Shown here in pieces: positions 1-47,904 of a stretch of 47,904 nucleotides of DNA. Made by a program: the position numbers and the translations under genes. Source of the stretch: Aquificota bacterium (GTDB taxonomy: Bacteria > Aquificota > Aquificia > Aquificales > QOAS01); NCBI GenBank assembly GCA_013153315.1, contig JAADES010000049.1, positions 1-47,904 of the forward strand, given 5' to 3'. Within the stretch, counting starts at the first letter, position 1; each line of letters begins with the position of its first letter. Below the pieces are notes generated by a model. The model saw only the letters and a list, made by a program, of their open reading frames with translations, was not told the DNA's origin and did not search any database.

Positions 1-1
1 A

Positions 2-550
2 TCCTTTTTGCAAAAGAAAAATATCAAATTCAAACTTTTTCAGATTTCAGAAAAATTAGAGGAACTTAGGGTTTATTCTCAACTATTGGCCCTTGTGTTG
101 ACCGATGTTTTAAAAGTTGGTGTTAGGGGAGTCAAAAACCGCAGAAGCGAAGAGAAAGATATCCCAAACATTCTTTTTATTGCTCCCAAAAGAGTTAAAA
201 AAGCTTTTGTAGAAGCCTATATAAAAAGCGATGGAAGCCCTAATGGTAATAATTTTGTTGTGTCAACTGTTTCCGAACGGATTTATAAAAAATTACCTTA
301 TCTATCTCATTCCTGCGATTTTCCTGTGGTATTTACAACCAAGCGAAAAACCCCTAAGGGGGTTATTTACATAGGTCACACCGTAAGTTACAAAAAAGTG
401 AAGAAATATTGGGGCAATTTGGTATCAGTTAAAATTATTGAAATTGAAGAGATTAAAGATTACCCTTACCCATGGATTTACGACCTTTCTGTAGATACTG
501 ATACCGAGGGAAACTTTATTTGCGGGCGGGGCGGTGTTTGTCAGCACAAT
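2..550 (+). mobile_element. Intein (C-terminal part with LAGLIDADG-type endonuclease motif) inserted in the Toprim motif
   Basis: The segment ends in GGVCQHN followed by Thr. This is the classic intein C-terminal block (His-Asn before a Thr/Ser/Cys nucleophile). It is preceded by a block reading WIYDLSVDTDTEGNFICGRG, which matches the intein YDLxVxxxxNF block. Earlier, AFVEAYIKSDGS resembles a LAGLIDADG/DOD homing-endonuclease helix with its acidic residue. The N-terminal splicing block lies outside the window. The insertion point is directly in front of the catalytic TDPGREGE motif, and inteins typically occupy such highly conserved sites. Whether it still splices cannot be told from this part alone. 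Confidence 0.88.
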
Positions 551-1021
551 ACAGACCCGGGTAGAGAAGGCGAATTAATTGCAAGGGAAATTCTCCAAAT
601 GGCAGGTTGGAAAAATTGGGATAAAACCTACCGATTTTGGACTTCCGAAGCACTAACACCCGAAGTTATAAGAAAACATTTAAAAAACCTTAAACCAGCC
701 AGAGAATTTGATAGTCTCTATTATTCGGCCCTGGCACGCCAACATGCCGATTGGGTTGTAGGAATAAATTTCACCCGTTTGGCAACCCTAAAAAGCAACT
801 CCGGCGACGTTTGGAGCGTTGGAAGGGTTCAAACGCCAACTTTGCGGCTTATTGTCGAACGCGAGGAAGAAATTCAAAACTTCCAACCGGAGGAATATTT
901 TGTTATTAAAGCTACCTTCCAAAAGGAGAACAAAAATTACGAAGGAATCCTTATTAGGGATAAATCTTTAAAACTTTTGAAGGAAGATATTAAAGATTTA
1001 GAACCTTTGGAGGATGAATAA
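2..1021 (+). CDS. topB: Type IA topoisomerase (TopB-like) C-terminal fragment with upstream intein; 5' partial, 3' truncated
   Basis: The frame is open to the left window edge, so the 5' part lies outside. The first ~181 visible residues are the end of an intein. From the Thr codon at 551 the host protein resumes with TDPGREGELIAR, the metal-binding acidic motif of a Toprim domain. It continues to SVGRVQTPTL and a following EEEIQNF-like segment, both characteristic of topoisomerase III. After intein removal this enzyme would relax or decatenate DNA using a catalytic Tyr. However, the frame stops at 1021, about 156 residues after the Toprim motif. In TopB the catalytic Tyr lies roughly 220 residues after that motif, so the Tyr domain is missing. 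No other frame downstream could supply it, because a tRNA and rdgB follow at once. I infer a decayed or split gene. Family assignment is secure; functionality is doubtful. Confidence 0.85.
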   Translation, partial: SFLQKKNIKFKLFQISEKLEELRVYSQLLALVLTDVLKVGVRGVKNRRSEEKDIPNILFIAPKRVKKAFVEAYIKSDGSPNGNNFVVSTVSERIYKKLPYLSHSCDFPVVFTTKRKTPKGVIYIGHTVSYKKVKKYWGNLVSVKIIEIEEIKDYPYPWIYDLSVDTDTEGNFICGRGGVCQHNTDPGREGELIAREILQMAGWKNWDKTYRFWTSEALTPEVIRKHLKNLKPAREFDSLYYSALARQHADWVVGINFTRLATLKSNSGDVWSVGRVQTPTLRLIVEREEEIQNFQPEEYFVIKATFQKENKNYEGILIRDKSLKLLKEDIKDLEPLEDE

Positions 1022-1028
1022 ATAGACA

Positions 1029-1102
1029 TGCCCCGGGGGGGATTCGAACCCCCGACCTCGAGATTAGGAATCTCGCGCTCTATCCTCCTGAGCTACCGGG
1101 GC
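1029..1102 (-). tRNA. tRNA-Arg (anticodon CCT)
   Basis: The reverse strand folds into a full cloverleaf. It has a 7-bp acceptor stem GCCCCGG/CCGGGGC, a D-arm GCTC...GAGC, and an anticodon stem CGAGA/TCTCG around the loop TTCCTAA, giving anticodon CCT for AGG codons. A GGGGG/CCCCC T-arm with loop TTCGAAT follows, and discriminator A is at 1029. CCA is not encoded. The 3' end faces the truncated topB, whose stop codon is only 7 bp away. tRNA 3' ends are common integration sites, so this may mark the border of an integrated element to the left. Confidence 0.95.
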
Positions 1103-1165
1103 TAAAATTACTAATCTAACAAATTTAGTGTTTTATTTCAACCAACCTTGTTAAGGTATTTTTCA

Positions 1166-1777
1166 ATGAAACTACAAAAGGTATTGATAGCTTCTTCAAA
1201 TCCCAAAAAGGTTAAAGAGATAAAAGAAATTCTCCGACCTTTGGGTATAGAGGTAATAGTTCCTCCCAAAAAGCTGGAGGTTGAAGAAAAGGGAACTACC
1301 TTTTTGGAAAATGCCTATTTAAAGGCCAAAGCCTACTATGAAGAGTTCAAAATTCCTACCGTTGCCGATGACAGCGGTCTAATAGTGGAAGCAATAGCAC
1401 CCTATCCCGGGGTTTATTCGGCTAGGTTTCATTCAATTCCCGAGTGGGGTAAGGAAGAACCTATCCCCAACGAGGACGAGGCTAATATAAGAAAACTCCT
1501 TAGGGTTTTAAAAAATAAAACCAACCGTAGGGCTAAGTTCGTGTCCAACATAGTCCTTTATTTGGGAGACGGAAAAGGTATTTTTACCGAGGGGGAGGTT
1601 TACGGGAACATTATAGAGAGTCCAAAAGGGGATAAGGGTTTCGGCTACGACCCTATATTTGTCCCTGAAGGTTATAACCAAACCTTTGCCCAAATGGAAC
1701 CCGAAGAAAAACATAAAATATCCCACAGGGGGAAAGCCTTAAGAAAACTTTACGAGCTATTAAAGGAATTTAAATAG
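1166..1777 (+). CDS. rdgB: XTP/dITP diphosphatase (RdgB/HAM1 family)
   Basis: The 203-residue protein hydrolyses non-canonical purine nucleotides (XTP, dITP, ITP) to monophosphates and so keeps them out of DNA and RNA. It shows the family landmarks: SSNPKK near residues 10-15, ADDSGL at 67-72, then FGYDPIF and a late SHRGKAL motif. An in-frame TTG lies 18 bp upstream, but the ATG at 1166 gives the normal family N-terminus (MKLQKVLIASSN) and has AAGG about 10 bp before it, so I chose it. purM follows after 14 bp, which suggests co-transcription of two purine-related genes. Confidence 0.95.
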   Translation: MKLQKVLIASSNPKKVKEIKEILRPLGIEVIVPPKKLEVEEKGTTFLENAYLKAKAYYEEFKIPTVADDSGLIVEAIAPYPGVYSARFHSIPEWGKEEPIPNEDEANIRKLLRVLKNKTNRRAKFVSNIVLYLGDGKGIFTEGEVYGNIIESPKGDKGFGYDPIFVPEGYNQTFAQMEPEEKHKISHRGKALRKLYELLKEFK

Positions 1778-1791
1778 GAAAATATCCCTTC

Positions 1792-2841
1792 ATGGCTACC
1801 TTTGATAATAAAAACGACAAAAGCTCGGGAATAACCTATAAGGACGCGGGTGTAGATATAGAAAAAGCCGACCGTTTTGTGGAATATATCAAACAAAAGG
1901 TTAGAGAAGTTCAAGGGCCGGAAATAGTAACCCCCTTTGGGGGCTTTGCCGCCGGTTTCCTTTTGGATATAGGCAAATATAAAGAACCCGTTTTAATGTC
2001 CACCACCGACGGAGTGGGAACCAAATTAAAGATAGCCCAAATAATGAACAAACACGACACCGTAGGAATAGACCTTGTGGCAATGAACGTTAACGACCTA
2101 ATAACAACATTGGCTAAACCTCTATTTTTCCTAGATTACATAGCGACGGGGAAACTGGATTTAGAAGTTCAAAAACAAATTATTGACGGTATAGTGGAGG
2201 GTTGCAAGCACGCTCAATGTTACCTTGTAGGTGGTGAAACCGCCGAAATGCCCGGTTTTTATGCCCCCGGAGAGTATGACCTTGCCGGCTTTTGTGTGGG
2301 AGTTGTAGACCGCCAAGAGATGTTAACAGGAGAAAATATCCAAGCGGGGGATTTATTAATAGGATTACCTTCCAGCGGAATCCATTCCAATGGTTATTCC
2401 CTAGTTAGAAAAATAATTGAAAACCTCTCTTTGGATTACCACCAATATATAGAGGAACTTGGTGGGATTTTGGGAGAAATTTTATTAACCCCTACAAGGA
2501 TTTATGTAAAGGACATATTCAATCTAAAAAACGCAGGAATACAAATGAAAGGTATAGCCCACATAACCGGCGGAGGAATACCAGGAAACCTAATTAGGAT
2601 TCTTCCCGAAGGTGTCCGTGCTGTGGTTCAAAAGGAAAAATTACCAACCCAAAAAATCTTTAAATGGATTCAAGAAAAAGGAAATGTTCCCGAAGGGGAA
2701 ATGTTTAAAACCTTCAACATGGGAGTGGGAATGATTATCGTAGCCGATAGGGAAAATGCAGAAAAAATTCTATCCCTAAATAAGGATGCCCGTTTAATAG
2801 GACATTTGGAGGAAGGAAAAAAAGAGGTTGTTATTGTTTAG
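1792..2841 (+). CDS. purM: Phosphoribosylformylglycinamidine cyclo-ligase (AIR synthetase)
   Basis: PurM performs the fifth step of de novo purine synthesis, converting FGAM plus ATP to aminoimidazole ribonucleotide in the cytoplasm. The 349 residues match the usual family length. Characteristic segments include STTDGVGTKLKIA near residue 70, GGETAEMPG near 146 and the late HITGGGIPGN stretch. It sits 14 bp after rdgB and is convergent with aspS, with 5 bp between the stops and no recognisable terminator. Confidence 0.97.
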   Translation: MATFDNKNDKSSGITYKDAGVDIEKADRFVEYIKQKVREVQGPEIVTPFGGFAAGFLLDIGKYKEPVLMSTTDGVGTKLKIAQIMNKHDTVGIDLVAMNVNDLITTLAKPLFFLDYIATGKLDLEVQKQIIDGIVEGCKHAQCYLVGGETAEMPGFYAPGEYDLAGFCVGVVDRQEMLTGENIQAGDLLIGLPSSGIHSNGYSLVRKIIENLSLDYHQYIEELGGILGEILLTPTRIYVKDIFNLKNAGIQMKGIAHITGGGIPGNLIRILPEGVRAVVQKEKLPTQKIFKWIQEKGNVPEGEMFKTFNMGVGMIIVADRENAEKILSLNKDARLIGHLEEGKKEVVIV

Positions 2842-2846
2842 TTTTG

Positions 2847-4691
2847 TTATTCTTCTTCCAATTCCTCTATTTTGCAATGAACTTCTTTCAACTGTTTGGG
2901 GTCTACATAATCGGGGGCGTTGGTAAGCGGGCAGATACCTTTTTGTGTTTTAGGGAAGGCTATAACGTCCCTTATGCTGTCGGCTCCCACCATTAGGGCC
3001 ACCACCCTGTCTAAGCCGAAAGCAAATCCACCGTGGGGAGGAGCTCCGTATTTGAGAGCCTCTAAGAGAAATCCGAATTTTTCTTGCGCTTCAACTTCAC
3101 CTATGTTTAGAAGTTTGAATATTTTTTGCTGAATGTCGGTGCGGTGTATCCTAATTGAACCGCCCCCTATTTCGTAGCCGTTTAGAACCATATCGTAGGC
3201 CAGGGATTTAACTCCTTTTAGGATTTCTTTTCTTTTTTCTATATCTTCCGTTGCTAAAGCCTCGTCTATTTTGGGAAGGTCTTCTTCCCTGGGCATTGTA
3301 AAGGGGTGGTGCACCGATACAAATCTTTCTTCCTCTTCATCCCACTCCATTAGGGGAAAATCTACCACCCAAAGGAATTTGAAACCTTCTTCGCGGGCGT
3401 TAAGCTCGTCGGCAAGGCGGCGGCGTAGGGCGTCCATAACCTTGTAAACAAATTCTTTGTCGGTATCGGCTTGGAAGAAGATAATGTCTCCCACCGAGGC
3501 ATTTACCCTTTTTAAAAGGTTTTGAATTTCTTCATCACTGAAGAATTTTGTTATAGGGGAGGTTAATTTATTTTCATCTACCCTTATCCAGGCTAATCCT
3601 TTTGCCCCCAACTTTTGGACGAATTTTGTTAATTCATCAATCTTTTGACGGGATAATTTATTAGCCCCACCACGGACTACTATAGCTTTGATAATTCCCC
3701 CTTTGTCTACAACATTTTTAAAGACCTTAAATTGGGTCTCTTTAAAGATATCGGTTAAATCTATTAGGGGGGTTATTATTTCCTCCTTAATCCTTAGGTC
3801 GGGTTTATCGGTTCCATATTTGTCCATTACATAGTCATAGCTGTAAACGGGAAAAGGTTCTTTTAGCTCCACATTAAGGACTTCTTTAAAAACTTTTTTA
3901 ATTAACCTTTCGGCGGTATCCATTACATCTTTTTGCCCTACAAAGGAAAGCTCGAAATCTATTTGAGTAAATTCGGGTTGGCGGTCGGCCCTAAGGTCTT
4001 CGTCCCTTAGGCACTTTGCTATCTGGAAATATTTATCTATTCCCGCCACCATTAATATCTGCTTAAAGAGCTGGGGAGATTGGGGTAGTGCGTAGAACTT
4101 TCCGGGGTGCAACCTCGAAGGAACTATAAAGTCCCTAGCCCCTTCGGGGGTGGATTTGGTAAGCAAGGGGGTTTCAACCTCTATAAATCCTTCTTCGGTC
4201 ATGAAGTTCCTAACCACTTGGTAGGTTTTATGTCTAATTAGGAGGTTATTGAGCATAGGTCTCCGACGCAAATCCAAATAGCGATAGCGGAGTCGGGTTT
4301 CTTCGTTAACGTTTATATCGTCCTCGATTTGGAAGGGCAAAGGTTGCTGGGCGGTGTTTAAAACAACCACTTTATCGGCCAAAACTTCCACATACCCCGT
4401 TGGAATTTTGGGGTTTTCCGTTCCTTCGGGGCGGCGTCTTACAACCCCTTCTATCGCTATAACATACTCGGGTTTTACGCGGTCGGCTATTTCGTAGGCT
4501 TCAGGGGTTTTTAATTCTTCCACAACTACCTGGACTATTCCGCTTCTATCGCGTAAATCTATAAAGACAACTCCGCCGTGGTTTCTGACAGTATCAACCC
4601 AACCGGCGAGGCGGACTTTTTGGCCTATATTATTTTCGTTTAATTCTCCACAATAGTGGGTTCTTCTAAAATCTCCTAAAACTTCCAGCAT
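2847..4691 (-). CDS. aspS: Aspartyl-tRNA synthetase
   Basis: A class II aminoacyl-tRNA synthetase of 614 residues, slightly longer than the usual bacterial ~590. It has an N-terminal OB-fold (GWVDTVRNHGGVVFIDLRDR), then motif 2 (FRDEDLRADRQPEFTQ-type, here CLRDEDLRADRQPEFTQ), the bacterial GAD insertion, and motif 3 near the C-terminus (FAFGLDRVVALMVG). It charges tRNA-Asp. Many thermophilic bacteria use a non-discriminating AspRS with GatCAB; the sequence alone does not settle this here. It starts at ATG 4691. The 75-bp gap to the next minus-strand gene holds nothing I recognise. Confidence 0.97.
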   Translation of the reverse strand: MLEVLGDFRRTHYCGELNENNIGQKVRLAGWVDTVRNHGGVVFIDLRDRSGIVQVVVEELKTPEAYEIADRVKPEYVIAIEGVVRRRPEGTENPKIPTGYVEVLADKVVVLNTAQQPLPFQIEDDINVNEETRLRYRYLDLRRRPMLNNLLIRHKTYQVVRNFMTEEGFIEVETPLLTKSTPEGARDFIVPSRLHPGKFYALPQSPQLFKQILMVAGIDKYFQIAKCLRDEDLRADRQPEFTQIDFELSFVGQKDVMDTAERLIKKVFKEVLNVELKEPFPVYSYDYVMDKYGTDKPDLRIKEEIITPLIDLTDIFKETQFKVFKNVVDKGGIIKAIVVRGGANKLSRQKIDELTKFVQKLGAKGLAWIRVDENKLTSPITKFFSDEEIQNLLKRVNASVGDIIFFQADTDKEFVYKVMDALRRRLADELNAREEGFKFLWVVDFPLMEWDEEEERFVSVHHPFTMPREEDLPKIDEALATEDIEKRKEILKGVKSLAYDMVLNGYEIGGGSIRIHRTDIQQKIFKLLNIGEVEAQEKFGFLLEALKYGAPPHGGFAFGLDRVVALMVGADSIRDVIAFPKTQKGICPLTNAPDYVDPKQLKEVHCKIEELEEE

Positions 4692-4766
4692 TTAATCCAA
4701 ATAATTCTAAAGAGGCAACAAATAAACGCCCCCAATAGGAGTAAGAAAAGAAAATCCTTTTAGAGA

Positions 4767-5651
4767 TTAAAAAATAATGTCCAACAACACTATTAGGAAG
4801 AAAATAACACTAATCCAACCGTTTATGGTAAAGAAAGCCTTGTTAATCTTACTAAGGTCGTTGGGTTTTATCAGACTATGTTCGTAAACTAAAAAGAGTG
4901 CCAAAATAAGGAGTCCTAAAAAGTAAATAACTCCGAGTTTGGGAAAGATTAAACCTACCGCCAAAAGGGATAGAAAGGTTATAAGATGACTTAACCGTGC
5001 AACCAAAATAGCTTTTTCCTTACCGAGTTTAACGGGTAAAGATTTCACACCGTGTTTTTTATCAAATTCGTAGTCTTGGAGGGCGTAAAGAATATCAAAA
5101 CCGATAACCCATGAAGCCATAGCCACGCCCAATAAAAGGGCTCCAAGGGAAATTCGACCGTTTAAAGCTACATCCACCGCCAAGGGTATAAGAAAGTAGA
5201 CAATTCCCAAAATTAGGTGGGGAAAATAGGTAATCCTTTTGGCAAAGGGATAAAACCAAAGGAAGAAAACCACAATGGGAGAAAGAATAAAAGCCAACAT
5301 ATTGATTGCGTAGGAAACAACCATAAAGGCGGCAGAGGAAAATATGGCAAATAGCTTAACCCACTCAAGGGGAACCTCTCCTTTTATATGAGGCCACACT
5401 TTGGTTCGGGGATTTTTTCGGTCTATTTCGTAATCTATCCAGCGGTTGAAAGCCATTCCTGCGGTGCGGGCCAAAACCAAAGCGAGGATTATTAAAAGTA
5501 TTTTTTCCACCGAAGGGGTTTTTTGGGCTAAGAGTGCTACCGAAGCTAGGGCAAAGGGTAAGGCAAATATTGTGTGCTCAAACTTTATAACCTCGAGAAG
5601 TTTTTTAATTCTTTGAACCAAAGAAAGGTTTTTAAAGGCTTTTTGTTCCAT
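4767..5651 (-). CDS. UbiA-family prenyltransferase, probably the menaquinone (futalosine) MqnP type
   Basis: A 294-residue integral membrane prenyltransferase with about eight or nine hydrophobic helices. The first Asp-rich motif is N69-R-W-I-D73-Y-E-I-D77, with K84 following; a second one (DILYALQDYEFD) lies in the middle. Such enzymes attach a polyprenyl chain to an aromatic quinone precursor. The window also carries mqnC of the futalosine pathway and a polyprenyl diphosphate synthase, so I infer that the acceptor is the futalosine-route naphthoate rather than 4-hydroxybenzoate. UbiA itself is the alternative. The gene lies downstream of porB on the same strand, separated by a 59-bp gap with a small hairpin. 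Confidence 0.85.
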   Translation of the reverse strand: MEQKAFKNLSLVQRIKKLLEVIKFEHTIFALPFALASVALLAQKTPSVEKILLIILALVLARTAGMAFNRWIDYEIDRKNPRTKVWPHIKGEVPLEWVKLFAIFSSAAFMVVSYAINMLAFILSPIVVFFLWFYPFAKRITYFPHLILGIVYFLIPLAVDVALNGRISLGALLLGVAMASWVIGFDILYALQDYEFDKKHGVKSLPVKLGKEKAILVARLSHLITFLSLLAVGLIFPKLGVIYFLGLLILALFLVYEHSLIKPNDLSKINKAFFTINGWISVIFFLIVLLDIIF

Positions 5652-5667
5652 TTAAGGGTTTTAATTA

Positions 5668-5685
5668 TTCCTTCCAAAGAAGGAA
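5668..5685. terminator. 7-bp perfect hairpin between porB and the prenyltransferase gene
   Basis: TTCCTTC and GAAGGAA pair perfectly around a 4-nt loop. On the minus strand this lies after the ubiA-like ATG and before porB ends its unit, so it sits between two co-directional regions near the gene border. No run of T follows on the minus strand, so intrinsic termination is only a possibility. Confidence 0.3.
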
Positions 5686-5710
5686 CTAAAAAGAAAAGAT
5701 GTAAACGAAA

Positions 5711-6787
5711 TTAGGAAAGATAGGTTTTCTCTTTTAGTTTGGGTTTAACTTTTTCTTGATACTCGTCCCAAGACATTTCGAAGATTTCGTCCAAAGTGAA
5801 ACCGAGGTCTTCGGCCAGTTCTTTGGAGAGTTTTTCCATTCTTAGGAGATAATCCCATTTGGTGTAGATTTCTTCTTTAATTTTGTCCAAAACTTGGGGC
5901 ATTTTTAGGACGTGTCTCCAACGGGGTTGCATTGCGATGTAGTCTTCAATGGGCTTGGGTTTAGAGGGTTTTACATTGATTCTCCAAAATCTTCCCTCTA
6001 TAACTTCGTAGAGGGGCCAATAGAGGGATTCGGTAGCCAATTTTAGAGCACGGAAGGCTTCTTCGGGTTTAGTTCTCCACGATAGGGTGCAGGATTGCAG
6101 AACGTTTATAAACTTAAATCCTTTGACATCTTTGGATTTCCTAATTTTGCGGGTGAAGTCCTTGTAATTGAAGGGGTTTGCTTGGGCGGTATAGGGGATT
6201 TCGTGGGCGGCCATTATTAGAGTTAGGTCTTTTCTTTTTTCTTCTTTACCTACAATTTTGGAACCTACAGGTGTTGTTTTTGTGAATGCTCCGATGGGTG
6301 TAGCGGAAGACCTTTGATAACCAGTGTTTTGATATCCTTCGTTGTTGTAGCAAACATAGAGCATATTGTGGTTTCTTTCGGCCGCTCCAGAGAGAGCTTG
6401 AAAACCAATATCGTAGGTTCCACCGTCTCCGTTTATGGAAACGAAGTGTATTTCTTTGTCTATTTTTCCTTTCTTTTTAAAGGCTTTATAGGCAGCTTCA
6501 GCACCCGATAGAACGGCGGGGTTGTTTTCGAATGCCACGTGTATCCATGGAACGGTCCACGCTGTGTAAGGGAATACTCCCGTGGTCACTTCCAAACATC
6601 CGGTGTTGGAACCGGTTACGGTGTCTTTACCGTATTCGAGAAGAATCATATTAACGATGGGGGGAATGGAACATCCGGGACACATTCTGTGACCGGGGGC
6701 AAGGGGGTTCTCGTAAGGCCACTGATGGCTTTCTTCCGCCAAGTGGGTCAAAACAGGTATGTTAACAAACTTCTTTCTTTTGGCCAT
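5711..6787 (-). CDS. porB: Pyruvate:ferredoxin oxidoreductase, beta subunit
   Basis: The thiamine-pyrophosphate subunit of a four-subunit 2-oxoacid:ferredoxin oxidoreductase, 358 residues. The TPP/Mg motif is GDGGTYDIGFQ beginning at residue 120, with N148/N149 following. Cluster ligands are C36 and C39 (CPGC), C64 (TGC) and a later Cys near 233, as in other PorB proteins. In this autotroph it would run in the reductive direction, making pyruvate from acetyl-CoA, CO2 and reduced ferredoxin. The start at 6787 has a clear AGGAGGT. It is the last gene of porG-porD-porA-porB. About 50 extra residues at the C-terminus extend past the usual core. Confidence 0.95.
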   Translation of the reverse strand: MAKRKKFVNIPVLTHLAEESHQWPYENPLAPGHRMCPGCSIPPIVNMILLEYGKDTVTGSNTGCLEVTTGVFPYTAWTVPWIHVAFENNPAVLSGAEAAYKAFKKKGKIDKEIHFVSINGDGGTYDIGFQALSGAAERNHNMLYVCYNNEGYQNTGYQRSSATPIGAFTKTTPVGSKIVGKEEKRKDLTLIMAAHEIPYTAQANPFNYKDFTRKIRKSKDVKGFKFINVLQSCTLSWRTKPEEAFRALKLATESLYWPLYEVIEGRFWRINVKPSKPKPIEDYIAMQPRWRHVLKMPQVLDKIKEEIYTKWDYLLRMEKLSKELAEDLGFTLDEIFEMSWDEYQEKVKPKLKEKTYLS

Positions 6788-6868
6788 CTTAAACCTCCTT
6801 TTTAACTTAAACGGAGGAGAAAAAATTTTCCTCCTTAAAAGGTTAAAAGGGAAAATCCCTAAAGGGGT

Positions 6869-8080
6869 TTATTCCCTAACCTGTAGGTATTCCACAAATC
6901 TGTTGCGGGTTTCTTTTCCTGTGTAGAGGTTAATAACCCTGTTAAAGGCTTTTAGCATATCTTCAACTGTCACTTCCCTACCACCCAAACCGTATATAAA
7001 GTCATGCAGTAGGGGTTTTTCGGGTAGGTGATACATAGATGCCGCCAAATCTTGGAATAGAGGCGAGGCCAAAGCGTTCATGGAATCGTGTCTGTCGAGA
7101 ACGGCGACAGCTTTTAGATGTTTTAGGGCGTCTACGATTTCTTCTACGGGGAAGGGTCTAAATAGTCTTATTTTCAATACACCCGCTTTAATCCCTTGTT
7201 CTCTCAATATATCGGCGGCGGTGCGGGCAACTCCGGCGGTCGAACCCATCACAACAATGGCAAAGTCGGCATCTTCCAACTTGTAGGGTTCGATAATGTC
7301 GTAGTTGGTTCCCGCCAGTTCGTTAAATTCTGCCAAAACTTCTTTAACGTATTTTTTAGCTTCGAAGGTGGCTTCGTGCTGTTGATATTTTAGCTCGGTG
7401 TAGTAGTCGGGCAAGGCGGTTGCACCGTAGGTAACAGGGTTGTCGGTATCCAAGAGAGGATGGGGAACATTTTTCCTCCAATCGCTTTCACCTATAAATT
7501 CCTGAACCTCTTTGTCGGTTAGAAGATTTACATTTCCTATAGTGTGGGAAACGATATAACCTTCCATATTCACGATGGTGGGGAGGAGAGCTTTTTCGGC
7601 TATTTTTACAGCCATTATTAGGTTGTGGTAGGCCTCTTGGGAGTTTTCGCTAAATAGCTGTATCCAACCGCTGTCGCGGGCGGTCATTGCGTCGCCGTGG
7701 TCGCAGTGAATGTTCAGTGGTGCCGAGAGAGCCCTGTTAACCAATACCATTGTGATGGGGAGGCGCCAGTTGGAGGCTATGGGTAGGTTTTCATACATAT
7801 ATAAAAGACCTTGGGCGGCCGTTGCGGTCATCGCCCTTGCACCGGAGGCGGCCGCACCTATAACGGCCGACATTGCCGAGTGTTCGGATTCTACGGTAAC
7901 GAATTCGGTATCAACCAAACCGTTGGCCAAATATTCGGCAAAAAAGCCCATCAATTCGGTTTGGGGGGATATAGGATAGGCTGCTACAACATCGTAGTTT
8001 ATTTGGCGCATAGCTTCGGCTATGGCCTGGTTACCGGTCATTGCGACGGTTTTTCTTTCTTTTATTAGCTCAACCGCCAT
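6869..8080 (-). CDS. porA: Pyruvate:ferredoxin oxidoreductase, alpha subunit
   Basis: The alpha subunit (403 residues) provides the substrate and CoA-binding domains. AYPISPQTE near the N-terminus and SAPLNIHCDHGDAMTARDSG in the middle match pyruvate-type enzymes rather than 2-oxoglutarate types. An open frame extends 13 codons upstream, but the ATG at 8080 is preceded by AGGAGGT at the right distance and gives the family-standard N-terminus, so I start there. The gap to porD is about 66 bp and to porB 81 bp; each gene has its own strong ribosome-binding site. Confidence 0.95.
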   Translation of the reverse strand: MAVELIKERKTVAMTGNQAIAEAMRQINYDVVAAYPISPQTELMGFFAEYLANGLVDTEFVTVESEHSAMSAVIGAAASGARAMTATAAQGLLYMYENLPIASNWRLPITMVLVNRALSAPLNIHCDHGDAMTARDSGWIQLFSENSQEAYHNLIMAVKIAEKALLPTIVNMEGYIVSHTIGNVNLLTDKEVQEFIGESDWRKNVPHPLLDTDNPVTYGATALPDYYTELKYQQHEATFEAKKYVKEVLAEFNELAGTNYDIIEPYKLEDADFAIVVMGSTAGVARTAADILREQGIKAGVLKIRLFRPFPVEEIVDALKHLKAVAVLDRHDSMNALASPLFQDLAASMYHLPEKPLLHDFIYGLGGREVTVEDMLKAFNRVINLYTGKETRNRFVEYLQVRE

Positions 8081-8146
8081 TTTTTTACCTCCTAATTTAA
8101 AGCCCTGTATGGAGGGCAAATATTTCTTTCGTGCTAAATGCTTTTC

Positions 8147-8464
8147 TTATTTTTTGTCTATTAGTTTTAGTTCTTCGAGGATAACGTCCGCCTCTTGAAC
8201 CATTTCTATAGCTTTATAGGGGCATTCAACGGCACAAATTCCGCAACCTTTGCAGTGGTAGAGTTCGGTTTCAAAACGGATTTTTCCGTTGGAAGGTATG
8301 GAATCATCGGGGCAAAATACCCAGCATATTAGGCAGTCGGTGCATTTTTCGGGGTTCACTATAGGACGGGCTATTCTCCAAGTTCCGGTTTCAACCTCTC
8401 TGGAGTTTCCGGGTTCGGTAACAACTCCACCTATGGGTAATTCTTTCCAACCTTTTAATTTCAT
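8147..8464 (-). CDS. porD: Pyruvate:ferredoxin oxidoreductase, delta (ferredoxin-like) subunit
   Basis: A 105-residue 2x[4Fe-4S] ferredoxin-type protein with CTDCLICWVFCPDD and CKGCGICAVECPYKA. It relays electrons between PorB and external ferredoxin. Roughly 35 residues precede the first cluster, as in delta subunits of archaeal and Thermotoga enzymes. It is second in the porGDAB order and has a GGGAGGTT site before the ATG at 8464. Confidence 0.95.
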   Translation of the reverse strand: MKLKGWKELPIGGVVTEPGNSREVETGTWRIARPIVNPEKCTDCLICWVFCPDDSIPSNGKIRFETELYHCKGCGICAVECPYKAIEMVQEADVILEELKLIDKK

Positions 8465-8496
8465 TTTTTAAACCTCCCTTTGGTCTTTACGAGATT

Positions 8497-8578
8497 TCCC
8501 CTTAAAGGGGATTAACACTAACCCCTTCCTTCCAAATGGGGGTTTACGCTTTACTACTTTATCCTTTCGAAGGAAGGG
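8497..8578. promoter_or_regulatory. Two inverted repeats in the porG-porD spacer
   Basis: The 132-bp gap between porG and porD contains a near-perfect palindrome TCCCCTTAAAGGGGA (8497-8511). It also contains a 10-bp inverted repeat, CCCTTCCTTC (8523-8532) with GAAGGAAGGG (8569-8578). On the porG-to-porD transcript the second would form a long-loop stem and the first a short stem just before the porD ribosome-binding site. Possible roles are mRNA processing, attenuation or tuning of subunit ratios; none is shown. Confidence 0.4.
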
Positions 8579-8596
8579 AAAAATATGAAAAAAGTT

Positions 8597-9235
8597 TTAA
8601 GCACATTTAACTTCGTTATAACCCCTTTCCATTGCCTTTAGGTTGGCGGGGATAAGGGCCCTCAATTTGGAAGATGCTCCGAAACTCTCTTCCAACTCCT
8701 CTTTAACGGTTTCCATATCCACCACTTCGGGCAGAATTTTTGCCATTGCTCCCAAAATGGCGGTGTTGGGAACGTTTCGACCTATTTCCTCGAGGGCTAT
8801 TTTGGTAGCGTCTACGGTGCAAACTTTGTTAGGTTTTCCTTCCAATCCGAGGATTTTTTTGGCTTCCTCGGGGGACATAGGGGTATTGATAATGAAAATG
8901 GTTTCGTCGGTAATCCCTTCCCTGGGGTCGGGTATGCTTTCGGGCAGTTTTCCGCCTCGGCTGGCTGCCAAGTAAACCATTACGGAGGGGTCGGTTATAA
9001 CCACTATGTGGGGGTGTCTAACAGGGTCATTTCTCATTATAGGCTCCTTAGATACTCGAGAGTAAACGGCGACGGGAGTTCCTGAACGCTCCAATCCGAA
9101 CATAGGAATGGATTGGCCATGATAGCCCCTTTTTACAGCCACCGATGCGAACATTTTTGCGGCGGTAACGGTTCCTTGACCACCCCTACCGTGCCATCTT
9201 ATCTCGATTGTGCCTTGGTCTAAGGATATTGCCAT
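8597..9235 (-). CDS. porG: Pyruvate:ferredoxin oxidoreductase, gamma subunit
   Basis: The 212-residue gamma subunit, recognised by the N-terminal IRWHGRGGQGTVTAAK motif and the later FGLERSGTPV segment. It heads the minus-strand operon porG-porD-porA-porB, the same order as in Thermotoga and archaeal pyruvate oxidoreductases. The ATG at 9235 is preceded by GGGAGGTTTT. The promoter must lie in the 170-bp gap shared with the divergent gene at 9406, but I could not assign -35/-10 boxes there. Confidence 0.95.
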   Translation of the reverse strand: MAISLDQGTIEIRWHGRGGQGTVTAAKMFASVAVKRGYHGQSIPMFGLERSGTPVAVYSRVSKEPIMRNDPVRHPHIVVITDPSVMVYLAASRGGKLPESIPDPREGITDETIFIINTPMSPEEAKKILGLEGKPNKVCTVDATKIALEEIGRNVPNTAILGAMAKILPEVVDMETVKEELEESFGASSKLRALIPANLKAMERGYNEVKCA

Positions 9236-9405
9236 TTTAAAAAACCTCCCTAACTTAAAAGGTTTTTAACAATTTTAGGTTATCAGAGCTAAAAGAGGCT
9301 AACAAACTACTTACCCAAAATTAGGAACCAACCTTTTTAGAAACATTACAAGGTAGAAAAAGAAAAAAACCCTTTTAGGGAGCTAAGTTAAAATAACAAA
9401 AACCG

Positions 9406-9816
9406 ATGTTTGTAATATTCCACAATTTTGCTTCCCAAATAAAGTTGGAGGAAATGGCCCGCACCGCTTTAGCTTACGGAGCTCCGTTGGTTGTTGTCTC
9501 TAAAGCCACCGGAATGGCAGCCCAAGCCGGTATTCCCACCGTAAGCCGTTTAGTTTTTGAAAAAGGGGGGAAACTTTTAGTTACCCACTCCTTGGAGGAA
9601 GCTCTTGAAATTTTAAAACCCCAAAAGGTTTATTTAATAACAGACCTAGCAGAGGAGGAGCTAAAGCCCGAAGAAATCCAAGAGGGGGCGGCTTACGTAT
9701 TTTTTGGTAACTATCCCGTTAAAAAAGAAGAAACCCTCGGTGAGAAAAGATTTATTTCTCCCAAAGGAATTTCCGAAGTTGCCCAAGTTTGCCTTCTCTA
9801 CGAAAGGAAAAAATAA
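9406..9816 (+). CDS. Conserved hypothetical protein, possibly of the SpoU-like/RecB-like COG4080 group
   Basis: A 136-residue soluble protein. It has a predicted alternating alpha/beta pattern with a VVSKATGMAAQAGIPTVSR segment that I associate with a small archaeal/thermophile family annotated variously as RecB-family nuclease or SpoU methylase-like. I see no nuclease or knotted-methylase motif that proves either function. It is transcribed divergently from porG and precedes the polyprenyl synthase gene by 49 bp. The start ATG at 9406 has no strong ribosome-binding site. Confidence 0.6.
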   Translation: MFVIFHNFASQIKLEEMARTALAYGAPLVVVSKATGMAAQAGIPTVSRLVFEKGGKLLVTHSLEEALEILKPQKVYLITDLAEEELKPEEIQEGAAYVFFGNYPVKKEETLGEKRFISPKGISEVAQVCLLYERKK

Positions 9817-9865
9817 TTTTTTTCTTCCTTCTTTGGGATTTAATCTATCTTGAGGGAAACCAACT

Positions 9866-10852
9866 ATGGCATTATCTTCAAACCCATTTAAGGATAATCC
9901 ATTGATTAAACAATATTTGGAGTTAATAGAAAAGTCCCTAAATAGGTATATGGATTCAACCGTTAAAACCATTTTGGAAGTTGGTTCCTATATTTTCGAC
10001 GGTGGGGGAAAAAGATTAAGGCCCCTTTTGGTTCTGTTAACCTCTAAGGGCGGAGGGGCTTGCGAAGCGGAGATAGAGAACCGTATAACTCCCCTTGCCG
10101 TAGGCTTGGAGTATATACATACCGCTTCCTTACTCCATGACGATGTTGTAGATGAGGCCACCCAAAGGCGGGGTAAAGCGGCCGCCCACACCGTCTTCGG
10201 CAACTCGGTGGCGGTTTTAACGGGGGATTACATGTATGCCAACGCCCTCTATCTATATTCCACCTATGGGAACCAGAAAATGATAGAAGTGGTTTCCGAG
10301 GCCGTCAAAGATATGGCCGAAGGCCAACTGTTGGAGCTTAAAAGTGTAGGCTCTCTAATAGATGAAGAAACCTATTTCCGAATAATCGACGGAAAAACCG
10401 GGGTGCTTTTTGCGGCCGCCACCGCAGTGGGTGCGTTGGCTTCGGAGAATTTTAAAGAACATTATCAAGATTTTTGGCGTTTAGGTTTGGCTATAGGGCG
10501 GGCCTTCCAGCTTATCGACGACGCCCTCGATTACGATGGCGACCAAAAGAAGTTGGGAAAACCTGTAGGACAAGACCTAAAAGAGGGTAAAACAACCTAC
10601 CCCCTTTTGGCGGTTTTGGAACATTTAAACCCCAAAGAGGTTGAAAGAATTCTTTTAAAAGGTTCGGAAGAAGAAATTAATAACCTCCGCCGAGAGGTTC
10701 AGAGATTGGGAGGAGTTGAAAAAACCAAAGAGAGGGCAAGAAAAGAATTAAACCTCGCGTTGGATATTTTAGAAAAACATTCCTTTGAAGATATTCAAAT
10801 TAAAAACCTTTTAAAGGAAATAATAAACTTTGTTGTCGAACGGAATCTTTAG
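9866..10852 (+). CDS. Long-chain polyprenyl diphosphate synthase
   Basis: A 328-residue trans-isoprenyl diphosphate synthase. The substrate-binding KRLRP begins at K49, and the first Asp-rich motif DDVVD at 92-96 is followed by RRGK. The second, DDALD, lies in the last third. Bulkier residues before the first motif and the overall length suit an octaprenyl/heptaprenyl synthase providing the side chain of menaquinone, though exact chain length cannot be read from sequence. It fits with mqnC and the UbiA-type gene elsewhere in the window. An ispB-like name would be reasonable. Confidence 0.92.
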   Translation: MALSSNPFKDNPLIKQYLELIEKSLNRYMDSTVKTILEVGSYIFDGGGKRLRPLLVLLTSKGGGACEAEIENRITPLAVGLEYIHTASLLHDDVVDEATQRRGKAAAHTVFGNSVAVLTGDYMYANALYLYSTYGNQKMIEVVSEAVKDMAEGQLLELKSVGSLIDEETYFRIIDGKTGVLFAAATAVGALASENFKEHYQDFWRLGLAIGRAFQLIDDALDYDGDQKKLGKPVGQDLKEGKTTYPLLAVLEHLNPKEVERILLKGSEEEINNLRREVQRLGGVEKTKERARKELNLALDILEKHSFEDIQIKNLLKEIINFVVERNL

Positions 10853-10913
10853 TTTTTCCTTTCTTTGAAATTAAAAAGAAAACAAACAAGCAAAGTTAAT
10901 TTTTGCCAACTTT

Positions 10914-11786
10914 TTATTTGGAACTTCCAGCGGGAACCCCGATGTTGGATAGAGGTATTATGTGGTAAGTTAAGCCGGTTTGTTCTACATCGTAACCCAA
11001 GGCGTAGGCCAACAATTCGGGTAGATAAACCGAAGGAACATTGGGTTTGTTAGGAGCCATATCTTGGTAAATGTCTTGAGCTTTAAAGCAAAGAGGGCAG
11101 GGGGTTATCAACATTTGGGCTCCGGCTTTTTTGGCACCTTCGGGAGCTTTCACAACTTTTTTTAAAGCAACCTCTTTGTTGGTGTAGAAAGCGTGATAAC
11201 CACAACATACATCCTTTCCTTCGTAGTCCTTTATAGCTTCCCCACCGAGGGCTTCGATTAGTTCTTCCAACCCTTGGGGGTTTTCGCTATCTACCACCGC
11301 TATTTCTTTGGGATATTTAATATGACAACCATAGTAGGTGGCTATTTTCCAACCCTTTAAAGGTCTTTTAACTTTCCTTTTTATGGTTTCCAATCCTACT
11401 TCCTCTAAGAGGTAGGGAAGTATATGCCATATTTTGGCAGTTCCTTTATATTCCAAACCTTCTTCGGCGAGGAGTTTATTTATTTCCTCTTTAAGTTGGG
11501 GGTCGTTGTCGAGGGCGTGCTTTGTTTTTGCCAAAACCATATAGCAGGTGTTGCAACTAACCAACAAATCTAAACCTTGGGCTTCGGCCAGGGCTATGTT
11601 ACGGGCGTTTATAGAGTAGACCAAAAAGCGGTTGGTTTCGTCTATTGTATTACCTCCGCAACAGGTGGTTTTTTCTAAAAGTTGAATGTCCACATCCAAA
11701 TCGTGGAAAACCTTTTTGAGAGTGTCGAACATGTGGGCGTCGGGGCCTTGGAAACAGCAACCTTGATAAAAGCCTACCTTTTTCAT
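10914..11786 (-). CDS. HdrB/SdhE-like CCG-domain protein (heterodisulfide reductase B-type subunit)
   Basis: A 290-residue protein with two CCG domains. The first contains CC at 10-11, CCGGN from C42 and a later SCNTC; the second has YYGCH, CCGYH and PCPLC. These bind a noncubane [4Fe-4S] pair in HdrB or serve as the E/B-type subunit of non-classical succinate dehydrogenases/fumarate reductases. In Aquificota such proteins accompany fumarate reductase of the reverse TCA cycle. No HdrA, HdrC or flavoprotein subunit is adjacent, so the partner is unknown. An upstream in-frame extension of 19 codons was rejected because AAGGAGGT precedes the ATG at 11786. Confidence 0.85.
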   Translation of the reverse strand: MKKVGFYQGCCFQGPDAHMFDTLKKVFHDLDVDIQLLEKTTCCGGNTIDETNRFLVYSINARNIALAEAQGLDLLVSCNTCYMVLAKTKHALDNDPQLKEEINKLLAEEGLEYKGTAKIWHILPYLLEEVGLETIKRKVKRPLKGWKIATYYGCHIKYPKEIAVVDSENPQGLEELIEALGGEAIKDYEGKDVCCGYHAFYTNKEVALKKVVKAPEGAKKAGAQMLITPCPLCFKAQDIYQDMAPNKPNVPSVYLPELLAYALGYDVEQTGLTYHIIPLSNIGVPAGSSK

Positions 11787-11950
11787 AGGGAACCTCCTTA
11801 AAATTTTTCCTGCGAAGGGAGAACTCTTTTTATGTTCTCCCAAGTGAGGGTTTACGATAGATTTTTACCGCTTTAGGGTTTTTAAACGCAATAGCTAACG
11901 CTTTTGGTGGGTTATGTCATTTTTGACCTAAAAGGGGAAAATTTAAAAAG

Positions 11951-12220
11951 CTACTCAAAAAGTTGGTTATGTGTTCCTATTCTGACAAGAATTAAACTTT
12001 TTCCCTCTATTTTGTAAATAACTAACAAATCGCCGCCTAAGTGGAATTCTCTAAAATCTTTCCATTCACCAACAAGGGGATGGTCTTTAGCTTCTGGAGG
12101 AAGAGATTTTTCTTCCAAAAGTAGGGATATGTATTTAATGAACTTCTCAAATTGTTTGTCGGTTAGATTAACCTTTTTAAGGTCCTTTTTAAATTGCTTA
12201 TGCCTTTTTAGGGTTAACAC
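11951..12220 (-). CDS. YafQ-type mRNA interferase toxin (RelE/ParE superfamily)
   Basis: An 89-residue small basic protein. H47, H60 and D64 in the run DHPLVGEWKDFREFHLGGD, plus H84 in RIGTHNQLF, correspond to the catalytic residues of E. coli YafQ, a ribosome-dependent endoribonuclease. The reading frame overlaps the end of the upstream antitoxin gene by 23 bp, the usual arrangement for translational coupling. All key residues are present, so it may be active. Its role would be stress response or element maintenance. Confidence 0.9.
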   Translation of the reverse strand: MLTLKRHKQFKKDLKKVNLTDKQFEKFIKYISLLLEEKSLPPEAKDHPLVGEWKDFREFHLGGDLLVIYKIEGKSLILVRIGTHNQLFE

Positions 12221-12482
12221 TTTCCTTTACCTCGGAGACTAAGGTATCAAAATCAATTTCTTCTAAGTTTTTACCTTCTCTAACCTCTTGAAGAACTTTT
12301 TGGGTTTCTTCATTGGGGATTTGAATTCTGAATGGGAATCCTTTTTCTAATACAACTTGTGTTAAGAAGATATTTACGGCATCCGAGAGGGTTAAACCAT
12401 AGCGCGAAAAAATCTTTTTGGCCTCCCTTTTTATCTCCGCGTTCAGGTAAAGGTTACTCCGTTCTTTTTTTACAGTTCTCAT
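12198..12482 (-). CDS. DinJ/RelB-type antitoxin
   Basis: A 94-residue antitoxin. Its N-terminus (MRTVKKERSNLYLNAEIKREA) forms the ribbon-helix-helix DNA-binding domain, with the family signature YGLTLSDAVNIFLTQ at about residues 28-42. The acidic C-terminal tail would wrap the toxin. The start at 12482 has AAGGAGGA upstream; a longer open frame to 12560 would remove this site from use and was not chosen. A 6-bp inverted repeat sits upstream and could be its autoregulatory operator. Confidence 0.9.
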   Translation of the reverse strand: MRTVKKERSNLYLNAEIKREAKKIFSRYGLTLSDAVNIFLTQVVLEKGFPFRIQIPNEETQKVLQEVREGKNLEEIDFDTLVSEVKESVNPKKA

Positions 12483-12504
12483 AAAATTTTCCTCCTTAAA
12501 AAGG

Positions 12505-12525
12505 AAATATACACAAAGATTGTGT
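12505..12525 (-). promoter_or_regulatory. Candidate dinJ-yafQ operator/promoter
   Basis: A perfect inverted repeat ACACAA-AGA-TTGTGT (12511-12525) lies 29 bp upstream of the antitoxin start. It directly abuts a TATATT box (minus strand, 12505-12510) that could be the -10 element. This layout fits autorepression by a ribbon-helix-helix antitoxin. No good -35 box is visible. Confidence 0.45.
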
Positions 12526-12578
12526 TTTCCTCTTCTATCAGCAAAATAGAAGAATAGCAAAGAAGCCGATGAAGGAAT

Positions 12579-13772
12579 TTAAACTAACAAAACCTTGGGA
12601 GGGGGGAAACCGTTAAAGTGGGAGGCGTAAACGGTTGTGTAAGCTCCCGCTGTTAGAATAAATATGCGGTCTCCTACGCTAAGGTTTTCGGGGAGGGCCA
12701 CATTTTGGGCCACCACATCCATGCTGTCGCAGGAAATACCGCCTATTGTGTAAAAGGTAAGCTTAGGATTTCCTACAGGCGTATAAAAAGAGTAGCGAAT
12801 TCCTCCCAAGGCTTCGGCCAAGCCGTGGAAAACACCGCTGTCTATATAGAGCCAATTTTCTTTTCCTCTTTTTGCTTTTCCTATTACGCTGACCACCAGC
12901 AGGCCGGCCTCGGCTACTAAACCCCGTCCGGGCTCCATTTGAAGTTCCAAAGTTCGGACATTGAAATATTTGTTAAGCAACCCCTTTATATAGCAAGCTA
13001 TTTCTTCCACCGAAAGGCTTTCCCTCGTGTAGCGGGCGGGTATTCCTCCGCCGATATTCAACATTTGCAATCTAATGCCCTTTTGGGTTGCGGCTCTGTC
13101 CCAAAGCTCTTTTGCCCTCTTTATCGCTACAAACCAGTTTTGTAGATTGTTGCACTGGGAGCCAACATGAAAGGTTAGGCCGTAGGGTATAAGTCCCTTC
13201 TCCTTGGCGTAATCGAGAATTTCCAAGGCGGTTTCCACATCAACGCCAAATTTGCGAGAAAGGGGCCAATCGCTACCTACGTTGGGAACGGCCAAGCGAA
13301 CATAGATGCGGGCCCTCTTTTTAAAGCGGGCTATCTTGTCTACCTCGGCAAAGCTATCCACCGCGAAGCGGTCTATATCATTTTTTAAGCAAATATCTAT
13401 GAAATCCAAAGGTTTAACGGGGTTGCTCGATATTATTTTCTCGGGAGGCGTTCCCACCGATAAAACTTTTTCCAACTCTTGGGGGGACGCTATTTCAAAA
13501 CCCGCCCCCTCTTGGGCGAAAGTTTTTATCATCTCTATATGGTCGTTGGCTTTTACCGCATAGTAAACCTTAAATTGGTCAAAGTTTTTTATAACCTCCC
13601 TATAGCGGTCTTGGAGTTTGTCCTTCCTTATAACCAAGGTTGGGGTATCCACATTTTCCAACAACTGCGGTAGGTCGGGTCGGTCTTTGATAAATTCCTT
13701 ATAGAGTTTTTCGGCGAATTTCCATTGAACCTCCTTTGGGTTGGAAAAATTTACCGTGTTGGAATAGGACAT
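12579..13772 (-). CDS. Group IV (alanine-racemase fold) ornithine/lysine-type decarboxylase
   Basis: A 397-residue PLP enzyme. K74 in YYAVKAN is the expected Schiff-base lysine. The HVGSQ motif, the GGG phosphate loop (LNIGGGIP), the EPGR segment, the C-terminal CDSMDV with its substrate-binding Asp, and the terminal FNGF all match eukaryotic-type ornithine decarboxylases rather than diaminopimelate decarboxylases. It would make putrescine or cadaverine for the polyamines that thermophiles use. Substrate preference (ornithine, lysine or both) is not determined. It is divergent from mqnC with only 37 bp between the starts. Confidence 0.88.
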   Translation of the reverse strand: MSYSNTVNFSNPKEVQWKFAEKLYKEFIKDRPDLPQLLENVDTPTLVIRKDKLQDRYREVIKNFDQFKVYYAVKANDHIEMIKTFAQEGAGFEIASPQELEKVLSVGTPPEKIISSNPVKPLDFIDICLKNDIDRFAVDSFAEVDKIARFKKRARIYVRLAVPNVGSDWPLSRKFGVDVETALEILDYAKEKGLIPYGLTFHVGSQCNNLQNWFVAIKRAKELWDRAATQKGIRLQMLNIGGGIPARYTRESLSVEEIACYIKGLLNKYFNVRTLELQMEPGRGLVAEAGLLVVSVIGKAKRGKENWLYIDSGVFHGLAEALGGIRYSFYTPVGNPKLTFYTIGGISCDSMDVVAQNVALPENLSVGDRIFILTAGAYTTVYASHFNGFPPPKVLLV

Positions 13773-13809
13773 GGCATTCCTATTATTCCAGAAATTACAA
13801 TAACCCCCG

Positions 13810-14916
13810 ATGTTAGAAAATTTAACCTCTCCCCATATTGGTTTAAGCGAGATAGTCCAAAAGGTGGTTGAAGGAAAAAGAATTTCTCCTCAAGAAGGTC
13901 TTACCCTATTAAAGGAAGGAGAATTAAACCTGTTGGGAACTTTGGCAAACTTTGTGCGAAAGCGTTTCCACCCCGACGATGTGGTTACCTTTGTTGTGGA
14001 TAGGAATGTTAACTATACCAATATATGTATAACCCACTGCAAGTTTTGTGCTTTTTATATTCCCTACAAGGAAAAAGATAAGGGTTATGTCCTCTCGGTG
14101 GAAGAGGTTTTAGATAAGGTTGCCGAATTGGTGGCTTGGGGTGGCACAACCCTCCTAATGCAGGGGGGTATAAATCCCGACCTTGGTTTGGAATATTTTG
14201 AAAACCTTTTTAGGGAGATAAAGAAACACTTTCCCCAAGTTCAGATTCATTCTTTGTCGGCTCCCGAAATAGTCTATTTGGCCAAAAAGGAAAACCTTAG
14301 TTTGGAAGAAGTTTTAAAACGACTGAAGGCGGCGGGATTGGATTCGGTTCCCGGCGGTGGGGCGGAAATTTTAACCGACAGAGTTAGGAACATTGTTAGC
14401 CCTAACAAATGCAGTGTCCAAGAGTGGTTGGAGGTTCATCGGACAGCCCACCGTTTGGGAATGCGGAGCACCGCCACAATGATGTTCGGCCACTACGACC
14501 AACCGGAGGATATTATTGAGCATTTGGAAAAAATCCGTAGTCTTCAGGACGAAACGGGGGGTTTTACCGCCTTCATACCGTGGACATTTATGCCGGGAAA
14601 TACCGAAATGGACCACTTGGGTAAAGCTCCCTCCACTTGGTATTTAAAGGTCTTGGCCCTATCGAGGATTTATTTGGACAACTTTAAAAATATCCAATCT
14701 TCCCATGTAACCCAAACTATGGATATAGGTGTTGTTGGGCTTTACTATGGGGCCAACGATTTGGGTAGCGTAATGATAGAGGAAAATGTGATATCTTCGA
14801 CCAACTATAAGGTTAGAATTCCCAAGGTTGAAGATATGGTTAAAGCAATAAAGAAAGCGGGCTTCAAACCCGCCCAAAGGGATACTTACTACAACATTGT
14901 TCGGAAGTTCTATTGA
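13810..14916 (+). CDS. mqnC: Cyclic dehypoxanthinyl futalosine synthase (MqnC)
   Basis: A radical SAM enzyme of 368 residues with the cluster motif C73-x3-C77-x2-C80 (CITHCKFC). It also has the characteristic YAAxK-type features and GGA/GADDLGS-like segments (here GANDLGSVMIEENV). It cyclises dehypoxanthine futalosine in the menaquinone pathway that bypasses isochorismate. Its presence indicates the futalosine route here. Its last codons overlap the convergent epimerase gene by 7 bp. The related MqnE is distinguished by motif context; MqnC fits best by length and the DRNVNYTN stretch. Confidence 0.92.
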   Translation: MLENLTSPHIGLSEIVQKVVEGKRISPQEGLTLLKEGELNLLGTLANFVRKRFHPDDVVTFVVDRNVNYTNICITHCKFCAFYIPYKEKDKGYVLSVEEVLDKVAELVAWGGTTLLMQGGINPDLGLEYFENLFREIKKHFPQVQIHSLSAPEIVYLAKKENLSLEEVLKRLKAAGLDSVPGGGAEILTDRVRNIVSPNKCSVQEWLEVHRTAHRLGMRSTATMMFGHYDQPEDIIEHLEKIRSLQDETGGFTAFIPWTFMPGNTEMDHLGKAPSTWYLKVLALSRIYLDNFKNIQSSHVTQTMDIGVVGLYYGANDLGSVMIEENVISSTNYKVRIPKVEDMVKAIKKAGFKPAQRDTYYNIVRKFY

Positions 14917-15887
14917 GGTAGCTCTATTTCCTTTAACCAATCCCAATTTTCTTTAAACCATTGGACGGTTCTTTTTATTCCTTCCTCCAAGGGAACTTTA
15001 GGTTCCCACCCCAATAAGGTTTTAGCTTTGGTTATATCGGCCCAAGTAGCTTTTAAATCCGCCTTGTGGAAATCTTTGTAAATTATTTTTGCTTCCTTGG
15101 AGAGGAATTTTTCTATAAGTCTAACCACTTCGAGGAGTTTGTGGGGGTTGTTCCCTCCGAGGTTTATTATTTCATAGCCCAAAGGTTTTAAGGCCCTTAC
15201 CGTTCCCTCGGCTATATCGTCGACATAGGTAAAATCCCGACTTTGGCTACCGTCGCCGTAAATTTCGATAGGTTGGTCTTTCATTATGCGGTAGATAAAG
15301 CGGAATATCGACATATCGGGCCTTCCCGCCGGGCCGTAAACGGTAAAGTAGCGAACTATGGAAACGTCTATCCCATAAAGGTAATGGTATGTGTAGCAGG
15401 TAACCTCGGCCGCCTTTTTGGAAGCCGCATAGGGAGATATAGGGGTATTTACCGGCAGTTCTTCCTTAAAAGGCATAGGCTGGCCGGCGTAGAGCGAAGA
15501 GGTTGAGGCTAAAACGAACTTTTTAACCCCCCTATCTTTGGCAAATTCCAAAAGGTTCAAAGTTCCGTTGGCGTTGGTTGTAAAGTAGACGTGGGGGTTT
15601 TTAATCGAATACCTAACCCCCGCACGGGCCGCCAAATTAATTATTGCATCGAATGAGCCGTAAACATCAAAAACCACCTTTAGGGCTTGGAAATTTTCTA
15701 TATCCACTTGGTGGAAAACGAAATTTTTATTACCTTTAAGGGTGTCCAACCTCCATAGTTTTATCCTCGGGTCGTAATAGTCATTTAAGTTATCTATCCC
15801 TACCACGGTATAACCTTCTTCCAACAACCTATGGGCGGTTTTCCAACCTATAAAACCCGCAACGCCCGTTAAGAGTATTTTTTTCAT
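14910..15887 (-). CDS. NAD-dependent sugar-nucleotide epimerase (UDP-glucuronate 4-epimerase type)
   Basis: A 325-residue extended short-chain dehydrogenase. The Rossmann motif GVAGFIG is at the N-terminus, followed by a NDYYDPRIK segment typical of UDP-glucuronate 4-epimerases. A catalytic Ser/Thr cluster (ASTSSLY), a YAASK Tyr-Lys pair and YGPAGRPDM follow. It would interconvert UDP-glucuronate and UDP-galacturonate for surface polysaccharide; UDP-glucose 4-epimerase is the alternative. It stands alone, with no glycosyltransferase cluster around it. Confidence 0.87.
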   Translation of the reverse strand: MKKILLTGVAGFIGWKTAHRLLEEGYTVVGIDNLNDYYDPRIKLWRLDTLKGNKNFVFHQVDIENFQALKVVFDVYGSFDAIINLAARAGVRYSIKNPHVYFTTNANGTLNLLEFAKDRGVKKFVLASTSSLYAGQPMPFKEELPVNTPISPYAASKKAAEVTCYTYHYLYGIDVSIVRYFTVYGPAGRPDMSIFRFIYRIMKDQPIEIYGDGSQSRDFTYVDDIAEGTVRALKPLGYEIINLGGNNPHKLLEVVRLIEKFLSKEAKIIYKDFHKADLKATWADITKAKTLLGWEPKVPLEEGIKRTVQWFKENWDWLKEIELPQ

Positions 15888-16051
15888 AGGGAAACTATTT
15901 TGAAGCTTGCCAAGGGATTAAATATTTCCTTATAAGGGTTGATTTAAATTTGCCTAATAAGGGTTTAGGGTTTAGAACCCCTGAAGGTTTTTCAAAAATA
16001 ACTTTCCTGTCAAAGGAGAAATTTTTCTACAAGTCTAAGGGAGGTTTTTCA

Positions 16052-17407
16052 GTGGGTGAAATAAAAATCCTTCCCGAGGAGGTAAAAAAACTAATAGCCG
16101 CCGGCGAGGTTGTGGAAAGGCCCGCCAATGTGGTTAAGGAACTTATAGAAAACTCCCTCGATGCGGAGGCAAAGAAAATTGAAATAGAAACCCTTCAGGC
16201 GGGTAAAAGGTTGATAGTCGTTCGCGACAACGGCAAGGGGATTTTAGAGCAAGACCTACCTTTGGTAATCCGTGAAGGTGCTACTTCAAAAATTTCCCAA
16301 GTGGAAGATTTATATCAAATAGAAACCTTCGGATTTAGAGGCGAAGCCTTGCACTCCATAAGCCGCGTTTCCGAACTTTATATAGCCAGTAGGCATTTTA
16401 CAGCTTCGAGAGGCTCGGCCCTTTTGGCCAGGGGTGGAAAAATAATAGACCAAAGGGAGGTAGCCCACCCTATAGGAACAACCGTAGAGGTTAGAAACCT
16501 TTTTTATAACCTCCCGGCGAGGTTGAAATTTTTAAAATCCAACCGAACAGAGAGAAAACATATTCAGGAAACGGTGGTATCTTACTGTTTAGCTTACCCT
16601 GAAGTTTATTTCTACTTAGAACAGGAAGGGAAGACGGTTATAGATTTGGAACCTTCTTCGGTAGAAGAGAGATTGGTTAAACTATTCAACCTACCGAGCA
16701 CGCCCTCCTTTGCCGCTGCTGAAAATTCCTTGGGTAAAGCCGAAATTTACTATTACACAAACTACAAAAGTGCAAAGTTTTATATTTTTGTTAACGGCCG
16801 ACCGGTCAAAAATTCCCAAATCCAAACCTATTTGAAAAATAAATTGGGTTATCGAACATTGGCCGCTTTGTTTATAGAACTTCCCCCCTATTTGATAGAT
16901 GTAAATGTTCACCCTAAGAAGGAGGAGGTTCGTTTTATCCGCGAAAGGAAGGTTCTGGAACTTATAGGTTCCCTTTTTGGTAAGAAAGAACAAATTCCTA
17001 CCCCCGCGGATTTTGTTTTAAAACAACCGACTTTGGAAAAATATTTAAACCCTCCAAAGGAAGAGCTAAGCCCATTACCTACATCGGTCGGTTTTCAAAT
17101 ATTGGGCCAAGTTGAGGATACTCTTATAGTGGCTTACCGCGAGGGGTTTATCTATTACTTTGACCAACACCTTTTGGACGAGGTTGTTAATTTCCACCTG
17201 TTGGGGGACGAAAGTAAAGCTTGTCGGGCCTCCCTAAAGGCCGGGCAAAAATTGGATAAAAACCAAATGGAGGAACTTTTAAATAGATGGCTCGAAATAG
17301 GACAACCGAGAACCTGTCCCCACGGTAGGCCGATTTATTACAAACAACCTTTGGAGGAAATTTATAAAAGGTTGGATAGAAAAACCCCGCGCGGGTTTAA
17401 AGTTTAA
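16052..17407 (+). CDS. mutL: DNA mismatch repair protein MutL (short form)
   Basis: The N-terminal GHKL ATPase is well conserved: EIKILPEEVKKLIAAGEV, ELIENSLDA, DNGKGI, GFRGEAL and FYNLPARLKFLKS. I start at GTG 16052, which follows a GGGAGG site and gives the standard N-terminus; the open frame 34 codons upstream has no family similarity. This makes 451 residues, much shorter than E. coli MutL (~615), because the linker is short. The C-terminal domain retains C422-PHGRP. The endonuclease signature DQHA-x2-E-x4-E is altered to DQHL-LD-E-VVNF-H at 371-382, losing the final Glu. It overlaps the convergent gene by 4 bp. Confidence 0.95.
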   Translation: MGEIKILPEEVKKLIAAGEVVERPANVVKELIENSLDAEAKKIEIETLQAGKRLIVVRDNGKGILEQDLPLVIREGATSKISQVEDLYQIETFGFRGEALHSISRVSELYIASRHFTASRGSALLARGGKIIDQREVAHPIGTTVEVRNLFYNLPARLKFLKSNRTERKHIQETVVSYCLAYPEVYFYLEQEGKTVIDLEPSSVEERLVKLFNLPSTPSFAAAENSLGKAEIYYYTNYKSAKFYIFVNGRPVKNSQIQTYLKNKLGYRTLAALFIELPPYLIDVNVHPKKEEVRFIRERKVLELIGSLFGKKEQIPTPADFVLKQPTLEKYLNPPKEELSPLPTSVGFQILGQVEDTLIVAYREGFIYYFDQHLLDEVVNFHLLGDESKACRASLKAGQKLDKNQMEELLNRWLEIGQPRTCPHGRPIYYKQPLEEIYKRLDRKTPRGFKV

Positions 17408-18162
17408 TAGACCTCAATGTAGATGGGCGAGCTGTTTCTTTCCACATAGGTGGCCCTTTGGTATAGCAGAGGGTAATACTGTTTCCATTGGGCTACCATA
17501 TAGGGGCTTTTTACATAAAAAACAACCTTTTTTATTAATCCATTTTCTAATGCATAATTCAAAGCGTGGAGCAAAAACACATCGTTATCCCTAAGGGGGT
17601 AATCAATAACAAACAAAACCGGACGGGGGGCATTTTTCCAAAAGTCTACCCAGTAGGTTATAAAGTCCTCTTTTACCAACCCTTCGAGGGAACTGTAGTC
17701 GGTATAATCCGCCGAACGGAAGGGGTTGGTTTTGCTTTCAAATATTCCTATCCACCAACTTGCGTAGGCGTCATAGGCGGCCTCTGTGTTGGCCAAAAGA
17801 ATGGGTTGCTCCCTTCGTAGGGTGTAGTAATTTTTTAACCCCAAGTTTAGGAGGAAATATTTATAAGGTTTACAGTCCACCGGCGCCGAGGTGCAAAGGG
17901 CCACTTTTAGCATATCTATGGCCATTTCATCCAAAGCATAGGAGGCGTAAAGCTTTCCGTAGGTGTAATACTTTAGCATTTTTGTGTAGGCGTAGGGATA
18001 ATCTACAGCACGGCCGTCGGTTTCCCACTGGGAGATGGTTGCTTTTACCCCCATTAGGAGCTCCATTAAAGAGGCCGCCCCGGCTTCTTTGGAAGGTAAT
18101 AAAAAAACTATCCCCGTTAGGAGAACTATTAAAAATTTCCAAAAGTTGGGTTTTATTTCCAT
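17404..18162 (-). CDS. Secreted or periplasmic protein of unknown function
   Basis: A 252-residue protein that I do not recognise. The N-terminus has a basic start, a hydrophobic stretch (FLIVLLTGIVFLL) and an AGAA-type signal-peptidase site near residue 32, so export is likely. The mature part is rich in Tyr and aromatic residues, contains two Cys (CTSAPVDC) that could form a disulfide, and has alternating helices suggesting an alpha/beta fold at the C-terminus (KKVVFYVKSP). The start is uncertain: GTG 18168, TTG 18165 or ATG 18162. No good ribosome-binding site decides it. Its 3' end overlaps mutL. Confidence 0.7.
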   Translation of the reverse strand: MEIKPNFWKFLIVLLTGIVFLLPSKEAGAASLMELLMGVKATISQWETDGRAVDYPYAYTKMLKYYTYGKLYASYALDEMAIDMLKVALCTSAPVDCKPYKYFLLNLGLKNYYTLRREQPILLANTEAAYDAYASWWIGIFESKTNPFRSADYTDYSSLEGLVKEDFITYWVDFWKNAPRPVLFVIDYPLRDNDVFLLHALNYALENGLIKKVVFYVKSPYMVAQWKQYYPLLYQRATYVERNSSPIYIEVY

Positions 18163-18500
18163 CAACACCTATTTTAGGAGCTTTCTTTAAACCTCCCTTT
18201 ATGCGTCGTTTTTTCTTGACATTCCTTAAACCAGACATTGACACAATTATTTTTCTACCTTTAATGTCCAGTTTTTGAAAATTCCCCGAGTTGAAGTATA
18301 ATTTCAATTGCATCACTTGACATTTAAATATGATATTTTTTCTAAATTGAAATTTTTATTGCCATTAAATACAAAACTACGCTTGAAAATTTCTTGACAT
18401 TCCATTCGAAAAGCCCCGAGGAGGTAGTAAATGAAATTTGCCCTTTCAAGGTTGATGATTAAAATAGGGCAATCAGAATTTTTTTAAGGAATTGGTGGGT
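18163..18500. other. Gene-poor, AT-rich intergenic region with short repeats and promoter-like boxes
   Basis: This is the only gap above 300 bp. It has a 13-bp direct repeat TTCTTGACATTCC at 18213-18225 and 18391-18403, and four copies in total of TTGACA-like hexamers. Two blocks start with TTGAAAATT and end with CCCCGAG (about 18275-18290 and 18383-18420), the second with some 21 bp inserted. On the plus strand TTGACA at 18238 followed 16 bp later by TTTAAT resembles a sigma-70 promoter. On the minus strand a TATACT box at about 18294-18299 could serve the secreted-protein gene. No RNA gene is recognised. Confidence 0.4.
18431..18487 (+). CDS. Possible 18-residue leader peptide or remnant ORF
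   Basis: A short frame (MKFALSRLMIKIGQSEFF) follows a very strong GAGGAGGT site 4-5 bp before its ATG. It stands alone, faces the end of the convergent RlpA-like gene and ends 14 bp before that gene's stop. The strong ribosome-binding site is the only positive evidence. It could be the decayed start of a lost gene or a small peptide. Confidence 0.25.
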   Translation: MKFALSRLMIKIGQSEFF

Positions 18501-19181
18501 TTAATTATCTTCTTCAACAGGCCACCCGCAACGGACTATTTGAACCTTAACGGGTATAACGCCCTTTTTAATACCCCCTAAATCGCGCATTGTTTTGGGA
18601 TATAAATCCCAATCCCTTCCTTTGACAAAAGGCCCGCGGTCGAGCACAACGGCGTAAGTAGTTCGGCCATTATCGAGGTTAGTAATTTTTACCAAAGTGC
18701 CAAAAGGCAAATCTCGGGAGGCCAAGCCGTTGGTTTCGGGTTTAAAGGGCCTTGAAGAGGCCGTCCACTTGCCGCTACCGTCGCCGTAGCCGTACCAAGA
18801 GGCGTAGCCGACTTTCTCCGAATAGGGGCAGGTGGTGGGGTTGTATTTGTATCCGCAACGGAGGGTTAATATTTTCACTTTTTGACCATCTTTTAAAAGC
18901 CTGTGGTAGGTGTAAGGGAGGCACAAACTATAACGGCTATCGTAGTAGGCGGCAACCTTTAAAACTTTTCCCGAAGGGCTCACTATTTCAATTAAACTTC
19001 CATCTTGCACTTTGTTTGAAAGGGGCATTCGCGTTTTACAAAATTTAACTTCGGTTTCAAAATAGTCCACACACTCGGCTTTTAATTTCGCCCCCCCATA
19101 TAGGGAAGAAGTCTGTTTATAACCACCGCAGGAGGTAATTATCAGAGGAACCAACACAAGGAGGAAAAAAATATACCTCAT
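18501..19181 (-). CDS. RlpA-like septal-ring lipoprotein (double-psi beta-barrel)
   Basis: A 226-residue lipoprotein: lipobox LIITSC with the lipidated Cys at 18. The C-terminal ~95 residues are a double-psi beta-barrel of the RlpA type (GYASWYG...LPFGTLVKITNLDNGR...DRGPF). RlpA proteins are outer-membrane lytic transglycosylases acting on denuded septal peptidoglycan. Here the usual TASGE and TAAH residues appear as TASSR and GLAS, whereas the DRGPF Asp is retained, so catalytic activity is uncertain. A SPOR domain is absent. Several extra Cys residues suggest disulfides in the N-terminal half. Confidence 0.85.
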   Translation of the reverse strand: MRYIFFLLVLVPLIITSCGGYKQTSSLYGGAKLKAECVDYFETEVKFCKTRMPLSNKVQDGSLIEIVSPSGKVLKVAAYYDSRYSLCLPYTYHRLLKDGQKVKILTLRCGYKYNPTTCPYSEKVGYASWYGYGDGSGKWTASSRPFKPETNGLASRDLPFGTLVKITNLDNGRTTYAVVLDRGPFVKGRDWDLYPKTMRDLGGIKKGVIPVKVQIVRCGWPVEEDN

Positions 19182-19212
19182 TAAGGTGTTGTTATCTTAA
19201 AGTCCTATAAGG

Positions 19213-19923
19213 TCATTTGTTTTTGTAGAAACCGGCCTCCCTAAGTGCTTCCTCCCTCTGTATGCAAGTGGGACATTCTCCGCAGGGTGGTTCGGTTCCC
19301 CGATAGCAAGAATAGGTTTTCTCATAAGGCACGCCCAGTTTGACCCCAAGGCGGGCTATATCTGTTTTGCTCATACCTAAGAAGGGGGCAAATATATGCA
19401 TTCTCCCTTTGGTTTTGGCGACATAAACCGACCCGGCATTTATTGCAGCTTCGGCGGCCGTTATAAATTCAGGGCGGCAGTCGGGATAGGGGACATCGAG
19501 GGCGTGCACGCCTATTCCTATATAGGGTATCTCCAAGTTATCGGCAAAGGCTGAGGCTATCGAAAGGAAGATTAAATTTCGCATCGGGACGGTGGTTATG
19601 GGAGGTTCGTTTTCGGGATATTCGCCCGAAGGGACTTCAACTTCTTCATCGATAAGGGCACTACCCTTTAATGCTCGGTAGTGAGGAATTTCCACAATAA
19701 AGTGCTCCTTAACCCCCGCATCCTTGGCCAGCTCTTTGGCATATTTCAGCTCCACCTTGTGCCTTTGACCGTAATCGAAGGAGATAGCATAAACTTCATC
19801 AAATAACTCCTTTGCCAACCATAGGAGGGTCGCACTATCCATTCCCCCCGAAAGGAGAACAATAATTTTCTTTCTTTCCCACGGAAGGGGTAATTTTTCC
19901 AAATACTCCTTTAGTTGGGACAT
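19213..19923 (-). CDS. queC: 7-cyano-7-deazaguanine synthase
   Basis: A 236-residue PP-loop ATPase with SGGMDS at 25-30 and a C-terminal four-Cys zinc site (CYRGTEPPCGECPTC). It converts 7-carboxy-7-deazaguanine to preQ0 with ammonia and ATP, a step towards queuosine in tRNA. The VPMRNLIFLSIA and GVHALDVPYPDCRPEF segments are typical. It lies 31 bp upstream of the RlpA-like gene on the same strand; no other queuosine gene is in the window. Confidence 0.96.
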   Translation of the reverse strand: MSQLKEYLEKLPLPWERKKIIVLLSGGMDSATLLWLAKELFDEVYAISFDYGQRHKVELKYAKELAKDAGVKEHFIVEIPHYRALKGSALIDEEVEVPSGEYPENEPPITTVPMRNLIFLSIASAFADNLEIPYIGIGVHALDVPYPDCRPEFITAAEAAINAGSVYVAKTKGRMHIFAPFLGMSKTDIARLGVKLGVPYEKTYSCYRGTEPPCGECPTCIQREEALREAGFYKNK

Positions 19924-20006
19924 TGCATTTATTTAAATTAAGGGGCTTTGGTTGCTTTTCCTTTCAGAGGTTTTAGAAAAAACCAGAAAAGGTAAAAAAT
20001 TTTTTT

Positions 20007-20342
20007 TCAACGCATTCCGTGGGCATTTAGCCATTTTACAGCGTCGGCAAAAAGGTTTTTGGAACTATAACCTAATTTTTCCTCAAAGAGGCGGTTTAAT
20101 ACCATTCCCACCCTCTGACCGAGGAAAAAGCTAACAACGAACACGATAACGGTAGGAATATTTAGATGAACCCCAAAAAGGAGTCTAAAAGCAACTATGA
20201 GGGGAACGGGAAGATGAATAGCTAAAAACCATTCTTTGGAAAATTTTTTGACCTTAGCCCTCCAGTAGCCAAAGGGTATATTAACCAAAAAAGTTAATAA
20301 AGCCACCAAAAGGACATGACTTATTTGGTTTTCTCCGAACAT
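20007..20342 (-). CDS. Small integral membrane protein, unknown function
   Basis: A 111-residue protein with about three hydrophobic helices: residues 8-24, 40-60 and 62-75. A basic loop lies between the first two (YWRAKVKKFSKEW), and a charged C-terminal tail follows (LNRLFEEKLGYSS). I do not recognise the family with certainty; it resembles conserved hypothetical proteins in Aquificota and some archaea. It is on the same strand as queC and corA, and the gaps contain no terminator that I can see. Confidence 0.75.
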   Translation of the reverse strand: MFGENQISHVLLVALLTFLVNIPFGYWRAKVKKFSKEWFLAIHLPVPLIVAFRLLFGVHLNIPTVIVFVVSFFLGQRVGMVLNRLFEEKLGYSSKNLFADAVKWLNAHGMR

Positions 20343-20415
20343 GGGAAAGTCAATTTTAAGAACATTAACCTACAGGGGTAGGGAACTAATAAACAGTTTT
20401 AACCTTTAGAGGGTG

Positions 20416-21369
20416 TTAAATTAACTTTTTAAACTTCAAAAGGTATAAAAGCCCGCCGGTAACGGAAACCATAAAGAAGAGGGATATCCAAAAGCCGAAT
20501 TTATTGTGGAGAAAGGGGATATATTCGAAGTTCATCCCGTAAATGCTGGCTATTAAGGTGGCGGGTAAAAATAGGGTGGCTATTAGGGCAAAAATTTTAG
20601 CCGCCTCGTTTTGTCTAATGGTAATGAGGCCTAAAAGGGATTCCTGAACGCTATCTATTTTTTCCATATAGATGGTGGTGTAATCTGACAAGGAATTTAA
20701 ATCCTCTATAATGAGCTTTAGCTCCCTTTTGGTTACCGTGCTCAGTCGTGTACTTCTAACCAGCTTTTGTAACAAACGCTGTTTTTCGTTTATCGATTCC
20801 CTTAGGGTTAAATTAAGCTCGTCGTAGTAGGCCAGGTCTTTGATAATTTCGGGAGATTGCTCTTCAAAAATTCTTTTCCTAATGCTCCTTATTCTTTTTC
20901 CTATTATTTCTAAACGGTTTCCTATCCTTTCCACCTCGAGGTTTAGAATTTGGGCCATTATCTGGTCGGAAAAGTTGAAAGTTAATTTCCTTTTCCGAAC
21001 AAAATCTTTAAACATTCCGAAGGTGGGAATTCTTCTATATCGAAGTGTTATAAGGACTTTTCCCTTTATAAAGAACAATACGGGTTCGGCATATACCTCT
21101 TCCTTACTTTGGATAATAAAAGAAAAAATCACATAAATGTGGTCCCTACCTTCGGCAAACCTCGATGATATTTCTATGTCCTCAAACTCATCCTTTGGCG
21201 GTTCTTTAAATCCAAATTTCTCGTAAAGGAATTTTAATTCTTTTTCCGAGGGCTGTCTAACATCTATCCATAAAACCTTATAACGGGACAAATAATTTTC
21301 TATCTCCTGAACCCTTTCAAGTTTTTTTAAACCCTCTTCGGAGGTAAAGGTGTAAATTTTTAGCACCAA
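20416..21369 (-). CDS. corA: CorA-family Mg2+/Co2+ channel
   Basis: A 317-residue protein with a large cytosolic alpha/beta and coiled-coil N-terminal part, followed by two C-terminal transmembrane helices. The selectivity motif GMN at 278-280 (IYGMNFEYIP) lies between them, and the KKLI tail is basic, as in Thermotoga CorA. It forms a pentameric inner-membrane channel for magnesium and sometimes cobalt or nickel. It is divergent from the regulator gene at 21430, with 60 bp between starts. Confidence 0.95.
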   Translation of the reverse strand: MVLKIYTFTSEEGLKKLERVQEIENYLSRYKVLWIDVRQPSEKELKFLYEKFGFKEPPKDEFEDIEISSRFAEGRDHIYVIFSFIIQSKEEVYAEPVLFFIKGKVLITLRYRRIPTFGMFKDFVRKRKLTFNFSDQIMAQILNLEVERIGNRLEIIGKRIRSIRKRIFEEQSPEIIKDLAYYDELNLTLRESINEKQRLLQKLVRSTRLSTVTKRELKLIIEDLNSLSDYTTIYMEKIDSVQESLLGLITIRQNEAAKIFALIATLFLPATLIASIYGMNFEYIPFLHNKFGFWISLFFMVSVTGGLLYLLKFKKLI

Positions 21370-21429
21370 AGGTTTATATTTTTAGGGTTTTCCTTTTCCT
21401 TTGGAGGTCTAGCATAATAAAAACCCATA

Positions 21430-22758
21430 GTGGGTAGAAAAAAAATCCTAATAGTGGAAGATGAAATTCCAACCCTCGAAAATTTGAAATTACTCTTGGA
21501 ATTGGAAGGCTACACCGTCGATACCGCCACAAGTTTTTACAAAGCAAAGGAAAAACTCCAAAAATACAACTATGCGGTTGTTCTGCTAGACCTTTTCCTT
21601 GACGACGGCAACGGCATGGATTTGCTTTCCTATATCAACCCCGAAAGGACTAAGGTGATAGTCCTGACAGCCCACGGCACGGTAAATACCGCCGTCGAGG
21701 CAATGAAAAAAGGAGCATTCGACTTTCTTCAAAAACCCATAACCTTTAAAAAGCTAAAACCTCTAATAGACAAAGCTTTATCTTCTTTAAAAAACAGTGA
21801 AAAAAACAGGGAAGAAATTTTAAATAAGCTGGTCGGAAAATCGGAATTTATCCAAAATTTGAAGAAGGAATTACCCCTGTTGGCACAAAGTCAAAAAAAT
21901 ATCCTCCTGAGGGGGGAAGAAGGGGTAGGAAAAACCTTTGTAGGAAAACTAATTCACCATCTTTCACCCAAGGGAGATAGAGAAGTTTACGAATTTAACT
22001 GTTTTGGAAAGGACGAATTTCTACTGGAAAAGGAACTCTTTGGCTCCCAAATTCCCGGAAAGGAGAGCGAAGGGATATTATCTACAGCAAAAGGTTCAAC
22101 GGTTTTACTAAAAAGGGTTGAACTTTTGCCTCTACAAATTCAGGAAAAACTGGCAACAGCCATAGAAAGGGGATATTTCCAACCTATAGGAGGAAAAAAA
22201 GAAATACCCTTGGAAGTGAGATTTATAACAACAACCCGACAAAACCTTTATGAAATGGCAAACCAAAAACTCTTTTCGGAAAGGTTATTGGTTCTCCTTA
22301 ATGAGGAAGAAAAAGAAATCCCCCCTCTAAGGGAAAGAAAAGAAGACATAATGCCGCTTTTGGAGCATTTTATTGAAGAGTATTGCCTCCAAAGTGGACA
22401 TGAAAAACCTATCCTATCGGAGGAGGTTAAAAAGTTCCTTCTAACCTACCACTGGCCGGGAAATGTTAGGGAGCTTAAAAATTTAGCCGAAAGGTTGGTT
22501 TTACTATATCCCGGCAAACTGGTAGATATATCCGACCTTCAATTGCAACCCCAAACAACCAAGGAGGAAACCCTTTTCAACATAGAAAATTGGCGGAAGG
22601 CTAAAAAGCTTTTCGAAAAAGAATTCCTAAAACGCAAACTTTTGGAAACCGGCGGGGACGTTAAAAAGGTTGCAAAAATGATAAACCTCGATATATCCAA
22701 CGTCTACAGAAAGATAAAGGAATATAACCTCGAAGAGTATATAAAGAAAATGAGATAA
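21430..22758 (+). CDS. NtrC/NtrX-type response regulator with degenerate AAA+ domain
   Basis: A 442-residue regulator starting at GTG. The receiver domain is intact: acidic pair E10/D11, phosphoacceptor D54, T80 and K102. The central AAA+ domain has a Walker A GEEGVGKT at 162-169. The sigma-54-contacting GAFTGA loop, expected after ELFG at ~205, is absent and replaced by SQIPGKESEG. The Walker B acidic pair (normally LDE) reads LLKRV at ~226-230. The FRxDLxxRL arginine-finger segment appears as FSERLLVLL. A Fis-type helix-turn-helix ends the protein (VKKVAKMINLDISNVYRKIK). It probably binds DNA on phosphorylation without activating sigma-54 polymerase. No kinase gene is adjacent. Confidence 0.9.
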   Translation: MGRKKILIVEDEIPTLENLKLLLELEGYTVDTATSFYKAKEKLQKYNYAVVLLDLFLDDGNGMDLLSYINPERTKVIVLTAHGTVNTAVEAMKKGAFDFLQKPITFKKLKPLIDKALSSLKNSEKNREEILNKLVGKSEFIQNLKKELPLLAQSQKNILLRGEEGVGKTFVGKLIHHLSPKGDREVYEFNCFGKDEFLLEKELFGSQIPGKESEGILSTAKGSTVLLKRVELLPLQIQEKLATAIERGYFQPIGGKKEIPLEVRFITTTRQNLYEMANQKLFSERLLVLLNEEEKEIPPLRERKEDIMPLLEHFIEEYCLQSGHEKPILSEEVKKFLLTYHWPGNVRELKNLAERLVLLYPGKLVDISDLQLQPQTTKEETLFNIENWRKAKKLFEKEFLKRKLLETGGDVKKVAKMINLDISNVYRKIKEYNLEEYIKKMR

Positions 22759-22769
22759 TATATAGCAAG

Positions 22770-23807
22770 ATGGAAAGGTCTAAAAAATGGGGGCTGTTGT
22801 TAACGGCTACTTTAGTCTTTTCTCTCGAAGCGGAAGCGGTAACCTACAATATCCACAAAGGGTGGAATTTACTGGGAGCTCCCTGTAACATACCGGCCTC
22901 TACCTTCAATAAGGATGGAATTGTTGTCGTTTGGAAGTGGGTTGCTGGCAGCTGGGAAGGATATAGTCCTGATGAAAATATAAACGCATTGATAGAGGCT
23001 TATGGGTTCCAGACATTTGATGAAATCAACGCACTGGCAGGTTTTTGGGTTTATTCGAACGAAGAGCTGTCTATTAATCTTTCGTCATGTCTTGTATCTA
23101 ATGGAACAATAGACCTCAATAAAGGTCTAATAGCTTATTGGAGCTTTGATAATTGCGAAGCTAAAGATGACAGTGGAAATGGACATGATGGAATTCTCTA
23201 TGGAAATCCTACATGTGTAAAAGGTGTCAAAGGAGAAGCTTTTTTATTCAATGGCGAAAATCAATATATCTCTATTCCATTTAAAGAAGACTTGAACCTG
23301 GAACAATACCATGAATTTACTATTTCCGTGGTAGCAAAGGCAGATAAAAGTAATGGAGTTTACAGTGTTGGTTTTTATGAAACTCCTAATGGAGCTCCTA
23401 CTCTAATAAGTAAAGATTGTATAGGGGATCCCACAGGCCCATATAATTTATACATGGGAAGCTGTGATCATCAAAATAGCACGCAATGTGTAAGTTTCGA
23501 AATTCAAAATAATAATAACCAGATTATAGAGCAAGATTTTGATTGGCCAAAGGTAAGTGCAGAGGAGTTTCATCATATTGTCTGGCGCCACTATGAAAAT
23601 GTCTATGAACTTTGGATAGATGGAGTATTAAAGCTTAAAGTTCATTCCGACTTAGAACCTGTTTCTGGAGATAATTGTCTCTTAATAGCGCGAAGAGGAT
23701 GGAGTAATGGATTTTTTAAAGGGATAATAGATGAAGTCCGTATATACAACAGAGCTTTAACCGAAGAGGAAATTAAACAACTGTACGCCGAAACAGTTGA
23801 ATATTAA
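22770..23807 (+). CDS. Exported LamG/concanavalin-like domain protein
   Basis: A 345-residue protein with a signal peptide (residues 1-23, ending AEA). A short N-terminal module with IHKGWNLLGAP follows, seen repeatedly in exported proteins of thermophilic and epsilon-type bacteria. The C-terminal jelly-roll LamG domain (about 118-340) has GLIAYWSFDN, a DDSGNGHDG calcium-type turn and the closing IDEVRIYNRALTEEEI motif. Such domains bind carbohydrate or proteins at the cell surface. Its codon choice is more AT-rich and lacks the strong CCC/ACC/GCC preference of neighbours, which suggests recent acquisition. It follows the regulator by 11 bp, so it may be co-transcribed with it. Confidence 0.85.
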   Translation: MERSKKWGLLLTATLVFSLEAEAVTYNIHKGWNLLGAPCNIPASTFNKDGIVVVWKWVAGSWEGYSPDENINALIEAYGFQTFDEINALAGFWVYSNEELSINLSSCLVSNGTIDLNKGLIAYWSFDNCEAKDDSGNGHDGILYGNPTCVKGVKGEAFLFNGENQYISIPFKEDLNLEQYHEFTISVVAKADKSNGVYSVGFYETPNGAPTLISKDCIGDPTGPYNLYMGSCDHQNSTQCVSFEIQNNNNQIIEQDFDWPKVSAEEFHHIVWRHYENVYELWIDGVLKLKVHSDLEPVSGDNCLLIARRGWSNGFFKGIIDEVRIYNRALTEEEIKQLYAETVEY

Positions 23808-23928
23808 ACACACAACAGCATTGTATTAACTTTAACATGTTAATTCCCGACTAATTTGGCTTATAACGTATTTTTTGATTTTTCAATTCTAAAATTCGAA
23901 AAAAATAGCCCACTAAAATAGGTTTCCT

Positions 23929-25074
23929 ATGAAAATCACTTTGAGTGTTATAAAAGCGGACATAGGTGGTTGGGTAGGACACTCTTCCACCCACCCCGAG
24001 GTGGTTGCCACAGTTAGGGATTTCGTAAACAAAAAAGTAGCCGACGGAACCCTTATCGACGCCGATATATTAACCTGCGGTGACGACATTGCCATAGTAA
24101 TGACCCACACCCACGGGGTTGACAACGAAGTAGTTCACAAATTGGCTTGGGATGCTTTCGAAGCGGGTACCGAAGTTGCTAAAAAACTAAAGCTATACGG
24201 CGCCGGGCAGGACTTGTTGGCGGAAGCCTTTTCCGGAAACATCAAAGGTTTGGGCCCCGGCGTTGCCGAAATGGAATTTGAAGAAAGACCTTCCGAACCA
24301 GTAATAGTATTTTTCGCCGACAAAACCGAACCCGCCGCATGGAACCTACCCCTCTACGAAATGTTTGCCGACCCTATGAAAACCGCCGGATTGGTAATAG
24401 ACCCCAAAATGCACCAAGGCTTCACTTTCGAAGTGTTGGACTTGGTGGAAGGTAAAAAGGTTAAGATTAGAACCCCCGAAGAGCTTTATGACCTGTTGGC
24501 TCTAATCGGAACAACCTCCAGATACGCTATAAAGGCCGTTTATAGAAACCTCGACAATGAAATAGCAGCGGTGGCCTCCACCCAAAGATTGAACTACATA
24601 GCCGGAAAATATGTAGGAAAGGACGACCCCGTTCTAATAGTAAGGGCCCAAAGCGGATTCCCCGCAGTGGGTGAGGTGTTGGAACCCTTTGCCAACCCCT
24701 GGTTTGTTGCAGGTTGGATGAGAGGCTCCCACAACGGCCCCCTAATGCCCGTATCCTTCGAAGATGCCAGACCTTCCCGTTTCGACGGCCCGCCCCGAGT
24801 AATTGCCGCCGGCTATCAAATCGCCGAAGGTAAATTGGTAGGCCCCGCCGACCTATTCTACGACCCCGCCTTCGACAAAGCGAGAGAAATGGCCAACCAA
24901 ATGGCCTACATCATGAGAAGACACGGAGCCTTCGAACCCCACCGTCTACCTCCCGAGGAGTTGGAATACACCACCCTACCCAAAGTTTTGGAAAAACTCA
25001 AAGACAGATGGGAAGAAGATACCCAAGAAAGACTTTCCGAAGAACAACAAAGAGAACAAGGAGAGGTTGAATAA
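23929..25074 (+). CDS. Fructose-1,6-bisphosphate aldolase/phosphatase
   Basis: A 381-residue bifunctional enzyme (FBPA/P family, class V) that condenses the triose phosphates and dephosphorylates the product, making gluconeogenesis one-way. The metal-binding LTCGDDIAIVMTHTHG lies at 48-63. In YIAGKYVGKDD, Tyr228 and Lys231 match the Tyr/Lys Schiff-base pair of the archaeal enzyme. It is a hallmark of archaea and thermophilic chemolithoautotrophs. The C-terminus has an acidic Glu-rich tail. Codon use is strongly C-ending, like aclAB, suggesting high expression. It has its own 121-bp upstream gap. Confidence 0.95.
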   Translation: MKITLSVIKADIGGWVGHSSTHPEVVATVRDFVNKKVADGTLIDADILTCGDDIAIVMTHTHGVDNEVVHKLAWDAFEAGTEVAKKLKLYGAGQDLLAEAFSGNIKGLGPGVAEMEFEERPSEPVIVFFADKTEPAAWNLPLYEMFADPMKTAGLVIDPKMHQGFTFEVLDLVEGKKVKIRTPEELYDLLALIGTTSRYAIKAVYRNLDNEIAAVASTQRLNYIAGKYVGKDDPVLIVRAQSGFPAVGEVLEPFANPWFVAGWMRGSHNGPLMPVSFEDARPSRFDGPPRVIAAGYQIAEGKLVGPADLFYDPAFDKAREMANQMAYIMRRHGAFEPHRLPPEELEYTTLPKVLEKLKDRWEEDTQERLSEEQQREQGEVE

Positions 25075-25100
25075 TTCCTTTATTTTTTCTTTTTCCCTCT

Positions 25101-26030
25101 TTAGGAACTTAGCATTATTTCGACCGTTTTAGGAACATTTCTTTTTAACACATCGAGGTTATAACCACCTTCCAAAGCAAACAAAACGGGGATATTTAAT
25201 TCTTTCGCCAACCTTACTATGGTTTCAACAATAAATTCCACCCCTTTGTCGGTTACGTTAAGCCCCGTTAAAGGGTCATCCTTATGAAGGTCGTAGCCGG
25301 CCGAAACAAGCATAAATTGAGGTTTATAGCCCTTGACGGCCGCAACGAGGGTTTGACCGTAGGCCTGCTTATAAAGCTCGTCGTCGGCACCAAATGGCAT
25401 GGGTATATTTAAGGTGGTTCCGTAACCTTCGCCGGCCCCCCTTTCCTCCGCGCTACCCGTTCCGGGATAGAAGGGATATTGGTGGGTAGAAAAGTAAAAA
25501 ACCCTACTTTCGGTATAAAAGGCGTGCTGGGTGCCGTTTCCGTGGTGGGCGTCAAAATCTACTATAAAAATCCTTTCCAAACCTTTATTTAGCAGATAGC
25601 GTGCCGCAATAGCCACGTTGTTAAAAATACAAAATCCCATAGCTTTGGCATACTCGGCGTGATGTCCCGGGGGTCTTATTGCACAAAAGGCCCCTTCTAT
25701 TTCGCCGTCCAGAAGGCTTTGAGTGGCCTTTATTACCCCCCCAACCGCCAAACGGGCAACATCGAAGGTGTGGGTATTTACGTAGGTATCGGGGTCTAAC
25801 CACCCGCCTCCACTTTTGGAAGTTTGCATAACCTCCTCTATGTATTGGGGGTCGTGGTTTAGGGTAATAAGGTCGGCGTTGGCAAAAAAGGGCTCTATAA
25901 GTTCCACGTGGTTATAAAGCCCGTGGGCCCGCATACCGTCGTCGATGGCCTCCAACCGATATTTGTTTTCGGGGTGTCCCTCGTAGTGATGGAGAAGATA
26001 ACTTTCATCAATTACAAAGCCAACTTTCAT
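25101..26030 (-). CDS. Histone-deacetylase-family hydrolase (acetylpolyamine amidohydrolase/AcuC type)
   Basis: A 309-residue class II HDAC-fold zinc hydrolase. It contains RPPGHHAE (the charge-relay His pair), DFDAHHGNGTQ (zinc ligands), a second DLHKDD and the EGGYN segment with the catalytic Tyr. Bacterial homologues deacetylate acetyl-lysine on enzymes or acetylpolyamines. The same window contains an ornithine-type decarboxylase, but the genes are far apart, so a polyamine role is only a suggestion. It is convergent with FBPA/P (26 bp between stops). Confidence 0.92.
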   Translation of the reverse strand: MKVGFVIDESYLLHHYEGHPENKYRLEAIDDGMRAHGLYNHVELIEPFFANADLITLNHDPQYIEEVMQTSKSGGGWLDPDTYVNTHTFDVARLAVGGVIKATQSLLDGEIEGAFCAIRPPGHHAEYAKAMGFCIFNNVAIAARYLLNKGLERIFIVDFDAHHGNGTQHAFYTESRVFYFSTHQYPFYPGTGSAEERGAGEGYGTTLNIPMPFGADDELYKQAYGQTLVAAVKGYKPQFMLVSAGYDLHKDDPLTGLNVTDKGVEFIVETIVRLAKELNIPVLFALEGGYNLDVLKRNVPKTVEIMLSS

Positions 26031-26115
26031 AGGAATTTATTGTGGAATTTTTAAACCTTTGTAGTTAAACAATTTTTAATCTTCTCTATCAGGTTTTTTA
26101 TAATTTGACCCCCCC

Positions 26116-26871
26116 ATGGAAACTATAAAAGAGGGCGATTGGATTCTTATAAGGTTCAAAGATAAAAGATACCTAAAAAGGGTCGAAGCCGATAAAAATT
26201 TCTCCTATAAAGGGGGAATTCTTTATTTTAAGGACATAATAGGAAAACCCTACGGTATCCGGGTGGGGGATTTGCTAATATTCAAACCAACCTTGGAAGA
26301 AATAATCCTTTACGGCATTAAAAGGGAAACCCAAATTATTTATCCCAAAGATACTTTCTACATAGCAAAAAAACTAAATCTTGAAGAGGGAAAAATTTTT
26401 TTAGAGTTCGGCACCGGTAGCGGAGCGGCCACAATGGTTTTTTCCTCCTGCTTGGGTAAATCGGGAAAAATTTATACCTTCGAAAGTCAGGAAAGAATTT
26501 TTAAGGTCGCCAAAAGGAATTTGGAAAAATTTGGCTACACCCACAATGTGGTAATGTTTAATAAACCTTTTGACCCTAAGGAGGTAGAAGATATTTCCTT
26601 TGACGCCGCCTTTGTCGATGTTAGAGAACCCTACCCCTATGTGGAGCAAGTTTGGAAAGTATTAAAACCTTCCGCTCCTGTAGGGTTTCTATTACCTACC
26701 GCCAACCAGGTGCAGGAACTTTTAAAACATTTATCCCCTTATTTTGGGGATATAGAGATATTGGAAATCCTAACAAGGTATTATAAAGTGAACCCGGAAA
26801 GGTTCCGACCCGAGGATACTATGGTGGGGCATACCGCCTACCTTTTGTTTGCCAAAAAGATTTCTATGTAG
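26116..26871 (+). CDS. trmI: tRNA (adenine-58-N1)-methyltransferase TrmI family
   Basis: A 251-residue SAM-dependent methyltransferase. An N-terminal small beta-rich domain (about 1-70) precedes the SAM motif FGTGSGAATMVF and the acidic YTFESQERIF, then DVREPYPYVEQVWKVLKP and late HTAYLLFA. These match TrmI, which makes m1A58 in the T-loop, a modification important for thermostability of tRNA. The 3' end overlaps the convergent membrane-protein gene by 34 bp, a long overlap that implies antisense transcription or very tight packing. Confidence 0.9.
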   Translation: METIKEGDWILIRFKDKRYLKRVEADKNFSYKGGILYFKDIIGKPYGIRVGDLLIFKPTLEEIILYGIKRETQIIYPKDTFYIAKKLNLEEGKIFLEFGTGSGAATMVFSSCLGKSGKIYTFESQERIFKVAKRNLEKFGYTHNVVMFNKPFDPKEVEDISFDAAFVDVREPYPYVEQVWKVLKPSAPVGFLLPTANQVQELLKHLSPYFGDIEILEILTRYYKVNPERFRPEDTMVGHTAYLLFAKKISM

Positions 26872-27770
26872 GGTTTAATTACCCTTACCAACTTTTTTAC
26901 TTTTTCCCTGTAAAAAAAGTCTCCCGCGAAAAGGGAAAGTTTGGGATATACCCTAAAGAGGATACTCTCTTCTTCAACTTCTATAGGTTGTGTGGAGAGT
27001 TTTTTATCCTTTTCGGGTTCAAAATTAACATCGTCCCCTTTGGAGTTTAAAGGAATTATTTCCACCTTTTGGGCTTCCAAAAGGTTGGCCAGTATTTTGT
27101 CCAAGTTTTCTTTCCAGTCTTTGCGCTTGGCCAGTGTATTGACAATAGTTTCTATTTCCCAATATACCTTCAGCTGTTTGGAGTAATTTGCCGCCGAAGA
27201 ACTGTAGGCTGCAAGCCGCCGTCTACAACTCGTAATAGATTTTACTTCAGTTTTTACTATTCTTATTAGGTTCACTTTCCAGGAAGTTAGATATATAAAG
27301 GCCAAAGCTACCAAGGCTATAGAGGCAACCTCGGGATTAATTTGGTGAAAAAGCGTCGCCTTTAAAACTAATAGCAGTCCCAAAGACAATACATAGAGAA
27401 AAACCTCCTCGTTGTAGAGGGGTGAATAGAGGATTATAGGAAGAATTGCGGGGCAGATTCCGCAAAAATTTTTAGCCCAAAATACTGCATAAAGGGCCAA
27501 AAGGTAATCCAATATGCGGGAACATTTCTTTCTGAAGAAGAGCCCATCTTTCAAAAATAATAGGGCGTGGAGCAACACATACATTAGGGCGGGAAAAACA
27601 ACCAAAGGGGCGGCCCCTGCATAACCTTTTCCAAAAACCCCAATTAGGATAATCCAAACAACCAACCCTATTTTGGCTATAAAGTAATAAGCCCTCTCAT
27701 TTTCCGTCTCGAATTCGTTTATAAACCTCCGTAAGGTTTTTATAAACTCTTTATTGCCATTCGGAGACAT
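26838..27770 (-). CDS. Membrane protein with C-terminal GAF-like region, unknown function
   Basis: A 310-residue protein. After a basic N-terminus it has about six hydrophobic helices (residues ~27-175), one carrying a CGICP motif. An amphipathic Ser/Arg-rich linker follows, and then a soluble alpha/beta domain from about 205, with a coiled-coil start (YWEIETIVNTLAKRKDW) that looks GAF-like. This arrangement is common in membrane sensors, but no kinase, cyclase or output domain is present. The function is unknown. Confidence 0.7.
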   Translation of the reverse strand: MSPNGNKEFIKTLRRFINEFETENERAYYFIAKIGLVVWIILIGVFGKGYAGAAPLVVFPALMYVLLHALLFLKDGLFFRKKCSRILDYLLALYAVFWAKNFCGICPAILPIILYSPLYNEEVFLYVLSLGLLLVLKATLFHQINPEVASIALVALAFIYLTSWKVNLIRIVKTEVKSITSCRRRLAAYSSSAANYSKQLKVYWEIETIVNTLAKRKDWKENLDKILANLLEAQKVEIIPLNSKGDDVNFEPEKDKKLSTQPIEVEEESILFRVYPKLSLFAGDFFYREKVKKLVRVIKPYIEIFLANKR

Positions 27771-27816
27771 TTAAGAAAAAGCTTAATTCTTTCGGAGTTT
27801 TTTCTAATAATTGTTT

Positions 27817-28848
27817 ATGTCCCGTGAAAAAATAACCGTTGCCCAAATTGCCCGTTTATTAAATATCGAACCTAAAGAAAATTGGAAAGAAATTTATATA
27901 ACCTCCGTTTGTTCTCCCCGAAATGTAAAAAATCCCTGTGCGGTTTTTATTTCGGATAAAACACAACTTAAGGAACTTTCCGATTTACCAACCCTTTTGG
28001 TGGTTAAAAATGATATTCCCGTCGAAGGTATTGACATTGAAAAGACCGTCCTATTGAAGGTTTCCAATCCCAAATTGGCGCTGGCGTTGGTTTTGAAAGA
28101 GCTATATCCTGTCCACCACCCGGTAGGTATATCTTCTAAGGCAACCATTTCGGAAAATGTAAAAATTGGAAAAGATTGCTATATTGGGGATTTTGTTTAT
28201 ATAGCCCCCAACGTGGAGATAGGTAATAACGTCAAAATCTACCCCGGCTGTTATATAGGGGAAAACAGCCGTATAGGGGACAATACAGTTATTTATCCCA
28301 ATGTTGTTATCTATCCCAATACCGTAATAGGGAAAGACTGTATTATTCATGCCGGCACCGTGGTAGGTTCCGATGGATTTGGTTATGTCTTCGATGGAAA
28401 AAAACATATAAAAATTCCCCACGTTGGTGTGGTGGTTATTGAAGACCATGTGGAGGTGGGTGCTAATACAACCATCGATAGGGCTATGTTGGAGAAAACC
28501 CTTATAGGGGAAGGAACAAAGATAGATAACCTTGTAATGGTGGGGCACAACAATCGAATAGGCAAACATGTCATTTTGGTTAGCCAAGTAGGGCTGTCGG
28601 GAAGTGTGGAAATCGGCGACTACTCCATCTTGGCGGGACAGGTGGGGGTAGCCGACCACGTAAAAATTGGGAAAAAGGTTATAGTTACGGCAAAATCCGG
28701 CGTGGCTTCCGATTTGGAAGAGGGCAAAGTTTACGGAGCAAACCTTCCCGCGGTAGAGTGGACCCGTTGGAAAAGAATTTACTCTCTTTTATTGAAACTT
28801 CCCGAATTGGTTAAAGATATGAAAAAACTGTTAAAGAAAAAGAAATAA
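27817..28848 (+). CDS. lpxD: UDP-3-O-acylglucosamine N-acyltransferase LpxD
   Basis: A 343-residue left-handed beta-helix acyltransferase of lipid A synthesis. After a ~100-residue N-terminal uridine-binding domain come many hexapeptide repeats ([16 protein letters not shown] and on). The catalytic region has IPHVGVV...NTTIDRA, with [10 protein letters not shown] and then the C-terminal helix. It places the second hydroxy-acyl chain on UDP-GlcN. The ATG at 27817 is preferred over the TTG two codons earlier. With lpxK it establishes a Gram-negative outer membrane. Confidence 0.96.
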
Positions 28849-28855
28849 AAAACCT

Positions 28856-30118
<1,263 letters not shown>

Positions 30119-30185
30119 CTATTTTCCCTAACAGGAACTTTAAAGCTTACCCACCGTAGGGAACGAGTTAAATAAAACCCTAAAA

Positions 30186-31148
30186 ATGTTATCCTTGTTG
30201 AACCCTTACCTTTGGGCGGTCAAATTAAGAAATTTTCTTTACCAAAAGAGGGTTTTTAAAACTTGCCGACCCAAAAGTCGGGTTATTTCGGTCGGAAACC
30301 TCTCGGTGGGAGGAACGGGAAAAACTCCCACCGTTATGGAAATAGCTAAATTCTTAACCTCCAAAGGGTTAAAGGTTTCTATTCTCCTTAGGGGTTATAA
30401 AAGAAAGAGCAAAGGAACCCTAATAGTGGCCGATTATTACCATTTGCTGGCCGATGTTGAAAGGGCGGGCGACGAAGCCTATCTGTATGCGAAATTTTTA
30501 AAAAAGGTTCCCGTAGTGGTTTCCGAAGACCGTTGCAAAGGTGCCCAAATTATAGAAAAACATTTTCAACCCGACGTTATACTGCTCGACGACGCTTTCC
30601 AACATTTAAGGATTCAACGGGATTTGGACATAGTTTTGCTAACCCCCAAAGATTTAAAGGAAAAACTATTGCCCTTCGGGAGATTACGCGAACCTTTTGA
30701 GGTTTTAAAAAATAGAGGCGACTACTGTCTGTTTTCTAAAACTTCCAAACCTAACATGGAACTGGAAAACTTCTGCCAACGGTTGGGAAAACCTTTTGGT
30801 TATCTCCAAGTGGTGGGTTATCGTCTTTTAACCCCCTCTTTGGAAGAAATAGATTTTTCTACCTTAAAGGGTTTAAAAGTTGGTATAGTTTCCGCCGTGG
30901 GGGACAACCGTCTATTTGAACAACAGATGGAAAAGTTGGCTTCAAAATACGGCTTCCTTATTGTGGAAAGGAAATTTTTTCCCGACCATTTTGACTATAG
31001 AGGTGTTAGTTTTAATCCCAACCTTCTTTGGATAACCACCCCAAAAGACCTATTTAAGTTGGAAAAAAAGATAAAAAACCTTTTGGCGGTAGATAGGATT
31101 TTCCAACTGCCGGAAAATCTAAAACAACAACTTAAGGAACTTCTCTAA
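30186..31148 (+). CDS. lpxK: Tetraacyldisaccharide 4'-kinase
   Basis: A 320-residue, membrane-associated P-loop kinase with the Walker A segment SVGNLSVGGTGKTPTVM and the later VVSEDRCKGA and LLDDAFQH motifs that define LpxK. It phosphorylates the 4' position of the lipid A disaccharide precursor. The N-terminal hydrophobic segment (LLNPYLWAVKLRNFLYQ) is typical. It is divergent from ahcY with a 73-bp gap and stands 85 bp before thrC. Confidence 0.94.
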   Translation: MLSLLNPYLWAVKLRNFLYQKRVFKTCRPKSRVISVGNLSVGGTGKTPTVMEIAKFLTSKGLKVSILLRGYKRKSKGTLIVADYYHLLADVERAGDEAYLYAKFLKKVPVVVSEDRCKGAQIIEKHFQPDVILLDDAFQHLRIQRDLDIVLLTPKDLKEKLLPFGRLREPFEVLKNRGDYCLFSKTSKPNMELENFCQRLGKPFGYLQVVGYRLLTPSLEEIDFSTLKGLKVGIVSAVGDNRLFEQQMEKLASKYGFLIVERKFFPDHFDYRGVSFNPNLLWITTPKDLFKLEKKIKNLLAVDRIFQLPENLKQQLKELL

Positions 31149-31232
31149 GGACCTAAAAAAGTTAGAATTTTTAAAAGAGCCTTTTACGGAAGCCTTTTCC
31201 TTTTATATAGAAGGAGGTGAAAACTGTTTGCC

Positions 31233-32363
31233 ATGCGACAAAAAAAGTCTGAAATTAAATCGGAAAGCTCCTTTGGGAATCAAGAATTTGGGCTACTTAA
31301 AGCAGGTTCGTGGACGGGAATTATTAACCACTATAGGGATTTTTTGCCCGTTAGCGATAAAACCCCCGTTATAACCCTCTACGAAGGTAATACCCCCCTT
31401 ATAAAGGCCAGGAATTTAACCAAATTTTTGGGGGTCGATGTAAACCTTTATTTCAAATTTGAAGGTCTAAATCCCACCGGCTCCTTCAAAGACCGCGGGA
31501 TGACCATGGCAATTTCCAAAGCGGTGGAGGCGGGTAAGAAAGCGGTAATTTGTGCATCCACCGGAAACACCTCCGCCTCGGCTGCCGCCTACGCCGCCCG
31601 AGCCGGATTAAAAGCCTTTGTAGTATTGCCCCACGGTGCGGTAGCTTTAGGAAAGCTATCGCAGGCTATGATTTACGGGGCCAAAATCGTGGCCATTAAA
31701 GGAAACTTCGATGACGCCCTCTATTTAGTTAGGAAAATAGTAGAAAACCACCCTATAGAGATAGTTAACTCGGTAAACCCCTACCGTTTGGAAGGTCAAA
31801 AAACAGCCGCCTTCGAAATATGCGACGCTTTGGGCGACGCCCCCGATTACCAATTTATCCCCGTAGGTAACGCAGGAAACATTACCGCCTATTGGAAGGG
31901 TTATAAAGAGTATTACCAGGCGGGGCTTATTAAAAAACTTCCTAAAATGATGGGCTGGCAGGCGGAAGGTTCGGCCCCCATAGTTAAGGGCTACCCCATT
32001 AAAAACCCCCAAACCATAGCGACCGCCATAAGAATAGGAAACCCCTACAGCTGGCAGGGAGCATTAAAAGCGCGCGACGAAAGCGGCGGCCGCATAGATG
32101 CCGTAAGCGACGACGAAATTCTCTATGCCTACAAGTTGGTCGCCTCCATGGAAGGTATTTTCTGCGAACCCGCTTCGGCCGCCTCGGTTGCAGGCTTTAT
32201 AAAGTGCGTTCGCGAAGGTCTTTTCAAAGGAGGGGAAACGGTAGTCTGCACCCTAACGGGAAACGGCTTAAAAGACCCCGACACGGCTATTAAAATGTCG
32301 GAAGAACCTATAGTGGTTCCCCCCGACCTAAAAGCCCTCGAAGAGGTTTTCGAAATTAGTTAA
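31233..32363 (+). CDS. thrC: Threonine synthase
   Basis: A 376-residue PLP enzyme of fold type II with the Schiff-base Lys in [28 protein letters not shown], the phosphate-binding GNAGN and the late [10 protein letters not shown] are all typical of the bacterial ThrC. It converts O-phosphohomoserine to threonine. The ATG at 31233 follows GAAGGAGGTG. A possible -10-like TATATA box lies just upstream, but the -35 is unclear. The first ~30 residues before the core are longer than in some homologues. Confidence 0.95.
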
Positions 32364-32390
32364 CATCTTTTTAGTTTGTTTTTTACAGCT

Positions 32391-32708
32391 TTAAATGGAT
32401 AGTTCTTTTTCCAATTCCCTTTTTAGAGCTTCAAATTTTTCAAGAATCCTACCGTAGGTTTCTAAAAGTTTTTTACCTTCCTTGGTTAAAGAGGTTCCTT
32501 TTCCCCTGTGGCGTTGAAAAATAGGTTTTCCCAATCGTTGTTCGATAAGCTTTACATAGCTGTGAGCTTTCTTGTAAGGGAGGTTCAAATTTTCCGCCGC
32601 CCTTTTTATGGAACCGGTTTTTTCTATTTCCTTTAGTAGGAGATATTTACCCAAACTTAAAATGGGTTCTCCATCTTTTTCCAACCAAACCTTGTATTGG
32701 ATTTGCAT
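32391..32708 (-). CDS. ModE N-terminal-domain (LysR-like winged helix) regulator
   Basis: A 105-residue protein consisting only of the winged helix of ModE: GKYLLLKEIEKTGSIKRAAENLNLPYKKAHSYVKLIEQRLGKP (helix-turn-helix) and a wing with GKGTSLTKEGKKLL. The molybdate-binding MOP domains are missing, so it cannot sense molybdate in the usual way; short forms of this type are common. A C-terminal coiled coil (EKFEALKRELEKEL) could dimerise it. It lies between thrC (convergent) and nadK (divergent). No molybdenum genes are nearby. Confidence 0.88.
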   Translation of the reverse strand: MQIQYKVWLEKDGEPILSLGKYLLLKEIEKTGSIKRAAENLNLPYKKAHSYVKLIEQRLGKPIFQRHRGKGTSLTKEGKKLLETYGRILEKFEALKRELEKELSI

Positions 32709-32815
32709 TAAAAGTTTTAAAGCTACCTACCTCTTCCCAACAGAGGTTATTTATTTGTCCCTACGAAGTTTAGCCCCAATAAATTAGCCCTTGCGTCGGT
32801 CTATCATAAGTTGAC

Positions 32816-33676
32816 ATGCCCCTTGAGAAGGAACACTCTAATTTAGTTTACCTCTACGTAAAACATTCTCCCGAAGCCTACAAATTTGCCCGAGAAGTTA
32901 AAAAACTCCTCCAAAAGGAAGGATTTAAAGCGGTTACCGACCAAAAGGAGTTGGACTTTCTTGAAAAAATCCCGACCGAGGAGATTAAAAAGTGCCACCT
33001 TTGTGTGGTTGTGGGAGGAGACGGAACCTTCCTTGCGGCCGCCCGAAAAGTTGCCCCCTTGGGGGTTCCCATAGTTGGAATAAACCTTGGTAGGTTTGGA
33101 TTTTTAACCGAAATAGAGACGGTGGAAGTTAATAGACTTTTGCCCAAAATTTTGCGTTACGAAGTTCCCATTCAGGAGAGGTTGGTTTTGGAAGTTCATA
33201 CCTCCCTGGACGGTAAAGAAAACTTTGTTGGCTATGCAATAAATGACGCGGTAATTAGCAAAGCCGCCTTAGCACGGATGATAGATATTTCCATAGATAC
33301 CTCCATAGGCCATTTGGGAACCATTTCGGGAGACGGGATAATAGTGGCTACACCCACCGGTTCGACCGCCTACGCTATGGCCGCAGGTGGGCCTATCGTT
33401 TACCCAACGCTGGACGCCAAGGTGCTGGTTCCCATTTGCCCCCATACCCTAACCCAACGCCCTATAGTGCTTGCGGGCGATGTAAGCCTTAAACTAAGCT
33501 TAAAAACAGATTACAGCACCGTTTACCTTACCGTCGACGGGCAGATAGGAAGGGCTTTAAAACCCCAAGAGCAGGTTATAGTTAAAAAAGCACCCTTTAA
33601 GTTGAAAATGTTTGTCCACCCCTACCGTAGTTATTTCGACCTTGTAAGAATAAAGCTTAAGTGGGGTAAGCGTTAA
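32816..33676 (+). CDS. nadK: NAD kinase
   Basis: A 286-residue NAD kinase with VGGDGTFLAAAR near residue 64, GINLGRFGFLTE, NDAVISK and the TPTGSTAYAMAAGGPI substrate loop. It phosphorylates NAD to NADP using ATP or polyphosphate. The N-terminal region is the usual small alpha/beta domain. It is divergent from the ModE-like gene, with 107 bp between, and followed by feoB after 81 bp. Confidence 0.97.
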   Translation: MPLEKEHSNLVYLYVKHSPEAYKFAREVKKLLQKEGFKAVTDQKELDFLEKIPTEEIKKCHLCVVVGGDGTFLAAARKVAPLGVPIVGINLGRFGFLTEIETVEVNRLLPKILRYEVPIQERLVLEVHTSLDGKENFVGYAINDAVISKAALARMIDISIDTSIGHLGTISGDGIIVATPTGSTAYAMAAGGPIVYPTLDAKVLVPICPHTLTQRPIVLAGDVSLKLSLKTDYSTVYLTVDGQIGRALKPQEQVIVKKAPFKLKMFVHPYRSYFDLVRIKLKWGKR

Positions 33677-33757
33677 AACTTCTTCCAAAGTTTTTATTCC
33701 TTTCCCTCTACATTTTGAGACTGAATATTAATTAGAATACCCATCGGAGGAATTTAT

Positions 33758-35929
33758 ATGAAAAAGAAAACTCTAAAGGTGGCTTTTATAGGCCAACCCA
33801 ATGTAGGAAAATCCTCCCTCCTATACAAAATAGCGGGCGGAGACGTTCAAATAGGAAACTGGGCGGGAATAACGGTAGATAAACATGTAGCAAAAATTTC
33901 TTACCAAGGGTTTGAATTAGAGCTGGTAGACCTTCCCGGAGTTTACAACCTTACCCCCTACACCCCCGAGGAGAGGATAGCAAGAGACTTCTTAATTTTT
34001 GAAAAACCCGATGTGATTGTTAATGTTATAGAAACCCCCCTGTTGGAAAGAAACCTATTTCTTACTTCCCAACTGTTGGAATTGGAAATACCTACAGTTT
34101 TGGCCCTAAATATGTGGGACGAATTTACCGCCAAAGGTTATAGTCTCGATATAGCAACACTGAAAAAGGAATTAAATGTCGAAGCGGTGGAGGTGGTGGG
34201 AAAAACGGGCTACAACGTTGACAAGCTTTTGGAAAAAATTATCGAGGTTTATCTTTCGAAAAAAAAACCGAAGCCCTTTAAGTTTTCCAACCTTATAGAG
34301 GAAGTTTTAGAAAAGATAGACCAAAAACTCCAAAAGGAGGAGTTCTATAAACTATTTCCCCGTAGGTGGTTAAACCTAAAAACCCTCGAAGGGGACGAAT
34401 ATTTAGCCCAATACCTGAAGGAAAAATTTAATTTCGACCTTTTAAAGTGCTGTAAAAAAGAACGCCACTATATTAGCGAAGCCTACAATATGCCCCCCGA
34501 CGAGGTTATTACCGAAGAAAGATATAAAGCCGTCGCACGGTTGGTTAAAAAAATTTTGAAAACTCCCTCCGAAGTCAAACGAAAAAGTATCCAAGAGTGG
34601 TTGGATGAAATTTTCTTAAACCCCTACTTGGGACTGCCTTTGTTCTTCCTAATAATGTTTCTTGTTTTCAAATTGACCTTTGACGTTTCGGCCCCCTTTA
34701 TGGATTGGTTGGAAGGCTTCGTCAACGACTTTGTAGGTAAATACATACTTTTGCTTCTCCAAGCCCTACATGCACCCGACTGGCTTTTATCCTTTGTCAA
34801 GGAGGGCATTATAGGCGGTATAGGCTTTTTTGCCACCTTTATACCCGTTCTAATGTTTATGTATTTGGCGATAGGATTTTTGGAGCACAGCGGATATTTT
34901 GCCCGCGCCGCCTTCGTTACCGACGCCTTGGTTAGGAAATTTGGTCTCTCGGGAAAATCGACCGTGGCGATGATTTTAGGCTTCGGTTGCAATGTTCCCG
35001 CCGTTTTGGCCACCCGAACCCTCGAAAGTCCCGTCCTAAGAAAACTGACCGCCTTGGTAATACCTTTTATGTCCTGTTCGGCAAGGTTGCCCGTTTATGC
35101 CCTCTTGGCGTTGGCCTTCTTTCCCGACCATGCGGCGGTGGCTATTTTTTCAATGTATCTCCTCGGTGTGGTTGTAGCTTTATTTATAGCCTTCCTACTT
35201 AGTAGGACTATTTTCAAAAAATCCCTTTTAGAGGTTCCCTTTATAGTGGAACTACCCCCCTATAGGTTGCCCGGTTTTAAAGAAATAATCCGCTCCATGT
35301 GGACACCTGTATGGGAGTTTATCCACCGTGCGGGAACGGTAATATTTTTTGCAAACTTGGCGGTTTGGGTTTTAATGAATATCCCCTACGGTGCACCCCC
35401 TAAGGAAACCCTTTTGGGAAAAATAGCTACCACCGCCGCCCCCCTCTTTAAACCTGCGGGCTTTGGTGAGCATTGGGAAAACGTTGCCGTTTTAATTCCC
35501 GGCTTTTTAGCCAAGGAGATAGTGGTTACCGCCTACGGAACCATATTAGGTATAGAGGAAAACAAGGAAAACCTTCCAAAGGAGAACTTGAAATTTAACC
35601 TTTTGGAGGATTTGAAGGAACAAATAACTAAATTGGTTAACGCTTTCTTTCAAGCCTTTAAAAGGTTGGTAAACCAAATAATACCCCTCTCTTTGGAAGT
35701 TGAAGATGTTAAACCCAAACTTATAGAGAAGATAAAAAAGTTATTTACCCCGGCTTCGGCGGTGGCCTTTATGGTTTTTGTGCTTTTATATACCCCCTGT
35801 GCGGCGACCGTGGCGGTTATGGCCCAAGAGTTCGGTTATAGCTTGGCACTTTTTTCTATCTTTTTAAACTTTACCACCGCTTGGATTTTATCGGTTTTAA
35901 CCTATCAAGTTTTGTCCTTAATTTTTTAA
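33758..35929 (+). CDS. feoB: Ferrous iron transporter FeoB
   Basis: A 723-residue protein. The N-terminal G domain has G1 GQPNVGKSS, G3 DLPGVYNL and the G4-type LNMWDE, followed by a GDI-like helical spacer. A C-terminal transporter region carries two gate segments with conserved Cys (GCNVPAVLATRTLES; FMSCSARLPVYAL). It imports Fe2+ across the inner membrane. G4 reads NMWD rather than the common NMxD with Met/Leu, still acceptable. FeoA is absent from the neighbourhood. The Shine-Dalgarno GGAGGAAT precedes ATG. It overlaps the next, convergent gene by 4 bp. Confidence 0.96.
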   Translation: MKKKTLKVAFIGQPNVGKSSLLYKIAGGDVQIGNWAGITVDKHVAKISYQGFELELVDLPGVYNLTPYTPEERIARDFLIFEKPDVIVNVIETPLLERNLFLTSQLLELEIPTVLALNMWDEFTAKGYSLDIATLKKELNVEAVEVVGKTGYNVDKLLEKIIEVYLSKKKPKPFKFSNLIEEVLEKIDQKLQKEEFYKLFPRRWLNLKTLEGDEYLAQYLKEKFNFDLLKCCKKERHYISEAYNMPPDEVITEERYKAVARLVKKILKTPSEVKRKSIQEWLDEIFLNPYLGLPLFFLIMFLVFKLTFDVSAPFMDWLEGFVNDFVGKYILLLLQALHAPDWLLSFVKEGIIGGIGFFATFIPVLMFMYLAIGFLEHSGYFARAAFVTDALVRKFGLSGKSTVAMILGFGCNVPAVLATRTLESPVLRKLTALVIPFMSCSARLPVYALLALAFFPDHAAVAIFSMYLLGVVVALFIAFLLSRTIFKKSLLEVPFIVELPPYRLPGFKEIIRSMWTPVWEFIHRAGTVIFFANLAVWVLMNIPYGAPPKETLLGKIATTAAPLFKPAGFGEHWENVAVLIPGFLAKEIVVTAYGTILGIEENKENLPKENLKFNLLEDLKEQITKLVNAFFQAFKRLVNQIIPLSLEVEDVKPKLIEKIKKLFTPASAVAFMVFVLLYTPCAATVAVMAQEFGYSLALFSIFLNFTTAWILSVLTYQVLSLIF

Positions 35930-36195
35930 CTCCCTTTTTGGGGTAATTTTCCCGTTTGCCTCAAAATGTAGGCGATAATTTTGGCAACCGCCTCATAGAG
36001 TTCGGGAGGAATTTCCCTATAAAGGTCGATTTTTATTAAACTGTCCACCAAAAGGGGGTCTTCCACTATAGGGATATTGTGCTTTTTAGCAAGCTCAATT
36101 ATTTTTTTGGCTATTTCACCCTGGCCTTTAGCCACCACCTTGGGGGCGTTGTCGGTCTCTTGGTTGTAGCTTAAGGCAACTGCTTTTTTCTCCAT
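35926..36195 (-). CDS. FlhB C-terminal-domain homologue (FhlB/YlqH type)
   Basis: An 89-residue stand-alone cytosolic domain of the FlhB/YscU export switch (KAVALSYNQE...GQGEIAKKIIELAKKHNIPIVEDPLLVDSLIKIDLYREIP). The transmembrane part is missing and the NPTH autocleavage site is replaced by DNAP. Free C-domains of this kind (FhlB) partially replace the FlhB C-domain in flagellar assembly in some bacteria. No flagellar gene is nearby, so the link is by homology only. It is divergent from rph with 22 bp between the starts. Confidence 0.88.
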   Translation of the reverse strand: MEKKAVALSYNQETDNAPKVVAKGQGEIAKKIIELAKKHNIPIVEDPLLVDSLIKIDLYREIPPELYEAVAKIIAYILRQTGKLPQKGS

Positions 36196-36217
36196 AGGCT
36201 AATTTTAATTCTTTGTA

Positions 36218-36985
36218 ATGGAAAGAATAGATTCCAGAGGCCCATACGACCTTCGTCCTACCCGAATACAGCGGGATGTAAACATCTACGCCGAGGGTTC
36301 CGCCCTGATAGAAATGGGCAACACCAAGGTTTACATTACGGCCTCCGTTCAGGAGGGAGTGCCTCCCTTTTTGAAAGGCACCGGTCAAGGTTGGCTTACC
36401 GCCGAATATTCCATGTTGCCGAGGGCGGGACAAACCCGTAGTTTCCGCGAAAGGGGCGGAAAAATTTCAGGCCGAACCCAGGAAATCCAAAGGCTTATTG
36501 GTAGGGTTCTACGCTCGGTGGTAGACCTTTCGGCGTTGGGAGAAAGGACAATTTGGGTTGATTGCGATGTTCTCCAAGCCGACGGAGGAACCCGCACCGC
36601 CTCTATAACGGGTGCTTGGGTAGCTGTGGCCGATGCCCTAATAAAACTTAAAGAAAAGGGAGAACTGGATAGGGTTCCTCTAAAAGACTATTTGGCCGCC
36701 GTTAGTGTGGGAAAGGTGGACGGTCAACTTCTTTTGGATTTAAATTACGAAGAAGATTCCAAAGCCCAAGTTGATATGACCGTGGTGGCAACCGGTAGCA
36801 ACAAACTTGCCGACATTCACGCTTCGGGCGAAGAGGCTTTATTTTCCCGCGATGAGTTTAACGATATGCTTACAATGGCCTTAGACGGTATTGAAAGATT
36901 AATAGACCTCCAAAAGAAATTGGTAACCAAAGACCCAAACACGGGAGATTGGAAAAAAACCGACCTAAAGGAGGTTAGACTTTAA
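36218..36985 (+). CDS. rph: Ribonuclease PH
   Basis: A 255-residue phosphorolytic 3'-to-5' exoribonuclease that trims tRNA 3' ends. The N-terminus [67 protein letters not shown] and [18 protein letters not shown] are all typical. Since the nearby tRNA-Arg lacks an encoded CCA, end trimming and CCA addition are needed in this organism. It is convergent with the amidase gene by 3 bp. Confidence 0.97.
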
Positions 36986-36988
36986 CTT

Positions 36989-38056
36989 TTATTTTCCTTC
37001 CTTTAAGGGCTTTAAATCAAAATATTCCAAAATTGCCCTGTAAAGGGTTCGGGCTATCTTCCATTGGTCGGAAGGATTTAAAAGAATTTTCCTATCGGTG
37101 GGATTACTCAAATAACCGACCTCCACCAATATGGCTGGAACTCCGGGAACTTTTAACACCGCAAAGGCCCTTTTATAAATCCCCCCACAAGGGATTAAAT
37201 TTCGTAAGTTAATACACCACAAATGTTGTAAAATTCGGGCAAACTCTTCGCCCTCGTCTTGGGTTATTTCCAAGGTTGTTTTTGCTACCTCCTTGGTCAA
37301 ATAACGGTTATGGGCGATAGTTTCGGAAAAAAAGGCTTTAGCGTGTTCGGGATGTTCTACCAAGTCGCGGATTTTTAAACGGATACCTTTGTCCGAAAGA
37401 ACATAAAATTCCACCCCCCTGCGGTTGGGATTGTAAGGGTTGGCGTTGGCGTGTATCGATATAAACAGGTCGGCCCCCACCTTGGCGGTAAATTTTTGTC
37501 TCCCGGCAAGGGAAATATATCTGTCTCCCCAACGGGTTAGATAAGGTTTAAATCTCGGGTCTTCCTTCAGTAGGTGGTAGAGTTTTAAAGCTATTTGGTA
37601 GTTAACAACTTTTTCTTTAACACCACCGTAAATGGCCCCGCTATCCTTTCCACCGTGGCCGGGGTCTATTACTATTTTGTATGGTGCATTGCGGGTATTT
37701 TTAAAAGGTATCAGAACCACAATAGTGCGGTATCTTTTTATTGCCTTAGCTCGGTAAACATCCAATTTAGGATTTTTAACCAAAAGGGTTATTAGATTTT
37801 TCGAACCCTTTATAAGGACACTGTAAAATTCCCTCTCAAATTTTTTATCGTTGGGAACTTTTATTATCAGTAAATCCCTTTTGGGGTCTTTGATAAATTT
37901 GAACCATGAAGGGTGGGTAAGGGTTATATAAACCCTATACAGGTGTTTATCTACACCTACCGAAATCCGTTCTACCTTTTGGGCAAAAACAACCAAGGAA
38001 AGGAAACAAAGAAGCAGAAAAACCCTAATCGGGTATGAAATCAATGTCGATATCAT
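36989..38056 (-). CDS. N-acetylmuramoyl-L-alanine amidase (AmiC/Amidase_3 type), exported
   Basis: A 355-residue protein with an N-terminal signal peptide (hydrophobic core VFLLLCFLSLVVFA). An AMIN-like beta region (about 28-115) follows, then the zinc amidase domain: IDPGHGGKDSGA, the Glu in KEKVVNYQIALKL, ISIHANAN and the late VEVGYLSN. It cleaves peptidoglycan at the muramoyl-alanine bond in the periplasm, typically during septum splitting. The start ATG 38056 has GAGGT upstream and lies inside the 3' end of the HerA-like gene (32-bp overlap), so the two are likely translated together. Confidence 0.93.
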   Translation of the reverse strand: MISTLISYPIRVFLLLCFLSLVVFAQKVERISVGVDKHLYRVYITLTHPSWFKFIKDPKRDLLIIKVPNDKKFEREFYSVLIKGSKNLITLLVKNPKLDVYRAKAIKRYRTIVVLIPFKNTRNAPYKIVIDPGHGGKDSGAIYGGVKEKVVNYQIALKLYHLLKEDPRFKPYLTRWGDRYISLAGRQKFTAKVGADLFISIHANANPYNPNRRGVEFYVLSDKGIRLKIRDLVEHPEHAKAFFSETIAHNRYLTKEVAKTTLEITQDEGEEFARILQHLWCINLRNLIPCGGIYKRAFAVLKVPGVPAILVEVGYLSNPTDRKILLNPSDQWKIARTLYRAILEYFDLKPLKEGK

Positions 38057-39839
38057 CTTTTTTTACCTCGTTATAAACCTCCTCCGCGCGGGTAGCCCAG
38101 GCGGGGAAGGGGAAATTAACAATTAAAGGCATTGGTATATCGGGCTGGTGAATAATAACCTCTCCTTTCCTAAGTAGTAAAGCCCTCTGTTTGTAAACGG
38201 GGGGTAGATAGTCGTATTCTTTTGCCGAGGCTTCGGAAGCGTCGAGGCGTCCTGTTATTTTTATGGAGGCGTTGGCCACTATCCTTTTTTCCACTTCGGA
38301 GGCGGTTTGTTGGGCCCCTATTAGGATTATTCCCAAGCTCCGACCCCGCTCGGCTATATCTAAGAGAATATCCTTTATAGGCGACCATTGACCGCGGGGG
38401 GCGTATTTGTTCAGCTCGTCCAAAACTATGTAAATTACAGGTTTTCTTCCTACTTTTTCCTTCTCCCTAAAAATCTTTTTTAGGAGGGCTCCCACCACAA
38501 ACATTTGGGCTACGGTGTGAAGTTTGTTAATTCCCACAACATTTAGGGGGTTTTTTCGCCAATCTATTTTAAAGTTGTCTCTATCTTTATCTTGCAAAAC
38601 ATCGGGATTAACCACCATCGGGGACACATAGGAGGCGGCATGTTCAAACCTTCTTAGAAAGGCGTAGGCGTGGCCAACGGTTACTGCCCCGAACCAACTC
38701 TCAAAAATTTGGGCTACCCTGTTGCAAAAATCTTCGTTTTCCCTTTGGAATTTTTTATCGGCGTTGCATTTTCGGCGGTCTTTTATCACTTTTTTTAAAA
38801 AGGCTACCAAATCTTCCAAGCTCTCGATTTCTTTAGGAGGTAGTATTTGACCCTCTTGGTTGTAAAGGTCGAAGTTAAAAAGCCTATCCCTCCAAGCGGG
38901 GTTGTCTTTTTGTTTTTCCGCCGTTTCTGCGGCCAATTCTTTTAACCGTTCCGCAACTTTGTCTATTACGTAGTGGAGGCTGGAAGTTCCTTCTTCGCCC
39001 TCCACAAACATAAATTTGATTAAACCTTCCTCGGCAAATTCTCTAACCGTCCACAGGTAGGTATTTATTCCGTCCCTTCGGCTATCCACATCGGGAATTA
39101 AACTTCCTTTTTCCTTCGGAGGGGCAAAAAAGCTAACTCCCTGAAAAGGTTGGGCAGGTAAACCCATTTTTCGGTAGAGAGGTTCAAATTTTTCCCTATT
39201 TTGGAGAAAAATTTTGTTGGGCTTGTCGAGGAAAAATAAATCTTCCCCTTTTACGTTGAAAATTAAAGCGTGAACTTTTTCCTCTCTTACGGTGTTAAAA
39301 ATTGAATAAAGAAGAAATAAAGCGTAAGAGGTTTTAGAAGCTACACCCGATATTCCCGAAATTGAAATATGGGCCCCGTCCTTTCCGTTTAAAAAGTGAT
39401 AGTTAATGTAGGCGGGTTGACCTCCCCGCAACAACCCTGCGGGAATTTTAACCTTCATTTGGTCAAAATAGAGGGCCTTTTCCAAACCCTCCCTATCTTG
39501 GCTCAAAGGATAAACAGGGTCGCCGGGAAAGGGAGGTATATAAATTTCGTCCTCTATACGGGTAACCTGAACTTTGGCTATAAACGCCTCATGGGCGGGG
39601 AGGTTTCCACTTGCAAAATCGAGGGCGTCGAAAACAAATTCCGAACCCTCAAGATATCTATAAAGCTCTGTAACAATTCCGTAAAAGTTAACTTTCCTAC
39701 CGTCGGGCAAGAGCGTTTCCACCCTTATAGGGTCGTCCAACTGTACCAAGTTGGGGGGCTCTATTCCCACCCAAAACTCCAAAGGGGAGGTAGGTTTATT
39801 TCCCAAAACAAAACCTATAGGGGAAGGTTTAAAGTCCAT
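38025..39839 (-). CDS. HerA/FtsK-superfamily ATPase (DUF87 type)
   Basis: A 604-residue protein. An N-terminal HAS-barrel-like beta region (1-130) precedes a RecA-like ATPase. Walker A reads G162-ISGVASKT170, with Ala-Ser in the usual Gly/Gly-Lys neighbourhood but the final Lys-Thr kept. Walker B is VIYIVLDELNKYAP, followed by a sensor region (GIILIGAQQTASEV) and an Arg-rich segment. HerA-type hexamers pump DNA, usually with NurA nuclease; no NurA is present here. An upstream DUF167 gene and an overlapping peptidoglycan amidase suggest a link to cell division or DNA segregation instead. A defence role is another possibility. Confidence 0.85.
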   Translation of the reverse strand: MDFKPSPIGFVLGNKPTSPLEFWVGIEPPNLVQLDDPIRVETLLPDGRKVNFYGIVTELYRYLEGSEFVFDALDFASGNLPAHEAFIAKVQVTRIEDEIYIPPFPGDPVYPLSQDREGLEKALYFDQMKVKIPAGLLRGGQPAYINYHFLNGKDGAHISISGISGVASKTSYALFLLYSIFNTVREEKVHALIFNVKGEDLFFLDKPNKIFLQNREKFEPLYRKMGLPAQPFQGVSFFAPPKEKGSLIPDVDSRRDGINTYLWTVREFAEEGLIKFMFVEGEEGTSSLHYVIDKVAERLKELAAETAEKQKDNPAWRDRLFNFDLYNQEGQILPPKEIESLEDLVAFLKKVIKDRRKCNADKKFQRENEDFCNRVAQIFESWFGAVTVGHAYAFLRRFEHAASYVSPMVVNPDVLQDKDRDNFKIDWRKNPLNVVGINKLHTVAQMFVVGALLKKIFREKEKVGRKPVIYIVLDELNKYAPRGQWSPIKDILLDIAERGRSLGIILIGAQQTASEVEKRIVANASIKITGRLDASEASAKEYDYLPPVYKQRALLLRKGEVIIHQPDIPMPLIVNFPFPAWATRAEEVYNEVKKDDIDIDFIPD

Positions 39840-39852
39840 AATCTGGTGTTAA

Positions 39853-40086
39853 TTATTTTTCCTCCGGTAGCTCTATTTCAAAGACCTTTTCCCTACCGGT
39901 GGCTCCCTTTATAAGTTTTACCCTACTTTTGGGAACATTGAAATACTTTGCCAACAGCTCGGTAATTCTTTTATTTGCCAAACCTTTAACGGGAGGGGCA
40001 CTAACCTTTACCTCAAAATAGTTTTCCCCCAACTTAGATATTCCCTCTTTTTTGGAGTTAGGTTTTGCCTTTACCCTTATTTGCAT
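39853..40086 (-). CDS. DUF167 (YggU) family protein
   Basis: A 77-residue protein. It starts with IRVKAKPNSKKEGI and contains the family core VKVSAPPVKGLANKRITELLAKYFNVPKSRVKLIKGATGREKVFEI. Structures of YggU show a small alpha/beta fold, but the biochemical role is unknown. It often neighbours yggT and septum or segregation genes. Here it lies 13 bp upstream of the HerA-like ATPase and 9 bp downstream of a small membrane protein in the same orientation. Confidence 0.95.
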   Translation of the reverse strand: MQIRVKAKPNSKKEGISKLGENYFEVKVSAPPVKGLANKRITELLAKYFNVPKSRVKLIKGATGREKVFEIELPEEK

Positions 40087-40095
40087 TGGATTAAA

Positions 40096-40260
40096 TTATC
40101 CCCGCGAAGGTTTTTCAAATACCTTTTTCCATACAAAGACCACTATTCCCACCAAGAGGAGAAAAATTAATAGGTTCCAAAAGAGGGAAAAGAAACCTCC
40201 AAAACATATATGGCCAAAAGAGTGCCAACAATGGTGGTAGTAACAACAGTAACCTCCCAT
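40096..40260 (-). CDS. Small Cys/His-rich single-span membrane protein
   Basis: A 54-residue frame, MGGYCCYYHHCWHSFGHICF at the start, then a strongly hydrophobic helix at about 23-43 and a basic end (WKKVFEKPSRG). The N-terminal 20 residues hold four Cys and four His, which suggests metal or heme binding outside the membrane. Evidence that it is real: a continuous frame, a membrane topology consistent with the positive-inside rule, and placement 9 bp ahead of DUF167 in a tight unit. The ribosome-binding site is weak. I do not recognise a family. Confidence 0.6.
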   Translation of the reverse strand: MGGYCCYYHHCWHSFGHICFGGFFSLFWNLLIFLLLVGIVVFVWKKVFEKPSRG

Positions 40261-40367
40261 AGGGGTTTAAATTTAGTAAAAGCTAACAAAAAGATGGGCA
40301 AATAAGTTTTAACTTTCCGAAATTGTTAAAATGTTCAAATTCAGAAAAAACCTAAAGGGGGCTAATA

Positions 40368-41684
40368 ATGGCTCAGAGGGCAATTAGAGAGTACGACGCG
40401 AAAAGAATTTTGGCCAGAAACTGGAAAGATTACTTCGGCGACGAATTTGAGTATGACTTCAAAAGCGTTTTGATAACTCCCGAAACCGACCTAGATAAGG
40501 TTCCCGAAGAACACCCTTGGGTATTGGAAACTCCCTTGGTAGCAAAACCCGACATGCTCTTCGGAAAGAGGGGTAAACTCGGATTGGTTCTCTACAAAAT
40601 AAACAAACCCGGCGACGTAACTTGGGAAGACGTCAAAAAGTGGATAAAAGAGAAAATGGGTCAGGAAATCGAAATTAAAGGGGTAAAAGGAAAACTGACC
40701 CACTTCATCGTAGAACCCTTCGTTCCCCACGAACAGGACGAAGAATACTATGTTGCCATGTCCATGGGCGACGAAGCGGACAAAATCTATATGTCTGCCT
40801 TCGGTGGTATCGACGTAGAGGAAAATTGGGATAAAGTTGTAGAAGTTAACATTCCTCCCCTCGCAACCGACGAAGAGGCGGCCAAGCTAATCGAAGAAAA
40901 CGTTCCCGCCGAAATCAAAGATAAAAAAACCTACGCCGAGTTTGTTAAGAGACTTTACAAATATTTCAAAGACCTGCACTTCTCCTATCTGGAAATAAAC
41001 CCCATAGTTATAAAGGGCAACAAAGTTTATCCCCTCGATATGGTTGCACGCTTGGACGACACCGCCCAATTTGTGGCCGGTAGAAAGTGGGGCGACATAA
41101 CCTTCCCCGCCGGCTTCGGAAGGGAACTAACTCCCGAAGAAAAATATATCAAAGAATTGGACGAAAAATCGGGAGCATCCCTAAAGCTCACCATCCTAAA
41201 CCCCGAAGGTAGGGTATGGCTATTAATAGCGGGCGGTGGTGCTTCCGTTGTTTACGCCGACACCGTTGCCGACATGGGCTTCGTTGAAGAGTTGGCAAAC
41301 TACGGAGAATACTCCGGAAACCCCTCCCGCACCGAAACCCGCGAATACGTTAAAACCCTATTCGACCTAATGACCAGAGAAAAACATAAGAGCGGAAAAC
41401 CCAAAATATTACTCATCGGTGGTGCTATAGCAAACTTCACCGACGTTGCCAAAACCTTCGACGGAATAATCGACGCAATGAAAGAATATGCCGACAAGCT
41501 AAAAGAGGTGGGCGTAAAAATCTACGTAAGAAGGGGTGGCCCCAACTACGAAGTTGGTTTGGCAAAAATCAAAAAAGCCGCCGAAGAGTTGGGTATTCCC
41601 ATCGAAGTTTACGGCCCCGAAACCCACATGACCTATATAGTTCAAAAAGCCTTGGTCGAAGATGAAAAAGAGGAAAACAAATAA
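40368..41684 (+). CDS. aclB: ATP-citrate lyase, small (beta) subunit
   Basis: A 438-residue ATP-grasp subunit related to succinyl-CoA synthetase beta: N-terminal REYDAKRILARNW, the PLVAKPDMLFGKRGKLGL segment, SYLEINPIVI (metal ligands), then a second CoA-ligase-like domain with LLIAGGGASVVYADTVADMG and GNPSRTETREYVKTL. With AclA it makes acetyl-CoA and oxaloacetate from citrate at the cost of ATP, the key step of the reverse TCA cycle. Codons are strongly C-ending, as expected for high expression. A 119-bp gap separates it from aclA. Confidence 0.96.
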   Translation: MAQRAIREYDAKRILARNWKDYFGDEFEYDFKSVLITPETDLDKVPEEHPWVLETPLVAKPDMLFGKRGKLGLVLYKINKPGDVTWEDVKKWIKEKMGQEIEIKGVKGKLTHFIVEPFVPHEQDEEYYVAMSMGDEADKIYMSAFGGIDVEENWDKVVEVNIPPLATDEEAAKLIEENVPAEIKDKKTYAEFVKRLYKYFKDLHFSYLEINPIVIKGNKVYPLDMVARLDDTAQFVAGRKWGDITFPAGFGRELTPEEKYIKELDEKSGASLKLTILNPEGRVWLLIAGGGASVVYADTVADMGFVEELANYGEYSGNPSRTETREYVKTLFDLMTREKHKSGKPKILLIGGAIANFTDVAKTFDGIIDAMKEYADKLKEVGVKIYVRRGGPNYEVGLAKIKKAAEELGIPIEVYGPETHMTYIVQKALVEDEKEENK

Positions 41685-41691
41685 AAATAGC

Positions 41692-41727
41692 ACCCTTTAA
41701 TGGTTTTCTTTCCTAACAGAAAAGGGT
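41692..41727. promoter_or_regulatory. Weak hairpin in the aclB-aclA gap
   Basis: ACCCTTT (41692-41698) can pair with AAAGGGT (41721-41727). An alternative inner stem, TTTTCT with AGAAAA, overlaps it. A T-rich stretch follows at 41733-41758. It could attenuate transcription between the subunits or mark an mRNA end. Evidence is structural only and weak. Confidence 0.25.
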
Positions 41728-41803
41728 TAATGCTTCTTTTAACTTCTTTCTTTGCCTCTGTTATTATGAAAAAAATTTGAAAATTAACCTTGGGAGGTAT
41801 AAA

Positions 41804-43654
41804 ATGGCAAAACCCGATTACATTCTTTTTGACAGAAATACCAAAGCCATTTTCTGGAACCTAAACCCCAACGCTATCCAAAGAATGCTCGATTACGACT
41901 ACCTTGTTCAAAGAGAGCCTTCCATAGTGGCTATAGTGGCCCCCACCTCCAACAGAAAATTTGAAAAATTCTTCTACGGAACAAAAGAGATTTTAATCCC
42001 CATATACAAAAGCACCGTTGAGGCGGCGGAAGCCCACCCCGATGCCGATGTGTTGGTTAATTTCGCATCTTTCAGGACGGCCTACCCCGTAACAATGGAA
42101 GCCCTCGACATTCCCACCATAAGAACCATCGCTATAACCGCCGAAGGTATTCCCGAAAGGTTCGCCCGCGAAATGAGGATTAAGGCCAAGGAGCTGGGTA
42201 AATGGATTATAGGCCCCGCCACCGTCGGAGGAATAGCCGCAGGAGCCTTCAGAATTGGTAATGCGGGCGGAACCCTTCAAAACATCGTAAAATCCAAATT
42301 GCACCGCCCCGGCTCCGTGGGATTGGTAACCCGTTCGGGTGGATTGTTCAATGAGTTGTCTAACATAATTGCCAGAAACGCCAACGGTATAGTGGAAGGT
42401 ATCGCAATCGGTGGTGACCGTTTCCCCGGTAGTGATTTCTTAGACCACCTACTAAGGTATCAGAAAAACCCCAAAATCAAGTTCATGGTAATGCTCGGAG
42501 AGGTCGGCGGTGAATTGGAATATCGCGTAGCCAAAGCCATCGAAGAGGGCCTAATAACCAAACCCGTTATAGCTTGGTGTATCGGAACAATAGCTAAACA
42601 CTTCGGTGGAGAGGTTCAATTCGGACACGCCGGAGCTAAAGCAGGTGCCGACAGAGAAACCGCCGACGCCAAAAACGAAGCCCTAAGAAAAGCGGGTGCG
42701 TTGGTTCCCAACAGCTTTAACGAATTGCCCGAACTTATAAAACAAGTTTACGAAGACCTAAAGGCAAAAGGCGAAATTGAAGAGGTGGTAGAACCCGAAG
42801 TTCCTCCCATACCCGAAGATTTTGCAAAAGCTGTTAAAGCCGGAAAAGTTAGAAGACCTACCCACTTTATCTGCACAATCTCCGACGACCGCGGAGAAGA
42901 GGCTACCTATTGCGGTATTCCTATCTCCGAAGTTGTTGAGAAAGGCTATTCCATCGCCGACGTTATAGGCCTGCTCTGGTTCAAGAGAAAATTCCCCAAA
43001 TGGGCTTCCGACTTCATCGATATGGTTCTAAAAATAGTAGCCGACCACGGCCCCGCGGTTTCTGGTGCCCACAACGCAAGGGTAACCGCCAGAGCCGGAA
43101 AAGACCTAATGTCCTCCTTGGCCACCGCAATATTGACCATCGGCCCCCGTTTTGGAGGAGCTATCGACGGAGCGGCCAAATACTTCAAAATGGCCAAAGA
43201 CAAGGGAATGGAACCTTGGGAATTCGTTGACTATATGAAGAAGGTAGAAAAGAAAAATATCCCCGGTATCGGACACAGGATTAAATCGGTTAAAAACCCC
43301 GACAAAAGGGTGGAACTCCTCAAAAACTACGCTAAAAAACACTTCCCCAGCACCGAATACCTCGACTATGCCTTGGAAGTAGAAAAAGTGACCACCTCTA
43401 AGAAGGAAAACCTAATTCTCAACGTTGACGGAACTATCGGGGTTCTCTTGGTTGATATGTTCAAAGCCCTCGGCTACACCGACGAGCAGATAGACGAACT
43501 CATAGAAGCGGGAGCTTTCAACGCCTTCTTCGTGTTGGGAAGGTCTATCGGATTTATCGGCCACTATCTCGACGAAAAACGCCTCGGTCTACCTCTCTAC
43601 AGACACCCTTGGGACGATATTCTCTATCTCGTGGAAAGACCCGAAGAAGCTTAA
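41804..43654 (+). CDS. aclA: ATP-citrate lyase, large (alpha) subunit
   Basis: A 616-residue subunit. The N-terminal half is succinyl-CoA-synthetase-alpha-like, with the phosphohistidine in QFGHAGAKAG. The C-terminal ~260 residues form the citrate-synthase-like domain with DHGPAVSGAHN, GPRFGGAIDGAAK and GIGHRIKS. Together with AclB it makes the rTCA cleavage enzyme. An in-frame ATG at 41777 is rejected because GGGAGGT sits 7 bp before the ATG at 41804 and the sequence then begins with the normal MAKPDYILF. The citrate-synthase His in GIGHR is present. Confidence 0.97.
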   Translation: MAKPDYILFDRNTKAIFWNLNPNAIQRMLDYDYLVQREPSIVAIVAPTSNRKFEKFFYGTKEILIPIYKSTVEAAEAHPDADVLVNFASFRTAYPVTMEALDIPTIRTIAITAEGIPERFAREMRIKAKELGKWIIGPATVGGIAAGAFRIGNAGGTLQNIVKSKLHRPGSVGLVTRSGGLFNELSNIIARNANGIVEGIAIGGDRFPGSDFLDHLLRYQKNPKIKFMVMLGEVGGELEYRVAKAIEEGLITKPVIAWCIGTIAKHFGGEVQFGHAGAKAGADRETADAKNEALRKAGALVPNSFNELPELIKQVYEDLKAKGEIEEVVEPEVPPIPEDFAKAVKAGKVRRPTHFICTISDDRGEEATYCGIPISEVVEKGYSIADVIGLLWFKRKFPKWASDFIDMVLKIVADHGPAVSGAHNARVTARAGKDLMSSLATAILTIGPRFGGAIDGAAKYFKMAKDKGMEPWEFVDYMKKVEKKNIPGIGHRIKSVKNPDKRVELLKNYAKKHFPSTEYLDYALEVEKVTTSKKENLILNVDGTIGVLLVDMFKALGYTDEQIDELIEAGAFNAFFVLGRSIGFIGHYLDEKRLGLPLYRHPWDDILYLVERPEEA

Positions 43655-43674
43655 TTTTCCCCTTCTTCTACCTT

Positions 43675-44544
43675 TTAATTTCCTACAATTTTTACTTCCT
43701 CTTGAAGGACTATTCCAAATTCCCTAAAAACCCTTTCCTTGGCAATATCCAAAATTTTTAGAACATCATCAAAGGTTGCTTTTAAATCCCTGTTAACCAA
43801 AAAGTTGGCATGTTTTTCGGAAAAACAAAGTCCGTTTTTGGTGCAAAAACCTTTTAATCCCACCTCTTGGAGGAGTTTACCGGCGTATCCTTGGGGAGGA
43901 TTTTTAAAAGTTGAACCTGCCGTTGGATAGGACAAAGGTTGTTTTTCCCTCCTTAGACGGGAAAGCTTTGCTACTACCCTTTTAAAGGATTCTTTCTTTT
44001 TTTCCAACTTCAGGAGAACCTTTAAAACCAAACCTTTTTGGGGAAAGGGGGAGCTTCTATAACCAAATTGGGGTTTTATTGCTTTAAAAACCCCTTCGGT
44101 AGGGTCAAAATAGATAACCTTTTCAACTACCGAAGATATTTCCCGTCCGTAGGCTCCCGCGTTCATAGCCACCGCACCGCCTACAGTTATGCGGGGAATG
44201 CCCATTAACATTTCCAGACCAAAGAGGGATTTTTCTACACAAAGAGGGTAAAAATCTTTTATAGGAGTTCCTGCCAAAGCTTCTATATAAACACCTTCGT
44301 AGGTCTCTTTTACAATTTGCCACCCTTTAAGGTTTCCTGTATAAACCACAACCCCTTTAAAGTTTCCGAAAATTGTATTTGAACCCCCCCCTAGGTAATA
44401 AAGGGGATAATCTTGGGCCAATTTTGGGAGAAGTCGGATTATATCTTCCTCTTTAGAAGGGGTAAAAAATAGCTCTGCCCTACCTCCGATTTTTATTGTT
44501 GTGAATTCCTTTAAAGGATACTTTCTTTTTAATTGGCTTAGCAT
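43675..44544 (-). CDS. murB: UDP-N-acetylenolpyruvoylglucosamine reductase
   Basis: A 289-residue FAD enzyme of peptidoglycan precursor synthesis. It has the FAD-binding TIKIGGRAELFFTP, YYLGGGSNTI, and the MGIPRITVGGAVAMNAGAYG segment. The substrate-loop AGSTFKNPPQGYAGKLL contains the catalytic Ser, and a C-terminal EEV segment follows. The length and lack of the extra insertion put it in the type II group. It is divergent from bioB with 40 bp between starts. Confidence 0.96.
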   Translation of the reverse strand: MLSQLKRKYPLKEFTTIKIGGRAELFFTPSKEEDIIRLLPKLAQDYPLYYLGGGSNTIFGNFKGVVVYTGNLKGWQIVKETYEGVYIEALAGTPIKDFYPLCVEKSLFGLEMLMGIPRITVGGAVAMNAGAYGREISSVVEKVIYFDPTEGVFKAIKPQFGYRSSPFPQKGLVLKVLLKLEKKKESFKRVVAKLSRLRREKQPLSYPTAGSTFKNPPQGYAGKLLQEVGLKGFCTKNGLCFSEKHANFLVNRDLKATFDDVLKILDIAKERVFREFGIVLQEEVKIVGN

Positions 44545-44584
44545 CTAAAAATGGATTATTTCTTCAGTTAAATTTATCCCCACC

Positions 44585-45565
44585 ATGAAATGGTCTAAAT
44601 ACCTAGAAAACCTTTATAAGAAAGCTATAAATAAAGAAAAAATTCCCAAAGAGGACTTATTAAAACTTTCAGAAATACCTACCTCGGAAATTCCTTTAAT
44701 GGTTTACTACGCGGGGAAAGTTAAAAACCACTTTTTCGGCGACCAATTGGAATTTTGTTCGATAATAAATGCCAAATCGGGAGCCTGTTCGGAAGACTGC
44801 AAATTTTGTGCCCAATCCCGTTTTTACAAGGCCGGGGCGCCCGTTTATACCTTTGTAGGCTTGGAAGAAATTTTAAAAGGTGCCGAAATGGCCCTACAGG
44901 CAGGTTCTAAACACTATAGCCTGGTTTTGAGTGGAAAAAAGGCCACCGATAGGGAAATAGACTTTATGGTGAAGGCGGCACAACTCATAAAAGAGCGTTT
45001 TCCCCAACTAAAACTGTGCTTTTCTGCCGGAACTTTAAGAGCTCCACAGATAAAAAAACTCCAAGAGGCAGGTTTCGATAGGCTCCACCACAATTTGGAA
45101 ACATCCCCAAGGTTCTATTCTCAAATAGTTTCCACCCACCGTTGGGAAGACAGATATAAAACCCTTTTGGAGGCAAAGAAACTTAACATAGAAACCTGTT
45201 CGGGTGGTCTATTTGGAATGGGCGAAACTTGGGAGGATAGGGTTGATTTGGCATTAATCCTTTCGGAGTTAAAGGTTAATTCGATACCTCTAAATTTCCT
45301 AATTCCTATAAAAGGCACCCCTATGGAAGGAAAACCTCTTTTAACAGCCAAGGAGGCTTTAATAATTATTGCCCTATTTAGGTTTACCAATCCCGAGGCA
45401 GAAATTAGATTGGCCGGCGGAAGGGAAAGGGTTTTGGGCGACTATTTGGGTATGGCCAATTTTATGGTAAACGCCCATATGGTAGGGGGTTATTTAACCC
45501 GAGCCTCCCGCGACCCCAACGCCGATAGGGAAATGGTTTTTAGTGGAGGCTTTAAGCTTCTTTAG
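44585..45565 (+). CDS. bioB: Biotin synthase
   Basis: A 326-residue radical SAM protein with C68-x3-C72-x2-C75 (CSEDCKFC). CSIINAKSGACSEDC, the [2Fe-2S]-ligand region CSGGLFGMGETWEDR and IRLAGGRERVLGD are typical. It inserts sulfur into dethiobiotin. Other biotin genes are not nearby. The final codons overlap the convergent acetyltransferase gene by 4 bp. Confidence 0.96.
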   Translation: MKWSKYLENLYKKAINKEKIPKEDLLKLSEIPTSEIPLMVYYAGKVKNHFFGDQLEFCSIINAKSGACSEDCKFCAQSRFYKAGAPVYTFVGLEEILKGAEMALQAGSKHYSLVLSGKKATDREIDFMVKAAQLIKERFPQLKLCFSAGTLRAPQIKKLQEAGFDRLHHNLETSPRFYSQIVSTHRWEDRYKTLLEAKKLNIETCSGGLFGMGETWEDRVDLALILSELKVNSIPLNFLIPIKGTPMEGKPLLTAKEALIIIALFRFTNPEAEIRLAGGRERVLGDYLGMANFMVNAHMVGGYLTRASRDPNADREMVFSGGFKLL

Positions 45566-46119
45566 CCCAACTCTATTAACATAGCGGTCTCATCGCAGTT
45601 GGGAAACTTGGGACAATTTAGGCAATCGTTCCAAACCTTGTGGGGTAAAAATTTTTTATCGATTTCCCTAAAACCCATTTTTTTAAAAAATTCCACCTGA
45701 TAGGTTAAAACAAAAACTTTTTTTATATCGAAGCTTGCCGCCTCCTCCAAACATAGTTTTACCAATTTTCTGCCTATACCTTTTCCATGCATAGCGGGAT
45801 GAACGGCCAAAGACCTTATTTCCGCCAAATCCTCCCAAGTTATGTGGAGGGCCGCACAACCTACAACTTCATCGCCTACTTGAGCCACCCAAAAATCTCT
45901 AACTACGTCGTAAAGCCTATTTAAACTTACGGGCAACAATAAACCTTCTTTGGCAAAATGGTTTATCAGCGAGTGGATTTTTACCATATCCCTCGGTTTG
46001 GCTTTTCTAAAGATTATTTCCCCCTTAGGAGGTTCTTTTTTTAGTTCTACCGCCGAGGGTAGAACCAGATTTTCCCCTTGGGTAGGAAAAGAAAAACTAT
46101 TACCTTCAAAGGGAGACAT
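45562..46119 (-). CDS. GNAT acetyltransferase of the short N-acetylglutamate synthase type
   Basis: A 185-residue protein. Residues about 35-170 form a GNAT fold with RKAKPRDMVKIHSLI, the acetyl-CoA loop SLAVHPAMHGKGIGRKLV and LTYQVEFFKKMGF. A C-terminal CLNCPKFPNCDETAM Cys segment characterises a family often annotated as N-acetylglutamate synthase (arginine synthesis). The function is assigned by family only. The N-terminal 30 residues are variable, so the start could be internal, although AAGG precedes ATG 46119. Confidence 0.88.
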   Translation of the reverse strand: MSPFEGNSFSFPTQGENLVLPSAVELKKEPPKGEIIFRKAKPRDMVKIHSLINHFAKEGLLLPVSLNRLYDVVRDFWVAQVGDEVVGCAALHITWEDLAEIRSLAVHPAMHGKGIGRKLVKLCLEEAASFDIKKVFVLTYQVEFFKKMGFREIDKKFLPHKVWNDCLNCPKFPNCDETAMLIELG

Positions 46120-46201
46120 ACAAAAAAACCTTATTTGGATTATTGAAGATAAACCTATTTTTGGATTGGAAAGAAAGAAAAAACCAAGAAAGGTTTAAAG
46201 G

Positions 46202-46588
46202 TTAAATTCCGCAGGCTCCGCTACCGCAGGAGGAGCAACCGCCGCCGAAGTTCATAGCGTTAGGGTTGTTTATTTTAAAACCTTCCCCGAAGGGGGTTTG
46301 AACATAATCTATTTCCGCACCGTTTATGAAGGGAACGGAATTTTGGTCTACAACCACCTTAATACCGTGTTGCTCTACTACTACGTCGTTGTCTCTAACT
46401 TCGTCAAAACCCATAGAGTAGGAAATTCCGCTGCAACCGCCGGGGATTGCCTGAACCCTTAAAACAATATCTTTTATACCGTGCTGCTCGGCCAATTTTT
46501 TTAGCTCTTGGGCAGCTTTTTCGGTTACTGTTATAACAACGGTGTTATTTTGTTCTTGGGTTTGAACATTGTTATTTTGCTCTTGCAT
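46202..46588 (-). CDS. A-type iron-sulfur carrier (IscA/ErpA/HesB family)
   Basis: A 128-residue carrier. An unusual Gln/Asn-rich N-terminus (about 18 residues) precedes the core. The cluster ligands are C52 in PGGCSGISYSMGF and a Cys-rich C-terminus with C118, C121 and C126 (GGGCSSCGSGAC) instead of the normal single CxC. The central segment FINGAEIDYVQTPFGEGFKINNPNA is typical. It delivers Fe-S clusters, which fits the many Fe-S enzymes in this window. The ATG at 46588 has a TTAAGGAGGTT site. Confidence 0.93.
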   Translation of the reverse strand: MQEQNNNVQTQEQNNTVVITVTEKAAQELKKLAEQHGIKDIVLRVQAIPGGCSGISYSMGFDEVRDNDVVVEQHGIKVVVDQNSVPFINGAEIDYVQTPFGEGFKINNPNAMNFGGGCSSCGSGACGI

Positions 46589-46652
46589 AATTTAACCTCC
46601 TTAAGGTTTTTCCTCTTCAAATTTAACCTTTAAAGGAATAGCTCCCTATGCG

Positions 46653-46671
46653 TTTCCTCAATTTGAGGAAA
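46653..46671. promoter_or_regulatory. 19-bp palindrome upstream of cas2
   Basis: TTTCCTCAA-T-TTGAGGAAA is a perfect 9-bp inverted repeat with a single central base. It lies 18 bp before the cas2 ATG and 65 bp from the divergent Fe-S carrier start. Its length and symmetry suit an operator bound by a dimeric repressor. It is isolated, and no second copy is visible in this window. Confidence 0.45.
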
Positions 46672-46689
46672 TATTAACTTTATTTTCTA

Positions 46690-46938
46690 ATGCCTAAATT
46701 TTTAGTTTGCTACGATGTAAGCTCCGAAAAAAAACGTTCCCGCCTTAGGAAGAAGTTAAAAGACAGCGGGCTTCACTTGCAATGGAGTGTCTTCGAAGTG
46801 GAAGCCGACAATGCCGAGCAAATTAGGAAATTCCTTTCGGAAAAAATAGAAAATTTCGAAAGTTTAATGGTTTTTCGAATTAAAAAACTTGAAGCCCGCT
46901 TAGGCACCGACTGGGAAATTCCCGAATATCGAATTTAA
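46690..46938 (+). CDS. cas2: CRISPR-associated endonuclease Cas2-like protein
   Basis: An 82-residue protein of ferredoxin-like fold. The first strand FLVCYDVSSEKKRSRLRKKL carries the conserved Asp9 and following Arg/Lys, and GLHLQWSVFEVEA is the second signature. Cas2 is slightly shorter than usual (85-95 residues). In adaptation complexes it bridges Cas1 dimers. Here no cas1, other cas gene or repeat array is visible, and an unknown gene follows 9 bp later. It may belong to a locus that continues elsewhere, or be a free-standing Cas2/VapD-like protein. Confidence 0.88.
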   Translation: MPKFLVCYDVSSEKKRSRLRKKLKDSGLHLQWSVFEVEADNAEQIRKFLSEKIENFESLMVFRIKKLEARLGTDWEIPEYRI

Positions 46939-46947
46939 AATAAAATC

Positions 46948-47766
46948 ATGGATATCTCTTTCAAAAGCTTGGCTCGGCTCTTTAGGGAAAAGAAACTTAT
47001 AACCATAGCTTCAAAAAATACCCCCTACCGGTTTCAAAATGGAAAACTGACCGTTTTTAGGGAAAGTTTTGATTACAAAAACCTTTTGGGGGTAATCTTC
47101 TTAGAAAAACCTTCATCCCCTCCAAGGGTTAGAAAAGTTCCTTTAATTTTTCTTAGACCTTTTGAGGTTAAAAACATTTCCCTTCAACCCACGGACGAAA
47201 CAGTTTTAAAAGCTCTCCTTTACGAGGTTTGTATAAAAGTGGGTCAAGACCTTCAAAAGTTTTTGTCTAAATACCTAATCCACAAAGGCGGAGGAATAAC
47301 AGTCCTCGCAAGGGGGAAAAGGAAAAGCTACTACAAACGGGTTAACATGCATTTTATTCCCTTTTATGTGGACTGTAAATTTAATCTTCCTATAGAGCAG
47401 TATTTAGCCCGTATTAATCACTATCTGAGGGAAACCTACTATGGTGAGCTAAACTTATATGCCCGCCTCTCCTTGGCTACAGGAATTTTAATAGCCCACG
47501 CTTGGAATATAGAATTACCAGAACCTAAGGAATATTTACCGCTTTGGTTTCTACCTTCGGCCTACGCTCTAACCCAAATGCTTGATTTAAAAGAAAAAAC
47601 CTACGGGTTGGAAAGTTATGCCAAAATCCCTCCGAGGGGTGCTGTTATGGCCTTCTACAACGAACTTATAAACAATGAACCCTATCAGGAATTCCTTCTA
47701 AGGGACTTGATAAATCTCCAATCGAAGGGGGATTTTTCAACAAATTACCGTTTTAGATGGTTTTAA
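46948..47766 (+). CDS. Unknown protein encoded with cas2
   Basis: A 272-residue soluble protein of no family I recognise. It is 9 bp downstream of cas2 in the same orientation. It has a basic patch GKRKSYYKRVNMHF around 131-144 that could contact nucleic acid. A helix-rich middle (QYLARINHYLRETYYGELNLYARLSLATGILIAHAW, about 157-192, listed here only in parts) and the aromatic C-terminus NYRFRWF follow. Cas1 signature residues (an E/H/D triad with GLDP or DLMEPFR-like motifs) are not present. No Cas4, Cas6, or HD motif either. The ATG has no clear Shine-Dalgarno, so translation may be coupled to cas2. Confidence 0.65.
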   Translation: MDISFKSLARLFREKKLITIASKNTPYRFQNGKLTVFRESFDYKNLLGVIFLEKPSSPPRVRKVPLIFLRPFEVKNISLQPTDETVLKALLYEVCIKVGQDLQKFLSKYLIHKGGGITVLARGKRKSYYKRVNMHFIPFYVDCKFNLPIEQYLARINHYLRETYYGELNLYARLSLATGILIAHAWNIELPEPKEYLPLWFLPSAYALTQMLDLKEKTYGLESYAKIPPRGAVMAFYNELINNEPYQEFLLRDLINLQSKGDFSTNYRFRWF

Positions 47767-47786
47767 TAAAAAATGTTTTAAAAAAC

Positions 47787-47903
47787 CTAAAACCATGAAA
47801 GATTATGTTCCTCAATATAAGCGTATAAAAGTTTTATTAGTCGGGCTAGTTGTATAGGTGTCCATGGCTCGATGCTAATTTCTTCTTCTTCTTCTTCAAA
47901 TTT
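47787..47903 (-). CDS. C-terminal end of an unidentified protein (5' partial)
   Basis: The minus strand is open from the right edge to a TAG at 47787-47789, giving 38 residues: six consecutive Glu, then ISIEPWTPIQLARLIKLLYA and a final YIEEHNLSWF. The composition (a Glu run, an amphipathic helix) is credible for a protein end, and it would be convergent with the cas2-associated gene. There is too little to identify a family. Confidence 0.45.
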   Translation of the reverse strand, partial: KFEEEEEEISIEPWTPIQLARLIKLLYAYIEEHNLSWF

Positions 47904-47904
47904 A

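Follow-up and report, generated by a model that had tools for sequence, protein, structure and literature searches.

The window analyzed here is an entire contig (C36, 47,904 bp) of an Aquificota draft genome of 58 contigs (G000). At its right-hand end, a cas2 gene (cas2a) is followed on the same strand by a gene for a 272-residue protein, referred to below as X. The features of this region are as follows:

46202–46588, minus strand: gene for an IscA/HesB-type Fe-S carrier (TIGR00049, E 1.9e-28; PF01521, E 9.6e-18), outside the module
46653–46671, no strand: perfect inverted repeat TTTCCTCAATTTGAGGAAA, read in the sequence between iscA and cas2a, 5′ of cas2a
46690–46938, plus strand: cas2a, 82 aa (PF09827, E 1.2e-11), the Cas2 paralogue encoded downstream of cas1 in relatives
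46948–47766, plus strand: X, 272 aa, a divergent, shortened Cas1 homologue, predicted to be catalytically dead
47787–47904, minus strand: Rep_3-type gene for a replication initiator (3′ end only), convergent with X, its frame open to the contig edge

The original prediction of a two-gene unit was correct in its coordinates, frames, and 9-nt gap (46939–46947). The divergent Fe-S carrier gene that it described was confirmed as IscA/HesB type, and the convergent gene that it suspected proved to be real, namely the 3′ end of the Rep_3-type initiator gene. Membership of cas2a in the Cas2 family was established with PF09827 (45 bits, cut-off 23.8) and TIGR01573 (34.6 bits, cut-off 24.5, E 1.7e-8). 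Among six genomes of the same genus, none of cas1, cas2a, and X was found adjoining iscA. The inverted repeat TTTCCTCAATTTGAGGAAA was considered as a CRISPR repeat and rejected, because the 27-mer around it is single-copy in the genome, even when 3 mismatches are allowed. Lying upstream of cas2a, it is possibly a regulatory site or operator.

The initiator gene starts 20 bp past X and is cut by the contig end, of which it occupies the last 117 bp. This DNA showed 86–100% matches at C25:1–91, C58:30782–30874, and C54:1791–3458 of the same genome, the C54 copy being Rep3. The repeated contig-end sequence was also considered as a CRISPR leader, a candidate discarded on its identification as the Rep_3 gene. 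Several copies of the Rep_3 3′ end are present in the genome, one of which adjoins the cas2a-X pair and interrupts the assembly at that point; these multiple copies hint at integrated plasmids.

A four-gene module in the genome and its relatives

The cas2 gene had been called an orphan, with cas1 absent from its operon. The absence of cas1 holds for the window, and the term "orphan" fits the locus but not the genome, because an intact cas1 of the partner clade sits on another contig. A second cas2 gene is also kept elsewhere in the genome:

C28:11584–12462: cas1, solitary, flanked by tyrS and a rhomboid gene
C12: cas2b, alone, adjoining leuS

The Cas1 encoded on C28 (PF01867, E 6.4e-54) contains E141, H207, and D219 and is catalytically intact. 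The genome also carries a type III-B cmr operon with Cas10, Cmr1, and Cmr4 on C25, and a CRISPR array of at least 12 repeats on C54. An X homologue was found in one other member of the genus (G004), where the genes form the operon cas1-cas2a-X-cas2b, followed by a Csx1/Csm6-type gene. Between the two genomes, identity is about 40% for X, 56% for Cas1, and 73–76% for the Cas2 proteins. All four orthologues are intact in the window's genome but lie in three places (cas1; cas2a-X; cas2b), as read from the 58-contig draft, and co-regulation there is therefore unproven. Gene order in this genus is poorly conserved, in line with the scattered operons of Aquificales in general. In same-genus relatives, neither flanking pair (tyrS/rhomboid; iscA/acetyltransferase) was found as neighbours, which leaves no intact site for an empty-site comparison of the dispersal. 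Another relative in the genus (G003, contig C94) contains broken cas1 and cas2b fragments of the module's clade, with stops or a frame change (L140:3643–3795 and 6091–6283); the module is decayed in this genome.

The Cas1 of the window's genome was searched against 136 genomes of Aquificota, a phylum of heat-loving bacteria, of which 79 had a match at E ≤ 0.001. The 40 loci around the best Cas1 matches were taken and their open reading frames mapped. Relatives of this Cas1 mostly adjoin two different cas2 genes and an X-like gene, in several arrangements. In group f2, the order cas2b-cas1-cas2a-X was observed in seven genomes (G047, G051, G096, G066, G039, G068, and G078), and X-cas2b-cas1-cas2a in two (G035 and G007). 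In group f3, the X-like gene encodes a protein of 283–299 aa, here termed Cas1′, in the order Cas1′-cas2b-cas1-cas2a (G036, G101, G030, G044, G042, G048, G052, and G016). In group f5, cas1 is accompanied either by two cas2 genes (cas1-cas2-cas2) or by a gene for a Cas2-Cas2 fusion of 204–212 aa; in loci L081, L091, L093, and L095 the fusion follows Cas1. Locus L093 further includes a second, very divergent Cas1-like open reading frame (2260–3078) with two cas2 genes of its own. In G101 (L072:5866–6781), a Cas1′-like gene preceded by two cas2 genes is split into two open reading frames of 195 and 107 codons.

Searches with the alignment of the window and f2 sequences detected X in ten genomes, plus marginal fragments, and the f3 profile identified nine genomes bearing Cas1′. 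CRISPR arrays adjoin most modules of this Cas1 clade, and the flanking genes tested were type III genes (Cmr1, Csm5, Csx1) or Cas6. Scans of viral contigs and a tblastn search of plasmids returned nothing. Some loci with two cas2 genes have no X nearby (L064 and L078 in f2, some second loci in f3, and f5 generally); X is therefore dispensable for some Cas1 proteins of the clade.

In a tree of 76 Cas2 domains, the sequences were split according to operon position, with 8 label changes compared with a mean of 40.9 after shuffling. The solitary cas2b of the window's genome grouped with the upstream Cas2 of f2 (support 98), and the cas2a of the window fell within the downstream set (support 85), together with that of G004. 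The deep branching is uncertain because the alignment is short. Judged from this tree, Cas2a and Cas2b are old paralogues sorted by operon position, and this sorting, together with the Cas2-Cas2 fusion in f5, suggests that the two may form a Cas2a–Cas2b heterodimer.

Relationship of X to Cas1

The window X had no match in Pfam, NCBIfam, or PADLOC at E values up to 10 and did not reach the cut-off of the Cas1 profile; a sequence-profile search of the PDB with the X or Cas1′ alignments also gave nothing. Comparison of profiles revealed the relationship. With hhalign, the f3 Cas1′ profile was aligned to 23 Cas1 sequences of the clade over 253 columns (probability 93.7, E 2e-7), and alone it retrieved canonical f5 Cas1 reading frames in G135 (E 4.1e-4) and G132 (E 0.0086). 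The Cas1′ protein at the X position in L072 passes the Pfam Cas1 cut-off itself (30.7 bits against 22.3, E 2.4e-7).

For X, the f2 profile with its tail removed scored 32.3 against Cas1, a value reached by none of 200 column shuffles (maximum 25.9). The N-terminal half of the combined f1 and f2 X sequences, which include the window and G004, matched Cas1 with a probability of 80 (E 1.4e-5; 0 of 200 shuffles), and in the C-terminal half the motif P+xxVNAxLSY (within Y..P+..VNA.LSY) was aligned with Cas1, again with 0 of 200 shuffles. The window and G004 sequences are in turn related to the f2 X (probability 82, E 1e-5, 196 columns, 0 of 200 shuffles). The profiles of X and Cas1 are thus homologous in colinear register. 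When the f2 X profile was run against the 1,969 open reading frames of the set, the top ranks, although of weak score, were strongly enriched in canonical Cas1; this enrichment serves as supporting evidence only, because those Cas1 proteins are mutually related. Direct comparison of the f1 and f2 X profile with f3 Cas1′ gave no match, and X and Cas1′ may therefore have arisen separately or go back to a single, very ancient origin.

The conserved C-terminal tail of the f2 X (ETHGGLPxHTRKL) was considered as what might be left of the His motif of Cas1. This candidate was rejected, as the tail is antisense to the 3′ end of the overlapping cas6 gene; it is also of low confidence in the structure model and was trimmed from the profile tests. 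The f2 X genes, for instance at L105:770–928, and a convergent cas6 overlap at their 3′ ends, with the X tail antisense to the G-rich motif of Cas6, and the f2 X profile also matches the antisense of cas6 in L085.

Structure prediction with AlphaFold2 for the f2 X of G068 was based on 12 diverse rows that included the window X and no Cas1. The model (pLDDT 80, pTM 0.78) comprises a beta N-terminal domain and a helical C-terminal domain. Among 350,542 PDB chains searched with Foldseek, Cas1 chains (TtCas1 6ke1 and Cas1 8fy9/8fyc) occupied ranks 1–3, with probabilities of 0.89, 0.80, and 0.87, E values of 0.020–0.033, and TM scores of 0.38–0.41. The model of the window X, built from two X sequences, is of low confidence (pLDDT 45), and its Foldseek ranks 1–7 were likewise Cas1 chains. 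These models lend modest support to a Cas1 fold, with an N-terminal beta and a C-terminal helical domain, in the f2 X family, the window X model being of low confidence. Taken together, the Cas1 homology of X is well supported by modest lines that agree, although the match of the window X to Cas1 is individually weak.

The catalytic residues E141, H207, and D219 (G000 numbering) are retained in the Cas1 proteins of the clade, with Asp in place of Glu in the f5 Cas1 sequences aligned. In all seven f3 Cas1′ sequences, the Glu is replaced by Pro, Ile, Leu, or Val and the His by Asn, and the Asp is kept. In X, the motif alignment places Pro or Leu at the Glu position, and the His/Asp region would lie beyond the end of the protein; for these two reasons X was not classed as a functional Cas1. 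From these replacements, X appears to be catalytically dead. Both X and Cas1′ are nonetheless under purifying selection, with dN/dS of 0.055/0.347 (about 0.16) for X between G047 and G051 over 208 codons, with the tail that overlaps cas6 excluded, and of about 0.18–0.21 for Cas1′ in two pairs.

X therefore resembles Cas1 (PF01867), the integrase subunit in spacer acquisition, in its domain order (beta at the N terminus, then helical), its NALLSY-like helix motif, and its linkage to cas2. It differs in being shorter, in having no Pfam match, and in lacking the catalytic Glu together with the His/Asp region, and it accompanies a catalytic Cas1 rather than replacing it. The option of a divergent adaptation protein, raised in the original prediction, is consequently supported by the place of X in a cas1-cas2a-X-cas2b module and by the homology of its family to Cas1. 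Whether a sensitive search would identify the partner as a known Cas protein had also been asked; it did so weakly, yielding a Cas1 homologue but no functional Cas1.

Possible roles of X in spacer acquisition

In an ordinary Cas1 dimer, only one protomer does the chemistry. In the canonical integrase, two Cas1 dimers flank a Cas2 dimer, and catalytic and non-catalytic protomers of Cas1 can be told apart in its structures (PMC6895254). The module described here shares with it the same protein families, a Cas1 with an intact site, and, in relatives, adjoining arrays; the non-catalytic protomers already present in the canonical complex resemble the role proposed for X. Whereas the canonical complex is built from homodimers, the module encodes two diverged Cas2 paralogues and a dead Cas1-like protein.

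We consider that X is probably a non-catalytic partner of Cas1, which would form a four-part adaptation complex with catalytic Cas1, Cas2a, and Cas2b. X or Cas1′ would take over the part of the inactive Cas1 protomer, now encoded by a separate gene, and Cas1–X heterodimers would be bridged by the Cas2a–Cas2b heterodimer. The active Cas1 (on C28 in the window's genome, with E141, H207, and D219) would join the prespacer ends to the repeat, and X would provide dimer contacts and the positioning of DNA or of the repeat. The built-in asymmetry could fix which prespacer end meets the leader side, and such an asymmetric integrase would serve type III systems. A fuller version of this reading, whose chances we regard as evenly balanced, is a heteromeric integrase of four distinct subunits, in which duplication split the catalytic and structural roles and an inbuilt polarity could set spacer orientation. 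The gene set and its conservation, the homology, the loss of active-site residues, and the selection are observed; complex formation, the heterodimers, their stoichiometry, and the control of orientation are what we infer here.

Alternatively, X could be a regulator derived from Cas1, a dominant-negative homologue whose binding to Cas1, to Cas2, or to the leader would dampen or gate the acquisition of spacers. The loss of its catalytic residues, the truncation of its C-terminal metal domain, its faster evolution than that of its partners between the two genomes of the genus, and the existence of modules without X would all suit such a role. However, X often shares one operon with cas1 and cas2, and the fixed Cas2 pair suggests a changed architecture of the complex, beyond regulation alone, so we judge this role unlikely. 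Less probable again is an accessory role in adaptation, in which X would use its Cas1-like fold to bind prespacer or leader DNA outside the Cas1 dimer in the manner of Cas4, Csn2, or IHF. X lacks catalytic residues and is linked to adaptation genes adjoining type III effectors, and no cas4 was noticed beside the modules among the genes listed, but it is Cas1 proper to which X is homologous, and the homology takes in the N-terminal domain through which Cas1 dimerizes in known structures. This homology makes the protomer role simpler than the accessory one.

Decay of a cas1 copy without function would explain why X is truncated, dead, and fast-evolving, and G003 does hold decayed cas1 and cas2b fragments; the dN/dS of about 0.16, the long open frames in ten genomes, and the retention of X with cas2a after the operon dispersed in the window's genome make it very improbable. 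Least probable of all is the new Cas2-linked nuclease, RNase, or toxin module of the original prediction, unrelated to adaptation: it draws on the two-gene layout of the window and the general resemblance of Cas2 to VapD-type RNases, whereas X is homologous to Cas1, the pair is linked in relatives to cas1, cas2b, and arrays, and no nuclease or toxin family (Pfam, NCBIfam, PADLOC) and no toxin–antitoxin or VapD-like relationship was recovered.

Other remodelled adaptation modules are known, including Cas2/3, Cas2-DEDDh, Cas4-Cas1, RT-Cas1, and Cas1-Cas2 fusions, to which the Cas2-Cas2 fusion of f5 may be compared. Cas2/3, Cas2-DEDDh, Cas4-Cas1, and RT-Cas1 add an enzyme domain, whereas the module here duplicates and specializes the subunits of the integrase. 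A survey of hot-spring Cas1 proteins described Cas1-solo proteins in which the catalytic residues are not conserved (PMC9755687). Cas1-solo and casposase-related Cas1 proteins stand alone or with a transposon polymerase, whereas X sits with CRISPR cas1 and cas2. A four-part module with paired or heterodimeric Cas2 and an inactive Cas1 paralogue was not found in the open-licence literature, an absence that is no proof, and keyword passages of the 2025 CRISPR classification paper (PMC12669027) mention no such module.

The partnership proposed for X and Cas1 bears on a general feature of spacer acquisition. The complexes that carry out CRISPR adaptation have been described as symmetrical, and further determinants are required for them to insert spacers in a single orientation. 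If the proposal is true, each protomer could be mutated or removed singly, which is impossible in a homodimer, and the question of asymmetry would become directly testable. X is an adaptation gene missed by annotation in many Aquificota genomes, and the modules of this clade present a graded series, with two Cas2 proteins, fused Cas2 proteins, a near-full-length dead Cas1, and a truncated dead Cas1, the last two judged inactive from their residues.
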